The notes under the pieces are model-generated. The model searched no databases and was not told where the DNA came from. It worked only from the letters and a program-made list of their open reading frames with translations. This document shows positions 1 to 64,000 of a stretch of 64,000 nucleotides of DNA, in pieces; within the stretch, counting starts at the first letter, position 1, and the number at the start of each line of letters is the position of its first letter. A program made the translations under genes and the position numbers. Origin of the DNA: Melioribacter roseus P3M-2 (GTDB taxonomy: Bacteria > Bacteroidota > Ignavibacteria > Ignavibacteriales > Melioribacteraceae); the NCBI RefSeq assembly GCF_000279145.1, contig NC_018178.1, positions 3,233,688 through 3,297,687 of the forward strand, given 5' to 3'.

Positions 1-166
1 TAACGACCGCCATTCCGGGAATGAATAGGTTAATAGTTGACGGAATATTTTTCATCCCGGGAAGTATCGAAGCCGCTTTCAATAATCCGGCGGCTTTTCC
101 ACCCACTTCTCCATTGCCTATTTTTAAGCAGGTATTATTGGAAAAGTATTTTGATGTCTTCTCCAT
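1..166 (-). CDS. PEP/pyruvate-binding domain protein, N-terminal fragment
   Basis: This is the first 55 codons of a leftward gene that runs off the window edge. The translation starts MEKTSKYFSNN and continues with IGNGEVGGKAAGLLKA, which resembles the opening of the ATP/pyruvate-phosphate-dikinase N-terminal domain (the GGKAxGL stretch). Such proteins transfer phosphate between ATP and pyruvate or PEP, or are larger fusions of unknown role; the fragment is too short to choose. The ATG at 164-166 has no clear ribosome-binding site and lies 6 nt downstream of a strong hairpin (173-195) that follows gdhA, so expression may depend on read-through past that hairpin. The family call is moderate and the specific enzyme is open. 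Confidence 0.6.
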   Translation of the reverse strand, partial: MEKTSKYFSNNTCLKIGNGEVGGKAAGLLKAASILPGMKNIPSTINLFIPGMAVV

Positions 167-172
167 ACAATA

Positions 173-195
173 AAAGCCGGGCATTACCCGGCTTT
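173..195 (-). terminator. Hairpin between gdhA and the next gene
   Basis: A perfect 9-bp stem (AAAGCCGGG / CCCGGCTTT) with a 5-nt loop is followed on the minus strand by a short T run. It looks like the intrinsic terminator of gdhA, but ends only 6 nt before the next start codon, so it may act as a partial terminator or attenuator. Confidence 0.7.
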
Positions 196-217
196 ATACA
201 ATTTAATTAATAGTCGA

Positions 218-1504
218 TTATACCCAACCTCTATCCTTGCAAGCCTGAGCCACTCGGTTAATTGCAATTACATACGCAGCGTCGCGCATATACAATTTTT
301 TGTTTCGGGCTAACTCGCTTACGGATAAATAAGCATTCGTCATTTTAGTGTCGAGTTTCGCCAATACTTCTTCTTTTTCCCAGTAATAATTCATATTAGA
401 CTGAACTTGTTCAAAATAGCTGCATGTGACGCCTCCGGCATTTGCCAGGAAGTCTGGAATGACGAAAATATTTCTTTCCTGAATTACCTTGTCGGCTTCG
501 ATAGTAGTGGGACCGTTTGCGCCTTCGGCAATAATTTTCACGCGTTTGCTTATCTTATTAACATTGTCGGCGTTGATTTGGTTTTCGAGCGCGGCTGGTA
601 TTAAAATATCAACGTCCTGCTCGATCCACGCATCGCCTTCGAGGATTTCATACCCGAGTTCTTTTGCCTTTGTTTTGTCGATACCGCCGAACTTATCGGT
701 AATACCGAGCAGCTCGTCCCGGTTAATTCCGTCCATTTTTCTGAATGTGTATGAACATTTATCCTGTTCGTCCCAGCTTGCCACTGCAATTACTTTTCCG
801 CCCAGTTGAGTGTATAATTCGATTGCATACTGAGCAACGTTGCCGAAGCCTTGCACAGAAGCCAGAGTTTCTTCGGGTTTTATATTCATTTCTTTCAATG
901 CTTCTCTCAGAGTAAAAATAACTCCGTATCCGGTAGCTTCTGTTCTGCCCAAAGAGCCTCCCATGCCTACGGGTTTACCCGTGATAAAGCCCGGATATTT
1001 ACCTCCGGTAATACTTTCATATTCATCGAGCATCCAGAGCATATGCTGCGCGTTAGTCATTACGTCCGGAGCCGGCACGTCATTTACAGGTCCTACGTTC
1101 TTAGCCATTTGACGCACCCATCCGCGGCAGATTTGTTCCTGTTCTTTCATACTCAGATGATGCGGGTCGCATATAACTCCTCCCTTGCCTCCGCCGAGAG
1201 GAATATTAACAACGGCGCATTTCCAGGTCATCCACATTGCCAACGCTCTTACCGTATCGACCGTTTCTTGCGGGTGAAATCGGATTCCGCCTTTCGAAGG
1301 TCCGCGTGCGTCATTATGCTGAACGCGAAAACCTCTGAAAATTTTTGTGGAACCGTCGTCCATTTTAACGGGAATACTGAAATGATATTCCCGGAGAGGA
1401 TTTCTTAATAATTCTCGAGTGGATTCGTCTAAATTGAGTAATTCAGCTACTCTGTCGAATTGAGCTTGTGCCATTTCAAAAGGATTAAACTCTTTGGATT
1501 TCAT
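218..1504 (-). CDS. gdhA: Glutamate dehydrogenase (Glu/Leu/Phe/Val family)
   Basis: Cytoplasmic amino-acid dehydrogenase, most likely interconverting glutamate with 2-oxoglutarate and ammonia using NAD(P). The 428-residue length is normal for the hexameric family. Visible motifs are the substrate region GPSKGGIRFHP (68-78), the glycine-rich loop IPLGGGKGGV (101-110) with catalytic Lys107, Asp147 in PAPDV, and the dinucleotide-binding GFGNVA (219-224) opening the Rossmann domain. The start is supported by GAGG 5 nt upstream of the ATG. A full promoter match lies about 65 nt upstream (1567-1598), so it appears to be transcribed alone and to end at the hairpin at 173-195. Substrate preference (Glu versus Leu/Val) cannot be read with certainty, but length and substrate loop fit glutamate best. 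Confidence 0.93.
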   Translation of the reverse strand: MKSKEFNPFEMAQAQFDRVAELLNLDESTRELLRNPLREYHFSIPVKMDDGSTKIFRGFRVQHNDARGPSKGGIRFHPQETVDTVRALAMWMTWKCAVVNIPLGGGKGGVICDPHHLSMKEQEQICRGWVRQMAKNVGPVNDVPAPDVMTNAQHMLWMLDEYESITGGKYPGFITGKPVGMGGSLGRTEATGYGVIFTLREALKEMNIKPEETLASVQGFGNVAQYAIELYTQLGGKVIAVASWDEQDKCSYTFRKMDGINRDELLGITDKFGGIDKTKAKELGYEILEGDAWIEQDVDILIPAALENQINADNVNKISKRVKIIAEGANGPTTIEADKVIQERNIFVIPDFLANAGGVTCSYFEQVQSNMNYYWEKEEVLAKLDTKMTNAYLSVSELARNKKLYMRDAAYVIAINRVAQACKDRGWV

Positions 1505-1895
1505 AAAAACCTCATTGTTTGAATATGTTCATACGGGGAAAATAATTTCCCTTTTTTCTTTTATACCAAAAATAGATACGCTTATATTGTTAAGCAAACA
1601 AAATCAGTTTCAGTCGTTCTTATTACCGAATGCCATTTTCTTAATAATTATTGACTTATAATTATTTAGGCATATTTAGTTAATATGCACGTTGTCTCTG
1701 CCTGTAATAATTAGTTCGTATACATAATTATTATTAAAAAATAAAAAAGTTATTTTTTTGCTTTTTTTTATGCACATCAGATATTTTTCCACTTAATTCC
1801 AATTATTTAAACTCATTCTATGATTTGGATATTTTAGATGCATCCGGTATTTTTATAGAAGTTATATCCTTAGGGTCACAATTTAGAGCTTCGCC
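1505..1895. other. Divergent intergenic region gdhA / prolyl oligopeptidase
   Basis: This 391-nt, strongly AT-rich gap separates two divergent genes. It holds the gdhA promoter (1567-1598). No convincing promoter was found for the rightward gene, no small gene with a ribosome-binding site was found, and the A/T runs around 1730-1770 show no clear hairpin. Confidence 0.6.
1567..1598 (-). promoter_or_regulatory. Bacteroidota-type promoter of gdhA
   Basis: On the minus strand TTTG (1595-1598) is separated by exactly 20 nt from TATTTTTG (1567-1574). This matches the -33 TTTG / -7 TAnnTTTG promoter known from Bacteroidota and points at gdhA, whose ATG is about 63 nt downstream. Confidence 0.7.
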
Positions 1896-4004
1896 ATGAA
1901 AACAAAATTATACTTACTAATCTTAGGAATATTTTGCGCCGCAACATATTTCGGTCAAAGCGCCAACTACCCGGAATCGAAGAAAATTGAACATAAGGAC
2001 ATTTATCACGGAACTATTGTCGAGGACCCTTATCGTTGGCTGGAAGAAACGAATGCCCCCGAGACAAAACAGTGGATAGAAGCTCAAAACGAATTTACTC
2101 AAAAATACCTGACAAAGATTCCATATAGAGAAAAGCTGCGCAGACGCTTGGAAAAATTATGGAATTATGAACGCTACTCTACGCCGTTTATGGTCGGCGC
2201 AAATTTAATTTATTCAAAAAACGACGGACTTCAGGAACAGAACGTATATTATATTCGGAAACCTGATTCAGAAGCCGAAGTGCTGTTGGATCCGAATAAG
2301 TTCTCGGACGATGGTTCGGTTTCGTTGACGGGACTCTATTTTTCAAAAGACCATACTTACATGAGTTTCGGTTTATCGAGAGGCGGTTCGGATTGGCGTG
2401 AATTTTACGTAATGGATCTGAAATCAAAGAAGATCATCGGCGATACAATCAGATGGGCTAAATTTACAGGCAATGCATGGTATAAAGACGGATTTTTTTA
2501 CTGCCGCTACGATAAACCTGAAAAAGGGACAGAACTGAAGAGTTCGAACGAATTTCAAAAGCTCTATTATCATAAAATAGGCACTCCGCAATCGCAGGAT
2601 TTATTCATCCTCAGCGATCCGAATCCGAAACGATTATTAGGCGCCGCCGTTACTGACGACGAAAATTTCCTTATTATCAACGTTTACGAAGGCTCTTCTT
2701 CGAACAATCTATTATGGTATAAAAATTTGGGAACTGACGGAAAATTAGTCAAACTGATAGACGAATTTAATGCGGAATATGAATTCCTCGACGCTATTGA
2801 CGGGCAATTTTATTTAGTTACAAATTTCAAGGCGCCAAATAAGAGAATCGTCAAAATAGATCCAAAGAACTTTAATGGGAATAATCCCGAAACAATCGTC
2901 CATGAAACAGACGAGCCGATAAAGCACGCCTCGATTTTAGGCGATAAGATATTTGTGGTTTATATGAAAGACGCAAGCGACGTTGTAAAAGTGTATGATA
3001 TAAAGGGAAAATTTTTGGAAATAATCGAATTGCCAGCTATCGGTTCCGTTAACGGTTTTAACGGCTCGAGGACAGATACGGTCGCTTATTTTACTTTTAC
3101 GTCTTTTACTTATCCGCCCACTATTTACAAAGTAAATACGAATTCACTTAAAAAAGAAATTTTTATAAAGTCAAATATAGATTTTAATCCCGATGATTTT
3201 ATAACAAAAAGGATCTTTTATAAAAGCAAAGACGGTACAAAAGTCCCGATGTTCGTAGTTCATAAAAAAGATTTGAATCTTGACGGCGGCAATCCGACAT
3301 TACTCTACGCCTACGGAGGTTTTAATATTCCGATGTTACCGTCATTTTCAGTGCCGAGACTGATACTGCTTGAAAACGGGTTCGTTTTCGCGATGGCATG
3401 TCTTCGGGGCGGCAGCGAGTACGGCGAAGAATGGCACAGAGCCGGAATGCTCGAAAAAAAGCAAAACGTATTTGACGATTTTATTGCCGCTGCGGAATGG
3501 CTCATTGAGAACAAATATACATCGCGTGAAAAACTTGCAATTCAGGGCGCTTCCAACGGAGGACTGTTAATAGGGGCCGTTATAAATCAAAGGCCGGATT
3601 TATTCAAGGTTGCAATACCGATGGTCGGCGTTATGGATATGCTGCGTTTTCACAAGTTTACAATCGGTTGGGCTTGGGTTTCCGAATACGGCTCAAGCGA
3701 CGATCCGGAGCAATTTAAATATCTGTTAAAATATTCTCCATTGCACAATATTAAAGAAGGGACAAAATATCCGGCTACGATAATCACAACCGCCGATCAC
3801 GACGATCGGGTATTCCCAGCCCATTCATTCAAATACGCGGCTGCGCTGCAAAACGCCAATTCCGGGAATAATCCCATTTTAATCAGAATAGAAACAAAAG
3901 TAGGGCACGGCGCAGGCACAAGCGTTTCCAAATCGATTGACCTCTATACGGATTTGTGGTCGTTTGTATTTTATAATCTGAATGTAACGCCGATTTACAA
4001 ATAA
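1896..4004 (+). CDS. Prolyl oligopeptidase (S9A), exported
   Basis: Serine peptidase that cleaves short peptides after proline. The 702 residues begin with a signal peptide (about 1-22, ending near YFGQS), so it probably acts in the periplasm. A beta-propeller region (about 60-420) that restricts substrate size is followed by the alpha/beta-hydrolase domain (about 460-700). The catalytic triad is readable: Ser553 in QGASNGG, Asp636 in ADHDDRVF with the substrate-binding Arg638, and His671 in VGHGAGTS. Length and motif spacing are normal for the family. No clear Shine-Dalgarno precedes the ATG, but the signal peptide starts there and no better start is seen. It is followed closely by the damaged PGPGW gene. 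Family call is firm; physiological substrate unknown. Confidence 0.93.
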   Translation: MKTKLYLLILGIFCAATYFGQSANYPESKKIEHKDIYHGTIVEDPYRWLEETNAPETKQWIEAQNEFTQKYLTKIPYREKLRRRLEKLWNYERYSTPFMVGANLIYSKNDGLQEQNVYYIRKPDSEAEVLLDPNKFSDDGSVSLTGLYFSKDHTYMSFGLSRGGSDWREFYVMDLKSKKIIGDTIRWAKFTGNAWYKDGFFYCRYDKPEKGTELKSSNEFQKLYYHKIGTPQSQDLFILSDPNPKRLLGAAVTDDENFLIINVYEGSSSNNLLWYKNLGTDGKLVKLIDEFNAEYEFLDAIDGQFYLVTNFKAPNKRIVKIDPKNFNGNNPETIVHETDEPIKHASILGDKIFVVYMKDASDVVKVYDIKGKFLEIIELPAIGSVNGFNGSRTDTVAYFTFTSFTYPPTIYKVNTNSLKKEIFIKSNIDFNPDDFITKRIFYKSKDGTKVPMFVVHKKDLNLDGGNPTLLYAYGGFNIPMLPSFSVPRLILLENGFVFAMACLRGGSEYGEEWHRAGMLEKKQNVFDDFIAAAEWLIENKYTSREKLAIQGASNGGLLIGAVINQRPDLFKVAIPMVGVMDMLRFHKFTIGWAWVSEYGSSDDPEQFKYLLKYSPLHNIKEGTKYPATIITTADHDDRVFPAHSFKYAAALQNANSGNNPILIRIETKVGHGAGTSVSKSIDLYTDLWSFVFYNLNVTPIYK

Positions 4005-4017
4005 ACTAATACAGACT

Positions 4018-4187
4018 ATGAATAAGAAAAAACTAAAAAAATAATAATTAGCGTGGCGGGCGGAACATTATTGATAATCGGGATTATAATGATTATTGTT
4101 CCGGGTCCTGCTTATTTAATAATTCCAGCCGGTTTGAGTATATTGGGCACGGAATATTTATGGGCTAGAGAACTAAACAAAAAATAA
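4018..4187 (+). pseudogene. PGPGW-type small membrane protein, frameshifted at an A-run
   Basis: An ATG at 4018 reads MNKKKLKK and then stops at 4042. Adding one A to the seven-A run at 4035-4041 restores a continuous 56-codon frame ending at 4187: a lysine-rich start, then a hydrophobic hairpin containing IIVPGPAYLIIPAGLSILG and ending TEYLWARELNKK. That is the signature of small PGPGW-family inner-membrane proteins (two membrane segments joined by a PGP turn, then an acidic/aromatic tail). Possible explanations are a real inactivating deletion, a base-calling error in the homopolymer, or slippage on the A-run that rescues expression. A GTG at 4053 could also start a short form, but without a ribosome-binding site. 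Function of the family is unknown to me. Confidence 0.65.
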
Positions 4188-4228
4188 AAATAAAATCGGT
4201 AAATTTTTCAATAAGAATAGGAAGTAAA

Positions 4229-4651
4229 TTGGAACTGAGCCTTATCGACAGAAGCAACTATTTGAAGGGAATATTAATTCTTATCGGTAAAGATAAAAAA
4301 CTTAGTATCAAAGAAAAAAACATGTTTAAATCTCTGGGCAAAGCTCTCGGATTCGGTGAAGAATTTTGCGAAGAGGTAATGGAAGATTTATTGGAGAATG
4401 AATATCTAATTGAAGAACCTCCTCGCTTTGAAAAGAAAGAGATAGCCAAGCTTTTTTTTAAGGACGGACTAAAACTCGCTTTATCAGACGGAGACATTCA
4501 TCTCTACGAATTAAACTGGCTGAATCTCGTTGCAGAAAAAAATGAACTCGATAAGGAATGGCGCCTGTATACATATAACAATTTCAAAGAATATTATAAC
4601 GGTTTTGACGGCAATTTTGAAATCGAGAAGATTCTGTCTCATCAGACATAA
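4229..4651 (+). CDS. TerB-like helical protein
   Basis: A 140-residue soluble protein starting at TTG (4229), chosen because AGGAAG lies about 5 nt upstream and no in-frame ATG is nearby. There is no signal peptide or membrane segment. It is helical and acidic; the stretch FFKDGLKLALSDGDIHLYELNWL (about 79-101, in pieces) resembles the DG-E pattern of TerB-type domains, first known from tellurite-resistance clusters and found in many proteins of unknown role. It lies 41 nt after the broken PGPGW gene on the same strand and its last 10 nt overlap the convergent DUF1801 gene. The TerB link is a fold-level resemblance only; no ter genes are nearby. Confidence 0.6.
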   Translation: MELSLIDRSNYLKGILILIGKDKKLSIKEKNMFKSLGKALGFGEEFCEEVMEDLLENEYLIEEPPRFEKKEIAKLFFKDGLKLALSDGDIHLYELNWLNLVAEKNELDKEWRLYTYNNFKEYYNGFDGNFEIEKILSHQT

Positions 4652-5049
4652 TGTTCCGTTAGTCTGAGAGCCCGCTTTAATACTTTCTTAAGAATATTCA
4701 GATTGACATCGGATAGATTTTTTATATAAAGACACGATTTGCCGTTTTTATATTTTCCCAGTCCCTCAAGTTTTTTTTCTTCAATGCACGGCATTAAGTA
4801 CACGGCAATATTTTGTTTCCTCGGAGAAAATCCGATTCTGAACCAATCGCCCTCTCTACCGGTTTTGTAGACATAATGATACTTACCGAAGCCTACTATA
4901 GAATCTCCCCACATAACAGGTTTGTCGCCGCTTAATTCTTCCATTAACTTAGCAAGTTCTCTGCAATCATTTTTCTTGTTTTCGTCGGTTATTGAATTCA
5001 AAAATTCTTTGACGCTCTTTTTATTCGGTTTAGTTTTTAATTCGCTCAT
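4642..5049 (-). CDS. DUF1801 domain protein
   Basis: A 135-residue cytoplasmic protein with the hallmarks of the DUF1801 (YdhG-like) family: an N-terminal helix with ENKKNDCRELAKLMEELSG, the MWGDSIVGFGKYHYVY core (about 46-61), GDWFRIGFSPRKQNIAVYLMP (in pieces, about 67-88) and a C-terminal LGKYKNGKSCLYIKNLSDV. The family is widespread but its biochemical function is not established. The ATG is preceded by a weak GGGG-like site in the short leader. It overlaps the convergent TerB-like gene by 10 nt. The following 5050-5417 region has no intact gene. Confidence 0.88.
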   Translation of the reverse strand: MSELKTKPNKKSVKEFLNSITDENKKNDCRELAKLMEELSGDKPVMWGDSIVGFGKYHYVYKTGREGDWFRIGFSPRKQNIAVYLMPCIEEKKLEGLGKYKNGKSCLYIKNLSDVNLNILKKVLKRALRLTEHYV

Positions 5050-5417
5050 AAAAACCCCTATAAAATTTAGACCGGCTGTAATATACTAAAATCAAGATGA
5101 CTTTTATAACAATCAAATATCTTCAAAAGACGACCATTTTATGCTCAAATCGACAAACCACTTATCAACTCCTTATTTTAAGGTAATTCGAGAAGATAGC
5201 TGTTTTCAAAAATTCATCGTCGAAGAAGAGAATATTTTACAGACGGCAAATATTAGAACGTTGCTACGGTTCTAACGCTTCGATAATGCTTTAATAGAGC
5301 CAGCCTTCATAAACCTCGCTACTTTGCGGAGATGGAGGGATGCTACGCAGAACCCTCGGTGGCGCTAATTTGCTTAATTAAATTCTTAAAAACTTTGATT
5401 ATGCTGCAACTCTGGAA
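5050..5417. other. Gene-poor region with tRNA-Ser fragment
   Basis: No intact gene was recognised in these 368 nt. A 44-codon reading frame at 5141-5275 (+) reads MLKSTNHLSTPYFKVIRED and onward in a protein-like way, but has no ribosome-binding site and no family I recognise; it may be a remnant. The 3' part of a tRNA-Ser gene is repeated at 5321-5365. The region continues into the broken GIY-YIG gene, so this segment looks like decayed accessory DNA. Confidence 0.5.
5321..5365 (-). repeat. Partial duplicate of the tRNA-Ser(CGA) 3' end
   Basis: Positions 5321-5365 repeat 5681-5719, the 3' end of the tRNA-Ser(CGA) gene plus 6 nt beyond it. The flanks ACTTTGCGGAGA and AACCCTCGGTGGCGC are identical; there is one substitution (T for G) and the T-loop bases TCG are replaced by a 9-nt block (GCTACGCAG). 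The starts are exactly 360 nt apart. Because the T-loop is destroyed and the 5' part absent, it cannot be a working tRNA. Such 3'-end copies are typical att-site scars of integrated elements, though local duplication is equally possible. Confidence 0.75.
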
Positions 5418-5662
5418 TTAGTGTATTATACTCTCTTTCTCAAGCCATTCACATCCTTCTTTGCTCTTAAAGAAAAGTTCGCGTCTGTAGGCTTCGCTTC
5501 TGCTATCGAATGTTTCGTAGTAAATAATTTTTAATGGCCGGCGTGATTTCGTGGAACGTACCTTATCGGCATTGTGAGTTTACAGTCGCTCTCTAAATTT
5601 GAAATGCTTCCGTAATAGTAACGGCGGTTTTTAAGGCTTTGAAGTACGTATCTAAAATACAT
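5418..5662 (-). pseudogene. GIY-YIG nuclease family protein, frameshift and stop
   Basis: Starting from ATG at 5660-5662 the minus strand reads MYFRYVLQSLKNRRYYYGSI then SNL, the opening of a small GIY-YIG domain. After SNLE the reading must change frame to continue as ERL-stop-THNADKVRSTKSRRPLK, then KIIYYETFDSRSEAYRREL and FFKSKEGCEWLEKES to a stop at 5418-5420. The joined product would be about 81 residues, the normal size of these stand-alone domains. One frameshift and one in-frame TAA (where a lysine codon is expected after RL) inactivate it. It lies about 20 nt downstream of the tRNA-Ser(CGA) gene on the same strand, between the real tRNA end and its partial copy. The family is related to the UvrC nuclease domain; its cellular role is unclear. 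Confidence 0.8.
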
Positions 5663-5686
5663 ACTTTAATTTCCGTTTTTACTTTG

Positions 5687-5774
5687 CGGAGAGGGAGGGA
5701 TTCGAACCCTCGGTGGCGCAAAGCACCACAACGGTTTTCGAGACCGCCCCGTTCAACCACTCCGGCACCTCTCC
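5687..5774 (-). tRNA. tRNA-Ser (anticodon CGA)
   Basis: The minus strand folds as a class II tRNA: acceptor GGAGAGG pairs with CCTCTCC, discriminator G, anticodon arm GCGGT-CTCGAAA-ACCGT giving CGA, a long variable arm (TGTGGTGCTTTGCGCCACC region) and the TTCGAATC T-loop. The 3' CCA is not encoded (CAA follows the discriminator). A partial copy of its 3' end lies 360 nt to the left. Confidence 0.95.
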
Positions 5775-5880
5775 ACATTTCATCAAAAACATCACTCTTC
5801 TAATGAACAACCCAATAATTTAGGCTGTAAAGATAATAAAAAATTTGTAATGGTATATAGTGATAATTTGAAAAAATTAA

Positions 5881-5888
5881 TATATTTG
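5881..5888 (+). promoter_or_regulatory. -7 element of tRNA-Ser(GGA)
   Basis: TATATTTG fits the Bacteroidota -7 consensus TAnnTTTG and lies 28 nt before the mature tRNA 5' end. A TTTG at the ideal 20-nt distance is absent, so this is a partial match. Confidence 0.45.
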
Positions 5889-5915
5889 TGACTCGATTAT
5901 AGCAAATATTGAAAC

Positions 5916-6002
5916 GGAAAGGTGCAGGAGTGGTTGAACTGGCACGCCTGGAGAGCGTGTAACCGCTTACGCGGTTCGTGGGTTCGAATCCCACCCTTTC
6001 CG
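5916..6002 (+). tRNA. tRNA-Ser (anticodon GGA)
   Basis: Class II tRNA with acceptor GGAAAGG / CCTTTCC, discriminator G, anticodon arm CACGC-CTGGAGA-GCGTG giving GGA, variable arm TAACCGCTTACGCGGTTC and T-arm GTGGGTTCGAATCCCAC. CCA is not encoded. It diverges from tRNA-Ser(CGA), 141 nt away, and is followed within about 20 nt by a protein gene on the same strand. Confidence 0.95.
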
Positions 6003-6022
6003 CTCATTTTCAAGAACAGTTA

Positions 6023-6448
6023 GTGCTTATATTAGTATATATAATACAAATAATTCTTCCTCTTTTTCAATCCGATTCTGAAAATTGGGTACCTGTTGAA
6101 AATTACAGGGAAGGTAAATTATACGTAGACGCATCCTCGCTTAAAAAATTCGACGACGACTATTATGTATGGGTACTGGAAGAACACGACCCTCCGGTCA
6201 AAATCGAATCGATCGACAAAAAAATCTACAAAACCAAGACTTACTTTGTAATCAACAAACCTTCAAAACGTTACAGTATTATTCAGATTATTTTCTACGA
6301 TATTAACAACAATGTATTAAAGAGTTATTCTTACAATATTTCCGAACAAGTAAAGTATACCTCCCCTATATTGGAGGGGTCAAAAATAGAATCGGTTATG
6401 ATACAATGCATAATGTTAACCGATGTCAGAAAACCGACGAACAATTAA
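6023..6448 (+). CDS. Small exported protein, surface-adhesin-E-like
   Basis: About 141 residues from a GTG at 6023. The reading frame extends back into tRNA-Ser(GGA), so a start inside the tRNA is rejected; GTG 6023 places a hydrophobic segment (LILVYIIQIILPLF) at the N-terminus that fits a signal peptide, although the ribosome-binding site is weak. The rest (NWVPVENYREGKLYVDASSL, then YYVWVLEEHDPP and a YFVINKPSKRYSIIQIIFYD stretch) resembles the Adhesin_E-like beta-rich domain seen in many small periplasmic proteins. With only 20 nt between tRNA and start, it is probably transcribed with the tRNA. Its end overlaps the convergent mtgA by 23 nt. Family link moderate, function unknown. Confidence 0.6.
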   Translation: MLILVYIIQIILPLFQSDSENWVPVENYREGKLYVDASSLKKFDDDYYVWVLEEHDPPVKIESIDKKIYKTKTYFVINKPSKRYSIIQIIFYDINNNVLKSYSYNISEQVKYTSPILEGSKIESVMIQCIMLTDVRKPTNN

Positions 6449-7139
6449 CTTTTCTTTTTATAAATTCCAGACCGCCCAGTAAATTCATTTGTCTGATTAT
6501 TTCCCCCTGCCTTCTGATCAGATAAGGGGTTGCTCTAGAAGGATTTCTCTTTTTAGGGCTAGGCAAAGTCGCCGCAAGAAGAGCCGATTGCTTAGCATTA
6601 AGCTTCTTAGGGTTTAAACGGAAATATCTCGAAGCAGCCGCTTTGACGCCATAAATCCTGTCCCCCAGTTCGGCGCTGTTCAAATAAACTTCCAGAATTC
6701 GTTCCTTACTCCATAGCAATTCGATTAGTATTGTATAATAGACTTCCATCCCTTTTCTTATCAAGCTTTTACTTCGCCATAAAAATAAATTTTTCGCTAC
6801 TTGCATTGTAATTGTGCTTGCTCCGCGTGCGATTTTCCGTTTTTTATTTTCCTTTATTGCTTTTTGAATCTGAGCGATATCAAAACCCCAATGGTCGAAA
6901 AACCGTTGATCCTCGGAGGCTACCACGCTTAATTGCATATATCTGGATATATTACACAGACTTACCGGCGAATAGTTTTCCGAATAATTGGTCTTGAAAA
7001 ATGAGCCGAGCCCTAAATCATAATTTATAAAAGCTGTCGAAGCAGGATTAATAAATCTGAAGAATAATATTATCAACAGATTCAGAGCTGTAAATAGCCC
7101 TATTAATTTGAGCATAAACTTGATAATTTTCATAAACAT
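6426..7139 (-). CDS. mtgA: Monofunctional peptidoglycan glycosyltransferase
   Basis: Polymerises lipid II into glycan strands without cross-linking them. The 237-residue length is normal for the monofunctional class: one N-terminal membrane anchor (about 8-30) followed by a single GT51 domain. Catalytic Glu76 lies in SEDQRFFDHWG; RGASTITMQVAKNLFL (105-120) is the second conserved block and the ILEVYLN block carries Glu150. No transpeptidase domain follows. Two in-frame ATGs (residues 1 and 3) are possible starts. The gene diverges from ferritin, with a palindrome in the shared leader, and overlaps the convergent adhesin-like gene by 23 nt. Another GT51 enzyme, PBP1A, is encoded at 29731-32007. 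Confidence 0.92.
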   Translation of the reverse strand: MFMKIIKFMLKLIGLFTALNLLIILFFRFINPASTAFINYDLGLGSFFKTNYSENYSPVSLCNISRYMQLSVVASEDQRFFDHWGFDIAQIQKAIKENKKRKIARGASTITMQVAKNLFLWRSKSLIRKGMEVYYTILIELLWSKERILEVYLNSAELGDRIYGVKAAASRYFRLNPKKLNAKQSALLAATLPSPKKRNPSRATPYLIRRQGEIIRQMNLLGGLEFIKRKVNCSSVF

Positions 7140-7151
7140 TCCGTAAAAATG

Positions 7152-7165
7152 AACTAAATTTAGTT
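7152..7165. promoter_or_regulatory. 14-bp palindrome in mtgA/ferritin leader
   Basis: AACTAAATTTAGTT is a perfect inverted repeat that abuts the predicted ferritin -7 element (7165-7172). Its position suits an operator for the ferritin gene, possibly for an iron regulator, but no matching regulator is encoded nearby. Confidence 0.4.
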
Positions 7166-7172
7166 AAATTTG
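7165..7172 (+). promoter_or_regulatory. -7 element of ferritin gene
   Basis: TAAATTTG matches the TAnnTTTG consensus and lies 48 nt before the ferritin ATG. No TTTG box is seen at the usual distance; the palindrome at 7152-7165 takes up the upstream side. Confidence 0.45.
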
Positions 7173-7219
7173 TTATTAGGATAAAATTTCCTTTATAAAA
7201 TAAAAATGAGAGGTAAAAG

Positions 7220-7708
7220 ATGATTTCAGAAAAAATGACAAAAGCTCTAAATAATCAAATAAAAGAAGAACTCTTTTCTTCATATCTTTATTTGTCGATG
7301 GCGGCATCTTTTGAAGCTCAAAATTGGCAGGGTTTTGCCAATTGGATGAAAAAGCAATCGTTCGAAGAATACGGACACGCCATGAAGATTTTCGATTACC
7401 TGAATGGAGTGGGCAAAAAAGTAGTTCTCGAACAACTCGACAAACCAAAATCCGACTGGAACTCTCCCCTAGAAGCATTCGAAGACGCGTTAAAACACGA
7501 AATTCACATTACAAACAAAATTAACGAACTGGCAAAATTAGCCGAGGACGAAAAAGATTTCGCTACGGCGAATTTCCTGCAATGGTTTGTAACAGAACAG
7601 ATTGAAGAAGTGGCATCGGCTACCGCCATTGTAGAAAAGCTGAAATTTATCGGCGACCAGAAAAGCGGGCTCCTTTTCCTCGATAATGAGCTCGGGAAAA
7701 GACAATAG
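7220..7708 (+). CDS. ftnA: Ferritin (FtnA type)
   Basis: Iron-storage protein forming a 24-subunit shell that oxidises Fe(II) and stores the mineral. The 162 residues are of normal length. The diiron ferroxidase ligands fall at the positions known from E. coli FtnA: Glu17, Glu50, His53, Glu94, Gln127 and Glu130, so the enzyme should be active and needs no haem (it is not a bacterioferritin). GAGAGGTAAAAG just upstream supports the ATG. The gene has its own predicted promoter with an overlapping palindrome, consistent with iron- or stress-dependent control. Confidence 0.95.
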   Translation: MISEKMTKALNNQIKEELFSSYLYLSMAASFEAQNWQGFANWMKKQSFEEYGHAMKIFDYLNGVGKKVVLEQLDKPKSDWNSPLEAFEDALKHEIHITNKINELAKLAEDEKDFATANFLQWFVTEQIEEVASATAIVEKLKFIGDQKSGLLFLDNELGKRQ

Positions 7709-7749
7709 TTTTTTTTACCGGAACACTTTTTATAAATAAAATTATTTAC

Positions 7750-7757
7750 TAAATTTG
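7750..7757 (+). promoter_or_regulatory. -7 element of rpmB
   Basis: TAAATTTG, matching TAnnTTTG, lies 33 nt before the predicted rpmB start. No good upstream TTTG was found. Confidence 0.45.
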
Positions 7758-7789
7758 TGGTTCATAATAAATGAATAATGAGGATAAAA

Positions 7790-8029
7790 ATGGCGCGTAG
7801 ATGTCAGGTTACAGGCGTTGGTCCCGTAAGTGGTCATAACATTTCGCACGCTCACAATAGAACCAAAAGAAGATTTCTGCCGAATTTGCAGAAAAAAAGA
7901 ATCTGGGTTAAAGAACTCAACAGATTTGTTACCGTGAAATTGACCACAAGCGCACTCAGAACTTTGGCTAAAAACGGTACCGGCGAATTGGCTAAATTGA
8001 TTACTTCCGGTAAAATCAAAGTTAGATAG
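7790..8029 (+). CDS. rpmB: 50S ribosomal protein L28
   Basis: Small basic protein of the large ribosomal subunit, 79 residues, starting [20 protein letters not shown] with the typical CQVTGxxPxxGN/H opening and a lysine/arginine-rich body. An ATG at 7778 is in frame but would add four residues not seen in L28; the ATG at 7790 has AGGAT 5 nt upstream and is preferred. It stands alone between ferritin and etfB and is followed by a strong terminator, so it appears to be a one-gene unit. L33 (rpmG), a common neighbour elsewhere, is not here. Confidence 0.95.
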
Positions 8030-8056
8030 TCCAGATATTTTTATCGTAAGAATTTC

Positions 8057-8084
8057 AAAAAGAGGCTTTCTCGAGCCTCTTTTT
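8057..8084 (+). terminator. Terminator of rpmB
   Basis: An 11-bp stem (AAAAAGAGGCT / AGCCTCTTTTT) with a 6-nt loop and a following T run lies 28 nt after the rpmB stop codon. Confidence 0.85.
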
Positions 8085-8188
8085 TATTTTAAATATGTTT
8101 AATTACGGATTTTTTAGTAATATTAATTTTTGAATTTTCGACTCACCATTATATATTTAAATATCCTATAGAATTAATAGGAGGATTA

Positions 8189-8935
8189 ATGAAAATAGCC
8201 GTCTGTCTTAATCATGTGCCGGACACGGCATCCAAAATCAGTGTCGGACCGGATAATAAATCGATCGACACAACCGGCATTACCTTCGTCGTCAATCCGT
8301 ATGATGAATTTGCGGTAGAAGAAGCATTGAAAACCAAAGAAAAATTGGGCGGCGAAACTGTCGTAATCAGTCTGGGTAACGACAACCACAAAGAATCAAT
8401 TAAAAAAGCGCTTGCAATGGGTATTGATAATGCGGTTTTACTCAAAACAGACGAAATTTACGATTCGCTTTCGGTGGCTAAAACTTTAGCCAACGAAATT
8501 AAAGCTCAAAAGGCCGAAATTGTATTTTTTGGCAAACAATCGGTCGACTATGACAACGGAGTCGTCGGGCAAATGTGCGCCGAATTACTCGGTTATAATT
8601 CGGTATCTGTTGTTGTCGCTTTGGAAATAGAGGGGAATAAAGTGAAGGCGGAAAGAGAAATCGAAGGCGGACGCGAAGTTGTAGAAACCGAATTGCCTGT
8701 AATTATAACAACGCAAAAAGGCTTGAACGAACCTCGTTATGCTTCGCTCAAAGGGATTATGGCGGCAAAGAAAAAAGCGATTGAAGAAAAAGCTCCTGAG
8801 ACGGTATCGAATTATACCGAAGTTCTAAGTATGAAAAAGCCGCCGGCAAAACAACCGGGCAGAATTATAGGCACGGATGCCTCGGCTGTGCCGGAATTAA
8901 TTCGCCTGCTCAAAGAAGAAGTAAAAGTCATTTAA
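8189..8935 (+). CDS. etfB: Electron transfer flavoprotein, beta subunit
   Basis: One half of the soluble FAD/AMP heterodimer that carries electrons from acyl-CoA and other dehydrogenases toward the quinone pool. The 248 residues start MKIAVCLNHVPDTASKI, contain NPYDEFAVEEAL (about 37-48), the FFGKQSVDYDNGVVGQM segment (about 114-130) and end with a lysine-rich region near KAKKKAIEEKAPE. A strong AGGAGG precedes the ATG. etfA follows 9 nt later, and no partner dehydrogenase or ETF-quinone oxidoreductase is in the window, so the electron donor is unknown. Together with pta and citrate synthase it points to organic-acid or fatty-acid oxidation. Confidence 0.95.
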   Translation: MKIAVCLNHVPDTASKISVGPDNKSIDTTGITFVVNPYDEFAVEEALKTKEKLGGETVVISLGNDNHKESIKKALAMGIDNAVLLKTDEIYDSLSVAKTLANEIKAQKAEIVFFGKQSVDYDNGVVGQMCAELLGYNSVSVVVALEIEGNKVKAEREIEGGREVVETELPVIITTQKGLNEPRYASLKGIMAAKKKAIEEKAPETVSNYTEVLSMKKPPAKQPGRIIGTDASAVPELIRLLKEEVKVI

Positions 8936-8944
8936 AGGTGATAT

Positions 8945-9925
8945 ATGGCAAATAAAATTTTAGTGTTTCTCGAACAGCGACAGGGACAAATAAAGAAATC
9001 TTCTTATGAGGCCGTCTCCGCCTCTATTGCGCTGTCGCAGAATTTGAACTCGGAAATCGAAGGAGTTGTCATCGGCGGCGAAGTCGAAAATGTCCGACTT
9101 GCCGGAAATTACGGTCTGAAAAAACTATACCATATTAAAAACGAACAACTCGAAAATTATTCATCCAGCGCTTATACGGATTCACTCCTCGAGATTATCA
9201 ATACGGCGGACGCTCAAATAATAGTTTTTTCATCCACTTCAATGGGAAAAGATTTAGCGCCTCGTATAGCGGCCAAACTGGATTGCGGTATTGTAACAGA
9301 CGTAACGGAATGGAAGGTTGAGAACGGCGAAATTATTGCGACAAGACCGGTATACGCCGGTAAAGCTTTAACCGATGTCAAAGTTAAATCCGAAAAGAAA
9401 ATCTTTACTTTAAGACCTAACGTATTTAAAGCGGAAAAAATCTCGGAACAAGAGGCGGAAATTGAAGTAAAAAATCCCGGAGATTTGAATCTCAAGACAA
9501 GAGTAGTTGACATTAAGAAGTCCGATACAAAACTCGACGTAGCGGAAGCCGACATAATTGTTTCGGGCGGAAGAGGTATGAAAGCGCCTGAAAATTTCAA
9601 ACTTATCGAAGAGCTTGCGGATTTATTAGGCGCCGCCACGGGCGCTTCCAGAGCCGTAGTGGACGCGGGATGGCGCCCTCACAGCGAGCAAGTCGGTCAA
9701 ACCGGAAAAACCGTATCCCCAACGCTTTATATTGCGCTCGGCATTTCAGGCGCTATTCAACACCTTGCGGGTATGAGATCGTCTAAGTACATTGTGGCTG
9801 TAAATAAAGACAAAGACGCTCCGATATTTCAAATTGCGGATTACGGAATTGTGGGCGACGTTTTCGAGATTGTTCCCGCAATGATTGAAGAACTAAAAAA
9901 ATTAAGAACAATTGAGCATGGATAA
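8945..9925 (+). CDS. etfA: Electron transfer flavoprotein, alpha subunit
   Basis: Large subunit of the ETF dimer, 326 residues as usual. The C-terminal FAD-binding domain is clear: VSGGRGMKAPENF (about 201-213), GASRAVVDAGWRPHSEQVGQTGK in pieces (about 229-251), the LYIALGISGAIQHLAGM block and the NKDKDAPIFQIADYGIVGD block. AGGTGATAT precedes the ATG. It lies 9 nt after etfB and its last 8 nt overlap the next gene, indicating one transcript. Nothing in the sequence marks it as the bifurcating type (no fused ferredoxin or quinone-oxidoreductase genes adjacent), but that is absence of evidence only. Confidence 0.95.
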   Translation: MANKILVFLEQRQGQIKKSSYEAVSASIALSQNLNSEIEGVVIGGEVENVRLAGNYGLKKLYHIKNEQLENYSSSAYTDSLLEIINTADAQIIVFSSTSMGKDLAPRIAAKLDCGIVTDVTEWKVENGEIIATRPVYAGKALTDVKVKSEKKIFTLRPNVFKAEKISEQEAEIEVKNPGDLNLKTRVVDIKKSDTKLDVAEADIIVSGGRGMKAPENFKLIEELADLLGAATGASRAVVDAGWRPHSEQVGQTGKTVSPTLYIALGISGAIQHLAGMRSSKYIVAVNKDKDAPIFQIADYGIVGDVFEIVPAMIEELKKLRTIEHG

Positions 9926-10529
9926 AGTTCAAGTTGAAATATTAGGTTTATCAGCCAGCCCCTCTACCGGAGGGGCTTATGCCCTTTTATTAAAAGAAGT
10001 TTATGGATTGCGTCGATTGCCCATAATTATCGGGTCATTCGAAGCTCAATCGATCGCACTGGAAATCGAAGGAATAAAAGCTCCGCGTCCGTTAACGCAC
10101 GATTTAATGAAAATTCTTCTCGACCATTTGGGCGCGACAGTTACAGAGGTTGTAATCGACGAATTAAGAGATAATACTTTCTATGCAAAAATTAAACTTG
10201 AGGTCTCCTCGCTTACTCACGAAATCGATTCCCGTCCCAGTGACGCTATCGCTTTGGCAGTGAGAACCGGCTCGCCTATTTATGTGTCTGAAGACGTTAT
10301 GAGATTAGCTTCTTTCGTACCATCCAGCGAAGACGTAGAAGGAGGCGAAAATCCCGAGGAAGAAGACGAATACGAAGAACCCAAACCGATGCGCGAAAAA
10401 AGACCGATTTCGAAAGAAGGAAGAATAGCGGAATTGCAGGATCAATTGCGAGAAGCTATCGAAAAAGAAGACTATGAAAGAGCGGCTAAACTCCGGGATG
10501 AAATCAACAGATTGAAAGGGACAAATTAA
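9918..10529 (+). CDS. Bifunctional nuclease-family protein with UVR motif
   Basis: A 203-residue cytoplasmic protein with an N-terminal BFN/DUF151 domain (about 1-130; GGAYALLLKE, LPIIIGSFEAQSIALEIEG, SRPSDAIALAVR are typical), an acidic linker (about 137-155) and a C-terminal UvrB/UvrC-type helical hairpin (about 165-200; AELQDQLREAIEKEDYERAA). BFN proteins were described as nucleases in plants, and the UVR motif mediates protein contacts in UvrB/UvrC and Clp-related proteins. A TTG at 9912 is in frame, but ATG 9918 begins the conserved MDKVQVEILGLS and is chosen. It overlaps etfA by 8 nt, so it is co-transcribed; the link with electron transfer is unexplained. Confidence 0.9.
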   Translation: MDKVQVEILGLSASPSTGGAYALLLKEVYGLRRLPIIIGSFEAQSIALEIEGIKAPRPLTHDLMKILLDHLGATVTEVVIDELRDNTFYAKIKLEVSSLTHEIDSRPSDAIALAVRTGSPIYVSEDVMRLASFVPSSEDVEGGENPEEEDEYEEPKPMREKRPISKEGRIAELQDQLREAIEKEDYERAAKLRDEINRLKGTN

Positions 10530-10530
10530 A

Positions 10531-12012
10531 TCATTCGAATACCACTTTGCCTATTTCACATTCGAGGCACTTATTTTTAGAACAATAATTCCTGAATAAA
10601 TCAATCATCCCCTGCGCGTAAACAGTTTTCTTAACTTTACTTTGAACTCCGAGGGCGTCCGCTACATTGTGTATAATCTGGTTCTCCGCGCGCTGTTCAT
10701 AAATTCCGTACGTTTTAACTACTTTATCTGTCAACTGCTCGTGACCGTAAATCTTGAAATAGACAGCAAAATACGGTAGGATTACGTTAATCATGATTTC
10801 GTCTGCACGCGAAGCTCCGACAAAATACTTTATATCGGTTGATGCGCGCTCTCCAAATACATAGTGGCTCTTCCAATAACCGTCCGATTTTATTACAAAC
10901 AAAGATCTTACCGAATTAACAAGGACTCCGATATTACGAATTTCTTTAATCTTTTTAGTAATAATTCCTATTAAGTCGTTATGCAACAATTGATATAGTA
11001 TCCTTGCTCCTCCCGCAATCCTGACTGTCGGGAAGTTCTGCGGACGAATTCTGAAGAATTGCCACTGTGTATTGTCCAGATAGTCTCCGTCGTAGAAAGG
11101 CTTGATTGAATTCCAATGCAACTCCGCCGCTTCCAGATACTCTTTCGTATCTTTATCCAGTTCTTTCGGAAGAGCTCCGGTTAATCCGGAGATATGGAGC
11201 AGAGCCGATTCGTATTTTTGCAGAACGACTCCGTCCTTCTCTATCTTCTTAAGAAATTCGATATCGGCTTTTCTTGCAAGGGAAGTCATCGGATTTTTAT
11301 TTTTCGAATAACCGAGGGCTTCGAATAATAGTTCGTACAACAACTGCATCCACACTTCTTTGCTATGAAAATCCTTATGGTGAAATTCTCTTTTCTGAAA
11401 TTCCTCGGTCAAGTCGTAAGTAATAACCGGTTCTTTAATACCGGCATCTTTCAGGAACTGAATTTCTTTCAGGCGTTCATATATCTTATTGCATTTTTTA
11501 TTAAATCGTTCAATACCCAATTTGTATAAATGAGAATTACGCAGTTCTATAGGCGCGTTTTCAGCTACTGCAGAACATTTCAAAATACCGGAGATATCAT
11601 TTTTTTCTTCGGAATGGGTTTCCTTAATCTTCTTTATTTCGTCGCTGTTAATCAAATTTGCGATTGTAACCGACGGAATTTTTCGCCCGCTTCTTGTATA
11701 AACGTATCCGTGATTATTTTTGTTTTCGAAAGTTACATGAAGGATTACGCTATTGTATTTATTATCGATATTGTGCCCGTGGAGTTTCCAGTCGGAATAG
11801 TCGTAATCGATTTCAATATCGCCCACGTAAGTAAGATTGCCTATTCTTATCCTTGCGTTTTTGAAGTCCGGCCCGGCGGAATCGTGATTGAGAGCGCCGC
11901 AGTCGAGCACTGCAATTTCTTCTCCGTTAATTGTTTCAAGAATTGTGTTGTGGTCTAATTTCTGCCAGACTTCGTAGAGAACCCCTTCGTGAAATTTTGA
12001 TTCTGAACCCAT
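10531..12012 (-). CDS. DUF2851 family protein
   Basis: A 493-residue cytoplasmic protein of the DUF2851 family found mainly in Bacteroidota and Chlorobi. Typical blocks are FHEGVLYEVWQK near the start, VLDCGALNHDSAGPDFKNA (about 34-52), GDIEIDYDYSDWKLHGHN (about 64-81), the central RIRPQNFPTVRIAGGA block and a C-terminal cysteine cluster (NYCSKNKCLECEIGK) that could bind a metal. The N-terminal DxGxxN/GPDF and E-x-D pattern is reminiscent of PD-(D/E)XK nucleases, but that is an inference. It is convergent with the BFN gene, with a single base between stop codons. Function is not established. Confidence 0.85.
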   Translation of the reverse strand: MGSESKFHEGVLYEVWQKLDHNTILETINGEEIAVLDCGALNHDSAGPDFKNARIRIGNLTYVGDIEIDYDYSDWKLHGHNIDNKYNSVILHVTFENKNNHGYVYTRSGRKIPSVTIANLINSDEIKKIKETHSEEKNDISGILKCSAVAENAPIELRNSHLYKLGIERFNKKCNKIYERLKEIQFLKDAGIKEPVITYDLTEEFQKREFHHKDFHSKEVWMQLLYELLFEALGYSKNKNPMTSLARKADIEFLKKIEKDGVVLQKYESALLHISGLTGALPKELDKDTKEYLEAAELHWNSIKPFYDGDYLDNTQWQFFRIRPQNFPTVRIAGGARILYQLLHNDLIGIITKKIKEIRNIGVLVNSVRSLFVIKSDGYWKSHYVFGERASTDIKYFVGASRADEIMINVILPYFAVYFKIYGHEQLTDKVVKTYGIYEQRAENQIIHNVADALGVQSKVKKTVYAQGMIDLFRNYCSKNKCLECEIGKVVFE

Positions 12013-12096
12013 TGGTCCGCCAATTTTAAATTGAGAATGAACTGATGATTCGATTGCTTATAAAATTAAGATTTTATTTTAGTAAAATCCACAATT

Positions 12097-12888
12097 TTAT
12101 AAATTGACGTAGCTTAGAATTTTCTCCCTCAACGTCTCCGGAAATTTTTCTGTAGGATCGCAATAGATCAATCCCCTGCTTATGTTTACAATAAAATTGC
12201 TCTTACCTTTATTTCCGAAAATCGCAAGCACGTCTTCATAGCTTCCGCCCTGCGCACCGACGCCGGGCAGCAATATCGGCATATTTCCGAAAGAATCGAT
12301 TGCGCGGCCGAGTTCCGAAGAATTTGTTGCGCCAAAAACAAGTCCGATGTTATTGTGAATATTCCATTCGTTTGCTTTTTCAATAACCGCATTATATAAG
12401 AATCTGCCGTCGTTAAGCTCTAATTTTTCAAAGTCAGCAGAGCCGGGGTTCGACGTCAGGGCAAGTATAAAATTCAATTTATCTTCAAATTCGAAAAAAG
12501 GTTGGAGAGAATCGAATCCCATATATGGATGCAAAGTAACCGCATCGCAATTAAAATAATTAAAGACAGATTCGGCGTACATTCTCGATGTGTTGCCGAT
12601 ATCTCCTCTTTTTGCATCGGCAATAATCAGCAGATCTTCGGGTATCAGTTTTATTGTTTCAATCAAATTTTTTACACCCTCTATTCCATCCTTTTCGTAG
12701 AATGCAAAATTAATTTTATACGCTGCCGCATAATCCTTTGTGTTTTCAATAACCGTTCTATTGAAAGCAAGAACAGGGTTCGGTTCCTTCTTGAAATACT
12801 CCGGTATTTTTGAAAAATCCGTGTCCAAACCGACGCAGACATGCAATCCTGCACTTAATTTATTATTTAATTTTTCCCGAGCTGTCAT
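12097..12888 (-). CDS. pyrF: Orotidine 5'-phosphate decarboxylase (long type)
   Basis: Last step of UMP synthesis: decarboxylates OMP. The 263-residue length and the layout (HVCVGLDTDFSKIP near the start, IIADAKRGDIGNTS at 88-101 with catalytic Lys93, VTLHPYMGFDSL and the LLPGVGAQGG phosphate-binding loop) mark the longer type 2 enzyme. Start GTC-less ATG at 12888 lies one base from the dcd stop codon, so it is the last gene of the long pyrG-to-pyrF block. No terminator hairpin was seen after it. Confidence 0.95.
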   Translation of the reverse strand: MTAREKLNNKLSAGLHVCVGLDTDFSKIPEYFKKEPNPVLAFNRTVIENTKDYAAAYKINFAFYEKDGIEGVKNLIETIKLIPEDLLIIADAKRGDIGNTSRMYAESVFNYFNCDAVTLHPYMGFDSLQPFFEFEDKLNFILALTSNPGSADFEKLELNDGRFLYNAVIEKANEWNIHNNIGLVFGATNSSELGRAIDSFGNMPILLPGVGAQGGSYEDVLAIFGNKGKSNFIVNISRGLIYCDPTEKFPETLREKILSYVNL

Positions 12889-12889
12889 A

Positions 12890-13438
12890 TTATTCTCTAT
12901 TTTGTTTAAAATTCTTGAACATCATCGATTCTACCGGATACTCGGTGCGCTTATTATATTTTGCGGATGATTTTTTATCATAAGAAATTTCGACCTCTCC
13001 GTCCAACTTGAAATAGATAATCTGCCCTATCGGCATACCAGTATAAATCCGGACGGGTTGTTTGACGCTTATTTCAAGCGTCCAGGTATTGCAAAATCCC
13101 ACATCGCCTTTACCGGCAGTCGAATGAATATCGATTCCGAGACGTCCAATACTCGACTTCCCTTCGAGGAAAGGCACATAATTGTAAGTCTCCGTATATT
13201 CTTCCGTAACTCCCAGATACAGTTTTGAAGGGAGAAGGATAAATCCATCTTCAGGTATCTCGAATAGTTCTATTTCATTGTGTTTTTTTGCGTCTAGAAT
13301 ATCGTTTTTATATACGCCGAGCCATCGGCCAAGATGAACGTCGTAACTGTTCGAACCAAGGTTTTCACGCTTGAACGGCTCAATTACGATATTCCCTTTT
13401 TCTATTTCTTCGAGAATTCTCTTATCCGAAAGTATCAT
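12890..13438 (-). CDS. dcd: dCTP deaminase
   Basis: Converts dCTP to dUTP on the way to dTMP. The 182 residues show the trimeric dUTPase-like fold motifs: LGSNSYDVHLG (27-37), the GKSSIGRLGIDIHSTAGKGD run (93-112) and CNTWTLEISV with general base Glu122. Some relatives also hydrolyse dUTP to dUMP; the sequence alone does not settle which form this is. It lies 9 nt after rodA and 1 nt before pyrF, so nucleotide genes flank the cell-shape genes on both sides. Confidence 0.94.
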   Translation of the reverse strand: MILSDKRILEEIEKGNIVIEPFKRENLGSNSYDVHLGRWLGVYKNDILDAKKHNEIELFEIPEDGFILLPSKLYLGVTEEYTETYNYVPFLEGKSSIGRLGIDIHSTAGKGDVGFCNTWTLEISVKQPVRIYTGMPIGQIIYFKLDGEVEISYDKKSSAKYNKRTEYPVESMMFKNFKQNRE

Positions 13439-13447
13439 AGTTATACC

Positions 13448-14677
13448 TCAAGTATGCAGCTTTCTGTTTTTATAAATACTCATGACAATGCCCGCTAATA
13501 TCATATTAACCAGCAAAGAACTTCCTCCGTAACTCAAAAAAGGCAGCGGAATACCGATAACCGGCGTTATTCCCAAATTCATTCCGATATTAATAGCAAA
13601 ATGCGAAAAATAAAGAGTTAGCGTACCTATAATAACAAGCGACCCGAATTTATCTTTTGAAATTGACGCGAAGTGGAGTAATCTTAAAAATACCATCAAG
13701 AAAAGCAGCAGAACGATAATGCTTCCCACAAATCCAAATTCCTCGCCGATAACGCAATAGATAAAGTCCGTCCACTGCTCGGGAATAAAACGTAATTGCG
13801 TTTGATTCCCTTGCATAAAGCCTTTGCCCCAAATTCCCCCCGACCCGATTGCAAGTTTTGCCTGCAACGCATTATAGCCGGCTCCCAATGGATCGGCATA
13901 CGGATTAATAAACGTTTCTATTCTCTTTTGCTGGTGAGGCTTTAGCAGACGGAAACCGTATTCGAAAAAGAAAGAGGCGCCTAAATTCAGCATGAATATT
14001 GCGATACTGTTGAACAGGTCCCTCTTAAAGATAAATAGCGCTATTATTACCGCAAATAGCGAAGCAATAAAGTATATAGTCCCCAAGAGCGAAGCGAAAG
14101 TAACGATTAACGGAGAGAGAACAACAAATAATGCGAAAAGACTTATTCCGCTCCAGAAAACTATCGAAATAGTAAGTATAATAAAAATTATTGATGTGCC
14201 GGTGTCGGGCTCCAATAATATAAGTAAAGCCGGCAGAAAACCGATTCCAATTGCTATGGCTATGTCTTTAATATTATTAATATCTCTTTCTTTGTAAGAG
14301 ATCCAATAAGATATTCCGAGAATTGCGCCTATTTTTGCAAATTCGGAAGGTTGAAACCCGACAGGTCCGAAATCGAGCCAACTTTTAGCTCCGTAGACTG
14401 TCTTTCCCGCTATCAAAACCACTATCAACAAAAACAACGAAAATGCATAAACAGGAACAGCCATATTTTTAAACGCCTGTTCCGGAAGAGTGTATATTAC
14501 AAAAAAAATTACCAGAGATATAATGGCAAAGACCAATTGTTTGTTAAAATTTTGCGACGCATTAGGATGATTAGCCGTCGAACTGTAGATTGCCGCCAAC
14601 CCGAATAATATCAACAGCAATACGGATACGAAGAAGACAATATCAAATCGGTCGTTTAGTTTATAATCAATTTTCAA
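13448..14677 (-). CDS. rodA: Rod-shape peptidoglycan polymerase RodA (SEDS)
   Basis: Membrane glycosyltransferase of the SEDS family that polymerises lipid II during cell elongation, working with PBP2. The 409 residues hold about ten membrane segments. SEDS features are YGAKSWLDFGPVGFQPSEFAK (in pieces, about 94-115), LLEPDTGTSIIF (about 154-165) with the conserved Asp, the EQWTDFIYCVIGEEFGFVGS loop (about 294-313) and PLPFLSYGGSSLL (about 377-389). It overlaps mrdA by 11 nt and is followed by dcd after 9 nt. RodA rather than FtsW is assigned from its place directly after mreBCD-mrdA. Confidence 0.95.
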   Translation of the reverse strand: MKIDYKLNDRFDIVFFVSVLLLILFGLAAIYSSTANHPNASQNFNKQLVFAIISLVIFFVIYTLPEQAFKNMAVPVYAFSLFLLIVVLIAGKTVYGAKSWLDFGPVGFQPSEFAKIGAILGISYWISYKERDINNIKDIAIAIGIGFLPALLILLEPDTGTSIIFIILTISIVFWSGISLFALFVVLSPLIVTFASLLGTIYFIASLFAVIIALFIFKRDLFNSIAIFMLNLGASFFFEYGFRLLKPHQQKRIETFINPYADPLGAGYNALQAKLAIGSGGIWGKGFMQGNQTQLRFIPEQWTDFIYCVIGEEFGFVGSIIVLLLFLMVFLRLLHFASISKDKFGSLVIIGTLTLYFSHFAINIGMNLGITPVIGIPLPFLSYGGSSLLVNMILAGIVMSIYKNRKLHT

Positions 14678-16475
14678 TTTTGCTTACTCCGGCTGCAATT
14701 TCGTTTTTAATTATTTTATTATCACCGTGGACATGCCCGTTCAAATAAGCCTTTATAACATCCCTGGCTATGGGAGCGGCGACAGTGCTTCCGTATCCGG
14801 CATTTTCAACAACCACAGCCACTGCAATTTTAGGATTTTCATAAGGTGCAAATCCAATAAAAATCGAATGGTCGTCGCCGTGCGGATTTTGAGCAGTGCC
14901 TGTTTTACCGGCAATCTTGATGTCCGGCAATCTGATGTTTGTCGCGGTGCCGGCGCCGTTGACAACGAGATACATTGCATGCCTGACGATATCGAATGAA
15001 CCCCTGCTTATTCCGATATCAAAATACTGAGGTTCGATTCCGCGGAATTTTCCGTTTTTCAATATACCTTTAACGAGATGCGGCTTTGCGGATTTACCGT
15101 AATTTGCAAGCAGCGCAGTAAATTGCGCCAACTGCAAAGGCGTGACGCTGAGTTCTCCCTGACCGATTCCCAAACTCAACAATATTCCTTTAGGCCAACG
15201 GCCTTTACCGAAGGCATTCTCATAATATTGTACTGTCGGCAACAATCCCGATGTTTCTTCGCCTATATCAATTCCTGTTTTCCTCCCGAATCCGAATTTA
15301 GCCGCATATTTCGACCAATTGTCGAGTCCGATTTTTAAAGCGAGCTGATAATAATATGCATTGCACGATTTTTCAATAGAAGTAACAAGATCGGTATTAG
15401 AATGATAATGGAGACATTTGAAAAAGCGGTCGCCGAAATAATATCCCCCGTTGCAAAAGAATCGGGTCTTTTCCGTAATTATCCCTTCTTCAAGTCCCGC
15501 TATAGCCGGCACCATCTTAAATGTCGAGCCCGGCGAATAGATCGACATTGTCGCTCGGTTAAACAGCGGTTTGTCCTCGTCTTCGTTCAGTTCTTTCCAC
15601 ACCTTCGGGAAATACATCGAAGAAAAATTTTCAAGATCGTACATGGGCGAGCTTACCATTGCCAGAATTTCGCCTGTGGAAGGCTCGATAGCCACCAGCG
15701 CTCCGCGTTTATCGGTAAAGAGCGATTCGGCGACTTGCTGAGTATATTTATCGAGAGTGAGTATTAAATCATAGCCTTTTATGGGAGCGATATCGCTTTT
15801 CCCCGAATTATATCTGCCGATTGTTTTTTGATGCGAGTCGACCAATAAATATCTAATTCCTTTTTCTCCGCGTAATACCGATTCGTAATTTTTTTCTATA
15901 CCGGCGTATCCGACTTCATCCCCCAGGCTATAGCCGGTCATCTTATCCATCTGACTTTTGTTTATTTCTCTCAGGTATCCGAAAATATGCGAGCCGCGCA
16001 CGCCGAAGGAATAGTCTCTTCGCGTTTCGATAACGTAATCGACGCCGGGTAATTTTTCGGCATTTTCTTCATACCATGCAATAACCTTGTAATCTACATT
16101 TTTGGCTATTCTAATCGGCACATACGGAGACATGCGCCTGTTTTTTTCGAGTAAACCGTTTATATAACCTTTTTCGAGTCCGAGTATTGTCTCCAAATAA
16201 CGATTGAGCGACGTATCGTATTTATCCGGCGTAATTCTCAATGTAAAAGAAGGCTCGTTTCCTACCAGTATATTGTTGTTTCTGTCGTAAAGTATTCCCC
16301 TCGGAGCCGTAAGATAAACAGGCTTAATACTGTTTTCGTTCGCTTTGACCGTATAAATACTCCCTTGCAAAACCTGCATATTAAACAATTGGATAAATGA
16401 GACGATAAAGAATGAGATTATTATTACGTATAAAATTCTTCTCCGAACGTCGCGTCCGAAAACTTGTTCTTTCAT
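14667..16475 (-). CDS. mrdA: Penicillin-binding protein 2 (elongasome transpeptidase)
   Basis: Class B PBP that cross-links peptidoglycan during side-wall growth. The 602 residues have one N-terminal membrane anchor (about 14-34), the dimerisation domain starting at APRGILYDRNNNILVGN (about 57-73) and a transpeptidase domain. The catalytic Ser317 lies in SPGSTFKM, the SCN-type second motif in EKSCNAYYYQ, and the third in AGKTGTAQNP. The last residues extend past the domain with a short charged tail. It overlaps mreD by 4 nt and rodA by 11 nt, as expected for partners of one complex. Confidence 0.95.
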   Translation of the reverse strand: MKEQVFGRDVRRRILYVIIISFFIVSFIQLFNMQVLQGSIYTVKANENSIKPVYLTAPRGILYDRNNNILVGNEPSFTLRITPDKYDTSLNRYLETILGLEKGYINGLLEKNRRMSPYVPIRIAKNVDYKVIAWYEENAEKLPGVDYVIETRRDYSFGVRGSHIFGYLREINKSQMDKMTGYSLGDEVGYAGIEKNYESVLRGEKGIRYLLVDSHQKTIGRYNSGKSDIAPIKGYDLILTLDKYTQQVAESLFTDKRGALVAIEPSTGEILAMVSSPMYDLENFSSMYFPKVWKELNEDEDKPLFNRATMSIYSPGSTFKMVPAIAGLEEGIITEKTRFFCNGGYYFGDRFFKCLHYHSNTDLVTSIEKSCNAYYYQLALKIGLDNWSKYAAKFGFGRKTGIDIGEETSGLLPTVQYYENAFGKGRWPKGILLSLGIGQGELSVTPLQLAQFTALLANYGKSAKPHLVKGILKNGKFRGIEPQYFDIGISRGSFDIVRHAMYLVVNGAGTATNIRLPDIKIAGKTGTAQNPHGDDHSIFIGFAPYENPKIAVAVVVENAGYGSTVAAPIARDVIKAYLNGHVHGDNKIIKNEIAAGVSKIEN

Positions 16476-16960
16476 CTTAATTCCCTTCTTGGCATTGCAA
16501 TTACTACCGGCAATGCAAAAACAGAAGTATATAGAGCTGGCAATAGACTGCCTTCAATCAAAAGGATAAAGAGATTAAGGTCGGGTCTCGCTGCGGCTAT
16601 CAAAGTGTACAAAAAGGAATAAGCAACAGCCGCAACCAGATTAATATAGAAAAAATTCATCGTCGCTGTGTTTATTTCAATTTTATTTTCATTATAAAAA
16701 TAACCCGCTATAAAACCGCTTATAGTCATTGCAAACATATTGACTCCCACGGCTCCTCCTGAAATCAAGTCGTACAGAAATCCTAAAATAAAACCGAGCG
16801 ACATTCCGAAAATCTGGCCGTACCTCAACGCATAAAACGTAATTAAAACCATCAAAAGATTTGGCGCAATTCCAGATATACTGATAAGAGGAACAACCGT
16901 CAACTGAACTGCGGCGACTAAAATAAATAACAAAACCGGTATCGAAAATTGTTTGATCAT
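16472..16960 (-). CDS. mreD: Rod-shape protein MreD
   Basis: Small inner-membrane subunit of the elongasome that binds MreC. The 162 residues form about five membrane helices with short loops (for example YGQIFGMSLGFILGFLYDLI near 47-66). Sequence conservation in this family is low; the call rests on size, hydropathy and position: ATGA overlaps with mreC on one side and mrdA on the other. Confidence 0.9.
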   Translation of the reverse strand: MIKQFSIPVLLFILVAAVQLTVVPLISISGIAPNLLMVLITFYALRYGQIFGMSLGFILGFLYDLISGGAVGVNMFAMTISGFIAGYFYNENKIEINTATMNFFYINLVAAVAYSFLYTLIAAARPDLNLFILLIEGSLLPALYTSVFALPVVIAMPRRELR

Positions 16961-17787
16961 TTCTTAATGAGATTAAGTTTAATATCGTCGAGTTTTTTAT
17001 CCGGCACTATTTGCATGATAAATACGTTATATAAAGTTCTGATATCGGTATAAGGGCGTACCGTAACCGAATGCAAAAATCCTACAGGCACTTCTTCCCG
17101 TTCAGTTACTTCTCCGATAGGCAAATTCGGAGGGAAAATAGTGCTAAAATCGGAAGTCTCAACTTTACTTCCGATCTGTATATCATAAGTGGACGGGATA
17201 TTTTTAATAATCAGTTTATTTCCGTCCCAGGTCATAATACCGTTGAGATTCAGCGGTTTTATTGTTACTGCAATTTTGAGTCTTGTATTATATAAATTTC
17301 TTACGACGGAATAATCGTGCGAAATTTCTGTTACTAAGCCTACCAAGCCGCTGGAACTAATTGCCGGCATTCCGATTCTTATGCCGTCCTCCAATCCTTT
17401 ATTTATAATAAAAGAGCCGTCTATGTAGTTTACTGTTTTTGAAATAATGTCTGCGGCAATAAGCGGATATTCGAGAGAGTCTCTCAAATTGAAAGCCGCT
17501 CTCAATTCATTATTTTCGTCGACCCTGTTTTTGAGTCTGCTTAATTCGAGCATCAAATTCGCATTTTCTCTTTTCAGTTTTTCGATCGATTCGCGCTGCC
17601 GAAAAAGCGAAACCGGATAGTTTATCAATTCGCTTACCACGGCAAAATTTCCGAATGCAAATTGTTTTAACCGTACCAACTGAGAGCTGTCGTTAAAAGA
17701 GAGTACAAGCAGACTAACAGCAGAGAGCGCAAAGAGGAGTATATATTCCTTATAGCTTCTAATTATCTTAAATAAAAATTTAACCAT
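16957..17787 (-). CDS. mreC: Rod-shape protein MreC
   Basis: Periplasmic scaffold of the elongasome that activates the PBP2-RodA pair. The 276 residues have one membrane segment (about 14-31), a coiled coil (about 63-100, REKLKRENANLMLELSRLKNR-like) and a beta-rich core (about 115-265) including GLEDGIRIGMPAIS and SGLVGLVTEIS. The ATG overlaps the mreB stop codon by one base (TGATG), and its end overlaps mreD by 4 nt. Confidence 0.94.
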   Translation of the reverse strand: MVKFLFKIIRSYKEYILLFALSAVSLLVLSFNDSSQLVRLKQFAFGNFAVVSELINYPVSLFRQRESIEKLKRENANLMLELSRLKNRVDENNELRAAFNLRDSLEYPLIAADIISKTVNYIDGSFIINKGLEDGIRIGMPAISSSGLVGLVTEISHDYSVVRNLYNTRLKIAVTIKPLNLNGIMTWDGNKLIIKNIPSTYDIQIGSKVETSDFSTIFPPNLPIGEVTEREEVPVGFLHSVTVRPYTDIRTLYNVFIMQIVPDKKLDDIKLNLIKK

Positions 17788-18812
17788 CAGTATGTTCTTT
17801 TACGCAAAAATACTTTCGAATACTTATTGATATTTTCCAATGCTTTCCCCGTGCCTCTCACGACTGCGGTAAGAGGATCCTCGGCAACGTGTACGGGCAA
17901 ATTGGTTTCCATTCTGATTCTCTCGTCCAAACCTTTCAACAGCGCGCCTCCTCCGGTTAACATTACGCCGCGGTCGAGAATGTCCGCCGACAATTCCGGC
18001 GGCGTACGTTCGAGAGTTTGCTTAACCGCATCGACAATCTGTATAATATTTTCATTGAGGGCTTCTCTTATTTCAACAGAACTCACTTCAGTAGTTTTCG
18101 GGATACCGCCGACGAGGTCTCTACCTTTAACCTGGATAGTCACTTCTTCTTTAAGAGGCACGGCGGAGCCGACTTCGCATTTAATAGCTTCGGCAGTGCG
18201 CTCGCCGATCAGCAAATTATAATTTTTCTTGAAAAATTGCATTATTGCATTGTTCATCTCGTCGCCTGCAATTCTAATCGACTCTTCATTTACAATTCCG
18301 CCCAGAGCAATAACGGCTATTTCCGTTGTACCGCCGCCAATATCGATAATCATATTGCCTGCGGGAGCTTCAACGTCGATACCGATTCCGATAGCGCCCG
18401 CCATCGGTTCGGCAATCAAGTGGACTTCTTTAGCGCCTGCATGTTCTGCCGCGTCACGCACGGCTCTTTTTTCAACTTCCGTCACTCCGCTCGGAACGGC
18501 GACGACAACCCTTTTGCTTGCAAAGCTGCTCGAGGTTACCTTTTTAATAAAAGCCCTTATCATTCCTTCGGCTATTTCGAAATCGGCTATAACGCCGTCG
18601 CGCATCGGGCGCGTAACTCTTATATCCCGATGCTCCCTGCCCTGCATTTCTTTTGCTTTATTTCCAAGTTCTATAATTCTTTTTGTATTTCTATCGTATG
18701 CCACTATCGAAGGTTCGTTTAGCACTATCCCTTTACCTTTAATATAAATGAGAGTATTGGCAGTGCCGAGATCGATAGCAAGGTCTGTCATAAAAAAGTC
18801 GAATAATCCCAT
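17787..18812 (-). CDS. mreB: Rod-shape actin homologue MreB
   Basis: Actin-like ATPase that forms membrane filaments and directs the elongasome. Starting at ATG 18812 (MGLFDFFMTDLAIDLG) the protein has 341 residues. A GTG at 18824 is in frame but lies inside the GGGAGGA ribosome-binding site, so it is rejected. Motifs are DLAIDLGTANTLIY (phosphate 1), IDIGGGTTEIAVI (phosphate 2) and MLTGGGALLKGLDERI (adenosine). The N-terminal GLFDFF hydrophobic patch fits membrane binding. It follows purH after 25 nt containing a small hairpin, and its stop overlaps mreC by one base. Confidence 0.96.
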   Translation of the reverse strand: MGLFDFFMTDLAIDLGTANTLIYIKGKGIVLNEPSIVAYDRNTKRIIELGNKAKEMQGREHRDIRVTRPMRDGVIADFEIAEGMIRAFIKKVTSSSFASKRVVVAVPSGVTEVEKRAVRDAAEHAGAKEVHLIAEPMAGAIGIGIDVEAPAGNMIIDIGGGTTEIAVIALGGIVNEESIRIAGDEMNNAIMQFFKKNYNLLIGERTAEAIKCEVGSAVPLKEEVTIQVKGRDLVGGIPKTTEVSSVEIREALNENIIQIVDAVKQTLERTPPELSADILDRGVMLTGGGALLKGLDERIRMETNLPVHVAEDPLTAVVRGTGKALENINKYSKVFLRKRTY

Positions 18813-18822
18813 ATATCCTCCC

Positions 18823-18838
18823 ACCTCGCAGACGAGGT
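18823..18838 (-). promoter_or_regulatory. Hairpin between purH stop and mreB ribosome-binding site
   Basis: ACCTCG-TCTG-CGAGGT is a perfect 6-bp stem with a 4-nt loop. It begins at the last base of the purH stop codon and its 3' arm runs into the mreB Shine-Dalgarno. There is no T run, so it looks like a translational or RNA-stability element rather than a terminator. Confidence 0.4.
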
Positions 18839-20355
18839 CAGTGTTTAAAATTTCTAATTCCCGTAAAAATCATAGATATATTATTTTCATTGGCTGCATT
18901 GATAACTTCTTCGTCGCGCACAGAACCTCCTGGTTGAATGACGGAAGTAATGCCATATTTGGCAATTTCAATCAGACCGTCGGCAAACGGGAAGAAAGCG
19001 TCTGACGCCGCGACCGCGCCCTCGAGCTGATGTCCGAACTGCTTGGCTTTTATAGCGGCAATTTTTGCCGAATCGACCCGCGACATTTGTCCGGCTCCCA
19101 CGCCGAGAGCTTTGCAGTCTTTTACGAAGACGATTGCATTGGACTTGGTATGTTTACAAACCACCCAGGCAAATTTAAGGTCTTCTATTTCCGACTGAGT
19201 GGGCTCTCTTTCGGTAACCACCTTCATCAAATTATCTGAAATTTTCGAATTATCTTTATCCTGGACCAGCAGCCCCCCGGGTACGCTTTTAATTACACGC
19301 TGATCTTCGTCAGGATATTTCTTAATAAGAATCAATCTTCTGTTCTTTTTCTTTTTTAATTCATCGAGCGCTTCTTGAGAGTAAGAAGGAGCGCAGATTA
19401 TTTCCAGAAAAATATCGTTCAACTTTAGCGCTGTCCCGGCGTCTACCTCTTTATTGAAGGCTACAATTCCCCCGAATGCCGACACCGGGTCGCCGGACAA
19501 CGCTTTTTCGTAAGCTTCCGAAACGGAATTTGCCACAGCGGCTCCGCATGGGTTTGTATGTTTAATTATAGCGCATGCCGTTTTATCGAATTCGGATACC
19601 AATTCTACCGCGGCCGTAAGGTCGATTATATTATTGTACGATAGTTCTTTCCCGTGCAATACTTCGAAATATTCGGAGAAGTCGCCGAACAAGGTTGCTT
19701 TCTGGTGGGGATTTTCTCCGTATCTTAATTGAAATGCTGTTTTGTAATTTAATCTTACAGCTGTCGGCTCGTCTAAAAATTCTTGCTCGAAAAAGTTGGC
19801 AATAATGGTATCGTACATCGAAGTATGAGAAAAAGCTTCGGCTGCCAATTTACTCCGCGTTTCCAAACTGATTTCACCTTTATTCAATTCGTCGAGAAAA
19901 TAATCGTATTGAGTTGGATTTGTGAGAACCGATACATATTTATAATTCTTTGCGGCGGCTCTGATTAAACTCGGCCCGCCTATGTCGATATTTTCAATTT
20001 TAACTTCGAGCGAAATATCGTCACGATTAACTACCTGAGGAAAAGGATAGAGATTGACGCAAACAATATCAATCGGCGTTATATTATTTTCAGCCGCCTG
20101 TCGAATATCCTCTTCCAGATCGCGTCGCATTAAAATACCGCCGAAGATTTTCGGATTCAGCGTTTTAACTCGTCCGGAGAATATTTCCGGATAAGAAGTA
20201 AAATCGCTTATCTCAGTGCATTCGACGCCGTTATCCAGCAAAGTTTTGGCTGTCTTACCGGTGGCAAGTATGCCGTATTCATGCTTGGTAAGTTCCGAGG
20301 CGAATTCGACTATACTTGACTTATCAGATACGCTTATTAAAGCTAACTTTTTCAA
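18838..20355 (-). CDS. purH: Bifunctional AICAR transformylase / IMP cyclohydrolase
   Basis: Performs the last two steps of IMP synthesis. The 505 residues contain the N-terminal IMP cyclohydrolase domain ([14 protein letters not shown] at 5-18, [31 protein letters not shown]) and the C-terminal formyltransferase domain ([11 protein letters not shown], the [12 protein letters not shown] block, CSNAIVF-type [26 protein letters not shown], and [11 protein letters not shown]). Length is normal. It lies 4 nt after purN and 25 nt before mreB, forming the junction between purine synthesis and cell shape. Confidence 0.96.
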
Positions 20356-20359
20356 TTTG

Positions 20360-20971
20360 TTACTCCGTAATAATTACTCTGTTATTCTGAATGCTGATTT
20401 TCCCTTCGGCAAATTTTTCTACTACGTACGGAAGAATTTCATGTTCGATTTTCAACACCCGCTCTGCAATTTCCTCGGGCGATTTTACATCCGAGATATC
20501 AACGCATTTTTGCATAATAATTTTGCCGTTGTCGTAAATTTTATCTACGAAGTGAATCGTGGCTCCGGATACTTTTGCCGACGATTCAAAAACCGCCTTA
20601 TGCACATTTAGTCCGTACATTCCTTTTCCTCCGAAAGCCGGCAGAAGAGCCGGATGAATATTAATAATCATATTTTCGAAAGTATCTACGAAGCGGTCGG
20701 GAATTTTCTTCAGAAAACCGGCAAGAACTATTAATTCCACACCGCGGCTCTTGAGTACTTCTATTAAGTCGTCGTAGCTTATAAACTCCCCTTTTGCCTC
20801 TTCCGCCGCGAAATAAACCGGGATATCATTCATTTTTGCGTATTCAACCGCCGGACAATCGATACGATTGCTAACTAAAGCAACAATTTTAATTTTATCA
20901 GCGGATACTTTTTCGCTAATGGCTCTGAAATTTGAGCCCCGTCCCGACACAAACACTGCAATATTAATCAT
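20360..20971 (-). CDS. purN: Phosphoribosylglycinamide formyltransferase
   Basis: Transfers formyl from 10-formyl-THF to GAR, the third step of purine synthesis. The 203 residues match the PurN fold: IAVFVSGRGSNFRAI (4-18), VVLAGFLKKIP-like IVLAGFLKKIPDRFV (about 82-96), NIHPALLPAFGGKGMYG (about 104-120) with the catalytic Asn/His pair, and ATIHFVDKIYDNG (about 138-150) with the catalytic Asp. It ends 4 nt before purH and starts 21 nt after the TPR gene. Confidence 0.95.
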   Translation of the reverse strand: MINIAVFVSGRGSNFRAISEKVSADKIKIVALVSNRIDCPAVEYAKMNDIPVYFAAEEAKGEFISYDDLIEVLKSRGVELIVLAGFLKKIPDRFVDTFENMIINIHPALLPAFGGKGMYGLNVHKAVFESSAKVSGATIHFVDKIYDNGKIIMQKCVDISDVKSPEEIAERVLKIEHEILPYVVEKFAEGKISIQNNRVIITE

Positions 20972-20992
20972 AAATCGTTCAATATTTGCCGA

Positions 20993-24129
<3,137 letters not shown>

Positions 24130-24210
24130 TTATTGGATTTTTTTTAAAATGAAAAATAAAAAAAATTGTCCACATCTGTAGTAAAATTTTTATAAAAAGC
24201 CGCTAAATTA

Positions 24211-25137
24211 TCAATTGTCGGGAATTTTCAAGAGATAGATTTTGCCTTTGCTCGCCGGTAAGTAATTGTCTCGCAACCACGGATTCAATAATTTAAGTTC
24301 TTTGTATGTAGTCCCGTGGCGTTGCGCGAAATCTGCCAGATCTTTTATTCCGTTTCTTACATCAACTGTTTTGTATTTGTACGGTTTATAAAGCTTTTCA
24401 CGCTCAATAAAATACCCGTATTTTTCAGGATGAGTCATGATTTCTTTAAGAGCCAAAATACGCGCTACAAAGCGGAAGGTCTCTTCGTTTAAATAGAGTT
24501 CGTAATAGGAATCTTTTTTCTGCCTTTCGATCTGGCGGTCGATTCCGTTTGTTCCGTAATTATATGACGCTGCAGCCAGAGTCCAGCTTTTATATTTCGC
24601 AAATGAGTCCTTAAGATATTTGCAAGCCGCTTCGGTAGCTTTTTCGACGTCGTACCTTTCGTCGACGACTTTTGAAATTTCCAATCCGTATTTAACCGCC
24701 GCGGGTTGTGTAAGCTGCCAGAAACCTACGGCTCCCGCAGGAGAAACCGCATTTGTTAAATTGCTCTCGATTACCGCCATATATTTGAAATCGTCCGGAA
24801 CGCCATGCTTTTTTAGGATCGGCTCTATTACAGGGAACCATCTGTTTGCCCTTTTGATATTGAGTAAAGTTGAAGAATTCCAGTACGCATTTATCAAAAT
24901 TTCACGCTCAACGCGTTCATAGACGTCTTCAATATTCATCGGAACAGGTTCCCCGCAGAAATCGAGCTGGAGCGGAATTTCGGGAATAAACACTTTGTAT
25001 TCGGGATTCTTGAAGTCAACGGTAATTTTACGATTATATTCGGCGCGAAAAATATAAATCAACACAAGCGCAAGTATAATAACCGCAACCGACAGTAAAA
25101 TTACCGGTATATAATAATAAAAGTTTTCTCTTCTCAT
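24211..25137 (-). CDS. Membrane-anchored lytic transglycosylase (SLT)
   Basis: Cleaves peptidoglycan glycan strands from the periplasmic side. The 308 residues have one N-terminal membrane segment (about 9-30) and an SLT domain with catalytic Glu124 in AVIESNLTNAVSPAGAVGFW, then QLTQPAAVKYGL and AAASYNYGTNG. The C-terminal part (about 250-305, DLADFAQRHGTTYKELKLLN) resembles a LysM glycan-binding repeat. The family resembles MltD-type enzymes, but it is shorter. It lies just after the citrate synthase terminator, so it probably has its own promoter within or after that hairpin. Confidence 0.88.
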   Translation of the reverse strand: MRRENFYYYIPVILLSVAVIILALVLIYIFRAEYNRKITVDFKNPEYKVFIPEIPLQLDFCGEPVPMNIEDVYERVEREILINAYWNSSTLLNIKRANRWFPVIEPILKKHGVPDDFKYMAVIESNLTNAVSPAGAVGFWQLTQPAAVKYGLEISKVVDERYDVEKATEAACKYLKDSFAKYKSWTLAAASYNYGTNGIDRQIERQKKDSYYELYLNEETFRFVARILALKEIMTHPEKYGYFIEREKLYKPYKYKTVDVRNGIKDLADFAQRHGTTYKELKLLNPWLRDNYLPASKGKIYLLKIPDN

Positions 25138-25146
25138 ATATAAAAA

Positions 25147-25169
25147 AAGCTGCCCTGACGGGGCAGCTT
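25147..25169 (-). terminator. Terminator of citrate synthase
   Basis: A perfect 9-bp stem (AAGCTGCCC / GGGCAGCTT) with a 5-nt loop is followed on the minus strand by seven T. It lies 8 nt after the citrate synthase stop codon. Confidence 0.9.
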
Positions 25170-25176
25170 CAATTTG

Positions 25177-26487
25177 CTAAGATTTTTTTCCGAAGGCGAT
25201 TTCTTCCAGCATATCGGTTGTAACGGATTTGGGACGTTCGATCGGATAACCAAGACCGCGCGCCCAAATAATATTTGAGCATACGCCTAAAGCTCTTCCT
25301 ATGCCGAACAGTACGGTATAGAATTCATATTCTCTAACCCCGTAATGCCATTGAATAACGCCCGACTGAGCGTCGACATTTGGCCATGGATTTTTGGCTT
25401 TGCCCTGTTCCAGCAATATAGGCGGAACAACTTTGAACAACAGATCTACATATTTAAATATCGGATCATCCGGCAGGTGTTTCAAACAGAATTCCCTCTG
25501 CGCCATATATCTCGGGTCGGTTTTTCTCAATACGGCATGTCCGAATCCGGGAACTACTTTACCCGATTCCAGTGTATCCCAAACGAACTTTTTCATTTCT
25601 TCTTCGGTAGGAATTTTGCCGCCCATTGAATCCATAACGCCCTGGAGCCATCTGAGAACTTCCTCGTTGGCAAGACCGTGCAAAGGACCGGCAAGACCGT
25701 TCAACATTGCGCTTATTGAATAATAAATATCGGACAAAGCGCTGGCAACCAGATGCCCGGTATGAGCGCTTACATTACCGCTTTCGTGATCGCTGTGAAG
25801 TATAAAATAAAGACGGGCAACGTCGTCGTAAGGCCTGCCGATACCCATCATGTGAGCAAAATTGCCTCCCATATCGAGGTCCGGATCGCTGGGGATTATA
25901 TCGCCGTCTTTATATTTCCATCTGTAAATATGAGCCGCGATTTCGGGTATTTTAGCAAGCAAATTCATTGCGTCTTCGTAGTAAGCCGACCAATAATCAG
26001 CTTTTTGTATTCCTTTTCTGTATTCTTTATCGAATACCGAGTCGAGGTGCATCGACATGATCGCGGTGGCAAACATAGTCATCGGGTGGGAATCTTTGGG
26101 CATTGCATGGAGAATATCGAATACATATTGAGGAACTTTTTTGCGAGCGTTGAATTCTTTGTGAACTTCTTCTACTTCCTGCATTGTCGGTATATCGCCC
26201 GTCAACAAGAGATAGAGAAATCCTTCCACATAAGGCATTTCGGCGCCCGGCACTTTGGGAAGCTTTTCAAGTACCTCAGGTATAGTGTAACCTCTGAAAC
26301 GGATTCCCTCAAACGGGTCGAGATAAGAAATATCCGTAACCAGGCATTTAATGCCGCGCATCCCTCCTATAACCTGGCTGATTTTTACCTCGTCGACTTT
26401 TACGTCTCCGTATTCCTTAACCAGACGTTCGGTTCTGGGTCTGTGCTGCAGAATCTTTTCTTCGAGTTTTTTCTTAAGTGACGACAT
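25177..26487 (-). CDS. gltA: Citrate synthase, eukaryotic-type
   Basis: Condenses acetyl-CoA and oxaloacetate. The 436-residue protein resembles the mitochondrial class (also known in Geobacter) rather than the usual bacterial GltA: HSDHESGNVSAHTGHLVASA, GLAGPLHGLANEEVL and VVPGFGHAVLRKTDPRY are near-identical to animal enzymes. Oxaloacetate/catalytic residues map to His234, His270, His317 and Asp372. In the strongly conserved VDAHSG motif the His is replaced by Gln (VDAQSG, Gln374), which is unusual. GGAGGGATT precedes the ATG. It lies 37 nt after hpnE on the same strand and ends at a strong terminator, so it may be transcribed with the squalene genes. The symbol is used by function. Confidence 0.93.
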   Translation of the reverse strand: MSSLKKKLEEKILQHRPRTERLVKEYGDVKVDEVKISQVIGGMRGIKCLVTDISYLDPFEGIRFRGYTIPEVLEKLPKVPGAEMPYVEGFLYLLLTGDIPTMQEVEEVHKEFNARKKVPQYVFDILHAMPKDSHPMTMFATAIMSMHLDSVFDKEYRKGIQKADYWSAYYEDAMNLLAKIPEIAAHIYRWKYKDGDIIPSDPDLDMGGNFAHMMGIGRPYDDVARLYFILHSDHESGNVSAHTGHLVASALSDIYYSISAMLNGLAGPLHGLANEEVLRWLQGVMDSMGGKIPTEEEMKKFVWDTLESGKVVPGFGHAVLRKTDPRYMAQREFCLKHLPDDPIFKYVDLLFKVVPPILLEQGKAKNPWPNVDAQSGVIQWHYGVREYEFYTVLFGIGRALGVCSNIIWARGLGYPIERPKSVTTDMLEEIAFGKKS

Positions 26488-26524
26488 AATCCCTCCGTAA
26501 TTTATTTGAGTGTTCTATTCACAA

Positions 26525-27820
26525 TCAGTCGCTTACTCGAGATATATTAAAAATTTCACGAGATACTTTTTCCGCGCTCAGAACTGCGCTTTCGATCGTT
26601 GCCGGCAATTCCGGAATTGTCCAGTCGCCTCCTACAAACAAATTTTTTATATCCGTAAAATATCCGGTATTATTTAACAACCTGTCGCCGGCAGGAACAA
26701 AAGTTGCTCTTTTTTCTTTTATAATTCTGGAACTTCTTACCAATTTTCTATTAAATATAGGAAAAAATAATTCTAAATTCGAGTATAACTCGGATAATAA
26801 CTCTGCATTATTCTTTTTTATTAATTTTTCCGCCGAGCTCGCTGTAATAGAGATATATTTCCCATGGTTGAAAAGCCAATGGTAATCCGTCCCAAGCAAC
26901 GCATAATACCTTTCAGTAAATGGATTATCTTCCAAAATCAGGTGAACGTTCAGAATCGGAGAGTATTCAAAGGAAGGGACGCTTTTCAGTTGGGTTCCGG
27001 AAAATTTAATTTTTTTCAATGCATGAGCAGGCAATGCGGACACGACCATTTCAAAATCATCGTAAAGATTATTGTCGGTAACAATTTTATTTATTATACC
27101 GCCTTCAATTCGGAATTCGAGAACGCGCTCCGATAAATTAACATAGCCGCCTTTCGATATAATAAAATTTTTCGATTTGTCGATGTACATCGTTCTTAAA
27201 TTCTTACGAGGCAGAATGAATTTATAACCTTCCGCGCCGGAAAAGAATATCCTTTTAATAACATTTTTGAAAATCGAAGCGGAGGCTTTTTCGGGGTCGG
27301 AATTCAGCGCGCCCACGCATAGTACCTGCCAGAAATTTTCAATCGCTTCGTCTGTTTGGTTATTATCTTTCAACCATCGAAATACATTTACATTTGATTC
27401 CCGTTCGTTCTTCTCATTTCTAATTTTCATCATTAGCGCAAGAATACGAGCGCGGCTTTTCCAACTTACGGCTTCAAAGTTCATTATTGCGTCGATTAAA
27501 TTAAGAGGATAAAATTCGTCGACCGCCCTAAGGTAAGAAATTCCGTAATTCGGTCTTACAAACGGCACTTTTAAAGGCAGAAAAATTATTTCGGATTCTG
27601 CTCCGATAATTTTCAGAAAACGAAGAGTCGAACGATAGCACCCCATCAACAGGTGCTGTCCGTTATCGAATTCTAAATTCGATTCAGGCTCGGATAGCGT
27701 ATAAGCTCTGCCTCCTAATTTGGGCGAAGCTTCTATCAAAGTAACTTTGAATCCTTTTTCGGAAAGAAAAACAGAGGCGGCTAAACCCGAGAGTCCCCCT
27801 CCTATAACAATGATCTTCAT
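26525..27820 (-). CDS. hpnE: Hydroxysqualene dehydroxylase (FAD)
   Basis: Third enzyme of the HpnCDE route; reduces hydroxysqualene to squalene with FAD. The protein (431 residues from ATG 27820) opens MKIIVIGGGLSGLAA, a classical FAD-binding loop, followed by VTLIEASPKLGGRAYTL (about 29-45), and ends with NLFVGGDWTIPELPATIESAVLSA, the amine-oxidase-type closing block. A TTG at 27826 is in frame and overlaps the hpnD stop, but ATG 27820 directly precedes the conserved start. Related phytoene desaturases are larger; the neighbouring hpnC and hpnD fix the identity. Confidence 0.9.
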   Translation of the reverse strand: MKIIVIGGGLSGLAASVFLSEKGFKVTLIEASPKLGGRAYTLSEPESNLEFDNGQHLLMGCYRSTLRFLKIIGAESEIIFLPLKVPFVRPNYGISYLRAVDEFYPLNLIDAIMNFEAVSWKSRARILALMMKIRNEKNERESNVNVFRWLKDNNQTDEAIENFWQVLCVGALNSDPEKASASIFKNVIKRIFFSGAEGYKFILPRKNLRTMYIDKSKNFIISKGGYVNLSERVLEFRIEGGIINKIVTDNNLYDDFEMVVSALPAHALKKIKFSGTQLKSVPSFEYSPILNVHLILEDNPFTERYYALLGTDYHWLFNHGKYISITASSAEKLIKKNNAELLSELYSNLELFFPIFNRKLVRSSRIIKEKRATFVPAGDRLLNNTGYFTDIKNLFVGGDWTIPELPATIESAVLSAEKVSREIFNISRVSD

Positions 27821-27822
27821 AC

Positions 27823-28665
27823 TCAATAAACTAGATTATACTTTATCCACGTTCCCAAAGAAAGGGCGATTTTTTCCGTGGAAGAAACTTTGATGTTATT
27901 ATTGAAGACGTCGTAATTAGCTTTCCGGATTTTCTTCAACAGTCTTTCGTAAATATGTTGCATAGCGCGCGCGGGAAACATCCTGGGCTTATCTTCGAAG
28001 TCCAGAGAATTATCGGCTTTCTCAAAATAGAATTCCGCCCGTTTGCTTTCGTAGTCCATCAATTGTATAAACCTGTCGTTGTATTTTTTGGTTTTCAGAT
28101 CTTCAATAGAGTAGTTGAATTTATCGAGGTCGTATTTGGGCAAATAGATTCTGTCGTTCTCAATGTCTTTTCCTACGTCGCGGATTATATTAGTCAATTG
28201 TAAAGCAATGCCGAGATTTACCGCATAATCCTTTGTTGAATTGTTTTTATAACCGAATATTTCAATACACATCAATCCGACGGTGGAAGCCACTCTGTAA
28301 CAATATTGAACGAGATCGTCAAAGCTTAGATAGCTTTTCTTCTGCAAATCCATTTCCATTCCTTCTATTAGTTCGAAGAAGGGTTCTATAGGAATGTTGA
28401 ATCTCGAAATAATCTGATTCAGCTTATTTAGCAGGGGATAATCCGAGCGACCTCTCAAACCTTTTTCGAATTCAATGCGCCACTTCCGTAATTTTTCATA
28501 TTTAATATCGTCGGGTTCGGATGTTTCGTCGACGATATCGTCGGTCGTTCTGCAAAAAGCATAGACGGCGTTCATGGCTTCCCGCTTTTCGGGCTCGAGC
28601 AGCGAGAAGGCATAGTAGAAACTGCTTTTGCTGTTTTGCGTTATTTCTTTGGCTTCGTCTTTCAT
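27823..28665 (-). CDS. hpnD: Presqualene diphosphate synthase
   Basis: Joins two farnesyl diphosphates into presqualene diphosphate. The 280 residues belong to the squalene/phytoene synthase family: SSFYYAFSLLEPEKREAM (14-31), first Asp-rich motif with Asp42, Asp43 and Asp46 (TDDIVDE), YCYRVASTVGLMCIEIFGY (121-139) and second motif LTNIIRDVGKDIENDRIYLP (157-176). On its own it could be a phytoene synthase, but its place between hpnC and hpnE, with a 4-nt ATGA overlap to hpnC, favours HpnD. Confidence 0.9.
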   Translation of the reverse strand: MKDEAKEITQNSKSSFYYAFSLLEPEKREAMNAVYAFCRTTDDIVDETSEPDDIKYEKLRKWRIEFEKGLRGRSDYPLLNKLNQIISRFNIPIEPFFELIEGMEMDLQKKSYLSFDDLVQYCYRVASTVGLMCIEIFGYKNNSTKDYAVNLGIALQLTNIIRDVGKDIENDRIYLPKYDLDKFNYSIEDLKTKKYNDRFIQLMDYESKRAEFYFEKADNSLDFEDKPRMFPARAMQHIYERLLKKIRKANYDVFNNNIKVSSTEKIALSLGTWIKYNLVY

Positions 28666-29537
28666 TTTAATAAAGCTTTAAAAAACAACATAATTAAATC
28701 GTACACTTTCAGCGTGGGTCTGTATTCAAACGTGTCGTAATCGTTATTTTCAATATAATCCAAAATTTTATTACCGCCAAGTATAGTAAGCTTCAACTGG
28801 CAAATCAATCCCCGGGTTGCATTAGGATGATTTTTTAGCGCGCTAATAATTTTTTCGCCTTGCTCGTAATATTTTCTGTTCCTGGCTACCTGCAACTTCA
28901 TCAATTTCCTGAATCTTGCTTTTTCTTCGCCGTTGAGGATAAGCAATTTATTGTCGTCCAGTCGATATTCTTTCATTTCATCGAGAGGAATATAGAGCCT
29001 GTTCTTCATGAAATCAATCGAGATATCCTGATAGAAATTGGTCAATTGCAGTCCTGTACAGATTGAATCGGAATAATCGAATATTTCATCAACGCGTATA
29101 TCGAACAATTCAAGTATAATTCTGCCTACGGGATTTGCAGAATTACGGCAATATTCCAAAACATTATCGAAGGTTTCGAATCGGTTTACGGTTATATCCG
29201 ATTCAAACGCATTGAGCAAATTAAAAAAATTTTCTTCCGTTAAATTAAAATTTTTAATCGTATAGTCGAGAGCCGCCCAGAAATTATCGTAATAATTGCC
29301 ATCGAGAGCGTTTGAAAGCTTGAAGCGGTATAAACTTATATTTTCGAGACGCTCTTTTACATTCGAATCGCCTTCGTCTGCAATATCGTCCGCCGTCCGG
29401 GCAAATTTATATATTATTGCAACATGTTTGCGGAGTTTTGCAGGTAAGAATAACGATGCTACGGGAAAATTTTCGTAGTGTTTCCTGGCAAATTCGAGAG
29501 CGTCGTTATACTCGTTGTCTATCTCTTTATTAATCAC
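28662..29537 (-). CDS. hpnC: Hydroxysqualene synthase
   Basis: Converts presqualene diphosphate to hydroxysqualene. The 291 residues have the HpnC style of the squalene-synthase fold: HYENFPVASLFLPAKLRKH (20-38), FARTADDIADEGD (45-57) with Asp50, Asp51 and Asp54, CRNSANPVGRIILELF (130-145) and ICTGLQLTNFYQDISID (159-175). First gene of the hpnC-hpnD-hpnE set, each overlapping or nearly touching the next. Squalene would feed hopanoid (or sterol-like) lipids, but no cyclase is present in the window. Confidence 0.9.
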   Translation of the reverse strand: MINKEIDNEYNDALEFARKHYENFPVASLFLPAKLRKHVAIIYKFARTADDIADEGDSNVKERLENISLYRFKLSNALDGNYYDNFWAALDYTIKNFNLTEENFFNLLNAFESDITVNRFETFDNVLEYCRNSANPVGRIILELFDIRVDEIFDYSDSICTGLQLTNFYQDISIDFMKNRLYIPLDEMKEYRLDDNKLLILNGEEKARFRKLMKLQVARNRKYYEQGEKIISALKNHPNATRGLICQLKLTILGGNKILDYIENNDYDTFEYRPTLKVYDLIMLFFKALLK

Positions 29538-29614
29538 GCTTAATCTAAATTATGACGAATTAAGATAGTGAATTCCTGAGGAATAATAAATAAAAATGGG
29601 AGTAATTAAAGAAT

Positions 29615-29701
29615 TGGTGCCCGGAACAGGACTCGAACCTGCACTGGCGTAAGCCAACTAGCTCCTGAAGCTAGCGTGTCTACCAATTCCACCATCCGGG
29701 C
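29615..29701 (-). tRNA. tRNA-Leu (anticodon CAG)
   Basis: Class II tRNA on the minus strand: acceptor GCCCGGA / TCCGGGC, anticodon arm CTAGC-TTCAGGA-GCTAG giving CAG, variable arm TTGGCTTACGCCA, T-arm GCAGG-TTCGAGT-CCTGT, discriminator A and an encoded CCA end. The encoded CCA differs from the two tRNA-Ser genes of this window, which lack it. Confidence 0.96.
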
Positions 29702-29730
29702 AAAAATCACGGGTCTAAATCTAAAAAATT

Positions 29731-32007
29731 TTATCGAAAAATAGAAACGGAATCTTTAGTTTCCGTTGTATCTTTTATTACATACTTTGTCGGCAATTTA
29801 ACGTAATTATCGCGCATTGCATCGTAAGTATCCGGAATATCACGCACATTCGAGATATCCGTATAAATGCCGTTGCGGCAATCTCTCGAATAAAGTTTGG
29901 GATTACCGAGCTCGAAAATAGATTCCCTGCAATAATTGACTGTTACTATATTGCCGTTAGCCGGCATTTGAAAATCTTCGAGCGGCAGATCGAGATTCTG
30001 ATAAACATCGTGCATAAAAAGAGCCCAAATCGGCAGCGCGGCTCTTGCGCCTTGTCCGTACTCGCCGGTAAACGAGACTTGTTGATCGTCAAAACCGACC
30101 CATACGCCTGCGGCAAGTTGAGGAGTAAATCCGATAAACCAGGCGTCGGCAAAATCCTGAGTTGTGCCCGTCTTACCGGCAGCCGGTCGCTGAAAATTAA
30201 ACCGATATCTGATCGATACACCCGTACCTTCGTCGACTGCAGTGCGCATCATATCCGTTACCAGGTAAGCCGTCTCTTCCGGTATAGCTTCCCTGGCTTC
30301 CGAAGTAAATTTATCGATGAGAATACCGTCTTTGTCCTCTATTTTCAAAATCGAAATCGGCTCGTTGTAAATTCCGCGGTTGGCTAATGTTGCAAACGCA
30401 GACGTCATTTCCAAAGGCGAAACCAAAGAAGTTCCTAACGCAATCGACGGATATAAATCGAGTTTACTCTTAATGCCCATCTTCTCGGCAAACAGACCTA
30501 TTTTCCAGAGAGGAGCATAATCTTCGATTATCAATCGGGCGGCAACAATATTGATTGAATGAGCCAAACCCGTCCTGAGCGTCGTAAATCCTCCAGTCGA
30601 CAAATCGAAATTCTGAGGGCTCCAGCCGTTATAATCGAAAGGCTGATTCAATATCGGATACGCGGGATAAATACCGTTGTCGACGGCTACCGAGTAGACT
30701 ATCGGTTTGAAAGCCGAGCCGGGCTGTCTTTTAATTTGCGTAACGTGGTTCAAACCGTATAGGAATCGCTGATTGCGCCCTCCCACCATAGCCTTTATTT
30801 CGCCCGTCTTAACATCTAGAACTACAAAACCGACTTCAATACGAGTGGCAGCTTTCTTAACCGAATCTACAAATTCCCTGTCGTATTTGAATCTGTTGTA
30901 GACTTCTTTTCTTGCTTCCGCATCTTGAGCGGTTTTATATTCAATTCTGTTTCTGACAGCCTTGTCAATCAATTCATTTAAGTCGCCTTTATATTCGCTC
31001 CATCTCCAGCTCCTGTCGAACTGTTTTTGAAAATCGTTCAGATGAAGTTCTACGGCTTTATTTGCTATTTCCTGCATTCTGCTGTCCAGAGAAGTATAGA
31101 TATTTAAGCCGTCGCGGTATAAATCGTAACCGTATTTGGCGGCAATCTTTTCCATCTGTCTGCGTATGTGTTCCAGAAAGTGCGGGGCGATTGTGCTCCG
31201 GATGCCGTTTTTTATTTTTTCGTACGATAATTTAATCGGCGTCAGTTTATATTTATCGTACTCTTCTTCGCTCAGGTAGCCCATTTCCACCATATTTTTC
31301 ATTACCAGGTTACGGCGTTGAAGCGCGCGTTCGTAACGATTATAAGGATCGTAGTAAACCCACGATTTGAGGATTGCCACAAGAACCGCCGCTTCGGGAA
31401 TCGTGAGTTGCTGGAAGCTTTTGTCGAAATAAACTTTAGAAGCCATTCCGATGCCATAAGCGCCGTGACCGAACCATTGCACGTTCAGGTACATTTCGAG
31501 TATTTCGTCTTTCGTATAATTCTTTTCAATTTGAACCGCCGTAATCCATTCCCTTATTTTCCTGATTCCCGTATCGAATAATGTTTCGTTTTGAATTTTG
31601 AGATCGTAAAGATTTTTTGCCAACTGCTGAGTGATAGTACTGGCGCCTTCTCTCCTTCCGAGAAAAACATTTTTGATCATCGCTTTAATAAATCGTTCGA
31701 GGTCAACGCCCCAATGTTCATAGAATTTTCTGTCCTCAGTGGCAATCAAGGCTTGAATTACATGCGGAGGAACGTCTTTAATACTGATTTCTATTCTGTT
31801 TTCTTTAAAAAACTGTCCTATCAGCACTCCGTCGCTACTGTAAACGTTGCTAGCGAGCTGAGGTCTCGGATTTTCCAGTTCCTCAAGCGAAGGCAGACCT
31901 TCAATAATATACCGAACAAAAATCGCCGAGCATGCAATTAAAATTAGTCCGAAAAAAATCAATAAATATCGTAACGCTCTCCTTTTTTTCTTAATCGTTT
32001 TTGCCAT
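29731..32007 (-). CDS. mrcA: Penicillin-binding protein 1A (bifunctional)
   Basis: Class A PBP that both polymerises and cross-links peptidoglycan. The 758 residues have a cytoplasmic lysine-rich start, one membrane helix (about 13-35), a GT51 domain with catalytic Glu91 in ATEDRKFYEHWG and REGASTITQQLAKNLY (about 129-144), and a transpeptidase domain with Ser431 in PGSAFKPIVYS, SIN in AHSINIVAAR and KTGTTQDFADAW. It ends 29 nt before tRNA-Leu and begins 3 nt after lpxH, suggesting one transcript for envelope genes. Confidence 0.95.
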   Translation of the reverse strand: MAKTIKKKRRALRYLLIFFGLILIACSAIFVRYIIEGLPSLEELENPRPQLASNVYSSDGVLIGQFFKENRIEISIKDVPPHVIQALIATEDRKFYEHWGVDLERFIKAMIKNVFLGRREGASTITQQLAKNLYDLKIQNETLFDTGIRKIREWITAVQIEKNYTKDEILEMYLNVQWFGHGAYGIGMASKVYFDKSFQQLTIPEAAVLVAILKSWVYYDPYNRYERALQRRNLVMKNMVEMGYLSEEEYDKYKLTPIKLSYEKIKNGIRSTIAPHFLEHIRRQMEKIAAKYGYDLYRDGLNIYTSLDSRMQEIANKAVELHLNDFQKQFDRSWRWSEYKGDLNELIDKAVRNRIEYKTAQDAEARKEVYNRFKYDREFVDSVKKAATRIEVGFVVLDVKTGEIKAMVGGRNQRFLYGLNHVTQIKRQPGSAFKPIVYSVAVDNGIYPAYPILNQPFDYNGWSPQNFDLSTGGFTTLRTGLAHSINIVAARLIIEDYAPLWKIGLFAEKMGIKSKLDLYPSIALGTSLVSPLEMTSAFATLANRGIYNEPISILKIEDKDGILIDKFTSEAREAIPEETAYLVTDMMRTAVDEGTGVSIRYRFNFQRPAAGKTGTTQDFADAWFIGFTPQLAAGVWVGFDDQQVSFTGEYGQGARAALPIWALFMHDVYQNLDLPLEDFQMPANGNIVTVNYCRESIFELGNPKLYSRDCRNGIYTDISNVRDIPDTYDAMRDNYVKLPTKYVIKDTTETKDSVSIFR

Positions 32008-32010
32008 ACC

Positions 32011-32736
32011 TTACCAATTGATTATTTGAAATGAATCGGTGAATTTGCCGTAACAAGGTTGTTCGAGCCACGACCCGAGATTAATGTATTTTCCGTTATT
32101 GTATTCAAACTCGGAGCGAATGTGCGTATGTCCGAATATTACATAATCATATCCTTGGTCGATTTTCCGCATTGCCGTTTCAATAAGACCGTCTTTCCTG
32201 CCATAGTCTTTTTGCGACGTATATGAGCGGCTCGTTTTACTGGTTCCGCTGGCTATTTTAATCCCGAGGTCGGGATGAATAGTTGAATAAATACGCTGCA
32301 AAACTTTATTTCTCAAAATCCATTTAAGAATTCGATAACCCGTATCGTTCGGCACCAGTCCGTCTCCGTGTCCGATAAAAAATTTTTTATCGTTCAGCGT
32401 AAAAGCGGCGGGGTCTTCGTATAAGATTGCTCCGATTTCTTCGCGAAAAAAATTCCGGTGAAGGAAATCGTGATTCCCAATAAAATAATGGATTTTTTTG
32501 CCCGACTCGGCAAATTCAATCAAAGCAGCCAGCGTTTTATAATATCCTTTCTGAATAACGCGCTTGTATTCAAACCAATAGTCGAATAAGTCGCCCAGTA
32601 TAAAAAGTTCGTCGCAGTTCTCAGCCGCGTAATTAATCAGCTTAACTAATTTTGCTTCCTTTTCTTTTTCTTCTTCTTTTAAGCCGAGTCCGAGATGAAC
32701 ATCCGATATAAAAAAATACGTGGAATAATTAATCAT
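32011..32736 (-). CDS. lpxH: UDP-2,3-diacylglucosamine diphosphatase (LpxH-like)
   Basis: Calcineurin-fold metallophosphoesterase predicted to release lipid X in lipid A synthesis. From ATG 32736 it has 241 residues: FFISDVHLG (8-16), LGDLFDYWFEYKR (about 48-60), FIGNHDFLHRNFF (about 86-98), FIGHGDGL and the closing YVIFGHTHIRSEFEY, the metal-binding pattern of LpxH. A frame extension to 32763 would start upstream inside the M1 gene; the shorter start, overlapping that gene by 8 nt, matches the family. Alternative: the related LpxG/other UDP-diacylglucosamine hydrolase type. Presence implies a lipid A outer membrane. Confidence 0.85.
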   Translation of the reverse strand: MINYSTYFFISDVHLGLGLKEEEKEKEAKLVKLINYAAENCDELFILGDLFDYWFEYKRVIQKGYYKTLAALIEFAESGKKIHYFIGNHDFLHRNFFREEIGAILYEDPAAFTLNDKKFFIGHGDGLVPNDTGYRILKWILRNKVLQRIYSTIHPDLGIKIASGTSKTSRSYTSQKDYGRKDGLIETAMRKIDQGYDYVIFGHTHIRSEFEYNNGKYINLGSWLEQPCYGKFTDSFQIINW

Positions 32737-34408
32737 ATTCTTTTTCCACTGTGAACTTTGCAAGTATTTTTGATTCCGGGTCCATAATTATTTCAACGGG
32801 TTCGAAATCGGTTATGACTTCAAAAATTTTTTTCCTTTTGTCAATATAGAGTTTTTCAAGTTTAGACTCAGATTCTTTTTTCCCCGACAATATGATTTCC
32901 AGAGGAAATATATAATTTTCATATCCGCTTTGTAACTGTTCAACGGTAATTTTGTTCCTGTACTTATTGCCTTCTTTTCCGCTGTTCCATTTTGTTTCCA
33001 ATTCGATTATTCCTTTGCCTTCGTAAATCCATTGATTAAAAAAGTAATCGAGACTAACGCCGGCTGTGGTTTCACAAATATTTTGAAAATCTCCGGTTGA
33101 AGCGTTTTTATATTTGTATTTATTGAAGTAATTTCTAAGCGAAGCAAAGAACAGGCTGTCGCCAATTTCATTCCTAAGCATATGGAGCGCCCAGGCTCCT
33201 TTGTCGTATATCGTTCTGCTGAAAAGTCTGACGCCCGGATTATAGAGAGGCGTATCGGTAAAATTGCTAATCTTTTGTTTCATCGTTGAAATCAGAGCTG
33301 ATTTGCCCGCTTTCGCTTCCCAGTAGAGAGCCTCGGAATAAGTCGCAAAACCTTCATTCAGCCAGATATCTTTCCACGTAGCGGGACCGACCGCATTACC
33401 CCACCAGTAATGAGCAAGTTCATGTACCAGCATATCCTGAAAAAATTTCCTGCCTGTAATAAAATCCGAACCTACGCCCGTAAGAGTTTGATGTTCCATT
33501 GCCCCGTATTTCCATAAGAATTCGGCTACTGCGTACTTTTCTTTGGCAAAAGGATAGGAACCGAATAATTTTTCGAATAGGTTCAAGTATACCGGATGGT
33601 CTTCAAAATCCTTTAACGCCTGTTGGAATTTGTCAGGAAGAGCGTAATACTGCAGGCTGACCGTATCGCCCGTGGTCGAAACGTAATCAGTAAAATAAGA
33701 TTGATACTCGCCCGAATAGATTGCAATCAAATATGTTGATATCGGATAATAAGTTTTCCAGTGATAAACTTTCTTACTCTTCTTTCGTTTAATTTCGATA
33801 AGTTTTCCGTTGGACAGCGAGACATAATTTGAGTCGTTTTCAATATAGATATCGACGAGAGCTTTGTCGTACGGTCGATCGTTGCAGGGGAACCAGGTCG
33901 ATGCAAATGTCGGTTCGTTCATCGTATAAACAAAATATGAATCTTCGAGGTTTTCAAAATTAAACGACCCGAAACCTTTTTTTAGGGGGGCGCCCGAGTA
34001 ACTAACCTCGAGTAGTAGGGTATCGGGCAATGACGTCGTCGGCTCAACAATAATTTTGTCGTCGTCTCTTTTAAATACTATTTCCCTTCCGTTGAGTCTA
34101 ATATTTTCAATACGCATATTATCATAAAAGTCGAATTCAATTTTTTTTGCAGTTTTCGATTTCGGGACGAACAATATTCCTGTTTCCCCTTTAATATACC
34201 TGCCCTTAGGATACAGGCTTACTTTAATATTATAATGGATAACGTCGATATCCGAATGAGATTCGGTACCCAGATCGTCTTCTGATAATAAGAGCGATTT
34301 GTACAAACCGTAAGCCATCCGGGCATCGGGTGAAAAGACGAAAGCGCCTATAAGCAAAAAAAGCGCTATGACCGTGAATATTATAAACGGAACCAGAAGT
34401 TTTTTCAT
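32729..34408 (-). CDS. M1 family zinc aminopeptidase, membrane-anchored or exported
   Basis: Removes N-terminal residues from peptides. The 559 residues begin with a hydrophobic segment (about 5-27) that is a signal peptide or anchor, so it works outside the cytoplasm. The M1 domain shows GAMEHQTLTG (substrate N-terminus binding, in the GAMEH variant) and the zinc site HELAHYWWGN with His329, Glu330, His333 and Glu352 (LNEGFATY) at the canonical 18-residue distance. It is shorter than typical M1 proteins because the C-terminal helical domain is missing, as in the compact Bacteroidota type. It overlaps lpxH by 8 nt. A promoter match lies just upstream. Confidence 0.92.
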   Translation of the reverse strand: MKKLLVPFIIFTVIALFLLIGAFVFSPDARMAYGLYKSLLLSEDDLGTESHSDIDVIHYNIKVSLYPKGRYIKGETGILFVPKSKTAKKIEFDFYDNMRIENIRLNGREIVFKRDDDKIIVEPTTSLPDTLLLEVSYSGAPLKKGFGSFNFENLEDSYFVYTMNEPTFASTWFPCNDRPYDKALVDIYIENDSNYVSLSNGKLIEIKRKKSKKVYHWKTYYPISTYLIAIYSGEYQSYFTDYVSTTGDTVSLQYYALPDKFQQALKDFEDHPVYLNLFEKLFGSYPFAKEKYAVAEFLWKYGAMEHQTLTGVGSDFITGRKFFQDMLVHELAHYWWGNAVGPATWKDIWLNEGFATYSEALYWEAKAGKSALISTMKQKISNFTDTPLYNPGVRLFSRTIYDKGAWALHMLRNEIGDSLFFASLRNYFNKYKYKNASTGDFQNICETTAGVSLDYFFNQWIYEGKGIIELETKWNSGKEGNKYRNKITVEQLQSGYENYIFPLEIILSGKKESESKLEKLYIDKRKKIFEVITDFEPVEIIMDPESKILAKFTVEKEYD

Positions 34409-34436
34409 TATGCGGAAAAATAAGTTAATATTAACA

Positions 34437-34468
34437 CAAAATTAATTAATTCTGGCGTTGCCAATCAA
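34437..34468 (-). promoter_or_regulatory. Promoter of the M1/lpxH/PBP1A unit
   Basis: On the minus strand TTG (34466-34468) and TAATTTTG (34437-34444) are 21 nt apart, close to the -33/-7 consensus. The start codon of the M1 gene is about 29 nt downstream. Confidence 0.5.
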
Positions 34469-34510
34469 TTAATAATTAAATATATTTTATTGCAAATTGT
34501 CGAGGAAGCT

Positions 34511-35746
34511 ATGGCATACACCGGTTCTGAAATTTTAAGAAAAACCTTAACCATGATTCTTGCAGGCGGTCAGGGGGAACGATTATTTCCATTGACAAAA
34601 GACCGCACAAAACCTTCGGTTTCCTTCGGGGGGAAATACAGAATCATAGACTTCACATTGTCGAATTGCCTTAATTCGGGATTCAGGAAAATTTATGTAC
34701 TCACGCAGTATAAATCCGATTCGTTGAACCGGCATTTATACGAAGCATGGAACATTTTCAATCCCGAACTGGGCGAATTTATATATTCGATACCACCTCA
34801 GTTCAAAACCAGCAGCGACTGGTATCTCGGAACTGCGAATGCAATTTATCAGAACTTCAACCTGATCGAAGATCATCATTACGACTGGGTATTGATACTT
34901 TCGGGCGACCATATTTACAAGATGGATTACCTGAAAATGATCCAATACCATATCGAGAAGAAAGCCGATTTAACGCTGTCGGCTATTAATATTCCTAAAG
35001 ATCAGGCGAGCAGGTTCGGAGTTATTCAGATTTCGGAAGATTATACAATCCAGTCGTTTATAGAAAAACCGAAGGATCCGCCAGCAATTCCCAATACTCC
35101 GGACCAAAGTTTTGTGAATATGGGTATTTATGTTTTCAGCGTGAAAGCTTTGAAAGAAGCCATGTACAAAATGGAAGAAGAAAAATTGCCGAGCCTCGAT
35201 TTCGGTAAACATGTTATTCCTTATATGTTGAAAAAAAATTACAATTTGAAAGCTTACCGTTTTATAGACGAAAATAAAAAACCGGAACCGTACTGGGTCG
35301 ACGTGGGAACGATAGAAAGTTACTATGCCGCGAGTATGGATTTAATAAGCGTCAATCCCCATTTCAATCTTTACGACATGCACTGGCCTTTACGAACCGA
35401 GCAAAGACAATTTCCCCCTGCCAAAACGGTATCGCACGAAGGCGAACGCGTTGGACGCGCAATCAATTCCTTAATCACCGACGGCACTATCATCTCGGGA
35501 GGTCTCGTCGAAAGGTCGATACTCGGTTTTAACGTAAGGGTCAACAGCTATACTTATATAACCGATTCGATAATAATGGATAATTGCAATATCGGCAGAT
35601 ATTCGAGAATACGACGCGCTATTATCGATAAAAACGTTCACATCCCGGAAGGCACCGAAATCGGGTTCGACCCCGAGGAAGACAAAAAGCGCTTCAAAGT
35701 CTCCGAAACCGGCATCGTAATCATACCAAAGAATTACAAATTCTGA
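34511..35746 (+). CDS. glgC: Glucose-1-phosphate adenylyltransferase
   Basis: Makes ADP-glucose for glycogen synthesis. From ATG 34511 it has 411 residues; a TTG at 34490 is in frame but GAGGAAGCT lies directly before the ATG. Motifs: LAGGQGERLFPLTKDRTKPS (17-36), RIIDFTLSNCLNSG (about 44-57), the YQNFNLIEDH and LSGDHIYKMDY (Asp of the metal site) blocks, FIEKPKDPP (sugar-phosphate Lys) and a C-terminal left-handed beta-helix with repeated I-x-G/D-N turns. No other glycogen gene is adjacent. It is followed by a perfect 12-bp hairpin. Confidence 0.95.
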   Translation: MAYTGSEILRKTLTMILAGGQGERLFPLTKDRTKPSVSFGGKYRIIDFTLSNCLNSGFRKIYVLTQYKSDSLNRHLYEAWNIFNPELGEFIYSIPPQFKTSSDWYLGTANAIYQNFNLIEDHHYDWVLILSGDHIYKMDYLKMIQYHIEKKADLTLSAINIPKDQASRFGVIQISEDYTIQSFIEKPKDPPAIPNTPDQSFVNMGIYVFSVKALKEAMYKMEEEKLPSLDFGKHVIPYMLKKNYNLKAYRFIDENKKPEPYWVDVGTIESYYAASMDLISVNPHFNLYDMHWPLRTEQRQFPPAKTVSHEGERVGRAINSLITDGTIISGGLVERSILGFNVRVNSYTYITDSIIMDNCNIGRYSRIRRAIIDKNVHIPEGTEIGFDPEEDKKRFKVSETGIVIIPKNYKF

Positions 35747-35751
35747 GTAAT

Positions 35752-35780
35752 AAGGCAAGGAATAATCCATTCCTTGCCTT
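35752..35780 (+). terminator. Hairpin after glgC
   Basis: A 12-bp perfect stem (AAGGCAAGGAAT / ATTCCTTGCCTT) with a 5-nt loop starts 5 nt after glgC. The following tract is T-rich but interrupted, so termination may be incomplete. Confidence 0.75.
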
Positions 35781-35809
35781 GTTATCCTCTTTAGTTTATT
35801 TTTCGTCTT

Positions 35810-37663
35810 ATGAAAGAAAACTTACAAAATAAACTCGAAAGTCTGCCCAATTTACCGGGCATCTATCAATTTCTGGATAAAAACGGTAAAGTTATCTACG
35901 TAGGCAAAGCGAAGAATCTTCGAAACAGGGTCAGGAGTTATTTCCATAACAATGTCGATTCTCCCAAAACTGCGGCGCTCGTCTCCAAAATAGAAGATAT
36001 TGAGCTGATTATTACCGATAACGAAATCGAGGCTCTTGTACTCGAAAATAACCTGATTAAACAACTCAAACCGAGATACAACGTTAATCTTAAAGACGAC
36101 AAATCTTATCCGTATATTAAAATTTCGAATGAACCGTTTCCTCAGGTGTACCCTACGCGAAATGTGGTTAACGACGGGTCAAAGTATTTTGGTCCTTATA
36201 CGGATGTGAAAAGCATGAAGAAATCGCTCAGGCTTATTAATAAAATATTCAAAATACGGAGCTGTAAATTTCATATAACGCAGGAAACAATCGAAAAGAA
36301 AAAATACAAATTGTGCCTCGATTATCATATAAAAAAATGCGACGGACCGTGCGAAGGTCTGATTTCCGAAAATGATTACGGGCAACTCGTAAAGCAAGTC
36401 ATAAAAGTTCTGAAAGGCAAAACCGACGATTTGATCGGCGAACTACAGCAGCAGATGCAGCAAGCCGTTCAAAAATTGGAGTTTGAAAAAGCCGCGGATC
36501 TGCGCGACCGCATAGAGCAATTGCAGGTATATTCTTCCAAACAAAAAGTAGTAACTACGGATAAAGAAGACCGAGACATAATTTCCGCCGCTTACGAAGG
36601 TAAAGATGCAGCGGCGACGGTATTGAACATCAGGGCTGGTAAGCTTGTCGGCAAACGACAATTAACTCTGACAACTTCGGACGCCGTCTCAAATACGGAA
36701 GACCTGAACGATATAAAAACGCTTTACTCCACCATCGTTAAATTTTATTATAACGATTACGTTGAAATACCCAAAGAGATAATATTGGAAGAAGAACCTG
36801 ACGAGAGCGATACTTTAATTGAGTGGCTGAGCGAAAAAGCCGGTTTTAAATGCCGTTTTATCGTGCCGAAGAAAATGAGCGAGGCAAAGTCGCTATTAAT
36901 GATCTGCAAACAGAATTCATTGCTTCACCTTAAAGAAATTCAACTGCAAAAGATGAAAAAAGAAGGAAGCGTTCCGTTTGTAATTGCCGCTTTACAAAAA
37001 GAATTGGGACTAAAAAATTTACCTCGCAGAATTGAGTGTTTCGACAATTCCAATTTACAGGGCAGCGACCCTGTTGCAAGCATGGTGGTTTTTGTCGACG
37101 GGAAGCCAAAAAAAAGTTTATACAGAAAATTTATAATACGAAGCGTTGTAGGCCCCGACGACTTTGCCAGTATGAGAGAAGTAATCGAAAGAAGGTATTC
37201 TAAAACTACGGAAGGAAACGAGCCGATGCCCGACTTGATTATGGTCGACGGCGGAAAAGGACAATTGTCGAGCGCGATTGAAGCGCTTGAGAAGTTGGGC
37301 GCTAAAAATTATGATATAATCGGACTTGCAAAAAGACTTGAAGAAATTTATTTGCCCGGCGAAAAGGAGCCGCACATAATCGCCAAAACATCGCCCGTTT
37401 TGAAATTACTTCAGCATCTCAGAGACGAAGCTCACAGATTTGCAATCACGTTTCATCGCCAGCGCAGAACAAAGCGCACTATTACAACCGAATTACTGAA
37501 TATTAAAGGCATTGGAAAAAAGTTGGCGGAAAAATTATTGAGCGCAATGACTATTGAGGAAATAAAGCAGGCGGAAATCGAAAAGCTCTCTGAAATAGTG
37601 GGACAAGCAAAAGCAAAAATTATCTACGATTATTATCACACCGAGAACGTCGGGAATCAATAA
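35810..37663 (+). CDS. uvrC: Excinuclease ABC subunit C
   Basis: Makes both incisions in nucleotide excision repair. The 617 residues show the N-terminal GIY-YIG domain (about 12-95; LPGIYQFLDKNGKVIYVGKA then KNLRNRV), the UVR motif (MQQAVQKLEFEKAADLRDRI, about 218-237) for UvrB contact, the RNase H-like nuclease domain (RIECFDNSNLQGSDPVASMV, DLIMVDGGKGQLSSA, DEAHRFAITFHR) and C-terminal helix-hairpin-helix motifs (LNIKGIGKKLAEKLL). Length and order are canonical. It converges on lacI with 3 nt between stop codons. Confidence 0.96.
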   Translation: MKENLQNKLESLPNLPGIYQFLDKNGKVIYVGKAKNLRNRVRSYFHNNVDSPKTAALVSKIEDIELIITDNEIEALVLENNLIKQLKPRYNVNLKDDKSYPYIKISNEPFPQVYPTRNVVNDGSKYFGPYTDVKSMKKSLRLINKIFKIRSCKFHITQETIEKKKYKLCLDYHIKKCDGPCEGLISENDYGQLVKQVIKVLKGKTDDLIGELQQQMQQAVQKLEFEKAADLRDRIEQLQVYSSKQKVVTTDKEDRDIISAAYEGKDAAATVLNIRAGKLVGKRQLTLTTSDAVSNTEDLNDIKTLYSTIVKFYYNDYVEIPKEIILEEEPDESDTLIEWLSEKAGFKCRFIVPKKMSEAKSLLMICKQNSLLHLKEIQLQKMKKEGSVPFVIAALQKELGLKNLPRRIECFDNSNLQGSDPVASMVVFVDGKPKKSLYRKFIIRSVVGPDDFASMREVIERRYSKTTEGNEPMPDLIMVDGGKGQLSSAIEALEKLGAKNYDIIGLAKRLEEIYLPGEKEPHIIAKTSPVLKLLQHLRDEAHRFAITFHRQRRTKRTITTELLNIKGIGKKLAEKLLSAMTIEEIKQAEIEKLSEIVGQAKAKIIYDYYHTENVGNQ

Positions 37664-37666
37664 CGC

Positions 37667-38698
37667 TCAGCCGTTCAATACTCTAGTAGATTCTCTTATA
37701 ATAAGCTCGGTTTCCAATACAACTTTTTCGGGAGGCAACAATACGTTCGATTCAATATTCCTGATTAATATTTCAGCCGCTTTCCTGCCTATTTCATGCT
37801 GAGGAGCTCTAATTGTAGTCAACGGTATAGGGTATATACGCGCATAATAAATGTCGTCGTTGCCAACTATCGAAATATCGTCGGGCACTTTTATTCTTAG
37901 CTCTTTCAACGCCATAATTACCCCGAGAGCCTGCTGGTCGTTGAAGCAAACAATGGCAGTCGGATACTCTTCTTTCTTCCGGTTCTTAAAATATTCGATT
38001 GTTTTACCAAAGCTTTCTTCGAATTGCGAACCTATAGAGACTATCATATCGTCCCTGAAAATCAACGGACTTTCGCTGAATGCTTGTTTGAATCCTTCGA
38101 TGCGTTCCTGTGTATGTGAAGACTGAGGAGGTCCTGCAAAGTGAACAATTTTAGTATGCCCGCAATCGATCAGATATTTTACGGCTTTTTTTATAGCGTT
38201 TTGATTGTCGATAGCGACCACATTAGCCTGAATGCCCTTTACGTCTTCCAAAAGGACGAAGGGATAATTTATCATTTTCAACTTAAAGAGGTGTTCGATT
38301 TCGGAACTTCCCTCAACAATCGGGGCAATTATTGCTCCTTTAATATCCTTCGACGAAAACATATGCGAGAATCTGATTTCTGATTCGTGGTCGTTTTCCG
38401 AACTGGTAACAACCACGGAATAGCCCTTTGAATTGGCATATTCTTTTACGCCTGAAGCAATCGCCGTATAGAACGGATAATTCAAATCTTTGATTATAAT
38501 TCCGATAGCCTTATCCTGATTTCCGTTCTTCATATTTCGGGCAACGCCCTTGGGTCTGTAATTAAGCTCTTTCATTATTTGGAGGATGTGGTCGCGCGTC
38601 TCGGGTTTAACAGTATTTTTAGCATTTATTACGGCAGAGACAGTGCCCTTGGACACACCCGCTTTCCTGGCAACGTCTACAATAGTAATTTTTTTCAT
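37667..38698 (-). CDS. LacI-family transcriptional regulator
   Basis: A 343-residue regulator with the N-terminal LacI helix-turn-helix (TIVDVARKAGVSKGTVSAVI, 4-23; then YRPKGVARNMK as the hinge start) and a periplasmic-binding-like sensor domain (about 60-340; GIIIKDLNYPFYTAIASG, HFAGPPQSSHTQERIEGF, AIVCFNDQQALGVIMALKE, RAPQHEIGRKAAEIL). Ligand is probably a sugar or sugar acid. A 16-bp near-palindrome lies between its promoter and start codon (38728-38743), suggesting autorepression, and matching sites occur at the uronate genes 15-17 kb away; control of those genes is an inference. It converges with uvrC and diverges from the alcohol dehydrogenase. Confidence 0.93.
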   Translation of the reverse strand: MKKITIVDVARKAGVSKGTVSAVINAKNTVKPETRDHILQIMKELNYRPKGVARNMKNGNQDKAIGIIIKDLNYPFYTAIASGVKEYANSKGYSVVVTSSENDHESEIRFSHMFSSKDIKGAIIAPIVEGSSEIEHLFKLKMINYPFVLLEDVKGIQANVVAIDNQNAIKKAVKYLIDCGHTKIVHFAGPPQSSHTQERIEGFKQAFSESPLIFRDDMIVSIGSQFEESFGKTIEYFKNRKKEEYPTAIVCFNDQQALGVIMALKELRIKVPDDISIVGNDDIYYARIYPIPLTTIRAPQHEIGRKAAEILIRNIESNVLLPPEKVVLETELIIRESTRVLNG

Positions 38699-38727
38699 TT
38701 AATTTTTCCTGCTTTGGATCTCCCCAA

Positions 38728-38743
38728 ATTAAAACGGTTTAAT
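38728..38743. promoter_or_regulatory. Candidate LacI-type operator, site A (lacI gene)
   Basis: ATTAAAACGGTTTAAT pairs in 7 of 8 positions as a palindrome centred on CG, the hallmark of LacI-family operators. It lies just downstream of the predicted lacI transcription start and 30 nt before its ATG, a place where a bound repressor would block its own transcription. It differs from site B by one base. Confidence 0.65.
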
Positions 38744-38759
38744 ACCTTTATAAAACATT

Positions 38760-38791
38760 CAAAAATACTTTTATATCCTTATAAAATCAAA
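38760..38791 (-). promoter_or_regulatory. Bacteroidota-type promoter of lacI
   Basis: On the minus strand TTTG (38788-38791) is followed after exactly 20 nt by TATTTTTG (38760-38767). Site A begins about 16 nt downstream of the -7 element. Confidence 0.7.
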
Positions 38792-38885
38792 TTATTTTTA
38801 GCATTAAAATCGGTAAAAAAAGCGATACAAGCATTTTCGGAAAAATTTTAAATAGCCGGACTTATTTTCTGAAGTTTCATTTTTT

Positions 38886-38893
38886 TATTTTTG
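38886..38893 (+). promoter_or_regulatory. -7 element of the Fe alcohol dehydrogenase gene
   Basis: TATTTTTG matches TAnnTTTG and lies 36 nt before the ATG; no TTTG is found at the ideal distance upstream. Confidence 0.45.
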
Positions 38894-38929
38894 CAGGGAT
38901 AAATTTTAATAAATTCTGGAGGCGCTTGC

Positions 38930-40096
38930 ATGAACAATTTCGTATATCAAAATCCGACAAAAATAATTTTCGGCAAAGAAACTATCGGGAAAATCGGAGA
39001 AGAAATAAAAAATCACAATATTAAATCGGTTCTAATTTTATACGGCAAGGGTTCGATCTTTAAAAACGGCGTCTATGATAAAGTCGTTGACTCATTAAAA
39101 GCCAACAATATCCAATATATCGAAAAAGGAGGCGTAAAACCGAATCCCGTGCTCAGTTTTGTGCGCGAAACAGTCCGTCTCGTTAAGAGAAATAATATCG
39201 AGGCTATATTAGCCGTGGGCGGCGGCAGCGTTATCGATTCGGCAAAAGCAATCGGAGCCGGCGCAGTTTACGACGGAGACATCTGGGATGCGTTCGAAGG
39301 CAATGTGAAACTTTCAGATTCCCTTCCGATATTTTCCATTTTAACACTTTCGGCTACAGGTTCGGAAATGAACGGTTATGCTGTCATTACAAATGAAACG
39401 GAGAATAAAAAATGGGCTTTTACGGCGGGCTTATCTTCATACCCGAAGGTATCAGTGATTGATCCGACGGTACAATTTACGTTGCCCAAAGAACAAACTG
39501 TCTACGGAGCGATCGACGTACTCTCCCACATTTTCGAATTGTATTTCGACGGAACGCCGGAGACCGATTTGCCAGATGAGTTAGCCGAAGGTCTCGTTAG
39601 AACGATAATAAAAAGCGTCAAGACATTGATTGACAAACCGGAGGATTATAATGCCCGTGCAAATTTAGCCTGGTCGGCCACCCTGGCATTAAACGGAATA
39701 ATCGGCGCCGGCAGAAATTACGGCGACTGGGCAACGCATTCAATCGAACATTCGATTTCGGCATTTTACGACGTAGCTCACGGAGCGGGTCTGGCTGTAA
39801 TTTTCCCCGCCTGGATGTCATATAACATAAATTTGATAAACGATAAATTAATCAGACTCGGAAGGAATGTATTCAGTCATGACATAAATGAAGGCAGCCA
39901 AACGATAAAACAACTTGTGGAATTTTATAAGTCGATTGGAGCGCCAGTAAAACTGACAGACTTCGGAATTCAAGAAAACGATCTGAATAAACTTGCAGAC
40001 AATGCCGCTTTACAAGCTCCCTTAGGCGCCCTTAGAAAATTGGAACGCGACGACATCTATCAAATCTATTCTATAGCTTTCAAAGGCGAATATTAA
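38930..40096 (+). CDS. Iron-dependent alcohol dehydrogenase (butanol-dehydrogenase type)
   Basis: NAD(P)-dependent interconversion of aldehydes and alcohols. The 388 residues belong to the group III, iron-containing family in its BdhA/YqhD-like form: GGGSVIDSAKAIG (97-109) binds the cofactor, and the metal ligands map to Asp196, His200 (IDVLSHIFE), His270 and His284 (THSIEHSISAFYDVAHG), all present. GGAGG lies 9 nt before the ATG. It diverges from lacI; a functional link is possible because operator A lies in the shared gap, but about 140 nt upstream of its promoter. Substrate cannot be read. Confidence 0.92.
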   Translation: MNNFVYQNPTKIIFGKETIGKIGEEIKNHNIKSVLILYGKGSIFKNGVYDKVVDSLKANNIQYIEKGGVKPNPVLSFVRETVRLVKRNNIEAILAVGGGSVIDSAKAIGAGAVYDGDIWDAFEGNVKLSDSLPIFSILTLSATGSEMNGYAVITNETENKKWAFTAGLSSYPKVSVIDPTVQFTLPKEQTVYGAIDVLSHIFELYFDGTPETDLPDELAEGLVRTIIKSVKTLIDKPEDYNARANLAWSATLALNGIIGAGRNYGDWATHSIEHSISAFYDVAHGAGLAVIFPAWMSYNINLINDKLIRLGRNVFSHDINEGSQTIKQLVEFYKSIGAPVKLTDFGIQENDLNKLADNAALQAPLGALRKLERDDIYQIYSIAFKGEY

Positions 40097-40101
40097 AAAT
40101 T

Positions 40102-40135
40102 ATCGGGCTGTCTCCGTCTTAGAAGACAGCCCGAT
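40102..40135. terminator. Bidirectional terminator
   Basis: A 12-bp stem (ATCGGGCTGTCT / AGACAGCCCGAT) with a 10-nt loop fills the 44-nt gap between the convergent alcohol dehydrogenase and glycoside hydrolase genes. Confidence 0.8.
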
Positions 40136-40140
40136 AAATA

Positions 40141-42669
40141 CTATTTGCCGTTCAATAAATCATCTACGGCATTTACAAGAAAGATATACTCGGCGCAGAT
40201 ATCGATTACATATTCGTTTTCACCCCAGAGGAATGGCCAATCTTCTTTGTTCTCAGGGAAATCAGGTTTAAGCATTAACAGGCCCGGCACCACGCCGCCG
40301 GCAATAAACGTGTAATCTGCCCTATTGCCTCCATAAGCCACCTTTTTGGAATACACGCCCACGCCCGACACAAAAGAAATGTTAGAGGACGGATGAAGTC
40401 CGTAAATATAGCTCAAGCCTCTGAATGTATATTCCGGATTCATAATATCCGGAAAAGCTTTATGAACATGATAATTCGTAATAGCCCAGCTTATTAATTC
40501 ATGGTTGCCTGCCCACGGACGCCTTCCGATTAATACTCCGTATGGGTTTTCTTTTAAGAATTCGTCGCACTCCGTTTTATATTTTTCTACATAAGGGACT
40601 AACCTCTCCTTGAATCGACTGTCGAAATACGGAATCGCTTTAACGGCTCGTTCTATAAAAAGTATACGCGACAAACCGAGAGCGTTCCATATAAGATTTT
40701 CAAAGCGTTCTTTATAGTTTTCCTTTTCGGTAGAAATCAACAATTGCAATGCCGCATCGACTTCCCCTCTTATTCTGTAAAGTGCAAATCTGCCGGTGTC
40801 CTTTATCTCCCAGCCGGATTCATTGTGTTCTTTAATCCATGCATTCTCTGCTATCGACAAAGCCTCCGAGGCAAGAGAATCGTTGAATCCCTTTAATGCT
40901 CTGTAAGCAGCCGCCAATGCCGCCATCGAAGAATAATTCAACGACGGATCTTTCCCGGTAAAAGCCCACCTGTCGTCATTGACGCCGCTGTATTTCCCGT
41001 CGTTTTCATTGACATCCATCTCCGGATTATAAATCATATTATCTGTCATTGCCGAGGGATCGCCGAGATGATGATACTGATGAAGATTCGGCACTACTAT
41101 TCCCCTGAATGCATGTCCTACCGATTTATGCTGCGCTACTAGTTGCAACGTGCCGTGTTCGATTTGTTGAAGCAAGTCAGGTTTACCGTCGGGATGATGA
41201 ATATCCGTATATCTGATTTTTTGATCAATGTATGTTTGGTCCCTGTCGATCTTAAAGTGTTCCCAACTGTCGACAAAACTCATTACTGTTGTGCAATGAT
41301 GTCCCGTCTGGATATCGAAGTCTCCGGCGTCGAACCAACCTCCGACGTCGAGGCCGGGAATATGTTCTCCTGATTTGTATTTGGTATCAGTACTAGGACC
41401 CATACTATAACCGTCAAAATGAATATGGTTTACCGGAGCCTGACGGGCGTCGTCCCGGCTGGGCAAACCGTGCCATACCCTGTAAGCTTCGTTGACAAAC
41501 ATATGATCCATCTGCACGGGAAACCATACGTCCAGAGTGGCATGCCATGCGGATTTATAGACATCCTCGCTTACAGGGAAAGGCTTGGTCTGAATATCGC
41601 CGTACTTAATAGAATATAAGCCGCTTTCTTTTATATCGGAAAAGTCAAACGTAACGTATTTATACCTCAGGAATTCGCCCCAACGTTCTACTTTTCTCTC
41701 AAGAACCTTAATCGTATTGCCGTCTTCATCAATTTTAAATAAAGCGGCGGTTTCAAGCGGTTCGTCATTTTTATCCAATTCAATTACGGAAATTTTATTT
41801 TGACCGGGATGATATCCCGTCTGAGAATAAGTAATTACCGGCTTGCGTATCCAATCCTTAATTGAATTTGCTTTCAAAAACCATTGTAATACCACTCCCT
41901 TTTTTCCGGCCGGTAATAAGGATCTTACAACATACCAACCGTTCTGAGCCAGGTTTCTGCCGTCATACAGCATCAGATTTCCGGTTAACGATTTAATTGT
42001 TACAAGACGTTCGGGGTCTTCCGGCGCCAGAGTTAAAACCTTACCTTCTACTATCGGAAGCGGATTAATAAATTCTCCGCGACCTTTATCGTCAAAAGTT
42101 GAATGACCTGCAAACTGAGGAATCTTTTCTTCAACCGGTCGGGTTTCAACAGGACCTGTCGGGTACAAAGGAAATATACCCGGTTTTCCGTCGATCAAAT
42201 AGGTCTTTTCAAAATAAGCCGACGGCAAAAATTCCATATTGAAGCCCGCATGCCCTTCCAATTTTTCGGGCAGAGGTTCGTCAAGTATTACTTGTATTAT
42301 CGCGCCGTCTTCATATGCCTCAACTTTTACTCTGGAATTAAAATCGAATTCGTTATAACGCAGCAATACCTCTATCGAATTATTCTCCCTGTCAACTTTT
42401 CTCTCAACCACCATAGGTATCTGATCCCATTGTTCCGGTGTGGGCTGAAGACGGACTCCTCCGCCGGTCGCAGTGCGAACATCGTGATGAATCAATTCAA
42501 TACCTGCGGTTTTTTCGTCAAAGAAGTAACCGGTATATTGATTGCTGAACACCAGCAAATTAACGCCGCGTGTTTCAAAATACTCCTTTTCATTGATTTT
42601 CAATTCCTGCGCCGATAACGGATAGCGACTTAATATTAGAATCATTAAAAGAATACTTAATTTTTTCAT
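40141..42669 (-). CDS. Exported family 9 glycoside hydrolase-like protein
   Basis: An 842-residue protein with a signal peptide (about 1-20). Residues 22-285 form a beta-rich region I do not recognise. A cellulase-N-terminal Ig-like domain follows (about 287-380; SQTGYHPGQNKISVIE to GLYSIKYG), then a GH9 (alpha/alpha)6 domain. The GH9 catalytic pattern is visible: DAGDFD with Asp447 and Asp450, and the closing WGENEYVI with Glu819 as the likely acid. GGGGAGG precedes the ATG. No dockerin, binding module or T9SS tail is seen, so it is probably periplasmic. GH9 enzymes are mostly endoglucanases, with some exo-acting or glucosaminidase members; the substrate here is open. Confidence 0.85.
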   Translation of the reverse strand: MKKLSILLMILILSRYPLSAQELKINEKEYFETRGVNLLVFSNQYTGYFFDEKTAGIELIHHDVRTATGGGVRLQPTPEQWDQIPMVVERKVDRENNSIEVLLRYNEFDFNSRVKVEAYEDGAIIQVILDEPLPEKLEGHAGFNMEFLPSAYFEKTYLIDGKPGIFPLYPTGPVETRPVEEKIPQFAGHSTFDDKGRGEFINPLPIVEGKVLTLAPEDPERLVTIKSLTGNLMLYDGRNLAQNGWYVVRSLLPAGKKGVVLQWFLKANSIKDWIRKPVITYSQTGYHPGQNKISVIELDKNDEPLETAALFKIDEDGNTIKVLERKVERWGEFLRYKYVTFDFSDIKESGLYSIKYGDIQTKPFPVSEDVYKSAWHATLDVWFPVQMDHMFVNEAYRVWHGLPSRDDARQAPVNHIHFDGYSMGPSTDTKYKSGEHIPGLDVGGWFDAGDFDIQTGHHCTTVMSFVDSWEHFKIDRDQTYIDQKIRYTDIHHPDGKPDLLQQIEHGTLQLVAQHKSVGHAFRGIVVPNLHQYHHLGDPSAMTDNMIYNPEMDVNENDGKYSGVNDDRWAFTGKDPSLNYSSMAALAAAYRALKGFNDSLASEALSIAENAWIKEHNESGWEIKDTGRFALYRIRGEVDAALQLLISTEKENYKERFENLIWNALGLSRILFIERAVKAIPYFDSRFKERLVPYVEKYKTECDEFLKENPYGVLIGRRPWAGNHELISWAITNYHVHKAFPDIMNPEYTFRGLSYIYGLHPSSNISFVSGVGVYSKKVAYGGNRADYTFIAGGVVPGLLMLKPDFPENKEDWPFLWGENEYVIDICAEYIFLVNAVDDLLNGK

Positions 42670-42689
42670 GATACCTCCCCTATATTGAT

Positions 42690-45017
42690 TTATTTACGAC
42701 GAGCTGCATTCCAAGTAATTACCGTAATTACGGAATAAAAAAACAAGCCGACGAAAAAAGAGAACGTAAATCCTAACGTCATCGAAAAAATAACGGCGAG
42801 AACCGAACCAGCGACCGACATAAGACCGTTGACGCCGTATAACCATGGGATATATTTTTCCAGTTTATGCTCTTTTAACAAATTAATTCCTGCGGGAAAC
42901 GGGACGCCGAGCATAAAAGCCAGAGGCAATAAAAGCATAAATATAATAAAGGCTCGGAACGCGAGATTTAATTCAACCACTCCATCGAGTATCAACGGGT
43001 AAGTCGTGAATAGAATAATTCCATAGATAACAATGAAAAGAGTAATAATTCTCAAACGTCCGTAAAATTTCACTTTGATTATTTTTTTGCTGTAAAAGCT
43101 GCCCATACCCATTCCTATCAACAAAGACGAAAGCAGCACAGAGAGCGAAACAGTAGGTATGCCCAGATAGAGAATTAATTTTTGAAAAAGAGCAATCTCC
43201 ATTATCATAAAACCGGCGCCGATACAAACAAACAACAGCAATGTAAAAAAGAGTTCTTTCCTATCTATTTTCTCTTTTTTAATTCGCTTTACATTAAAAG
43301 CGGGAATTGCAACTACTAATAATCCGATTATAACAATCGCAATAAACAGTTTTAACAAATCATCCGGCACGCCTCGATTTACCTTATAGAAGAACGGACT
43401 GTCGTCTCTCACGGGAGATATGTCGTACTTATCTTTTTTGATCAACTCTTCGATTGAGTCGATATTTTCATAGACTGTTGATAAGAATAAATTTTCCGGC
43501 GACTTATCCAGTTCATTCCAACTGAACGGTAAATAGGTAACCTGCGGTAAACTTTTCGGAATTTTTCTCAGCGTATTTTTAATGTTGCTTATATCATTCT
43601 GGGAGAAAGCCGTTTTCTTAATTACAAGAGTAGGAGCGTAATCCTGTCCGATAACAATAAAATGATTCAAAGCGTCCCGGTTATTTATTCCCGATTCGTC
43701 GAACGCATAGATCGCTGTAACCAATAATCGAATTAATTCCCATCTGTTATGAACTGTAAATATCAATCTGCCGTTTTGCGTCAGCCTGTTCAAATAATCT
43801 TTAATAGCCTCAACGGTGAGCAAATAATTTTCGTTTGACGCTATGTTGTCGATGTTTTGCAATTGTTCCGTCGATGGCGACGCCATTACAATCAGGTCAA
43901 AATATTTATTTGCGCGTTTGATGTAGTTGCGCCCTTCGTCTATCAGTATTTTTACATTCGAAAAATCCGTATAAATGCCGCCGTTGAACTCTTTTTGTTC
44001 TTTAACGATTCGCACAAAATCGGAATTTACTTCCACACCGTAAATTTCTTTCACTCCCTCAATCAAGCCCACTAAAATTTCTTTGCCTCCGCCCGGTCCG
44101 ATAACCAGCATTCTGTTTTTTTCATTTTCATTAAGTAATAAAAATGGAATGGAAGTAGAGTGCTGAATTAATAACCTGCCCAGCATACTGCCGGGATTTT
44201 TAACGTCCCCGCCGAATCGATACATTTGCGAACCGGCCGACCCGTCAATGAAAAGTTGCTTAACCATGTCCTGATTCTTATACTTCACCAGATCCGAGCG
44301 CCCGTTAATACTCCATCGGCTCTCCTCAATCTCTGAAATTTCTTTGGCGTCCGGATAAACGTAATAGAAATCTTTTTCGGGATAATACCCGATCGGAATT
44401 TCTCCGATCAATTCATCATCCCCCTTTACGAGTAGAAACCCCATCGATAAAAACATTAGGGAATAAATTAACAGCCTTACCGAACGACGCAATCCGATTG
44501 AGAAGGAGTAAATTACGATCGTCAATAACAATAACGAAACAAACAAGACTCCGTTAACGGCGCCGAGATTATTCAGAATCGGAATTGACGCTACGGCTCC
44601 GATTGCCGCCCCGGAAAGATCGGACGCATATAAACGGAATCCGTCGAAAGAGAACACTTTATAAATCTGCGAGTATAATATGCCGGCGGTAAAAAACGGT
44701 ATGGTTTGCAGCGAAAAATAAACATACGGATTTGTAATTTTGAAGAGAACGATCGATAAGATAAAGATTATTAAAGAAACGCTCAAAGCAACGATATACT
44801 TTTTCAACACTATGATAATTTCATCAGATTCGATAGCCTTAACTCTATAATGCGCATATATACTTCCCAGCCCTATTCCCAATATTGCCAATGACAGGAT
44901 TAAAAAGGCATAGTTACTAACGAATATTACCGACGATATGCGAGTCGATATTATTTCAAAACTAATTATCGCAAGAGACAGGGTCAATAAAATCAGGTAA
45001 ATTCTTTTAACACTCAT
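42690..45017 (-). CDS. Polytopic membrane protein with spermidine-synthase-like domain
   Basis: A 775-residue inner-membrane protein. About seven membrane helices at the N-terminus (first near 6-32) are followed by a soluble Rossmann domain (about 225-510) with a SAM/polyamine-synthase-like loop MLVIGPGGGKEILVGL and GVEVNSDFVRIVKEQ, the motif (VIGPGGG...E) of spermidine-synthase-type proteins, and then by about six more helices. Such fused transporter/spermidine-synthase-like proteins are widespread and uncharacterised; polyamine synthesis is not implied. Its start overlaps the SGNH/TPR gene by 11 nt, so both act from one transcript. It ends 20 nt before the GH9 gene on the same strand. Confidence 0.8.
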   Translation of the reverse strand: MSVKRIYLILLTLSLAIISFEIISTRISSVIFVSNYAFLILSLAILGIGLGSIYAHYRVKAIESDEIIIVLKKYIVALSVSLIIFILSIVLFKITNPYVYFSLQTIPFFTAGILYSQIYKVFSFDGFRLYASDLSGAAIGAVASIPILNNLGAVNGVLFVSLLLLTIVIYSFSIGLRRSVRLLIYSLMFLSMGFLLVKGDDELIGEIPIGYYPEKDFYYVYPDAKEISEIEESRWSINGRSDLVKYKNQDMVKQLFIDGSAGSQMYRFGGDVKNPGSMLGRLLIQHSTSIPFLLLNENEKNRMLVIGPGGGKEILVGLIEGVKEIYGVEVNSDFVRIVKEQKEFNGGIYTDFSNVKILIDEGRNYIKRANKYFDLIVMASPSTEQLQNIDNIASNENYLLTVEAIKDYLNRLTQNGRLIFTVHNRWELIRLLVTAIYAFDESGINNRDALNHFIVIGQDYAPTLVIKKTAFSQNDISNIKNTLRKIPKSLPQVTYLPFSWNELDKSPENLFLSTVYENIDSIEELIKKDKYDISPVRDDSPFFYKVNRGVPDDLLKLFIAIVIIGLLVVAIPAFNVKRIKKEKIDRKELFFTLLLFVCIGAGFMIMEIALFQKLILYLGIPTVSLSVLLSSLLIGMGMGSFYSKKIIKVKFYGRLRIITLFIVIYGIILFTTYPLILDGVVELNLAFRAFIIFMLLLPLAFMLGVPFPAGINLLKEHKLEKYIPWLYGVNGLMSVAGSVLAVIFSMTLGFTFSFFVGLFFYSVITVITWNAARRK

Positions 45018-46977
45018 ATTTTCGCGTTTTGTGAAGCGTTTTGTTTTTTAATTTTTTTCCTATCTCGGTTTTCAATTGTATTGCATCTTTGTCGCCGGGA
45101 ACGAGAGCCAAACTTCTGTTAAGATAAACATTAGCCGAATCGAGCTCGTTGTTTTTATAAAATGCATATGCCAAATTATACAATAATCCCGCGTCGTCGG
45201 GAGCCGACAGATAAGCCTGCTTAAGATATTTGATAGCGTTGCGGTAATTGCCGATATATAAGGCCATCAATCCGTTTCTACGCGGAGTGTAATCATTGAG
45301 ATTAATTTTATTTTGAGCATAAAAAAATCTCAAAGCTCCGTCGAGGTCCTTAAGAACGGGATACTGATAAATGATGACGTCCATATATTTCAGATAATTT
45401 TTTATTTCGTCTCTTCTCAGATGATAAGTAGCGGCTATCAGATGCGCGTCGACCCAGGATACTTTGTTTTCGATTCTGGCCGCGGCAAGCGAATCGATAA
45501 AATCTTTGGGATTCAGTATATTCATAAAATCCGATTGATTAAATTTATTTCTTCGCTTTTCGGCAAAAGGCCAATCGGATTTCAGTAATTTAGCGTAATA
45601 GACGCCCAGCGTCGAATCCAAACGCGTAAATACAAAATTCGCCACTGTTATGCTGTCCTGCTTTTCATAAGGTATCTTCCCTCTTTCGATCGGAGGCAGG
45701 TAACCGAATTTATGCATGTAATCGTAATACGACTTACCCATCAGTTGATAACCCTGTAAGTTGGGATGTAAATGGTCCACCATCAGATTGTCCCCGACTA
45801 TGCCGGAAGGGCTAGCGGCGTTAAATATAGAATCCAGAGGAACTACAGGAGCTCCGTATTTATATCCCAATTCTTCTATAATACTATTCATTGCCTGGGG
45901 GGCTCGAAATCTGAGAGCGTCCAAATCTTTAGCCAATACAAACAGCGAATCTGCTTTTTTCAAATTCCCTTTATTCAGTTCCCTCACGGCATTTTCATAT
46001 GCCTCAATTGCCGTAACGTAATCCGGAGTTTCGACCGAGGCAAAAGGTTTTTGATCCTTCAGATTGCAAACGAGCTTTCCTAAAATGACCGGCGTTCCCC
46101 TTTCTTTAGAAAGCCTTAAAATCTCATCCATATTTTCTCTGAATTGTTGAACGCCTTCTGCGAACTCCTCCGAGTTAACAGGAATTAATTTATCTTGGGC
46201 AATTTCCGACATAAGCGTGCCGTGCGATTTAATATTTTCACCAGTAAGGAGAGACGCTATTGAATTAATTGCGTCTCTGGTCAATTGTGTAATTTTATAT
46301 TTGTTTAAATACAACATCAACTTTATCAAAGCGCGCGATGTTCCGTACGACTCCACCGAACCGACTCCGAGAGCGCCATAATATTCATTGTGACCGGCAT
46401 AAATCAAAATCAAATCCGGCTCTTTTTCCAACACGCCCGGAAGCAAATCCAAAATCGTGTACGAATTAACCGCTGTCATAGCGACATTCACAATCTCGAT
46501 ATTCGATTCGGGATAAACGAGTTCCAATCTTTTACGTATATACCTTGAAAATGCGCCCATCGGATTAAAAGGATATCCCTGAGCGCTGCTTCCGCCGAGA
46601 ACAAATACTCTGAAAGCATTCGGCTTTTTATGAAGGTCGAACATATCCTCTATAGTATTGGGCGTAAAATTCCCGCTTGGGAAATATCGCCTTCCTACTT
46701 CAGGATTTATAATTAGTTTGCCGTTTCCCGCATCGACCCATTGTTCGGTATTATAACCGTAGTCGGTTGCTCTGAGTAATAATTCCAACAACGTTATAAA
46801 AATTACCGGCGCTAATACCAGAACTACATAAAACCATTTTGGATATTTACGAGACGATGTTTTCAATATTTCATTTATCTCTTTTACGGAAAGATTATAT
46901 TTTTTAGACAGTTGTTCAGGCGTGCGCTTTTTACCGTCTGCGAGAATCTTTTTTCTGATGTCTTTATTTCCGTTCAA
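45007..46977 (-). CDS. Membrane-anchored SGNH hydrolase with TPR tail and HTH-like N-terminus
   Basis: A 656-residue protein with an unusual order of parts. Residues 1-45 are cytoplasmic and include TPEQLSKKYNLSVKEINEIL (19-38), which reads like a helix-turn-helix. One membrane helix follows (about 47-69). The outer part has an SGNH/GDSL-type hydrolase domain: nucleophile region LGGSSAQGYP (Ser131 likely), AGHNEYYG (Asn197) and DHLHP with Asp401 and His404. Residues from about 560 contain TPR-like repeats (YLKQAYLSAPDDAGLLYNLA and so on). It overlaps the spermidine-synthase-like gene by 11 nt. Probable role: esterase or acyltransferase-like activity on an envelope polymer; substrate unknown. 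Confidence 0.8.
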   Translation of the reverse strand: MNGNKDIRKKILADGKKRTPEQLSKKYNLSVKEINEILKTSSRKYPKWFYVVLVLAPVIFITLLELLLRATDYGYNTEQWVDAGNGKLIINPEVGRRYFPSGNFTPNTIEDMFDLHKKPNAFRVFVLGGSSAQGYPFNPMGAFSRYIRKRLELVYPESNIEIVNVAMTAVNSYTILDLLPGVLEKEPDLILIYAGHNEYYGALGVGSVESYGTSRALIKLMLYLNKYKITQLTRDAINSIASLLTGENIKSHGTLMSEIAQDKLIPVNSEEFAEGVQQFRENMDEILRLSKERGTPVILGKLVCNLKDQKPFASVETPDYVTAIEAYENAVRELNKGNLKKADSLFVLAKDLDALRFRAPQAMNSIIEELGYKYGAPVVPLDSIFNAASPSGIVGDNLMVDHLHPNLQGYQLMGKSYYDYMHKFGYLPPIERGKIPYEKQDSITVANFVFTRLDSTLGVYYAKLLKSDWPFAEKRRNKFNQSDFMNILNPKDFIDSLAAARIENKVSWVDAHLIAATYHLRRDEIKNYLKYMDVIIYQYPVLKDLDGALRFFYAQNKINLNDYTPRRNGLMALYIGNYRNAIKYLKQAYLSAPDDAGLLYNLAYAFYKNNELDSANVYLNRSLALVPGDKDAIQLKTEIGKKLKNKTLHKTRKYEC

Positions 46978-47087
46978 AATAATCTCAGATTAAATTAATA
47001 CCTTATTAAGTCGATATTTTCGTATTAAATATCAACCGAAACAACATCTTTCTTCAGTATTACAAAGCGCTTTATTGAACATTACAA

Positions 47088-48818
47088 TTATGAAACGCCC
47101 TCTATAAGTTTTTTAAGCGTTTCTTCGTTGATAACAGGTTTATACTTTTTTATTAAATATTCTTCGATTTCTATTTTTATCTTTTCCCTGTGGTAATTTT
47201 TATAATCCTCAATAACGGAATCTTTAGCTTCTTCAAAGCTCAGTTGTTTTTCCGGACTTATTTTAAAACACTTTATTACGGCATAGCTTTTATTATCATA
47301 ATCCTCGAATTCGATTGGTTCGGCGACCTCAGATTCGTTCAGAGCAAAAGCAATATTTCCAAAGACCGGTTTTTCGTCTTTCCCGAATGACTTGATTTCC
47401 CCGTTGCGATCTTTTATGTATGTTTTGACTAAATATCTCCCCTTCACTTTTTCAAAAGGAACGCCGCTCTTTATCTTTCCGTATGCGCTATCCGCCTCTT
47501 CTTTCGTAGGAAAAACCATTACAAATATATTTCTTTTTTCAAGCTGATAGTATAAATCGTTTTTATGTTCGAGATAGAAACTATAAATCGCATCTTCCGT
47601 TGCAGGCGGAATTTTTGATTCTATGACCGCCAGATTGTAGAGGCGAACCAATTGATTTTTCAGCGCAATATCATCCGTAAATGCGTTGAAAATATTTTTC
47701 TTTAGATTCAGAGCCTCGGCTTTTTTTACAATTATCTCCGTTCGCAACGCTTCCGTCAAAAAATCCTTTAACGCTTCGGTCGTAATATTTTCCCCGTCTT
47801 TCAGAATCAATATATTATCCAGAAGATAGATCAGTTTTTTGTAGTCTACTTTTCCCCCGTCATAAGTTAAAATAATTTTGTTATTCCCCTTATTAATTTC
47901 TTCCGATATTAATTGCGAATATTTGTCTTTATAGAAATCCTGTATTTTAGACCATTTAACAATTTGTTCCAGCGCCGCATTATTCCATGACAACTTACTT
48001 TCGTCGATAGTTTTCTTCATATCGTTTTCAAATTCCTCGTAAGCTGGCGTATAAAATATATTTTTCAGGTATGTTTTAATTTCATGTTTTACCGACTCAA
48101 AAGGCTTAACTCTCACGGGTAGAATATCAACAACTTCAACAATTTTGATTGCGGTCGGAGCGTTCAATATTCTTATATCGCCCTTATTCAATTTAAATAC
48201 AATATTCGCGACCGGATCCAAAAGCGCCTGTTTCCAATCGACAGGCGGCATAACGCCGTTATTATTCGCTGAATATTTTTTTACAAGTTCGCTAAAATCG
48301 CGTCCGTTTTCAATTTCCGATTTTATTTCCAATGCTTTTTGTTCGAGCGAATCGAGTTGCTCCCTCGTTATGTCCTTATCTTTAACCAACTCAATCTGTC
48401 TGTAGACGATTTTTCTGTCCATCATACCGTAAACATTTTTCGCCGCCTCTTCCGATGTATATTTACCCAGATATTGTGACTTGAAATATTCCGCCACAAG
48501 TTCTTCGTTAATAATACGACTGATGCTTTTGATTAACCCGGTATTCGTATCCAATCCTCTCTCAAAAAAGTCCATTCTTTTAAACTGATTAACGAGCATA
48601 TCGCGAAGGGCATTGCGATAAATATCTTCTCTGTTACGATATCTCTTATTATACAGCCAGTCAACCACGTACTTATTTAACTCGCCCGCCGTAACAGAAT
48701 ATTCGCCGGCATATCTGGCTACAACCGAGGTATCTTGTTGCGTCGAATGAGCGAATGAATTGGCGCTCAGTATTAAAAACCTAGAGACAAATAGGAATAA
48801 TAATCGGAAATGTTTCAT
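47088..48818 (-). CDS. Exported parvulin-type peptidyl-prolyl isomerase
   Basis: A 576-residue periplasmic folding factor with a signal peptide (about 1-24, ending SANSFAHS). A SurA/PpiC-like layout is visible: an N-terminal helical region, a first parvulin-like domain (about 130-225; QIELVKDKDITREQLDSLEQ, FSELVKKYSANNNG, VANIVFKLNKGDI) and a second, more diverged one (about 425-530; NIFVMVFPTKEEADSAYGKI, GNIAFALNESEVAEPIE). Such proteins help outer-membrane and secreted proteins fold; here the neighbours are envelope and secretion-linked genes. Isomerase activity of either domain is not certain. Confidence 0.82.
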   Translation of the reverse strand: MKHFRLLFLFVSRFLILSANSFAHSTQQDTSVVARYAGEYSVTAGELNKYVVDWLYNKRYRNREDIYRNALRDMLVNQFKRMDFFERGLDTNTGLIKSISRIINEELVAEYFKSQYLGKYTSEEAAKNVYGMMDRKIVYRQIELVKDKDITREQLDSLEQKALEIKSEIENGRDFSELVKKYSANNNGVMPPVDWKQALLDPVANIVFKLNKGDIRILNAPTAIKIVEVVDILPVRVKPFESVKHEIKTYLKNIFYTPAYEEFENDMKKTIDESKLSWNNAALEQIVKWSKIQDFYKDKYSQLISEEINKGNNKIILTYDGGKVDYKKLIYLLDNILILKDGENITTEALKDFLTEALRTEIIVKKAEALNLKKNIFNAFTDDIALKNQLVRLYNLAVIESKIPPATEDAIYSFYLEHKNDLYYQLEKRNIFVMVFPTKEEADSAYGKIKSGVPFEKVKGRYLVKTYIKDRNGEIKSFGKDEKPVFGNIAFALNESEVAEPIEFEDYDNKSYAVIKCFKISPEKQLSFEEAKDSVIEDYKNYHREKIKIEIEEYLIKKYKPVINEETLKKLIEGVS

Positions 48819-48911
48819 AAAACTTTCTCCCGTTCAGGAAAAGATGTGAACGTTTGATATAAACTTAGCATCAATTTTATTGTATTAAATTAATCCGCTT
48901 TGAATAAAAAT

Positions 48912-48942
48912 AAAACCCCGATAATTGGATTATCGGGGTTTT
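48912..48942 (-). terminator. Terminator of the T9SS protein / TonB receptor operon
   Basis: A 14-bp perfect stem (AAAACCCCGATAAT / ATTATCGGGGTTTT) with a 3-nt loop and T-rich tail on the minus strand lies 20 nt after the stop codon of the gene at 48962. Confidence 0.9.
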
Positions 48943-48961
48943 ACATTAAATAACTGCGTCG

Positions 48962-50719
48962 CTATTTGATAAGCATCATTTTCTTGGATACTTTATAATT
49001 GTCGCTCTGCAAAGTATAGATATAGACTCCGCTTGCAAGATTGGAAGCGTCAAATGTGACCTGATATTTTTGCGCCGTTTTGAAACCATCCACAAGCGTA
49101 GCCACTTCCTGACCCAAGGCGTTATATACTTTTAACGTAACGTTGCCCGGCTCCGGCAGTGTAAATGTAATTACAGTTGTCGGGTTAAACGGATTCGGGT
49201 AATTTTGCGACAAATCAAATTGGGTCGGAACTCCGCCAAGTTCTTTAACGGCGGTAACAGTGTGTCCGTTTTCGAGAGCTTCCACTAAATCGCCAAAATA
49301 CTTATCGTGATTGGCGAGGAAAGTAGCTTTTGCATCGGGGAACCAGTTCAAGTCGCCAACAGGCAATCCGTCCGTACCGCCGACTTTCAAGTCTTCATCG
49401 CTGTACGACAAGTCGATAGGAATCGGCCAATCTGAGTAAATGAAGTTTTCGCTACCTAGACTGTTTACTCTCCAATACGGCATAACTGCAGTACTGGTAG
49501 TATCGATAGTAGCGAGGCTGAATTCTTTAAGAACGTCTACCTGGTCAGTTAAGAGGTCGGCTGTATTGGCAAAGTTAGGTAATTTTTCGTACCAAACGCC
49601 TTCCGTCAGATAAGGATAATTTGTATCATCGTCAAAAAGCGATTTGGTGCGTTCGTTCATTTTCATCGCCTGATTCATCCAGGTTGTAAATCCGTTCACC
49701 GCCATGTTGTTTGCTTCAGCTGCCAGGTCAGTCAGTCTGGAATCCCAATAGACCAAATTGGCTTCAACCAGCCATTTTCTGTCGACCTGCTCCATGCTTT
49801 CAGGCAAAACGGCAACGTCGATTATACCCTGCGGCAAACCGTCAATTGCCTGCTCGGAAATATCTTCCGTCATATTGGGTCTGAACGGCTGTACGTTACT
49901 GTTAACAAAAATGTTGTTTGTTATTATGCTGTTGCTTTGAACGCCCTGTGTTTCGAATATAACATTCGAGCAGTTAATGAAATTATTGTGGTTTACATAG
50001 ATAAATTTAATCGGGTAATTTCTGAATTTGTAGATGTACCCTTGAGCCATAACGTGCGTATTGTTTTCAACGTAGATTGTATCCGTATTATTGTCTACGT
50101 TATCGTATACGCCGCCGTTGCGACGGCAAGCGCGACCGCTCATGTTTACAAAATAGTTGTCTTTAAAAAACAGTCTGTTGCCTGAATGCGCATTTGACTG
50201 GACAAATACCCACCAGTTATGCTCCATCATGTTATTTTGAAAAACAATTTTACGGTCGGCTGCGCCGGAATTGAAGAACGCCCAGCCGTAAGTGCCGTCG
50301 GGAGCTCCGCAAATAATACTTGTGTTTTTCACCGTTAAATCATGGCTCCAGGTTATGCCGCCGGCGCTTGAGCCTCCCTCGTCTGAATAACCCGAAATAA
50401 TAGGCGGAGCCGCCTGTCTTTGTACCAGTATATCATCGTCGGCGCCGACAATTACTGTCGGTCTGTCTGCGGGAGTTGTAAGTGTAGCTGACATAGGATA
50501 CCAACCGGCGGTTTTCAATTCGTATACTCTGCCGGCGGGGGCGTCGGTATCCGCAGCAATGGCGTTACTCAATGAGTTAGCTTCGCCCATATCGTAATAG
50601 TCTTTGATTACAAGAGTGTCGCCTCTAATCTCATCTACATAATCCATAAGCCCCTGAGCGAAAGACGACGAGAAAGAGAGCAGCAACAGTGTTAAGAAAA
50701 AGGAAAATAATTTCTTCAT
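48962..50719 (-). CDS. T9SS-exported right-handed beta-helix protein
   Basis: A 585-residue secreted protein: signal peptide (about 1-22, ending SSSFAQG), a region of short parallel-beta-helix strands with Asn-rich turns (about 110-290; for example KIVFQNNMMEHNWWVFVQSN, FIYVNHNNFINCSNVIF, SIITNNIFVNSN) and a C-terminal type A T9SS sorting domain (about 505-585; LSQNYPNPFNPTTVITF, GQEVATLVDG, ASGVYIYTL and the KKMMLIK end). The fold is shared by pectate and alginate lyases, but I see no conserved lyase triad, so it may be a binding or lyase-like protein. AGGAGG precedes the ATG. It lies downstream of the TonB receptor gene and ends at a strong terminator. Confidence 0.85.
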   Translation of the reverse strand: MKKLFSFFLTLLLLSFSSSFAQGLMDYVDEIRGDTLVIKDYYDMGEANSLSNAIAADTDAPAGRVYELKTAGWYPMSATLTTPADRPTVIVGADDDILVQRQAAPPIISGYSDEGGSSAGGITWSHDLTVKNTSIICGAPDGTYGWAFFNSGAADRKIVFQNNMMEHNWWVFVQSNAHSGNRLFFKDNYFVNMSGRACRRNGGVYDNVDNNTDTIYVENNTHVMAQGYIYKFRNYPIKFIYVNHNNFINCSNVIFETQGVQSNSIITNNIFVNSNVQPFRPNMTEDISEQAIDGLPQGIIDVAVLPESMEQVDRKWLVEANLVYWDSRLTDLAAEANNMAVNGFTTWMNQAMKMNERTKSLFDDDTNYPYLTEGVWYEKLPNFANTADLLTDQVDVLKEFSLATIDTTSTAVMPYWRVNSLGSENFIYSDWPIPIDLSYSDEDLKVGGTDGLPVGDLNWFPDAKATFLANHDKYFGDLVEALENGHTVTAVKELGGVPTQFDLSQNYPNPFNPTTVITFTLPEPGNVTLKVYNALGQEVATLVDGFKTAQKYQVTFDASNLASGVYIYTLQSDNYKVSKKMMLIK

Positions 50720-50806
50720 AGCGTGCCTCCTAAATAATTAGTTAAATGATATAAATAACACATCCCCATGGTATTCAGTTTTTTAACCGAACAGCATTCG
50801 GATACA

Positions 50807-53800
50807 TTAGAGAGTGTATCTCAAGTTAAGTTCGAATACCCTTGGCGAATATAACGTGGACGCCTCATTATCAATAATCGGACCGTCCACTGTCCTGCGG
50901 AATTTCCTGTAATTCTTAACTGGATTGTGGAAAATGTTTATGCCGCTCAATGATATGCTTAAGCCTTCAACGGGCAGTTGCTGTTTAATGGTAAAATCCC
51001 ATTTGTAGATATTGCCAGTGAATGTGTCTTCTTCGGGTCTCTGCCCTACGGACGTAATTACGTTACCCTGCATATTGAAAGAAAGACGAGCTGAAAATCC
51101 TTTGTAGTCAATACCCAGAGCGATGTTCAATATATCGTCTCCCTGATTAATCAAACGCGCGGTTCTTATAGTGTCGGTAGTAATATATTTTTCCCTGAAT
51201 TTCCTTCTTCCCGTTATCGGATCGATATATTCTTCACGCTCAACCTGATTAATCAATTGTTGATAGTCCATTTCCGACCATACTCTGGTATAGTTTATAT
51301 TCAATACAAGCGCATTGAGCGGCTCGGGCAAATACCAGAAGTTCGTTTGCCAATCGAATTCAAGTCCCTTTATGATAGCCGGAGACGGATTGTTTATGTA
51401 AGTGTCGATTTTATCCGACCGGGCAGGCGGGGTAATACCCTGCGATACCCAGAATGCGGAATCCGGAAAACTGACGCCGTAATACGAAAGATTTTGATAA
51501 AAGATCGTTGTCTGGAAAAATACATTATCAATTTCTTTGTAGAATCCTCCGACCGTAAACAGGCCTATTTCGTTGTTGTAGAACGACATATAAAGGTCGT
51601 AATTTGTGGATACTGCAGGTTTCAAATACGGGTTACCCGCACGGTTGGTTAGACCCGGCGAGAAGTAGACGTTAGGAAGAATAGCTCTGAAATCCGGACG
51701 CGCAATTGTCTTGGAATAAGCAAGTCGTACGTCAGCCCAATCTGTAAATTTATAACGAATCTGAGCGTTCGGGAAAAAGTTGTTATCGTCCCTGTCAACC
51801 GTATTCAAAGTATCGAGTATTCTCCCGTTACCGTCGACGGGGTGTGTGACGTAAAAATTAGTCGCATTGTATTTCATGTTATAATATTCATAACGACCGC
51901 CCAATATCATAGAAAGTTTTGTGCCCAGATTAAAAGTGCCCATTAAATATCCCGCCGTAAAAATCTCCGCGCCGTTGAAATCTTCCGATACCGTTCCGTC
52001 TTTATGAACCGCCTGTCCCCAACCGGACCGGGCTCGTGTATAAAAGTCGTCGAGCATGCCGATATTGAATGCATAATTGTACGGATGCTCTCCGTTCAGG
52101 AAGTACTTGCCCCTTGTATAATCTTTATTTTGGACGTCCGTAAAAAGCAGCTGATTTTGATTGCTCAGAGTTTTACCGGGAATAAAATCTCTTACATTAG
52201 AATAGAAATCTTCGTCGCCGGTTCTCTTATACCAGCGATTTAAGTCGTTGGAACGCGTGGTTCTTTTAAATTTACCGCCGACTTTGAATGTCGAGGAAAA
52301 ATCCGACGTAAACGAAACAGGTATTGTAAAATCGAGCTGCGAATTATAGATATGTTGTTTGAACGCCACCTCGCGAATTACCGCCCAGTCAGAGATATCC
52401 GCGCCCTGATAGTCGGCGGGGTCAATTTCTATATTAAGAATTTCCGCGGGCGTAATCGTATTCCTCAAATTTGAATAAGAAATCCTGTTGCCGTTGGCGT
52501 CGTAGCCAAAAGGAGCGCCTGCCGCATTTGCAAAGTTAGTATTATCGCCCGGGTCTCCGTACCTGATGTCGGTATTGCGGTCGCTATACGAGTGAGATAA
52601 TGTCAACTCTCCTTTTATATCCCCGAAGTTGTATTCCATCTGGAATGCATTAGCCAGCAATGTCCTTTTGTATTTATCGCGGTTCAAAGAATAAATTACC
52701 CTGTTGTTTTGCAAATCCAGCTGTGTATTGTGAGTTGCATTATCGTTTATTCCTTTAGATATCGTATTTTGAAGCAGTATTTTGCCATCGGGTAATTTAT
52801 AATCAAGTATTATACTTCCTCCGTATGTGGAAGTAATATTTTGTTGATCTTGATAATTAAAAGTATTCAGTCGGTAAGGTGATTCTCCGTACGGCAAGAA
52901 TTCGTATCTTTCATACGAAGCCGAAATCTGATCTAAACCGTCGTCAAATCTGTCGGCGTTCCCCTGAATAAAAACGCCGAGTTTATCGTCGAAATATCTG
53001 TTGCTTACGCTGGCCCAGAATCTGTAATTATCGTAAGTACGGTCCTGATGATTCAAACTTCCTTGCGAAAGCATATCGAAGTGAAAACCGGAAGGAGCTT
53101 CGCGCAGTCTTAAATTAACAACGCCGCCGATTGCATTTGCGTCCATATCCGGAGTGACAACTTTAACTACTTCAATGCCTGAGAGCATGTTGGCGGAAAT
53201 AAAACCGAGATTTGTAGCGCGCGTGTTGACGTCGGTAGACGGAAGTTGAATTCCGTTAATTAGTATCAAATTTTGTTTTGCCTGAACGCCTCTGATCACC
53301 ACCTGGTCGCCGTTCATTAGCGAAAGCCCCGGCAGTCTGCTCAAAGCGGTAGCTGCGTCTGCGTCAGGCAGTTCGTGAATTTTTTCTGCGGATACGACAT
53401 TCTTAATTGTATTGGCAGTCAATTGCTGATTGATGGCGGCTTTTTGACCTTGCGCCTGAGCTGTAATTATAATTTCCTGCCCTTCGATTGCCTGAGTAGC
53501 CAGAGCTACATCGAGCTGAACGGTTCTGTTTGGTAGTACATCAATCGTAATTTCTTTTGTCACATATCCGATATATCGCACCGCTACTTTGTAAGTTCCG
53601 GGCTCGATTTGCGCAATTACATATTTGCCTTCTAAATCTGTTGCCGCCCCCAAACTTGTTCCGACCAATAGAACATTTGCGCCAACTAAAGGTTCGTTTG
53701 TAGTAGAGTCGATTACAGTCCCTGCTATACGACCTTTACCCTGGGCATGAATCAAAGTTACGGAAATTACTGACAGAAGGATAGTTAATAGAAATTTAGA

Positions 53801-53812
53801 AATGATCTTCAT
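50807..53812 (-). CDS. TonB-dependent outer-membrane receptor
   Basis: Outer-membrane transporter of 1001 residues, driven by TonB. Signal peptide about 1-24 (ending LIHAQG); carboxypeptidase-regulatory-like Ig domain about 27-112 (GRIAGTVIDSTTNEPLVGAN); plug about 130-240 (PDADAATALSRLPGLSLMNG and VVIRGVQAKQNLILINGIQL); then a 22-strand-type barrel ending in FELNLRYTL with the terminal aromatic-rich strand. SusD-like partner is absent nearby. Its promoter region (53931-53980) has a LacI-like operator, and the T9SS beta-helix protein follows 87 nt downstream, giving a surface uptake pair probably for a uronate-containing oligosaccharide. Substrate is inferred only from context. Confidence 0.92.
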   Translation of the reverse strand: MKIISKFLLTILLSVISVTLIHAQGKGRIAGTVIDSTTNEPLVGANVLLVGTSLGAATDLEGKYVIAQIEPGTYKVAVRYIGYVTKEITIDVLPNRTVQLDVALATQAIEGQEIIITAQAQGQKAAINQQLTANTIKNVVSAEKIHELPDADAATALSRLPGLSLMNGDQVVIRGVQAKQNLILINGIQLPSTDVNTRATNLGFISANMLSGIEVVKVVTPDMDANAIGGVVNLRLREAPSGFHFDMLSQGSLNHQDRTYDNYRFWASVSNRYFDDKLGVFIQGNADRFDDGLDQISASYERYEFLPYGESPYRLNTFNYQDQQNITSTYGGSIILDYKLPDGKILLQNTISKGINDNATHNTQLDLQNNRVIYSLNRDKYKRTLLANAFQMEYNFGDIKGELTLSHSYSDRNTDIRYGDPGDNTNFANAAGAPFGYDANGNRISYSNLRNTITPAEILNIEIDPADYQGADISDWAVIREVAFKQHIYNSQLDFTIPVSFTSDFSSTFKVGGKFKRTTRSNDLNRWYKRTGDEDFYSNVRDFIPGKTLSNQNQLLFTDVQNKDYTRGKYFLNGEHPYNYAFNIGMLDDFYTRARSGWGQAVHKDGTVSEDFNGAEIFTAGYLMGTFNLGTKLSMILGGRYEYYNMKYNATNFYVTHPVDGNGRILDTLNTVDRDDNNFFPNAQIRYKFTDWADVRLAYSKTIARPDFRAILPNVYFSPGLTNRAGNPYLKPAVSTNYDLYMSFYNNEIGLFTVGGFYKEIDNVFFQTTIFYQNLSYYGVSFPDSAFWVSQGITPPARSDKIDTYINNPSPAIIKGLEFDWQTNFWYLPEPLNALVLNINYTRVWSEMDYQQLINQVEREEYIDPITGRRKFREKYITTDTIRTARLINQGDDILNIALGIDYKGFSARLSFNMQGNVITSVGQRPEEDTFTGNIYKWDFTIKQQLPVEGLSISLSGINIFHNPVKNYRKFRRTVDGPIIDNEASTLYSPRVFELNLRYTL

Positions 53813-53930
53813 AACACTCCCCGCTTTTATTTAATTATTTATGGGATGGAGCCCCATTTATTAATAATTTCAATCGGTGTTACTCAGAGTAATCATTGCC
53901 CTTAAACGCCCTATAATTTTGAAGCCGAGT

Positions 53931-53959
53931 CAAATTTAACCAATATTTAATTGTTACAA
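53931..53959 (-). promoter_or_regulatory. Promoter of the TonB receptor operon
   Basis: On the minus strand TTG (53957-53959) and TAAATTTG (53931-53938) are 18 nt apart, a near-consensus -33/-7 pair. The receptor start codon lies about 119 nt downstream. Confidence 0.5.
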
Positions 53960-53964
53960 TATTT

Positions 53965-53980
53965 ATTGTACCGTTTCAAT
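53965..53980. promoter_or_regulatory. Candidate LacI-type operator, site C (TonB receptor)
   Basis: On the minus strand ATTGAAACGGTACAAT agrees with site B at 14 of 16 positions and pairs in 6 of 8 palindrome positions. It lies just upstream of the -33 box of the TonB-receptor promoter. Confidence 0.55.
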
Positions 53981-54118
53981 ATTATGGAAATTAGTTCAAG
54001 ATGTCAAGGATTTTTTATCAAAATAAGAAAAGAAACTACTTAACTGTTTAAGTAGAATTAATCCCTCATTTAATCAAAAATTTAGAGTGGTTTCCAAGTA
54101 TGAAATTCTTCAAATCCG

Positions 54119-55174
54119 CTAATCTACAGTGAATCTGTAAACTGTAGTCGATTTGAATTTAACTCCCGCCTGCAATATTGCCTGCGGAAAATTCTTTTTG
54201 TTGGGCGAGTCGGGGAAGAATTGTGTTTCTAAACATAAGCCGGTTCTGAAATTCATGGGCGTTCCTTTTTTACCTTGCGCTTCAGGATTAAGATGGTTGC
54301 CCGAATAGAATTGTAATCCCGGCATATCGGTCATCACTTCCATTTTTCTGCCGCTCTCCGGATCGATTAAAAGAGCGGCCGATTTCAAACTTCCGTCATA
54401 ACCGTTCAATACCCAGTTGTGATCGTAGCCTTTTCCTATTTTTAATTGAGGATGGTCGGCATTAATATCTTTTCCGATTTCTTTGATTTGCCTGAAATCG
54501 AACGGCGTATTTTCCACGGGTGCAATTTCTCCTGTCGTAATCGATTCTTCGTCTACGGGCGTGTAATTCTCGGCATTTATCATTAACAAATGATTTTCAA
54601 TTTTTTTGGCGAAGTCGCCGCTCAAATTAAAATACGAGTGATGCGTCGGATTGAAAAGCGTTGTTTTATCTGAAATTCCTTCGTAAGTAATTATAAGTTC
54701 GTCGTTTTCCGTAAGTGTATAAGTAACCGTTACTTTCAAATTACCCGGGTAACCGGCTTCGCCGTCTTTGCTTAAATATGTAAGCTTTATGCTTTTACCT
54801 TTGTTAGATTCAACCGGTTCTGCATTCCATATTTTTTTAAAAAACCCCTCGCTTCCGCCGTGAAGGTGATTTTTTCCTTCGTTTTGCTCCAGCTGATATA
54901 CAATTCCGTCGAGTTCAAACTTGCCGCCTTTAATCCTGTTAGCATACCTTCCCGCTACCGCGCCTTGAAATGTTTTATCATTTAAATACCCTTCCAAAGT
55001 ATCGTAACCCAGTACAATATCATCGAACCGATTATTTCTGTCCTTCACAATAATATTTTTTACAATCGCGCCGTAATTAATTATGTTTATCTGCGCTCCG
55101 TTGCCGTTTGATAATTTATATTCTTTTATCTCGCTGCCGTCGTTCAAAATACCAAATAATTTTTCGCCGTCCAT
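54119..55174 (-). CDS. galM: Aldose 1-epimerase (mutarotase)
   Basis: Interconverts alpha and beta anomers of aldoses. From ATG 55174, preceded by AAGGAATATA, the protein has 351 residues; a frame extension to 55207 is rejected because it lacks a ribosome-binding site and conservation. Motifs: FQGAVAGRYANRIKGGKFEL (about 58-77), NEGKNHLHGG with a conserved His, NPTHHSYFNLSG (catalytic His) and LCLETQFFPDSPN with the catalytic Glu. It is divergent from the mannonate operon, with operator B in the gap. No signal peptide, so it is cytoplasmic. Preparing the correct anomer of glucuronate or galacturonate is a plausible role. Confidence 0.93.
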   Translation of the reverse strand: MDGEKLFGILNDGSEIKEYKLSNGNGAQINIINYGAIVKNIIVKDRNNRFDDIVLGYDTLEGYLNDKTFQGAVAGRYANRIKGGKFELDGIVYQLEQNEGKNHLHGGSEGFFKKIWNAEPVESNKGKSIKLTYLSKDGEAGYPGNLKVTVTYTLTENDELIITYEGISDKTTLFNPTHHSYFNLSGDFAKKIENHLLMINAENYTPVDEESITTGEIAPVENTPFDFRQIKEIGKDINADHPQLKIGKGYDHNWVLNGYDGSLKSAALLIDPESGRKMEVMTDMPGLQFYSGNHLNPEAQGKKGTPMNFRTGLCLETQFFPDSPNKKNFPQAILQAGVKFKSTTVYRFTVD

Positions 55175-55227
55175 TATATTCCTTAGCTGATTTTTAATAA
55201 AAAACAAAATTATTAATTTGTTCTGAT

Positions 55228-55259
55228 TTTGTCTAATTGAAACGGTTTAATTATATTTG
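55228..55259 (+). promoter_or_regulatory. Bacteroidota-type promoter of the mannonate operon
   Basis: TTTG (55228-55231) and TATATTTG (55252-55259) are separated by exactly 20 nt. Operator B (55236-55251) lies wholly inside this spacer and ends at the base before the -7 element, so a bound repressor would block RNA polymerase. Confidence 0.75.
55236..55251. promoter_or_regulatory. Candidate LacI-type operator, site B (mannonate operon / galM)
   Basis: ATTGAAACGGTTTAAT differs from site A at a single base and pairs in 6 of 8 palindrome positions around CG. It sits between the -33 and -7 boxes of the rightward promoter and about 60 nt upstream of the galM start on the other strand, so it could control both directions. 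Confidence 0.65.
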
Positions 55260-55320
55260 AAACTCATTATTTATTCTAAAATTTTGCGAAATATTCACAA
55301 ATAAAATCGGATAGGGAATC

Positions 55321-56142
55321 ATGAATTACATAAATTCACTTTTTGGCGTCGAAAAAAAAGTTATTGTAATTACGGGAGGCAGCGGAATAATAGCGACTGC
55401 CCTGGCGGAAGGCTTCCTTAAAAGCGGCGCGAATGTCATACTTTTAAGCAGAAACGAAGATAAGCTTAAAAAAATTTGTGACTCATTCAAAGAACTCGGA
55501 AACATCGACTATTTTAAATGCGACGTATTGAAAGAAGACGAAGTAAACAATTCAAAAGAATGGATACTCCAGAAATACGGAAGGATTGACGTCCTGATTA
55601 ACGGAGCCGGCGGCAATCTGCCGGAATCCACTTTAAAACCGGAAGAAAATATTTTCGATCTCAGTTTTGAAGGCTTTAAGAAAGCTGTCGATTTGAATTT
55701 GCACGGCACAGTATTGCCCACATTGAAATTCGGAGAGCCGATGGCAAAAAACGGCAGCGGTTCTATAATAAATATTTCCTCGATGGCAAGTATAAGGGCA
55801 ATTACTAGAGTCGTCGGATATTCTGCCGCCAAAGCAGCCGTAGATAATTTTACGCGTTGGATGGCAATGGAACTCGCATTGAAGTTCGGCGACGGTTTGA
55901 GAGTAAACGCAATTGCGCCCGGATTTTTACTTACAAATCAAAACCGTAATATGCTGACCAATGTCGACGGCTCCCTGAGCGACAGAGGAAAATCAATTAT
56001 TAAAATGACGCCTTTCAGAAGATTCGGTCAGCCCGAAGAATTAGTAGGAACGGTAATCTGGCTGGCCTCCGACGCTTCCAAATTTGTTACCGGCGCTGTA
56101 ATTCCAGTCGACGGCGGATTCAGTATATTCAGCGGAGTTTAA
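55321..56142 (+). CDS. uxuB: D-mannonate oxidoreductase (short-chain dehydrogenase type)
   Basis: NAD(H)-dependent reduction of D-fructuronate to D-mannonate, in the glucuronate route. The 273 residues form a classical SDR: VIVITGGSGIIATALAEGF (14-32) binds the nucleotide, NGAGGN (94-99), Ser153/Ser154 and catalytic Tyr167-Lys171 (YSAAK), with PVDGGFSIF near the C-terminus. E. coli UxuB belongs to another family; this SDR variant is recognised mainly by the NGAGGNLPES segment and by mannonate dehydratase directly following with no gap (TAAATG). The name is thus mostly contextual. A promoter with operator B lies upstream; a fallback call is SDR oxidoreductase. Confidence 0.85.
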   Translation: MNYINSLFGVEKKVIVITGGSGIIATALAEGFLKSGANVILLSRNEDKLKKICDSFKELGNIDYFKCDVLKEDEVNNSKEWILQKYGRIDVLINGAGGNLPESTLKPEENIFDLSFEGFKKAVDLNLHGTVLPTLKFGEPMAKNGSGSIINISSMASIRAITRVVGYSAAKAAVDNFTRWMAMELALKFGDGLRVNAIAPGFLLTNQNRNMLTNVDGSLSDRGKSIIKMTPFRRFGQPEELVGTVIWLASDASKFVTGAVIPVDGGFSIFSGV

Positions 56143-57360
56143 ATGGACTTCAAAGATAAAATCGGATTTATTTACTCGTGGCGGTGGTTCGGTCATAACG
56201 ACCCGCTGACGTTCGAAGACATCAAAACCGCAGGCGCCTCCGGAATTGTTACGGCGCTGCACCATATTCCCTCAGGAGATGTCTGGCCCGAAGAAGAAAT
56301 ATTAAAAAGAAAAAACGAAATTGAAAAAGCGGGCTTGACTTGGGAAGTCGTCGAAAGCCTTCCCGTACATGAAAACATCAAAAAGAAAAAAGACAACTAC
56401 AAACAATTAATTGAGAATTACAAAACTTCCCTTATTAACCTTGCCAAATGCAACGTAAAAAGAGTTTGTTATAATTTTATGCCCGTGCTCGATTGGTCGC
56501 GTACGAATCTGGATATTCGTGCCGACGACGGTTCTATTGTATCAGGATTCGAAACGCGCATTTTTGCCGCATTCGATATTTTTATATTAAAAAGAAAAGG
56601 CGCCGAAACCGATTATTCCGAGGATACGGTCAAAAAAGCCGAAAAATATTTTTCCCGAATCGGCGAGGATGAAAAACAGCGACTTATCGATACTGTTTTG
56701 CTCGGACTGCCCGGTTCTCTCGAAGCCTATACACTCGAAGAATTTCGTAAAGCTCTCGATGAATATAAAGATATCAACGATGCTACGCTCTTAAATAATC
56801 TGAAAGAATTCTTGAAGGAAATAACGCCGGTTGCCGAAGAGAATGGAATATTACTGGCAATACATCCCGACGATCCTCCGCGTCCTCTGCTCGGATTGCC
56901 CCGCGTGGTAAGCACGTGCGACAATCTTACCGAGATTGTAAAAAGCGTGGAATCGCCTTCGAACGGAATAACTTTATGCACGGGTTCCTTGGGGTCGGGC
57001 GTTCATAATAACGTTACCGAAATCGCCGCCCGACTGGCTCGTCATGTGAATTTCGTTCATCTTCGAAATGTTATTATCGACAACGAAGGTAACTTCCGCG
57101 AAAATCATCATCTGGAAGGTTCGGTAGATATGTACAACGTGGTTAAAATTCTCTTGCTCGAACAAAAGCGAAGGCTGGAAGAAGGGCTCGGCAATTACCG
57201 TATGCCGATGAGACCCGACCACGGTAAAATGACGCATTTCGACAAAGAGATTGAAAAGCTTCGGAACAAAAAGTTTTATCCGGGTTATTCTTTTATCGGA
57301 AGGTTAAAAGGTTTATCCGAATTGCAGGGTCTGGAAGTCGGAATAAAATATTCACTGTAA
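56143..57360 (+). CDS. uxuA: Mannonate dehydratase
   Basis: Dehydrates D-mannonate to 2-keto-3-deoxygluconate with a divalent metal. The 405 residues show the UxuA signature: a start with WRWFGHNDP (about 14-22) and ASGIVTALHHIPSGDVW (about 31-47), NFMPVLDWSRTNL (metal/substrate region), IHPDDPPRPLLGLPRV (about 240-255) including His241, and FVHLRNV later, followed by LEGSVDMYNVVKIL. It starts on the base after the uxuB stop codon, a translationally coupled pair, and ends at a hairpin. KDG kinase, KDPG aldolase and uronate isomerase (uxaC) are not in the window. Confidence 0.95.
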   Translation: MDFKDKIGFIYSWRWFGHNDPLTFEDIKTAGASGIVTALHHIPSGDVWPEEEILKRKNEIEKAGLTWEVVESLPVHENIKKKKDNYKQLIENYKTSLINLAKCNVKRVCYNFMPVLDWSRTNLDIRADDGSIVSGFETRIFAAFDIFILKRKGAETDYSEDTVKKAEKYFSRIGEDEKQRLIDTVLLGLPGSLEAYTLEEFRKALDEYKDINDATLLNNLKEFLKEITPVAEENGILLAIHPDDPPRPLLGLPRVVSTCDNLTEIVKSVESPSNGITLCTGSLGSGVHNNVTEIAARLARHVNFVHLRNVIIDNEGNFRENHHLEGSVDMYNVVKILLLEQKRRLEEGLGNYRMPMRPDHGKMTHFDKEIEKLRNKKFYPGYSFIGRLKGLSELQGLEVGIKYSL

Positions 57361-57364
57361 AAAG

Positions 57365-57394
57365 AGCTGTCCCTTCGAAATAGAAGGGACAGCT
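57365..57394. terminator. Bidirectional terminator
   Basis: A 12-bp stem (AGCTGTCCCTTC / GAAGGGACAGCT) with a 6-nt loop lies between the convergent uxuA and pta genes and serves both. Confidence 0.85.
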
Positions 57395-57401
57395 TTTATA
57401 A

Positions 57402-58385
57402 TTAATCGGCCATCAGGCAGGCAATTGCGGCTGTGTTGACGATATCCTCTACTTTACATCCTCTCGATAAATCAAAGAACGGTCTTTTGACTCCCTGGTT
57501 TACAGGGCCTACAGCTTCGGCTCCGCCAAGACGCTGTGCAATTTTATAACCGATATTGCCGGCATTCAAATCGGGGAAAACAAGCACATTGGCTCTGCCT
57601 GCGACTTCACTGCCTGGAGCTTTCTTTTTACCCACCGATTCTATTATTGCAGCGTCGAACTGAAGCTCGCCGTCGACTTTCAAATCGGGTCTTTTTTCAC
57701 GTACCAATTGCGTTGCATTTCTAACTTTGTCGACGAGCGGATGTTCTGCGCTTCCTTTTGTCGAGAACGAAAGCATGGCGATATAAGGTTCTTCACCCGT
57801 TAATTTTTTATGATTATCCGCGGTGGAAATGGCAATGTCAGCCAATTGATTGGGATCGGGGTCGGGATTAACGGCGCAATCGGCAAAACTGTATACTTTA
57901 TCGGGATACGCCATTAAGAAAAAACTCGATAAAATCGATATGCCTTCTTTCAAACCGACGCAAAAGATAGCGGCGCGCGTTACGTCCGCAGTAGTTGCAA
58001 CCGAACCTGCCACGCTGCCGTGAGCCATACCTTCTCTTACCATCATACCGGCGAAGAAGATATCTCTTTTGACGGTCTCGCGGGCTTGTTCGATCGTAAT
58101 ACCTTTATGTTTTCTGAGATTATAAAAGATATTTGCAAAATCACTCAGTTTATCGGACCTTTCCGGGTCGATGATTCTGATGCCGGTTAAATCGATTTTC
58201 AATTCCGCAGCTTGAGCGCGGATTTTTTCTTCGTTACCGAGCGTTATTATCGAGGCAATTCCTTCTTTAGTAAGTATTTCGGCTGCTCTCAATACTCTTT
58301 CGTCATGCGATTCCGGCAAAACAATTGTTCTTTTCTTTTGAGAAGCTTTTTCTCTCAAATTTTTCAACAAAGCAATTTCCGACAT
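57402..58385 (-). CDS. pta: Phosphate acetyltransferase
   Basis: Interconverts acetyl-CoA and acetyl phosphate. The 327 residues correspond to the short, single-domain [23 protein letters not shown] (19-38), [21 protein letters not shown] (about 117-137), a central [21 protein letters not shown] (about 163-183), [18 protein letters not shown] and the closing [24 protein letters not shown]. The N-terminal regulatory domains found in long PTAs are missing. AGGAG precedes the ATG. Acetate kinase is not adjacent. It converges on uxuA with a shared terminator. Confidence 0.94.
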
Positions 58386-58502
58386 TTTTTCTCCTAATTT
58401 TTTAATTTTTATTCGTAAATATAATTAAAATGGACAATTTAGTTTGAATAATTCCCCTTTTTGACGATATTTTGGAAAAGATAAATCGATTTCCTTATTA
58501 AA

Positions 58503-59555
58503 ATGGAAAGCAAGCAAACATATTCCGTCAGGACATTTTTTACATGGCTCGTAACCATATCGGTTGCAATATATATACTCTATGCTTTCTCTGAAATCTG
58601 GGCTATGTTGATCATTGCTCTTATGCTCTCGATGATATTCAAACCGATCGTGGACTTTATTGAGGGGCGCGGCGTCAGAAGGACGTTTTCAGTATTGATT
58701 GTCTTTGTATCGACGGGCTTACTAAGCATATTCGGTATTTCGATAATCCTGCCCAAGTTTATCCGCCAGATGAAACAGATAATCAATTTAATGACCCCGG
58801 AAAATCTGGATAACATATTCGGACAAATTGAAGGGGTTATTCATAACGCGCTCCCGTTTTTGAGTCCCATCAATCTTTCGGAAAAAATAAGCGTTTATTT
58901 GCAGAGCATGTTCAACATATGGATTAACGACCTTACAAACATTGTGGAAAGTCTCTTCGCTATTATAGCAATTTTAATAATCGTGCCTTTTGTTACCTAT
59001 TTCCTTTTGAAAGACAGTACGTTATTATTAAAAGGCATAATCAATATAATGCCGAATAAATATTTCGAGGTTTCGTATTGGGTCATACGTAAAATATCAA
59101 TTCAATTAAGCAGATACGTCCGGAGTTGGATATTAGACGCCATGATAGTGGGAATTTTGAGCGGACTGGGATTGGCGATGCTGGGCATTAATAATTCGGC
59201 TTCTATCGGATTTGTAGCAGGCGTCGGACATTTGATTCCGTATTTCGGTCCGATCATCGGCGGATTGCCTGCGATATTGATATCGGTTGTACAATTCGGG
59301 GATTTTTCGATGCTGCCGAAAATAATTTTAATGTTTCTGGCCGTTTATGCGCTCGACAACGGATTCATTCAACCCAATTTATTCTCGAAGAGCACGGACA
59401 TTCATCCATTGGGAATAATCATATTAATTTTGATAGGCAGCAAGATGCTCGGAATAATCGGAATGCTGCTTGCGGTGCCCGCCGCCACGGTGATTAAAAC
59501 CGCCGCAAAAGAATTTTATTACGGATATAAGAATTACAAAATTATCAGAATGTAA
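58503..59555 (+). CDS. AI-2E family membrane transporter
   Basis: A 350-residue inner-membrane protein of the AI-2E (PerM/YdiK) family: about eight membrane helices in the family layout, a first pair near 10-50, a long soluble segment (about 80-145) with RQMKQIINLMTPENL, then PFVTYFLLKDSTLLLKGIIN (about 163-182), GVGHLIPYFGPIIGGLPAIL (about 240-259) and LDNGFIQPNLFSKSTDIHPL (about 282-301). Members export small molecules such as AI-2 or act in ion/sodium exchange; the substrate is not predictable. It is divergent from pta and precedes the beta-CASP gene by 30 nt. Confidence 0.9.
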   Translation: MESKQTYSVRTFFTWLVTISVAIYILYAFSEIWAMLIIALMLSMIFKPIVDFIEGRGVRRTFSVLIVFVSTGLLSIFGISIILPKFIRQMKQIINLMTPENLDNIFGQIEGVIHNALPFLSPINLSEKISVYLQSMFNIWINDLTNIVESLFAIIAILIIVPFVTYFLLKDSTLLLKGIINIMPNKYFEVSYWVIRKISIQLSRYVRSWILDAMIVGILSGLGLAMLGINNSASIGFVAGVGHLIPYFGPIIGGLPAILISVVQFGDFSMLPKIILMFLAVYALDNGFIQPNLFSKSTDIHPLGIIILILIGSKMLGIIGMLLAVPAATVIKTAAKEFYYGYKNYKIIRM

Positions 59556-59585
59556 CTTCTCACATCTTCAAAGAAAAGGGATATC

Positions 59586-60983
59586 ATGAAAATTCAATTT
59601 ATAGGAGCCGCTCAGACCGTCACCGGCTCGATGCATTACGTAGAAGCATGCGGAAAAAAATTTCTAATCGACTGCGGATTATATCAGGGCAAAAGAAAAC
59701 TTGCATTCGAACTCAACCGCACGTTCGAATATTTCAATCCGGAAGAAATCGATTTTGTAATTCTCTCCCACGCCCATATCGACCATTCCGGCAATTTACC
59801 TACGCTTGTCAAAAAAGGCTTTAACGGAAAAATATTTGCCACATTTGCCACTCGCGATTTGGCGTCGATTATGCTTTTGGACAGCGCTCACATACAGGAA
59901 AAAGACGTCGAATACGTCAATAAAAAAAGGAAAAAGCGAGGACAAAATTTGTTCGAGCCGCTATACACACAAACAGACGCCAGACAGACTCTCGAACTGT
60001 TCGTCGGTATTAATTATCACCGCGAATTCGAAATTGCTCCCGGCATCAAATTGACATTTTTCGACGCAGGACACATTCTAGGCTCGGCTTCTCTTTTCCT
60101 TACGATAAATGAAAACGGTACATTAAAACATCTCGGTTTTTCGGGCGATCTGGGACGACCGAATTTGCCGATTTTAAGAGACCCCGAAAAAATACCCGAC
60201 GTTGACTATTACATTTGCGAATCGACTTACGGCAACAAAACGCACGACAATCCGAAAGACACCGAAATAAAATTAGCCGAGGTTATCAATTTAGCCTGGG
60301 AAAGAAAATCCAAAATTATCGTTCCGGCTTTCAGCGTGGGGAGAACTCAGGAACTTGTTTATGCCATTCACAGAATATTCGAAAATAAAATGGCGCCTGA
60401 AATAAGAATTTATGTCGACAGTCCGCTCTCCGTTAATGCAACAGAAATTTTCAGGCTGCATCCCGAATGCTTTGATTTCGAAATCAGCCAATTTTTAGTA
60501 AATCATAAAGACCCGTTCGGATTCGATAAATTGACGTATATCAAAGACGTGGAAGATTCAAAAAAATTAAATACTGCCCCGGGTCCTTGCATGATTATTT
60601 CTAGTTCCGGCATGTGCGAATCCGGAAGAATTTTGCACCACCTTGCAAACAATATCGAAAATCCCGACAATATAATTTTAATGGTCGGATATACTGCTGA
60701 AAATACACTCGGTAGAAAAATAACCGAGAAGCAATCGCCCGTTAAAATCTTCGGCGACGAATATCAACTCAACGCCGAAGTAAGAGTGATGGACTCGTTA
60801 AGCGCCCACGCCGACGCAAGAGAATTGTTCGATTACGTATCGCGCTTTGACAAAAGCAGGCTGAGAAAAATATTTCTAGTACACGGCGAATCCGAACAAC
60901 AAATACCGTTTAAATCAAAGCTCCTAAACGCAGGATTCAAATCAGTAGAAATTCCCGAACGGGGATACAGTGCGGAGTTATAA
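59586..60983 (+). CDS. MBL-fold beta-CASP nuclease (RNA-processing type)
   Basis: A 465-residue cytoplasmic metallo-beta-lactamase-fold protein with a beta-CASP insert, related to the CPSF73/YsgA-type exonucleases. The zinc site SHAHIDHSGNLP has His62, His64, Asp66 and His67; the beta-CASP part shows VPAFSVGRTQELVYAI, VDSPLSVNATEIF and SSSGMCESGRILHHLANN, and the closing motifs SLSAHADARELFDYV and VHGE. All catalytic motifs are intact. Likely acts on RNA, possibly 3'-end or ribosomal processing. AAGGGATATC precedes the ATG. Its end overlaps the lipoprotein gene by 14 nt. Confidence 0.93.
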   Translation: MKIQFIGAAQTVTGSMHYVEACGKKFLIDCGLYQGKRKLAFELNRTFEYFNPEEIDFVILSHAHIDHSGNLPTLVKKGFNGKIFATFATRDLASIMLLDSAHIQEKDVEYVNKKRKKRGQNLFEPLYTQTDARQTLELFVGINYHREFEIAPGIKLTFFDAGHILGSASLFLTINENGTLKHLGFSGDLGRPNLPILRDPEKIPDVDYYICESTYGNKTHDNPKDTEIKLAEVINLAWERKSKIIVPAFSVGRTQELVYAIHRIFENKMAPEIRIYVDSPLSVNATEIFRLHPECFDFEISQFLVNHKDPFGFDKLTYIKDVEDSKKLNTAPGPCMIISSSGMCESGRILHHLANNIENPDNIILMVGYTAENTLGRKITEKQSPVKIFGDEYQLNAEVRVMDSLSAHADARELFDYVSRFDKSRLRKIFLVHGESEQQIPFKSKLLNAGFKSVEIPERGYSAEL

Positions 60984-61953
60984 GCACATATTGATAATTT
61001 TTATATTACTGAATATATCATGCAGAAAGAATGATCTGATCGAACCTGCCGATGATTACGTTCCTCCCCTTCCGCCAATAAAATTAGAAGTCTATTCGGC
61101 TTTCGACGGTCAGGTAGGTTTATCATGGCGTAAAAATATGGAGCCAGATATTGAAGGATATCTGGTCTATCGCAGCATTAACGATACATCCGATTTTACT
61201 TATATAACGTTTACTATTAACAATTATTATATCGACGGAAATCTGGAATACGATTCGACTTATTATTATCGTATTGCGGCTAAAGACTTCGACGGAAACA
61301 TAAGCGGATTCAGCGATATGGTTTCCGCTAAACCGGTAAATATTTTCCCGCCATACAATCCGGTTTATCTTTACGTCTATGCGCGCAACAATTCCGGTAA
61401 TCCGGAAATAGAAGTCTCGTGGTCCCCTGCTTACGACAACGATATCAGTCATTATGAAATTTACAGGAGCGCCGTCGTTAATTATACCCTTCAAGATCAA
61501 TACCTTCTTCTAAAATCAGCCGATAATTATTTTCTAGATACTAACAATATTGAACTATTAAAAAAATATTATTACAGAATCGTAAGCGTTGATAAAGGCG
61601 GACTCAAAAGCAGCGGCACGGAACCGGTTTCGGATTATGCGCTCAATGTTCCGGAGCTTTTATATCCGGGAAACAATACGACGATAAACAAAATAGATGA
61701 GTTTATTTTCAGAGCGGCATCGGCTCCCGCCTCTTATGAATTAATTATACAGACAAGCGAACACGAAGGAGTAATTCATAACGTCCCCATATTCGACGCA
61801 GAACCGGATTCGGTTTACGCTCTTAAAGCTGATAATTTATATCTCAATCCTTATATTAAGTATTACTGGAAAATAGCGGCATACACTAAAGATAGAAAAC
61901 CTAATTCGGTAAGCAAAACATTTTCATTTTTTTACAATCCCGGACAGAATTGA
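60970..61953 (+). CDS. Fibronectin type III lipoprotein
   Basis: A 327-residue surface or periplasmic lipoprotein starting at GTG 60970, inside the end of the beta-CASP gene (14-nt overlap). Signal peptide with lipobox LNISC puts the lipidated Cys at residue 18. Two fibronectin-III-like beta sandwiches are visible (about 35-120, GQVGLSWRKNMEPDIEGYLV and YYYRIAAKDFDGNISGFSD; about 128-225, IEVSWSPAYDNDISHYEIYR and YYYRIVSVDKGG), followed by a third less clear beta domain (about 230-325). It is translationally coupled to the upstream gene and is followed 1 nt later by the barrel-like gene, suggesting the two work together. Function unknown. Confidence 0.85.
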   Translation: MRSYKHILIIFILLNISCRKNDLIEPADDYVPPLPPIKLEVYSAFDGQVGLSWRKNMEPDIEGYLVYRSINDTSDFTYITFTINNYYIDGNLEYDSTYYYRIAAKDFDGNISGFSDMVSAKPVNIFPPYNPVYLYVYARNNSGNPEIEVSWSPAYDNDISHYEIYRSAVVNYTLQDQYLLLKSADNYFLDTNNIELLKKYYYRIVSVDKGGLKSSGTEPVSDYALNVPELLYPGNNTTINKIDEFIFRAASAPASYELIIQTSEHEGVIHNVPIFDAEPDSVYALKADNLYLNPYIKYYWKIAAYTKDRKPNSVSKTFSFFYNPGQN

Positions 61954-61954
61954 G

Positions 61955-63877
61955 TTGTCAATTAAAAATAAAATATTATCCGGACTCGCATATTTACTGA
62001 TTTTTTTGCTATCGTCGAATATTTCGTCCGTAGCCCAAGTACTAAGGGACAGTTCAATATATTCAGTCGATTCATTTTCCGGCAAGCTTCTCAGAAACAC
62101 CGTCGATAAACAACTCAACACATACATATTCAACACAAAACTAAATTACAATTACAGGTTCTCCGGTTTGTTTATCGGGCTCGACGAAAATTTCAGTTCA
62201 ACCGTAATCAATTCGACCGAGAAGAATATTAAAGACGAGCAATATTTAAGATTTTTGGCGCAATATAAATTCAATAATTATATCAAGACAGGACTGCTTT
62301 TTTATAATAATTCATACAAAGACAGCCGCCTGTTTTCCATTAACAAAACAAATGTTACGCAGGCGTCTTTTTATGCAGGTAGTCAACCCTGGGAGGGACT
62401 GGAAATTACAGCTTTTGGCGGCAAATCGTCCAACAGTCAAATAGAGGAGACGGACGAAGGAATAATTTACGGAGGCGAGATTAAGCTGGCGCCGACAAAC
62501 ATAAATGAATTTATACTTTCTTCCTTTATGAAATATCAGAATGAAGATATTTCGCCGAGGAAGAATTCGATCAGATACGTTAAATTCGACTTGAATAACG
62601 AGCTGGAAAATTTGAAAAATCAAATATCGTTTAACTACTCTGAACAGAGGCGGGATTTTTATTTCAAAGCCGACAGTATTACTTCATACGAATTCGGCGT
62701 CAACAATAACATCCAGACTCGCAAGGAATCCGACTATCATATAATCGACAGACTTACTTTCGCTCAGTTAAATTCGCCGTTGAAATTTGAATTGACCGGC
62801 AAACTTTCGTGGAAACAGGTGGAAAGATCTACCAGGTACGTAAGTATAGCCAACACATCAAGCAGCTCATTCGACGCCGAAATACAGGAAATGAACCTGG
62901 AGCTGGGAACTAATATCGACTATACGACCGACAATCTGAAATCAACGTTGAGATTCACATACTCCGAACGCGACGAAAACCACAAACCGCGGGAAATTGA
63001 AGGGCTGAGTCAGATAATTTTCAATCAAAGGGAAAAGACCGAGTCGTTAAAAAATAATTTTTCGAAAATTGCGCATATTTCTTTTTCCTCTTTATATAAA
63101 ATTTCCGACAACGATTTGCTGACATTTAATTTATACCACAGAAAACTTCAATACGACACTCCGAGCCCGGATAATTATGACGATCGGGACGAACTCCTAA
63201 GCACAGCCTCATTAACCTATCTGAAAAGACTGAGCCGGATTTTTGCGGCGTTTATCAATCTGGAAGGCACTTTCAATAAAACGGTCTATATTTTTTCCCG
63301 GCGTAGTTCGAACAATAATGTACAGAGGATACTCAAATTCGGCGCGGGAGGTATAATCGAATCGGGTAAATTCCGCTCCGTTAACACGGCTGAAGTTTCC
63401 GCCAATTATACCGTCTTCGATTACGAAAAACTAAATCCGAACTACAAAAGTTTCTCGTATCGGCACCTGATGTTGAAAGATTCCACCTTAACAAACGTCT
63501 GGAAGAATCTCGATTTTTTTGTTACAAGCTATATTAAATTTTCTGAACAGGGCGATTTCAACTGGGATAGTTTTTCTGCAAGTCCCGTAAGATTTTTATC
63601 TGAATTTTACGCCGAGCCCAAATTGATTTTCAAAATAGAAGGTTTCCATTTAGGACTTGGCATACGATATTTTATACTGGAGACGTATAATTACACAACG
63701 GGTCTGGAGAAAAACCTGGCGTCCACATACAAAAGCATCGGTCCCATTGCATCGGCGCGTTATATTATCGGCAGCAAAATAGATTTTACATTCGACGGAA
63801 CCTATGAATTCATAACTTCATCAAATAACGGCAGAGAACTGATAAATTTCAACATGTATTTAAATTATCGATTATAA
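61955..63877 (+). CDS. Putative outer-membrane beta-barrel protein
   Basis: A 640-residue protein from a TTG (61955) one base after the lipoprotein stop codon; no better start is near the signal peptide (about 1-30, ending SSVAQV). The mature part is built of alternating polar/hydrophobic strands separated by Asp/Asn-rich turns, with aromatic strand ends, typical of large outer-membrane barrels (for example LNYNYRFSGLFIGLDENFSS, STLRFTYSERDENHKPREI, and the C-terminal MYLNYRL with terminal aromatic). No TonB plug domain or known motif is seen. It may form a complex with the FN3 lipoprotein. No family was recognised. Confidence 0.65.
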   Translation: MSIKNKILSGLAYLLIFLLSSNISSVAQVLRDSSIYSVDSFSGKLLRNTVDKQLNTYIFNTKLNYNYRFSGLFIGLDENFSSTVINSTEKNIKDEQYLRFLAQYKFNNYIKTGLLFYNNSYKDSRLFSINKTNVTQASFYAGSQPWEGLEITAFGGKSSNSQIEETDEGIIYGGEIKLAPTNINEFILSSFMKYQNEDISPRKNSIRYVKFDLNNELENLKNQISFNYSEQRRDFYFKADSITSYEFGVNNNIQTRKESDYHIIDRLTFAQLNSPLKFELTGKLSWKQVERSTRYVSIANTSSSSFDAEIQEMNLELGTNIDYTTDNLKSTLRFTYSERDENHKPREIEGLSQIIFNQREKTESLKNNFSKIAHISFSSLYKISDNDLLTFNLYHRKLQYDTPSPDNYDDRDELLSTASLTYLKRLSRIFAAFINLEGTFNKTVYIFSRRSSNNNVQRILKFGAGGIIESGKFRSVNTAEVSANYTVFDYEKLNPNYKSFSYRHLMLKDSTLTNVWKNLDFFVTSYIKFSEQGDFNWDSFSASPVRFLSEFYAEPKLIFKIEGFHLGLGIRYFILETYNYTTGLEKNLASTYKSIGPIASARYIIGSKIDFTFDGTYEFITSSNNGRELINFNMYLNYRL

Positions 63878-63934
63878 TTTGCACCAATAAAGAATGTGTT
63901 TTATTTTTATAGAGTTATTTATGGAGTGTCTATT

Positions 63935-64000
63935 TTGACAGAAAAAATATGTTATAAAGAAATTCCGAGCGACAGAAGTCTGCTGCCGGCGCTGGACGAA
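63935..64000 (+). CDS. Unknown protein, N-terminal fragment
   Basis: A reading frame from TTG 63935 to the window edge (22 codons) starts MTEKICYKEIPSDRSLLPAL, with GGAGTG 9 nt upstream. The next ATG at 63921 leads to a stop after five codons and is rejected. The rightward gene continues beyond the window; too little is present to identify it. Confidence 0.5.
   Translation, partial: MTEKICYKEIPSDRSLLPALDE

Follow-up and report, generated by a model that had tools for sequence, protein, structure and literature searches.

Several described systems share single traits with the locus treated here. SLX1 is a structure-specific nuclease acting on branched DNA, and we know of no solved protein of the UPF0213/SLX1 group that is mobile or linked to tRNA genes. 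In the engineered home-and-rescue gene drive, a nuclease directed against an essential gene travels together with a functional copy of that gene. SegB of the T-even phages, a GIY-YIG enzyme encoded beside tRNA genes, is said to cut tRNA-containing DNA and to drive the tandem amplification of the tRNA with the nuclease gene (PMC13096335). The REPtron combines a RAYT transposase with REP palindromes (PMC3733652). GIY-YIG homing enzymes, tRNA-end duplications and REP palindromes are thus already known as separate parts; the combination of a nuclease ORF with a palindrome-tagged tRNA copy was not found by a title-level literature search that included few subscription journals and no preprints.

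The window, a stretch of 64,000 nt of the Melioribacter roseus genome, contains a tRNA-Ser(CGA) gene accompanied by a damaged partial copy, which is probably the decayed end of a tiny, widespread element whose nuclease is broken and whose tag is eroded. The features of the locus, described partly with a profile (A1) built from five tRNA-linked ORFs of the same genome, are as follows.

5686 to 5774, minus strand: intact tRNA-Ser(CGA), the presumed target (ARAGORN; Rfam RF00005, 57.7 bits)
5680 to 5685, minus strand: the 6 nt past the tRNA 3' end, repeated after the copy (alignment; repeat search)
5588 to 5662, minus strand: N-terminal part of the broken GIY-YIG nuclease, covering model positions 1-25 (hmmsearch with the A1 HMM, E=8.8e-4)
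5436 to 5576, minus strand: C-terminal part of that nuclease, encoded in a different frame and covering model positions 30-76 (hmmsearch, E=6.5e-14)
5320 to 5368, minus strand: the tagged, damaged copy, comprising the tRNA 3' part and its flank (repeat search, alignment, genome probe)
5341 to 5349, minus strand: block of 9 nt at the T-loop position of the copy, interpreted as an eroded tag with no more than a 3-bp stem left, which is not significant by itself (alignment, shuffle test)

The initial annotation had placed a duplicated tRNA-Ser(CGA) 3' end, 360 bp away from the original, at 5321-5365. ARAGORN, Rfam and alignment confirm this duplication, with limits that differ by no more than 3 nt at either end; the two halves of the copy lie at offsets of 360 and 354 nt from the tRNA end. 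The flanks had been called identical: the match does include the 6 nt past the tRNA end, and the agreement is near-identity, with 2 differences in the aligned 49 nt when the 9-nt block is left aside. This block, GCTACGCAG on the plus strand, stands for TCG at the T-loop position of the copy, as annotated. A 64-nt probe from the copy has two matches only in the 3.3-Mb genome, the copy itself and the intact tRNA end, and a chance repeat was rejected on the strength of the latter match (E=3.5e-7). The interval between the repeats, which had been thought to hold a broken nuclease gene, indeed contains two GIY-YIG pieces in different frames and nothing else, and no integrase was seen in it; the C-terminal piece also matches Pfam PF01541, with one stop (E=1.7e-6). 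No intron family reached the gathering threshold in the window stretch and 20 loci, and the adjacent tRNA is intact. Unlike a group I intron with a homing endonuclease, the RNA gene here is uninterrupted by a self-splicing intron.

The genome of M. roseus (3,300,414 bp, one contig) gave 18 matches to the Pfam GIY-YIG model, of which 12 lie at seven tRNA loci: three ORFs in tandem at Pro(CGG), two each at Cys, Asp and Ser(GCT), and one each at Asn, Leu(CAA) and Ser(CGA). The remaining six are not at tRNAs. At the Pro, Cys, Asn, Asp and Ser(GCT) loci, the tRNA is repeated in part beyond the ORF, in direct orientation and together with its flank, and a palindrome replaces or sits in one arm of this repeat (TGGCGCC TCA GGCGCCA; CCCGCC TCA GGCGGG; TCCGTTAG CTAACGGA; TCCCGCC GG GGCGGGA; and two hairpins in the Ser D-loop). 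The Ser(GCT) locus is mirrored: the ORF is preceded by a copy of the promoter flank and 5' part, and followed by the intact tRNA. At the Leu(CAA) locus a repeat was looked for and none was found. The intact Cys and Asp tRNAs have tagged copies upstream too, with no ORF between. An orphan piece of a tagged tRNA-Asp copy, 97% identical to the tagged copy at the Asp locus, lies far from any tRNA at C1:1598046-1598084 (L017, L200).

Three other GIY-YIG loci of this genome (L003, L006 and L007) form, together with low-scoring loci elsewhere, a second group that is not located at tRNAs. A REP resembling GTCATTGCGAG was found within 500 nt of 9 of the 38 arrays scoring below 80, versus one of the 136 tRNA-type arrays. 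REPs tagged with CGTC and lacking a dedicated transposase are described in PMC3733652, and it is our guess that the REPs near the second group belong to this class.

Taken alone, the window copy would be compatible with a simple duplication of the tRNA's 3' end on the spot, or with a shrunken integrase island, the nuclease being a bystander in either case. We consider this highly improbable, given that the same arrangement recurs at six other tRNA loci of the genome and in most arrays elsewhere, that the ORFs are under selection (see below) and that an integrase between the repeats is absent. The locus does share with tyrosine-recombinase islands at tRNA 3' ends the duplication of the 3' part and flank and the retention of an intact tRNA. 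It differs in having no integrase gene, in its size, in the palindrome inside the copy and in the existence of a 5'-side version with a duplicated promoter flank. Intact related units occupy only about 300-370 bp each, as judged from unit spacings, and the nuclease is the sole gene between their repeats. The copy had been interpreted as the mark of an integration: it does mark a mobile-element-like insertion, of which the broken nuclease is a part, while the shrunken island of the initial annotation falls away. Nor do the relatives all have the same copy with no insertion, since intact nuclease ORFs were found at many of their tRNA loci, and one genus offered an element-free orthologous tRNA-Gly locus.

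The protein was characterised using a second profile (A2), built from 32 tRNA-linked ORFs. All 32 members carry the GIY-YIG domain PF01541, and the catalytic residues Y16, R26, H30, E62 and K66 are invariant across them. An AlphaFold model (pLDDT 96.4) has Foldseek matches to UPF0213, SLX1 and I-TevI, and a profile search of the PDB gave 1zg2 as the best match (8.7e-15), followed by SLX1 (6.8e-8), with I-TevI weaker. The nearest relatives by profile and by fold are therefore UPF0213/SLX1 proteins, from which the ORFs here differ, as far as those proteins are known to us, by the presence of several paralogues per genome at RNA genes. The open frames measure about 80-130 codons, most of which is spanned by the 78-position profile, and no second Pfam domain was detected in the A2 members beyond overlaps of the GIY-YIG/T5orf172 type. 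The ORF encodes hardly anything past the catalytic domain; the lack of a separate DNA-binding region counts against homing.

The distribution of these ORFs was followed in twenty genomes (M. roseus included) scanned with the Pfam model and in 198 genomes of the phylum scanned with the A2 profile, 125 of which have a match at E<=1e-12. Arrays scoring at least 80 were selected on their profile rank, irrespective of neighbouring genes, and duplicates were removed by comparing the initial 120 nt of the leading ORF. Among the 84 new arrays obtained, 68 have a same-strand tRNA or tmRNA within 260 nt, none has one on the opposite strand, 58 have a copy and 17 consist of two or more units. The corresponding numbers for all 136 arrays are 107, 0, 91 and 28. 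The largest arrays have five units; one complete genome contains two arrays of three units whose ORFs are identical. A same-strand tRNA was absent within 260 nt in 16 of the 84 new arrays and in 29 of the 136 overall. Of these 29, 11 have part of a tRNA in their flanks, two are next to RNase P RNA and seven lie within members of another gene family; some of the rest are at contig ends. Such arrays weigh against a homing-like spread into tRNA genes, as does the building of the A2 profile from tRNA-linked ORFs.

Some loci depart from the common arrangement. At L046 the target is tmRNA, whose 3' end is copied past the ORF and carries an insert in the T-loop. At L162 (Ser GGA) and L189 (Pro GGG), nuclease ORFs are located on either side of a single intact tRNA, and at L162 a 5' copy precedes the tRNA and a 3' copy follows it. 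At L137 and L183 the ORF is directly beside RNase P RNA, between exact inverted repeats of 19 and 24 nt; by eye it seems to lie in the P3 loop, yet the whole Rfam match falls downstream of the ORF. Seven loci (L030, L054, L057, L060, L061, L063 and L071) form one clade in which the ORF stands between inverted-repeat arms of the CCCGTGAGATA type, by eye inside tyrosine-recombinase genes and at differing positions in them. The arms in this clade match exactly over 8-13 nt, in most cases close to the maximum reached by shuffling. Tagged units resembling RNA genes stand in tandem arrays with no ORF at L304, L309 and L314 (Sediminibacterium genome) and at G169:C42:52690-53085; these arrays hold four tRNA-Arg-like, four 5S-rRNA-like (5S by eye), six unknown and four tRNA-Asp-like units.

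In other phyla, named genomes were scanned with six tRNA-Cys-type proteins as seeds, and the best 80 of 225 loci were kept. A same-strand tRNA lies within 260 nt at 67 of these 80, with a median gap of 18 nt, and at one locus an opposite-strand tRNA is nearby as well as the same-strand one. The loci with a same-strand tRNA among the best 80 cover 25 of the 28 named phyla matched, many of which are candidate phyla, and a second, partial tRNA copy is present at 42 of the 80. Among the cultured carriers are Sediminibacterium goheungense DSM 28323 and Muriicola jejuensis KCTC 22299. Transport as phage or plasmid cargo was rejected: with one Cys-type protein as query, 20 phage and 9 plasmid records were obtained, all below 60% identity.

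The comparison with SegB (PMC13096335) shows a likeness in type: a free-standing GIY-YIG gene beside a tRNA (here on the same strand, in 68/84 arrays and 67 of the best 80 loci), and tandem growth. In contrast to SegB as described there, the element is chromosomal, occurs in many phyla, has an ORF of about the catalytic domain alone and is accompanied by a palindrome-tagged copy of the RNA gene. By sequence, too, it is nearer to UPF0213/SLX1, with I-TevI the weaker match. The REPtron (PMC3733652) is similar in joining a single nuclease-type gene with short palindromes; it differs in that its enzyme is an HUH tyrosine transposase and not a GIY-YIG protein, and the palindrome here lies within a copied RNA gene.

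A changed block of at least 6 nt lies inside the tRNA in 110 of 114 copies, and at this place 97 copies have a perfect stem of 5 bp or more. When the letters of each block were shuffled, 65 of the 110 tags were significant at p<0.05 and 34 at p<0.01; the other 45 are not significant singly, the window's tag among them. The T-loop of the window copy had been described as damaged. Replacement of an arm by a palindrome, or its insertion there, is the rule in related copies, which argues against random wear of an attachment site, even if the window copy itself retains a 3-bp stem only (p=0.63 against block shuffling). Its tag is read as eroded because its nuclease is broken too. All 10 tRNA-Asp copies have the tag in the T-arm, and in tRNA-Cys copies the most frequent junction is the one between positions 38 and 57 (5/14 by strict coordinates, alignment slips spreading the others). 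Mismatches in 151 hairpins, chosen for good pairing, include 6 G.T versus 8 A.C on the tRNA strand (p=0.79). As G.T is not in excess over A.C, a hairpin acting at the RNA level was rejected, and the palindrome appears to be kept as DNA rather than as RNA. Compared with tRNAs of the same isoacceptor in other genomes, the intact tRNA of the host is the best match of the copy in 120 of 145 cases, ties in 19 and is worse in 6; thus, the copy is made or homogenised locally.

The nuclease tree comprises 140 short rows of 77 columns, with 72 of its 137 inner branches drawn open; target labels were assigned by hand for 20 loci, and 13 unlabelled rows were left out, giving 127 rows. On this tree the target RNA changes 32 times, against a shuffled mean of 90.2, while host family changes 62 times (79.6 shuffled) and host genus 102 times (110.7), so that lineage tracks target far more than host. 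The tagged arm changes 25 times, the mean of shuffles within isotypes being 33.4 and none of 500 being as low. Given these few changes, nuclease lineage predicts both the RNA and the arm. In the Leu group, CAA, GAG, CAG and TAA loci are mixed, with ORFs on either side of the tRNA. Recognition of the tagged arm by the nuclease would produce both links, and that between lineage and target could be strengthened by homology-guided spread from one tRNA to similar ones.

The strongest rival of a nuclease-driven origin puts the palindrome first: a REP- or MITE-like palindrome would insert widely and be mobilised in trans by an SLX1-related GIY-YIG nuclease, and tagged copies would survive through the remaining intact one. 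The abundance of TCCGCC-N3-GGCGGA in three genomes (45, 42 and 41 sites, against 0 for the reversed control) fits this reading, as does one genome rich in it, where tRNA-like arrays contain the same palindrome, as do other repeats (20 regions examined). The orphan arrays in which tagged copies follow one another with no ORF, and the position of the ORF between inverted-repeat arms at two RNase P RNA loci and seven in another gene family, are also in its favour. However, the same palindrome is rare elsewhere, with 0-6 sites in 9 of 16 genomes, and the tracking of tRNA identity and tagged arm by lineage is left unaccounted for. In the M. roseus genome TCCCG-N6-CGGGA has 9 sites versus 1 for its control and TCCGCC-N3-GGCGGA 3 versus 0, and a very abundant dispersed repeat was rejected there. 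The palindrome-first explanation is judged unlikely. In favour of a nuclease-driven origin, the exact Asp/Gly tag pattern is found at 17 sites in 11 of the 198 genomes (controls 0), and all 11 fall among the 125 nuclease carriers (about 0.006 expected if the two were independent). At least 12 of the 17 sites have an ORF within 200 nt; the other five, with no listed ORF near them, count against it, and four of these make up a tandem array.

One pair of genomes of the same genus shows the site empty and occupied. The tRNA-Gly(GCC) gene followed by an OsmC-like gene is element-free in one of them, and in the other carries the ORF and a full tagged tRNA copy, with the promoter flank, the terminator and the neighbour gene recognisable at either end. 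In 17 further genomes searched the neighbour gene is present, without the tRNA in the stretch viewed. An occupied allele thus has one copy altered at the lineage-specific arm and an intact copy beside it. Loss of the target on insertion was rejected: in contrast to classical homing, the presumed target survives as an intact tRNA in the occupied locus, which counts against the homing reading.

The ORF is under purifying selection, with a median dN/dS of 0.15 (range 0.04-0.45 in 67 non-independent pairs). Such strong selection, the presence in many phyla and the tandem amplification might also be explained by a locus that serves the host, through tRNA gene dosage, as a decoy for tRNA-targeting nucleases or integrases, or as a regulatory RNA; PMC13096335 offers a parallel in SegB, a phage GIY-YIG enzyme that amplifies tRNA genes and so evades defence. 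The patchy occurrence (125/198 genomes at E<=1e-12), the wholesale change of targets, the broken copies (the window, L028 and L101) and stems without RNA-type bias make a service to the host rather improbable.

The reading we favour, with some confidence, is that the window unit would be a defunct representative of a family of minimal mobile elements, which spread in a homing-like manner and rebuild their target. It starts from the observed anatomy and its recurrence, the strand rule, the links of lineage to target and tag, the local origin of the copies, selection on the ORF, one empty site and the tandem arrays. A unit consists of one GIY-YIG ORF on the strand of a tRNA, sometimes tmRNA, gene. 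In the 3' version the ORF follows the tRNA directly, with the copied 3' part and flank at its far side; in the 5' version it directly precedes the tRNA, with the copied promoter flank and 5' part at its far side. One arm of the copy (D, anticodon or T) gives way to, or carries, the palindrome, and one intact tRNA is kept. The nuclease may recognise and cut the tRNA gene at the arm that is later tagged, recombinational repair of the break might then add the ORF and the altered copy, and the tagged copy would resist further cutting, while the need for translation would select for one intact gene. The survival of the intact tRNA beside the element could be due to rare expression, repair from the sister or context-dependent cutting.

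A bolder and more doubtful proposal is that these elements are a natural, bacteria-wide counterpart of the home-and-rescue drive. Essential genes for stable RNAs (those of tRNAs and tmRNA, and perhaps of 5S rRNA and RNase P RNA) would come under attack by a nuclease of about 80 residues, with every lineage specialised for a single RNA and a single arm. After each invasion a palindrome-tagged, uncuttable copy of the host's gene would stand beside the intact one, and tags lost from such units may have given rise to part of the palindromes dispersed in carrier genomes. It would differ from the engineered drive in being natural and in that the altered copy is the non-functional one, the intact copy being not visibly recoded.

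If the favoured reading is right, a very small selfish element, annotated merely as a GIY-YIG nuclease, would reside beside the tRNA genes of many phyla. Many tRNA-like fragments and pseudo-tRNA arrays in tandem, as well as some short palindromes, would find an explanation in it. It would also serve as a natural model for the way in which a nuclease can parasitise essential genes and let the host live, and as a source of tiny target-specific nucleases, the specificity of which would be legible from the neighbouring RNA gene.
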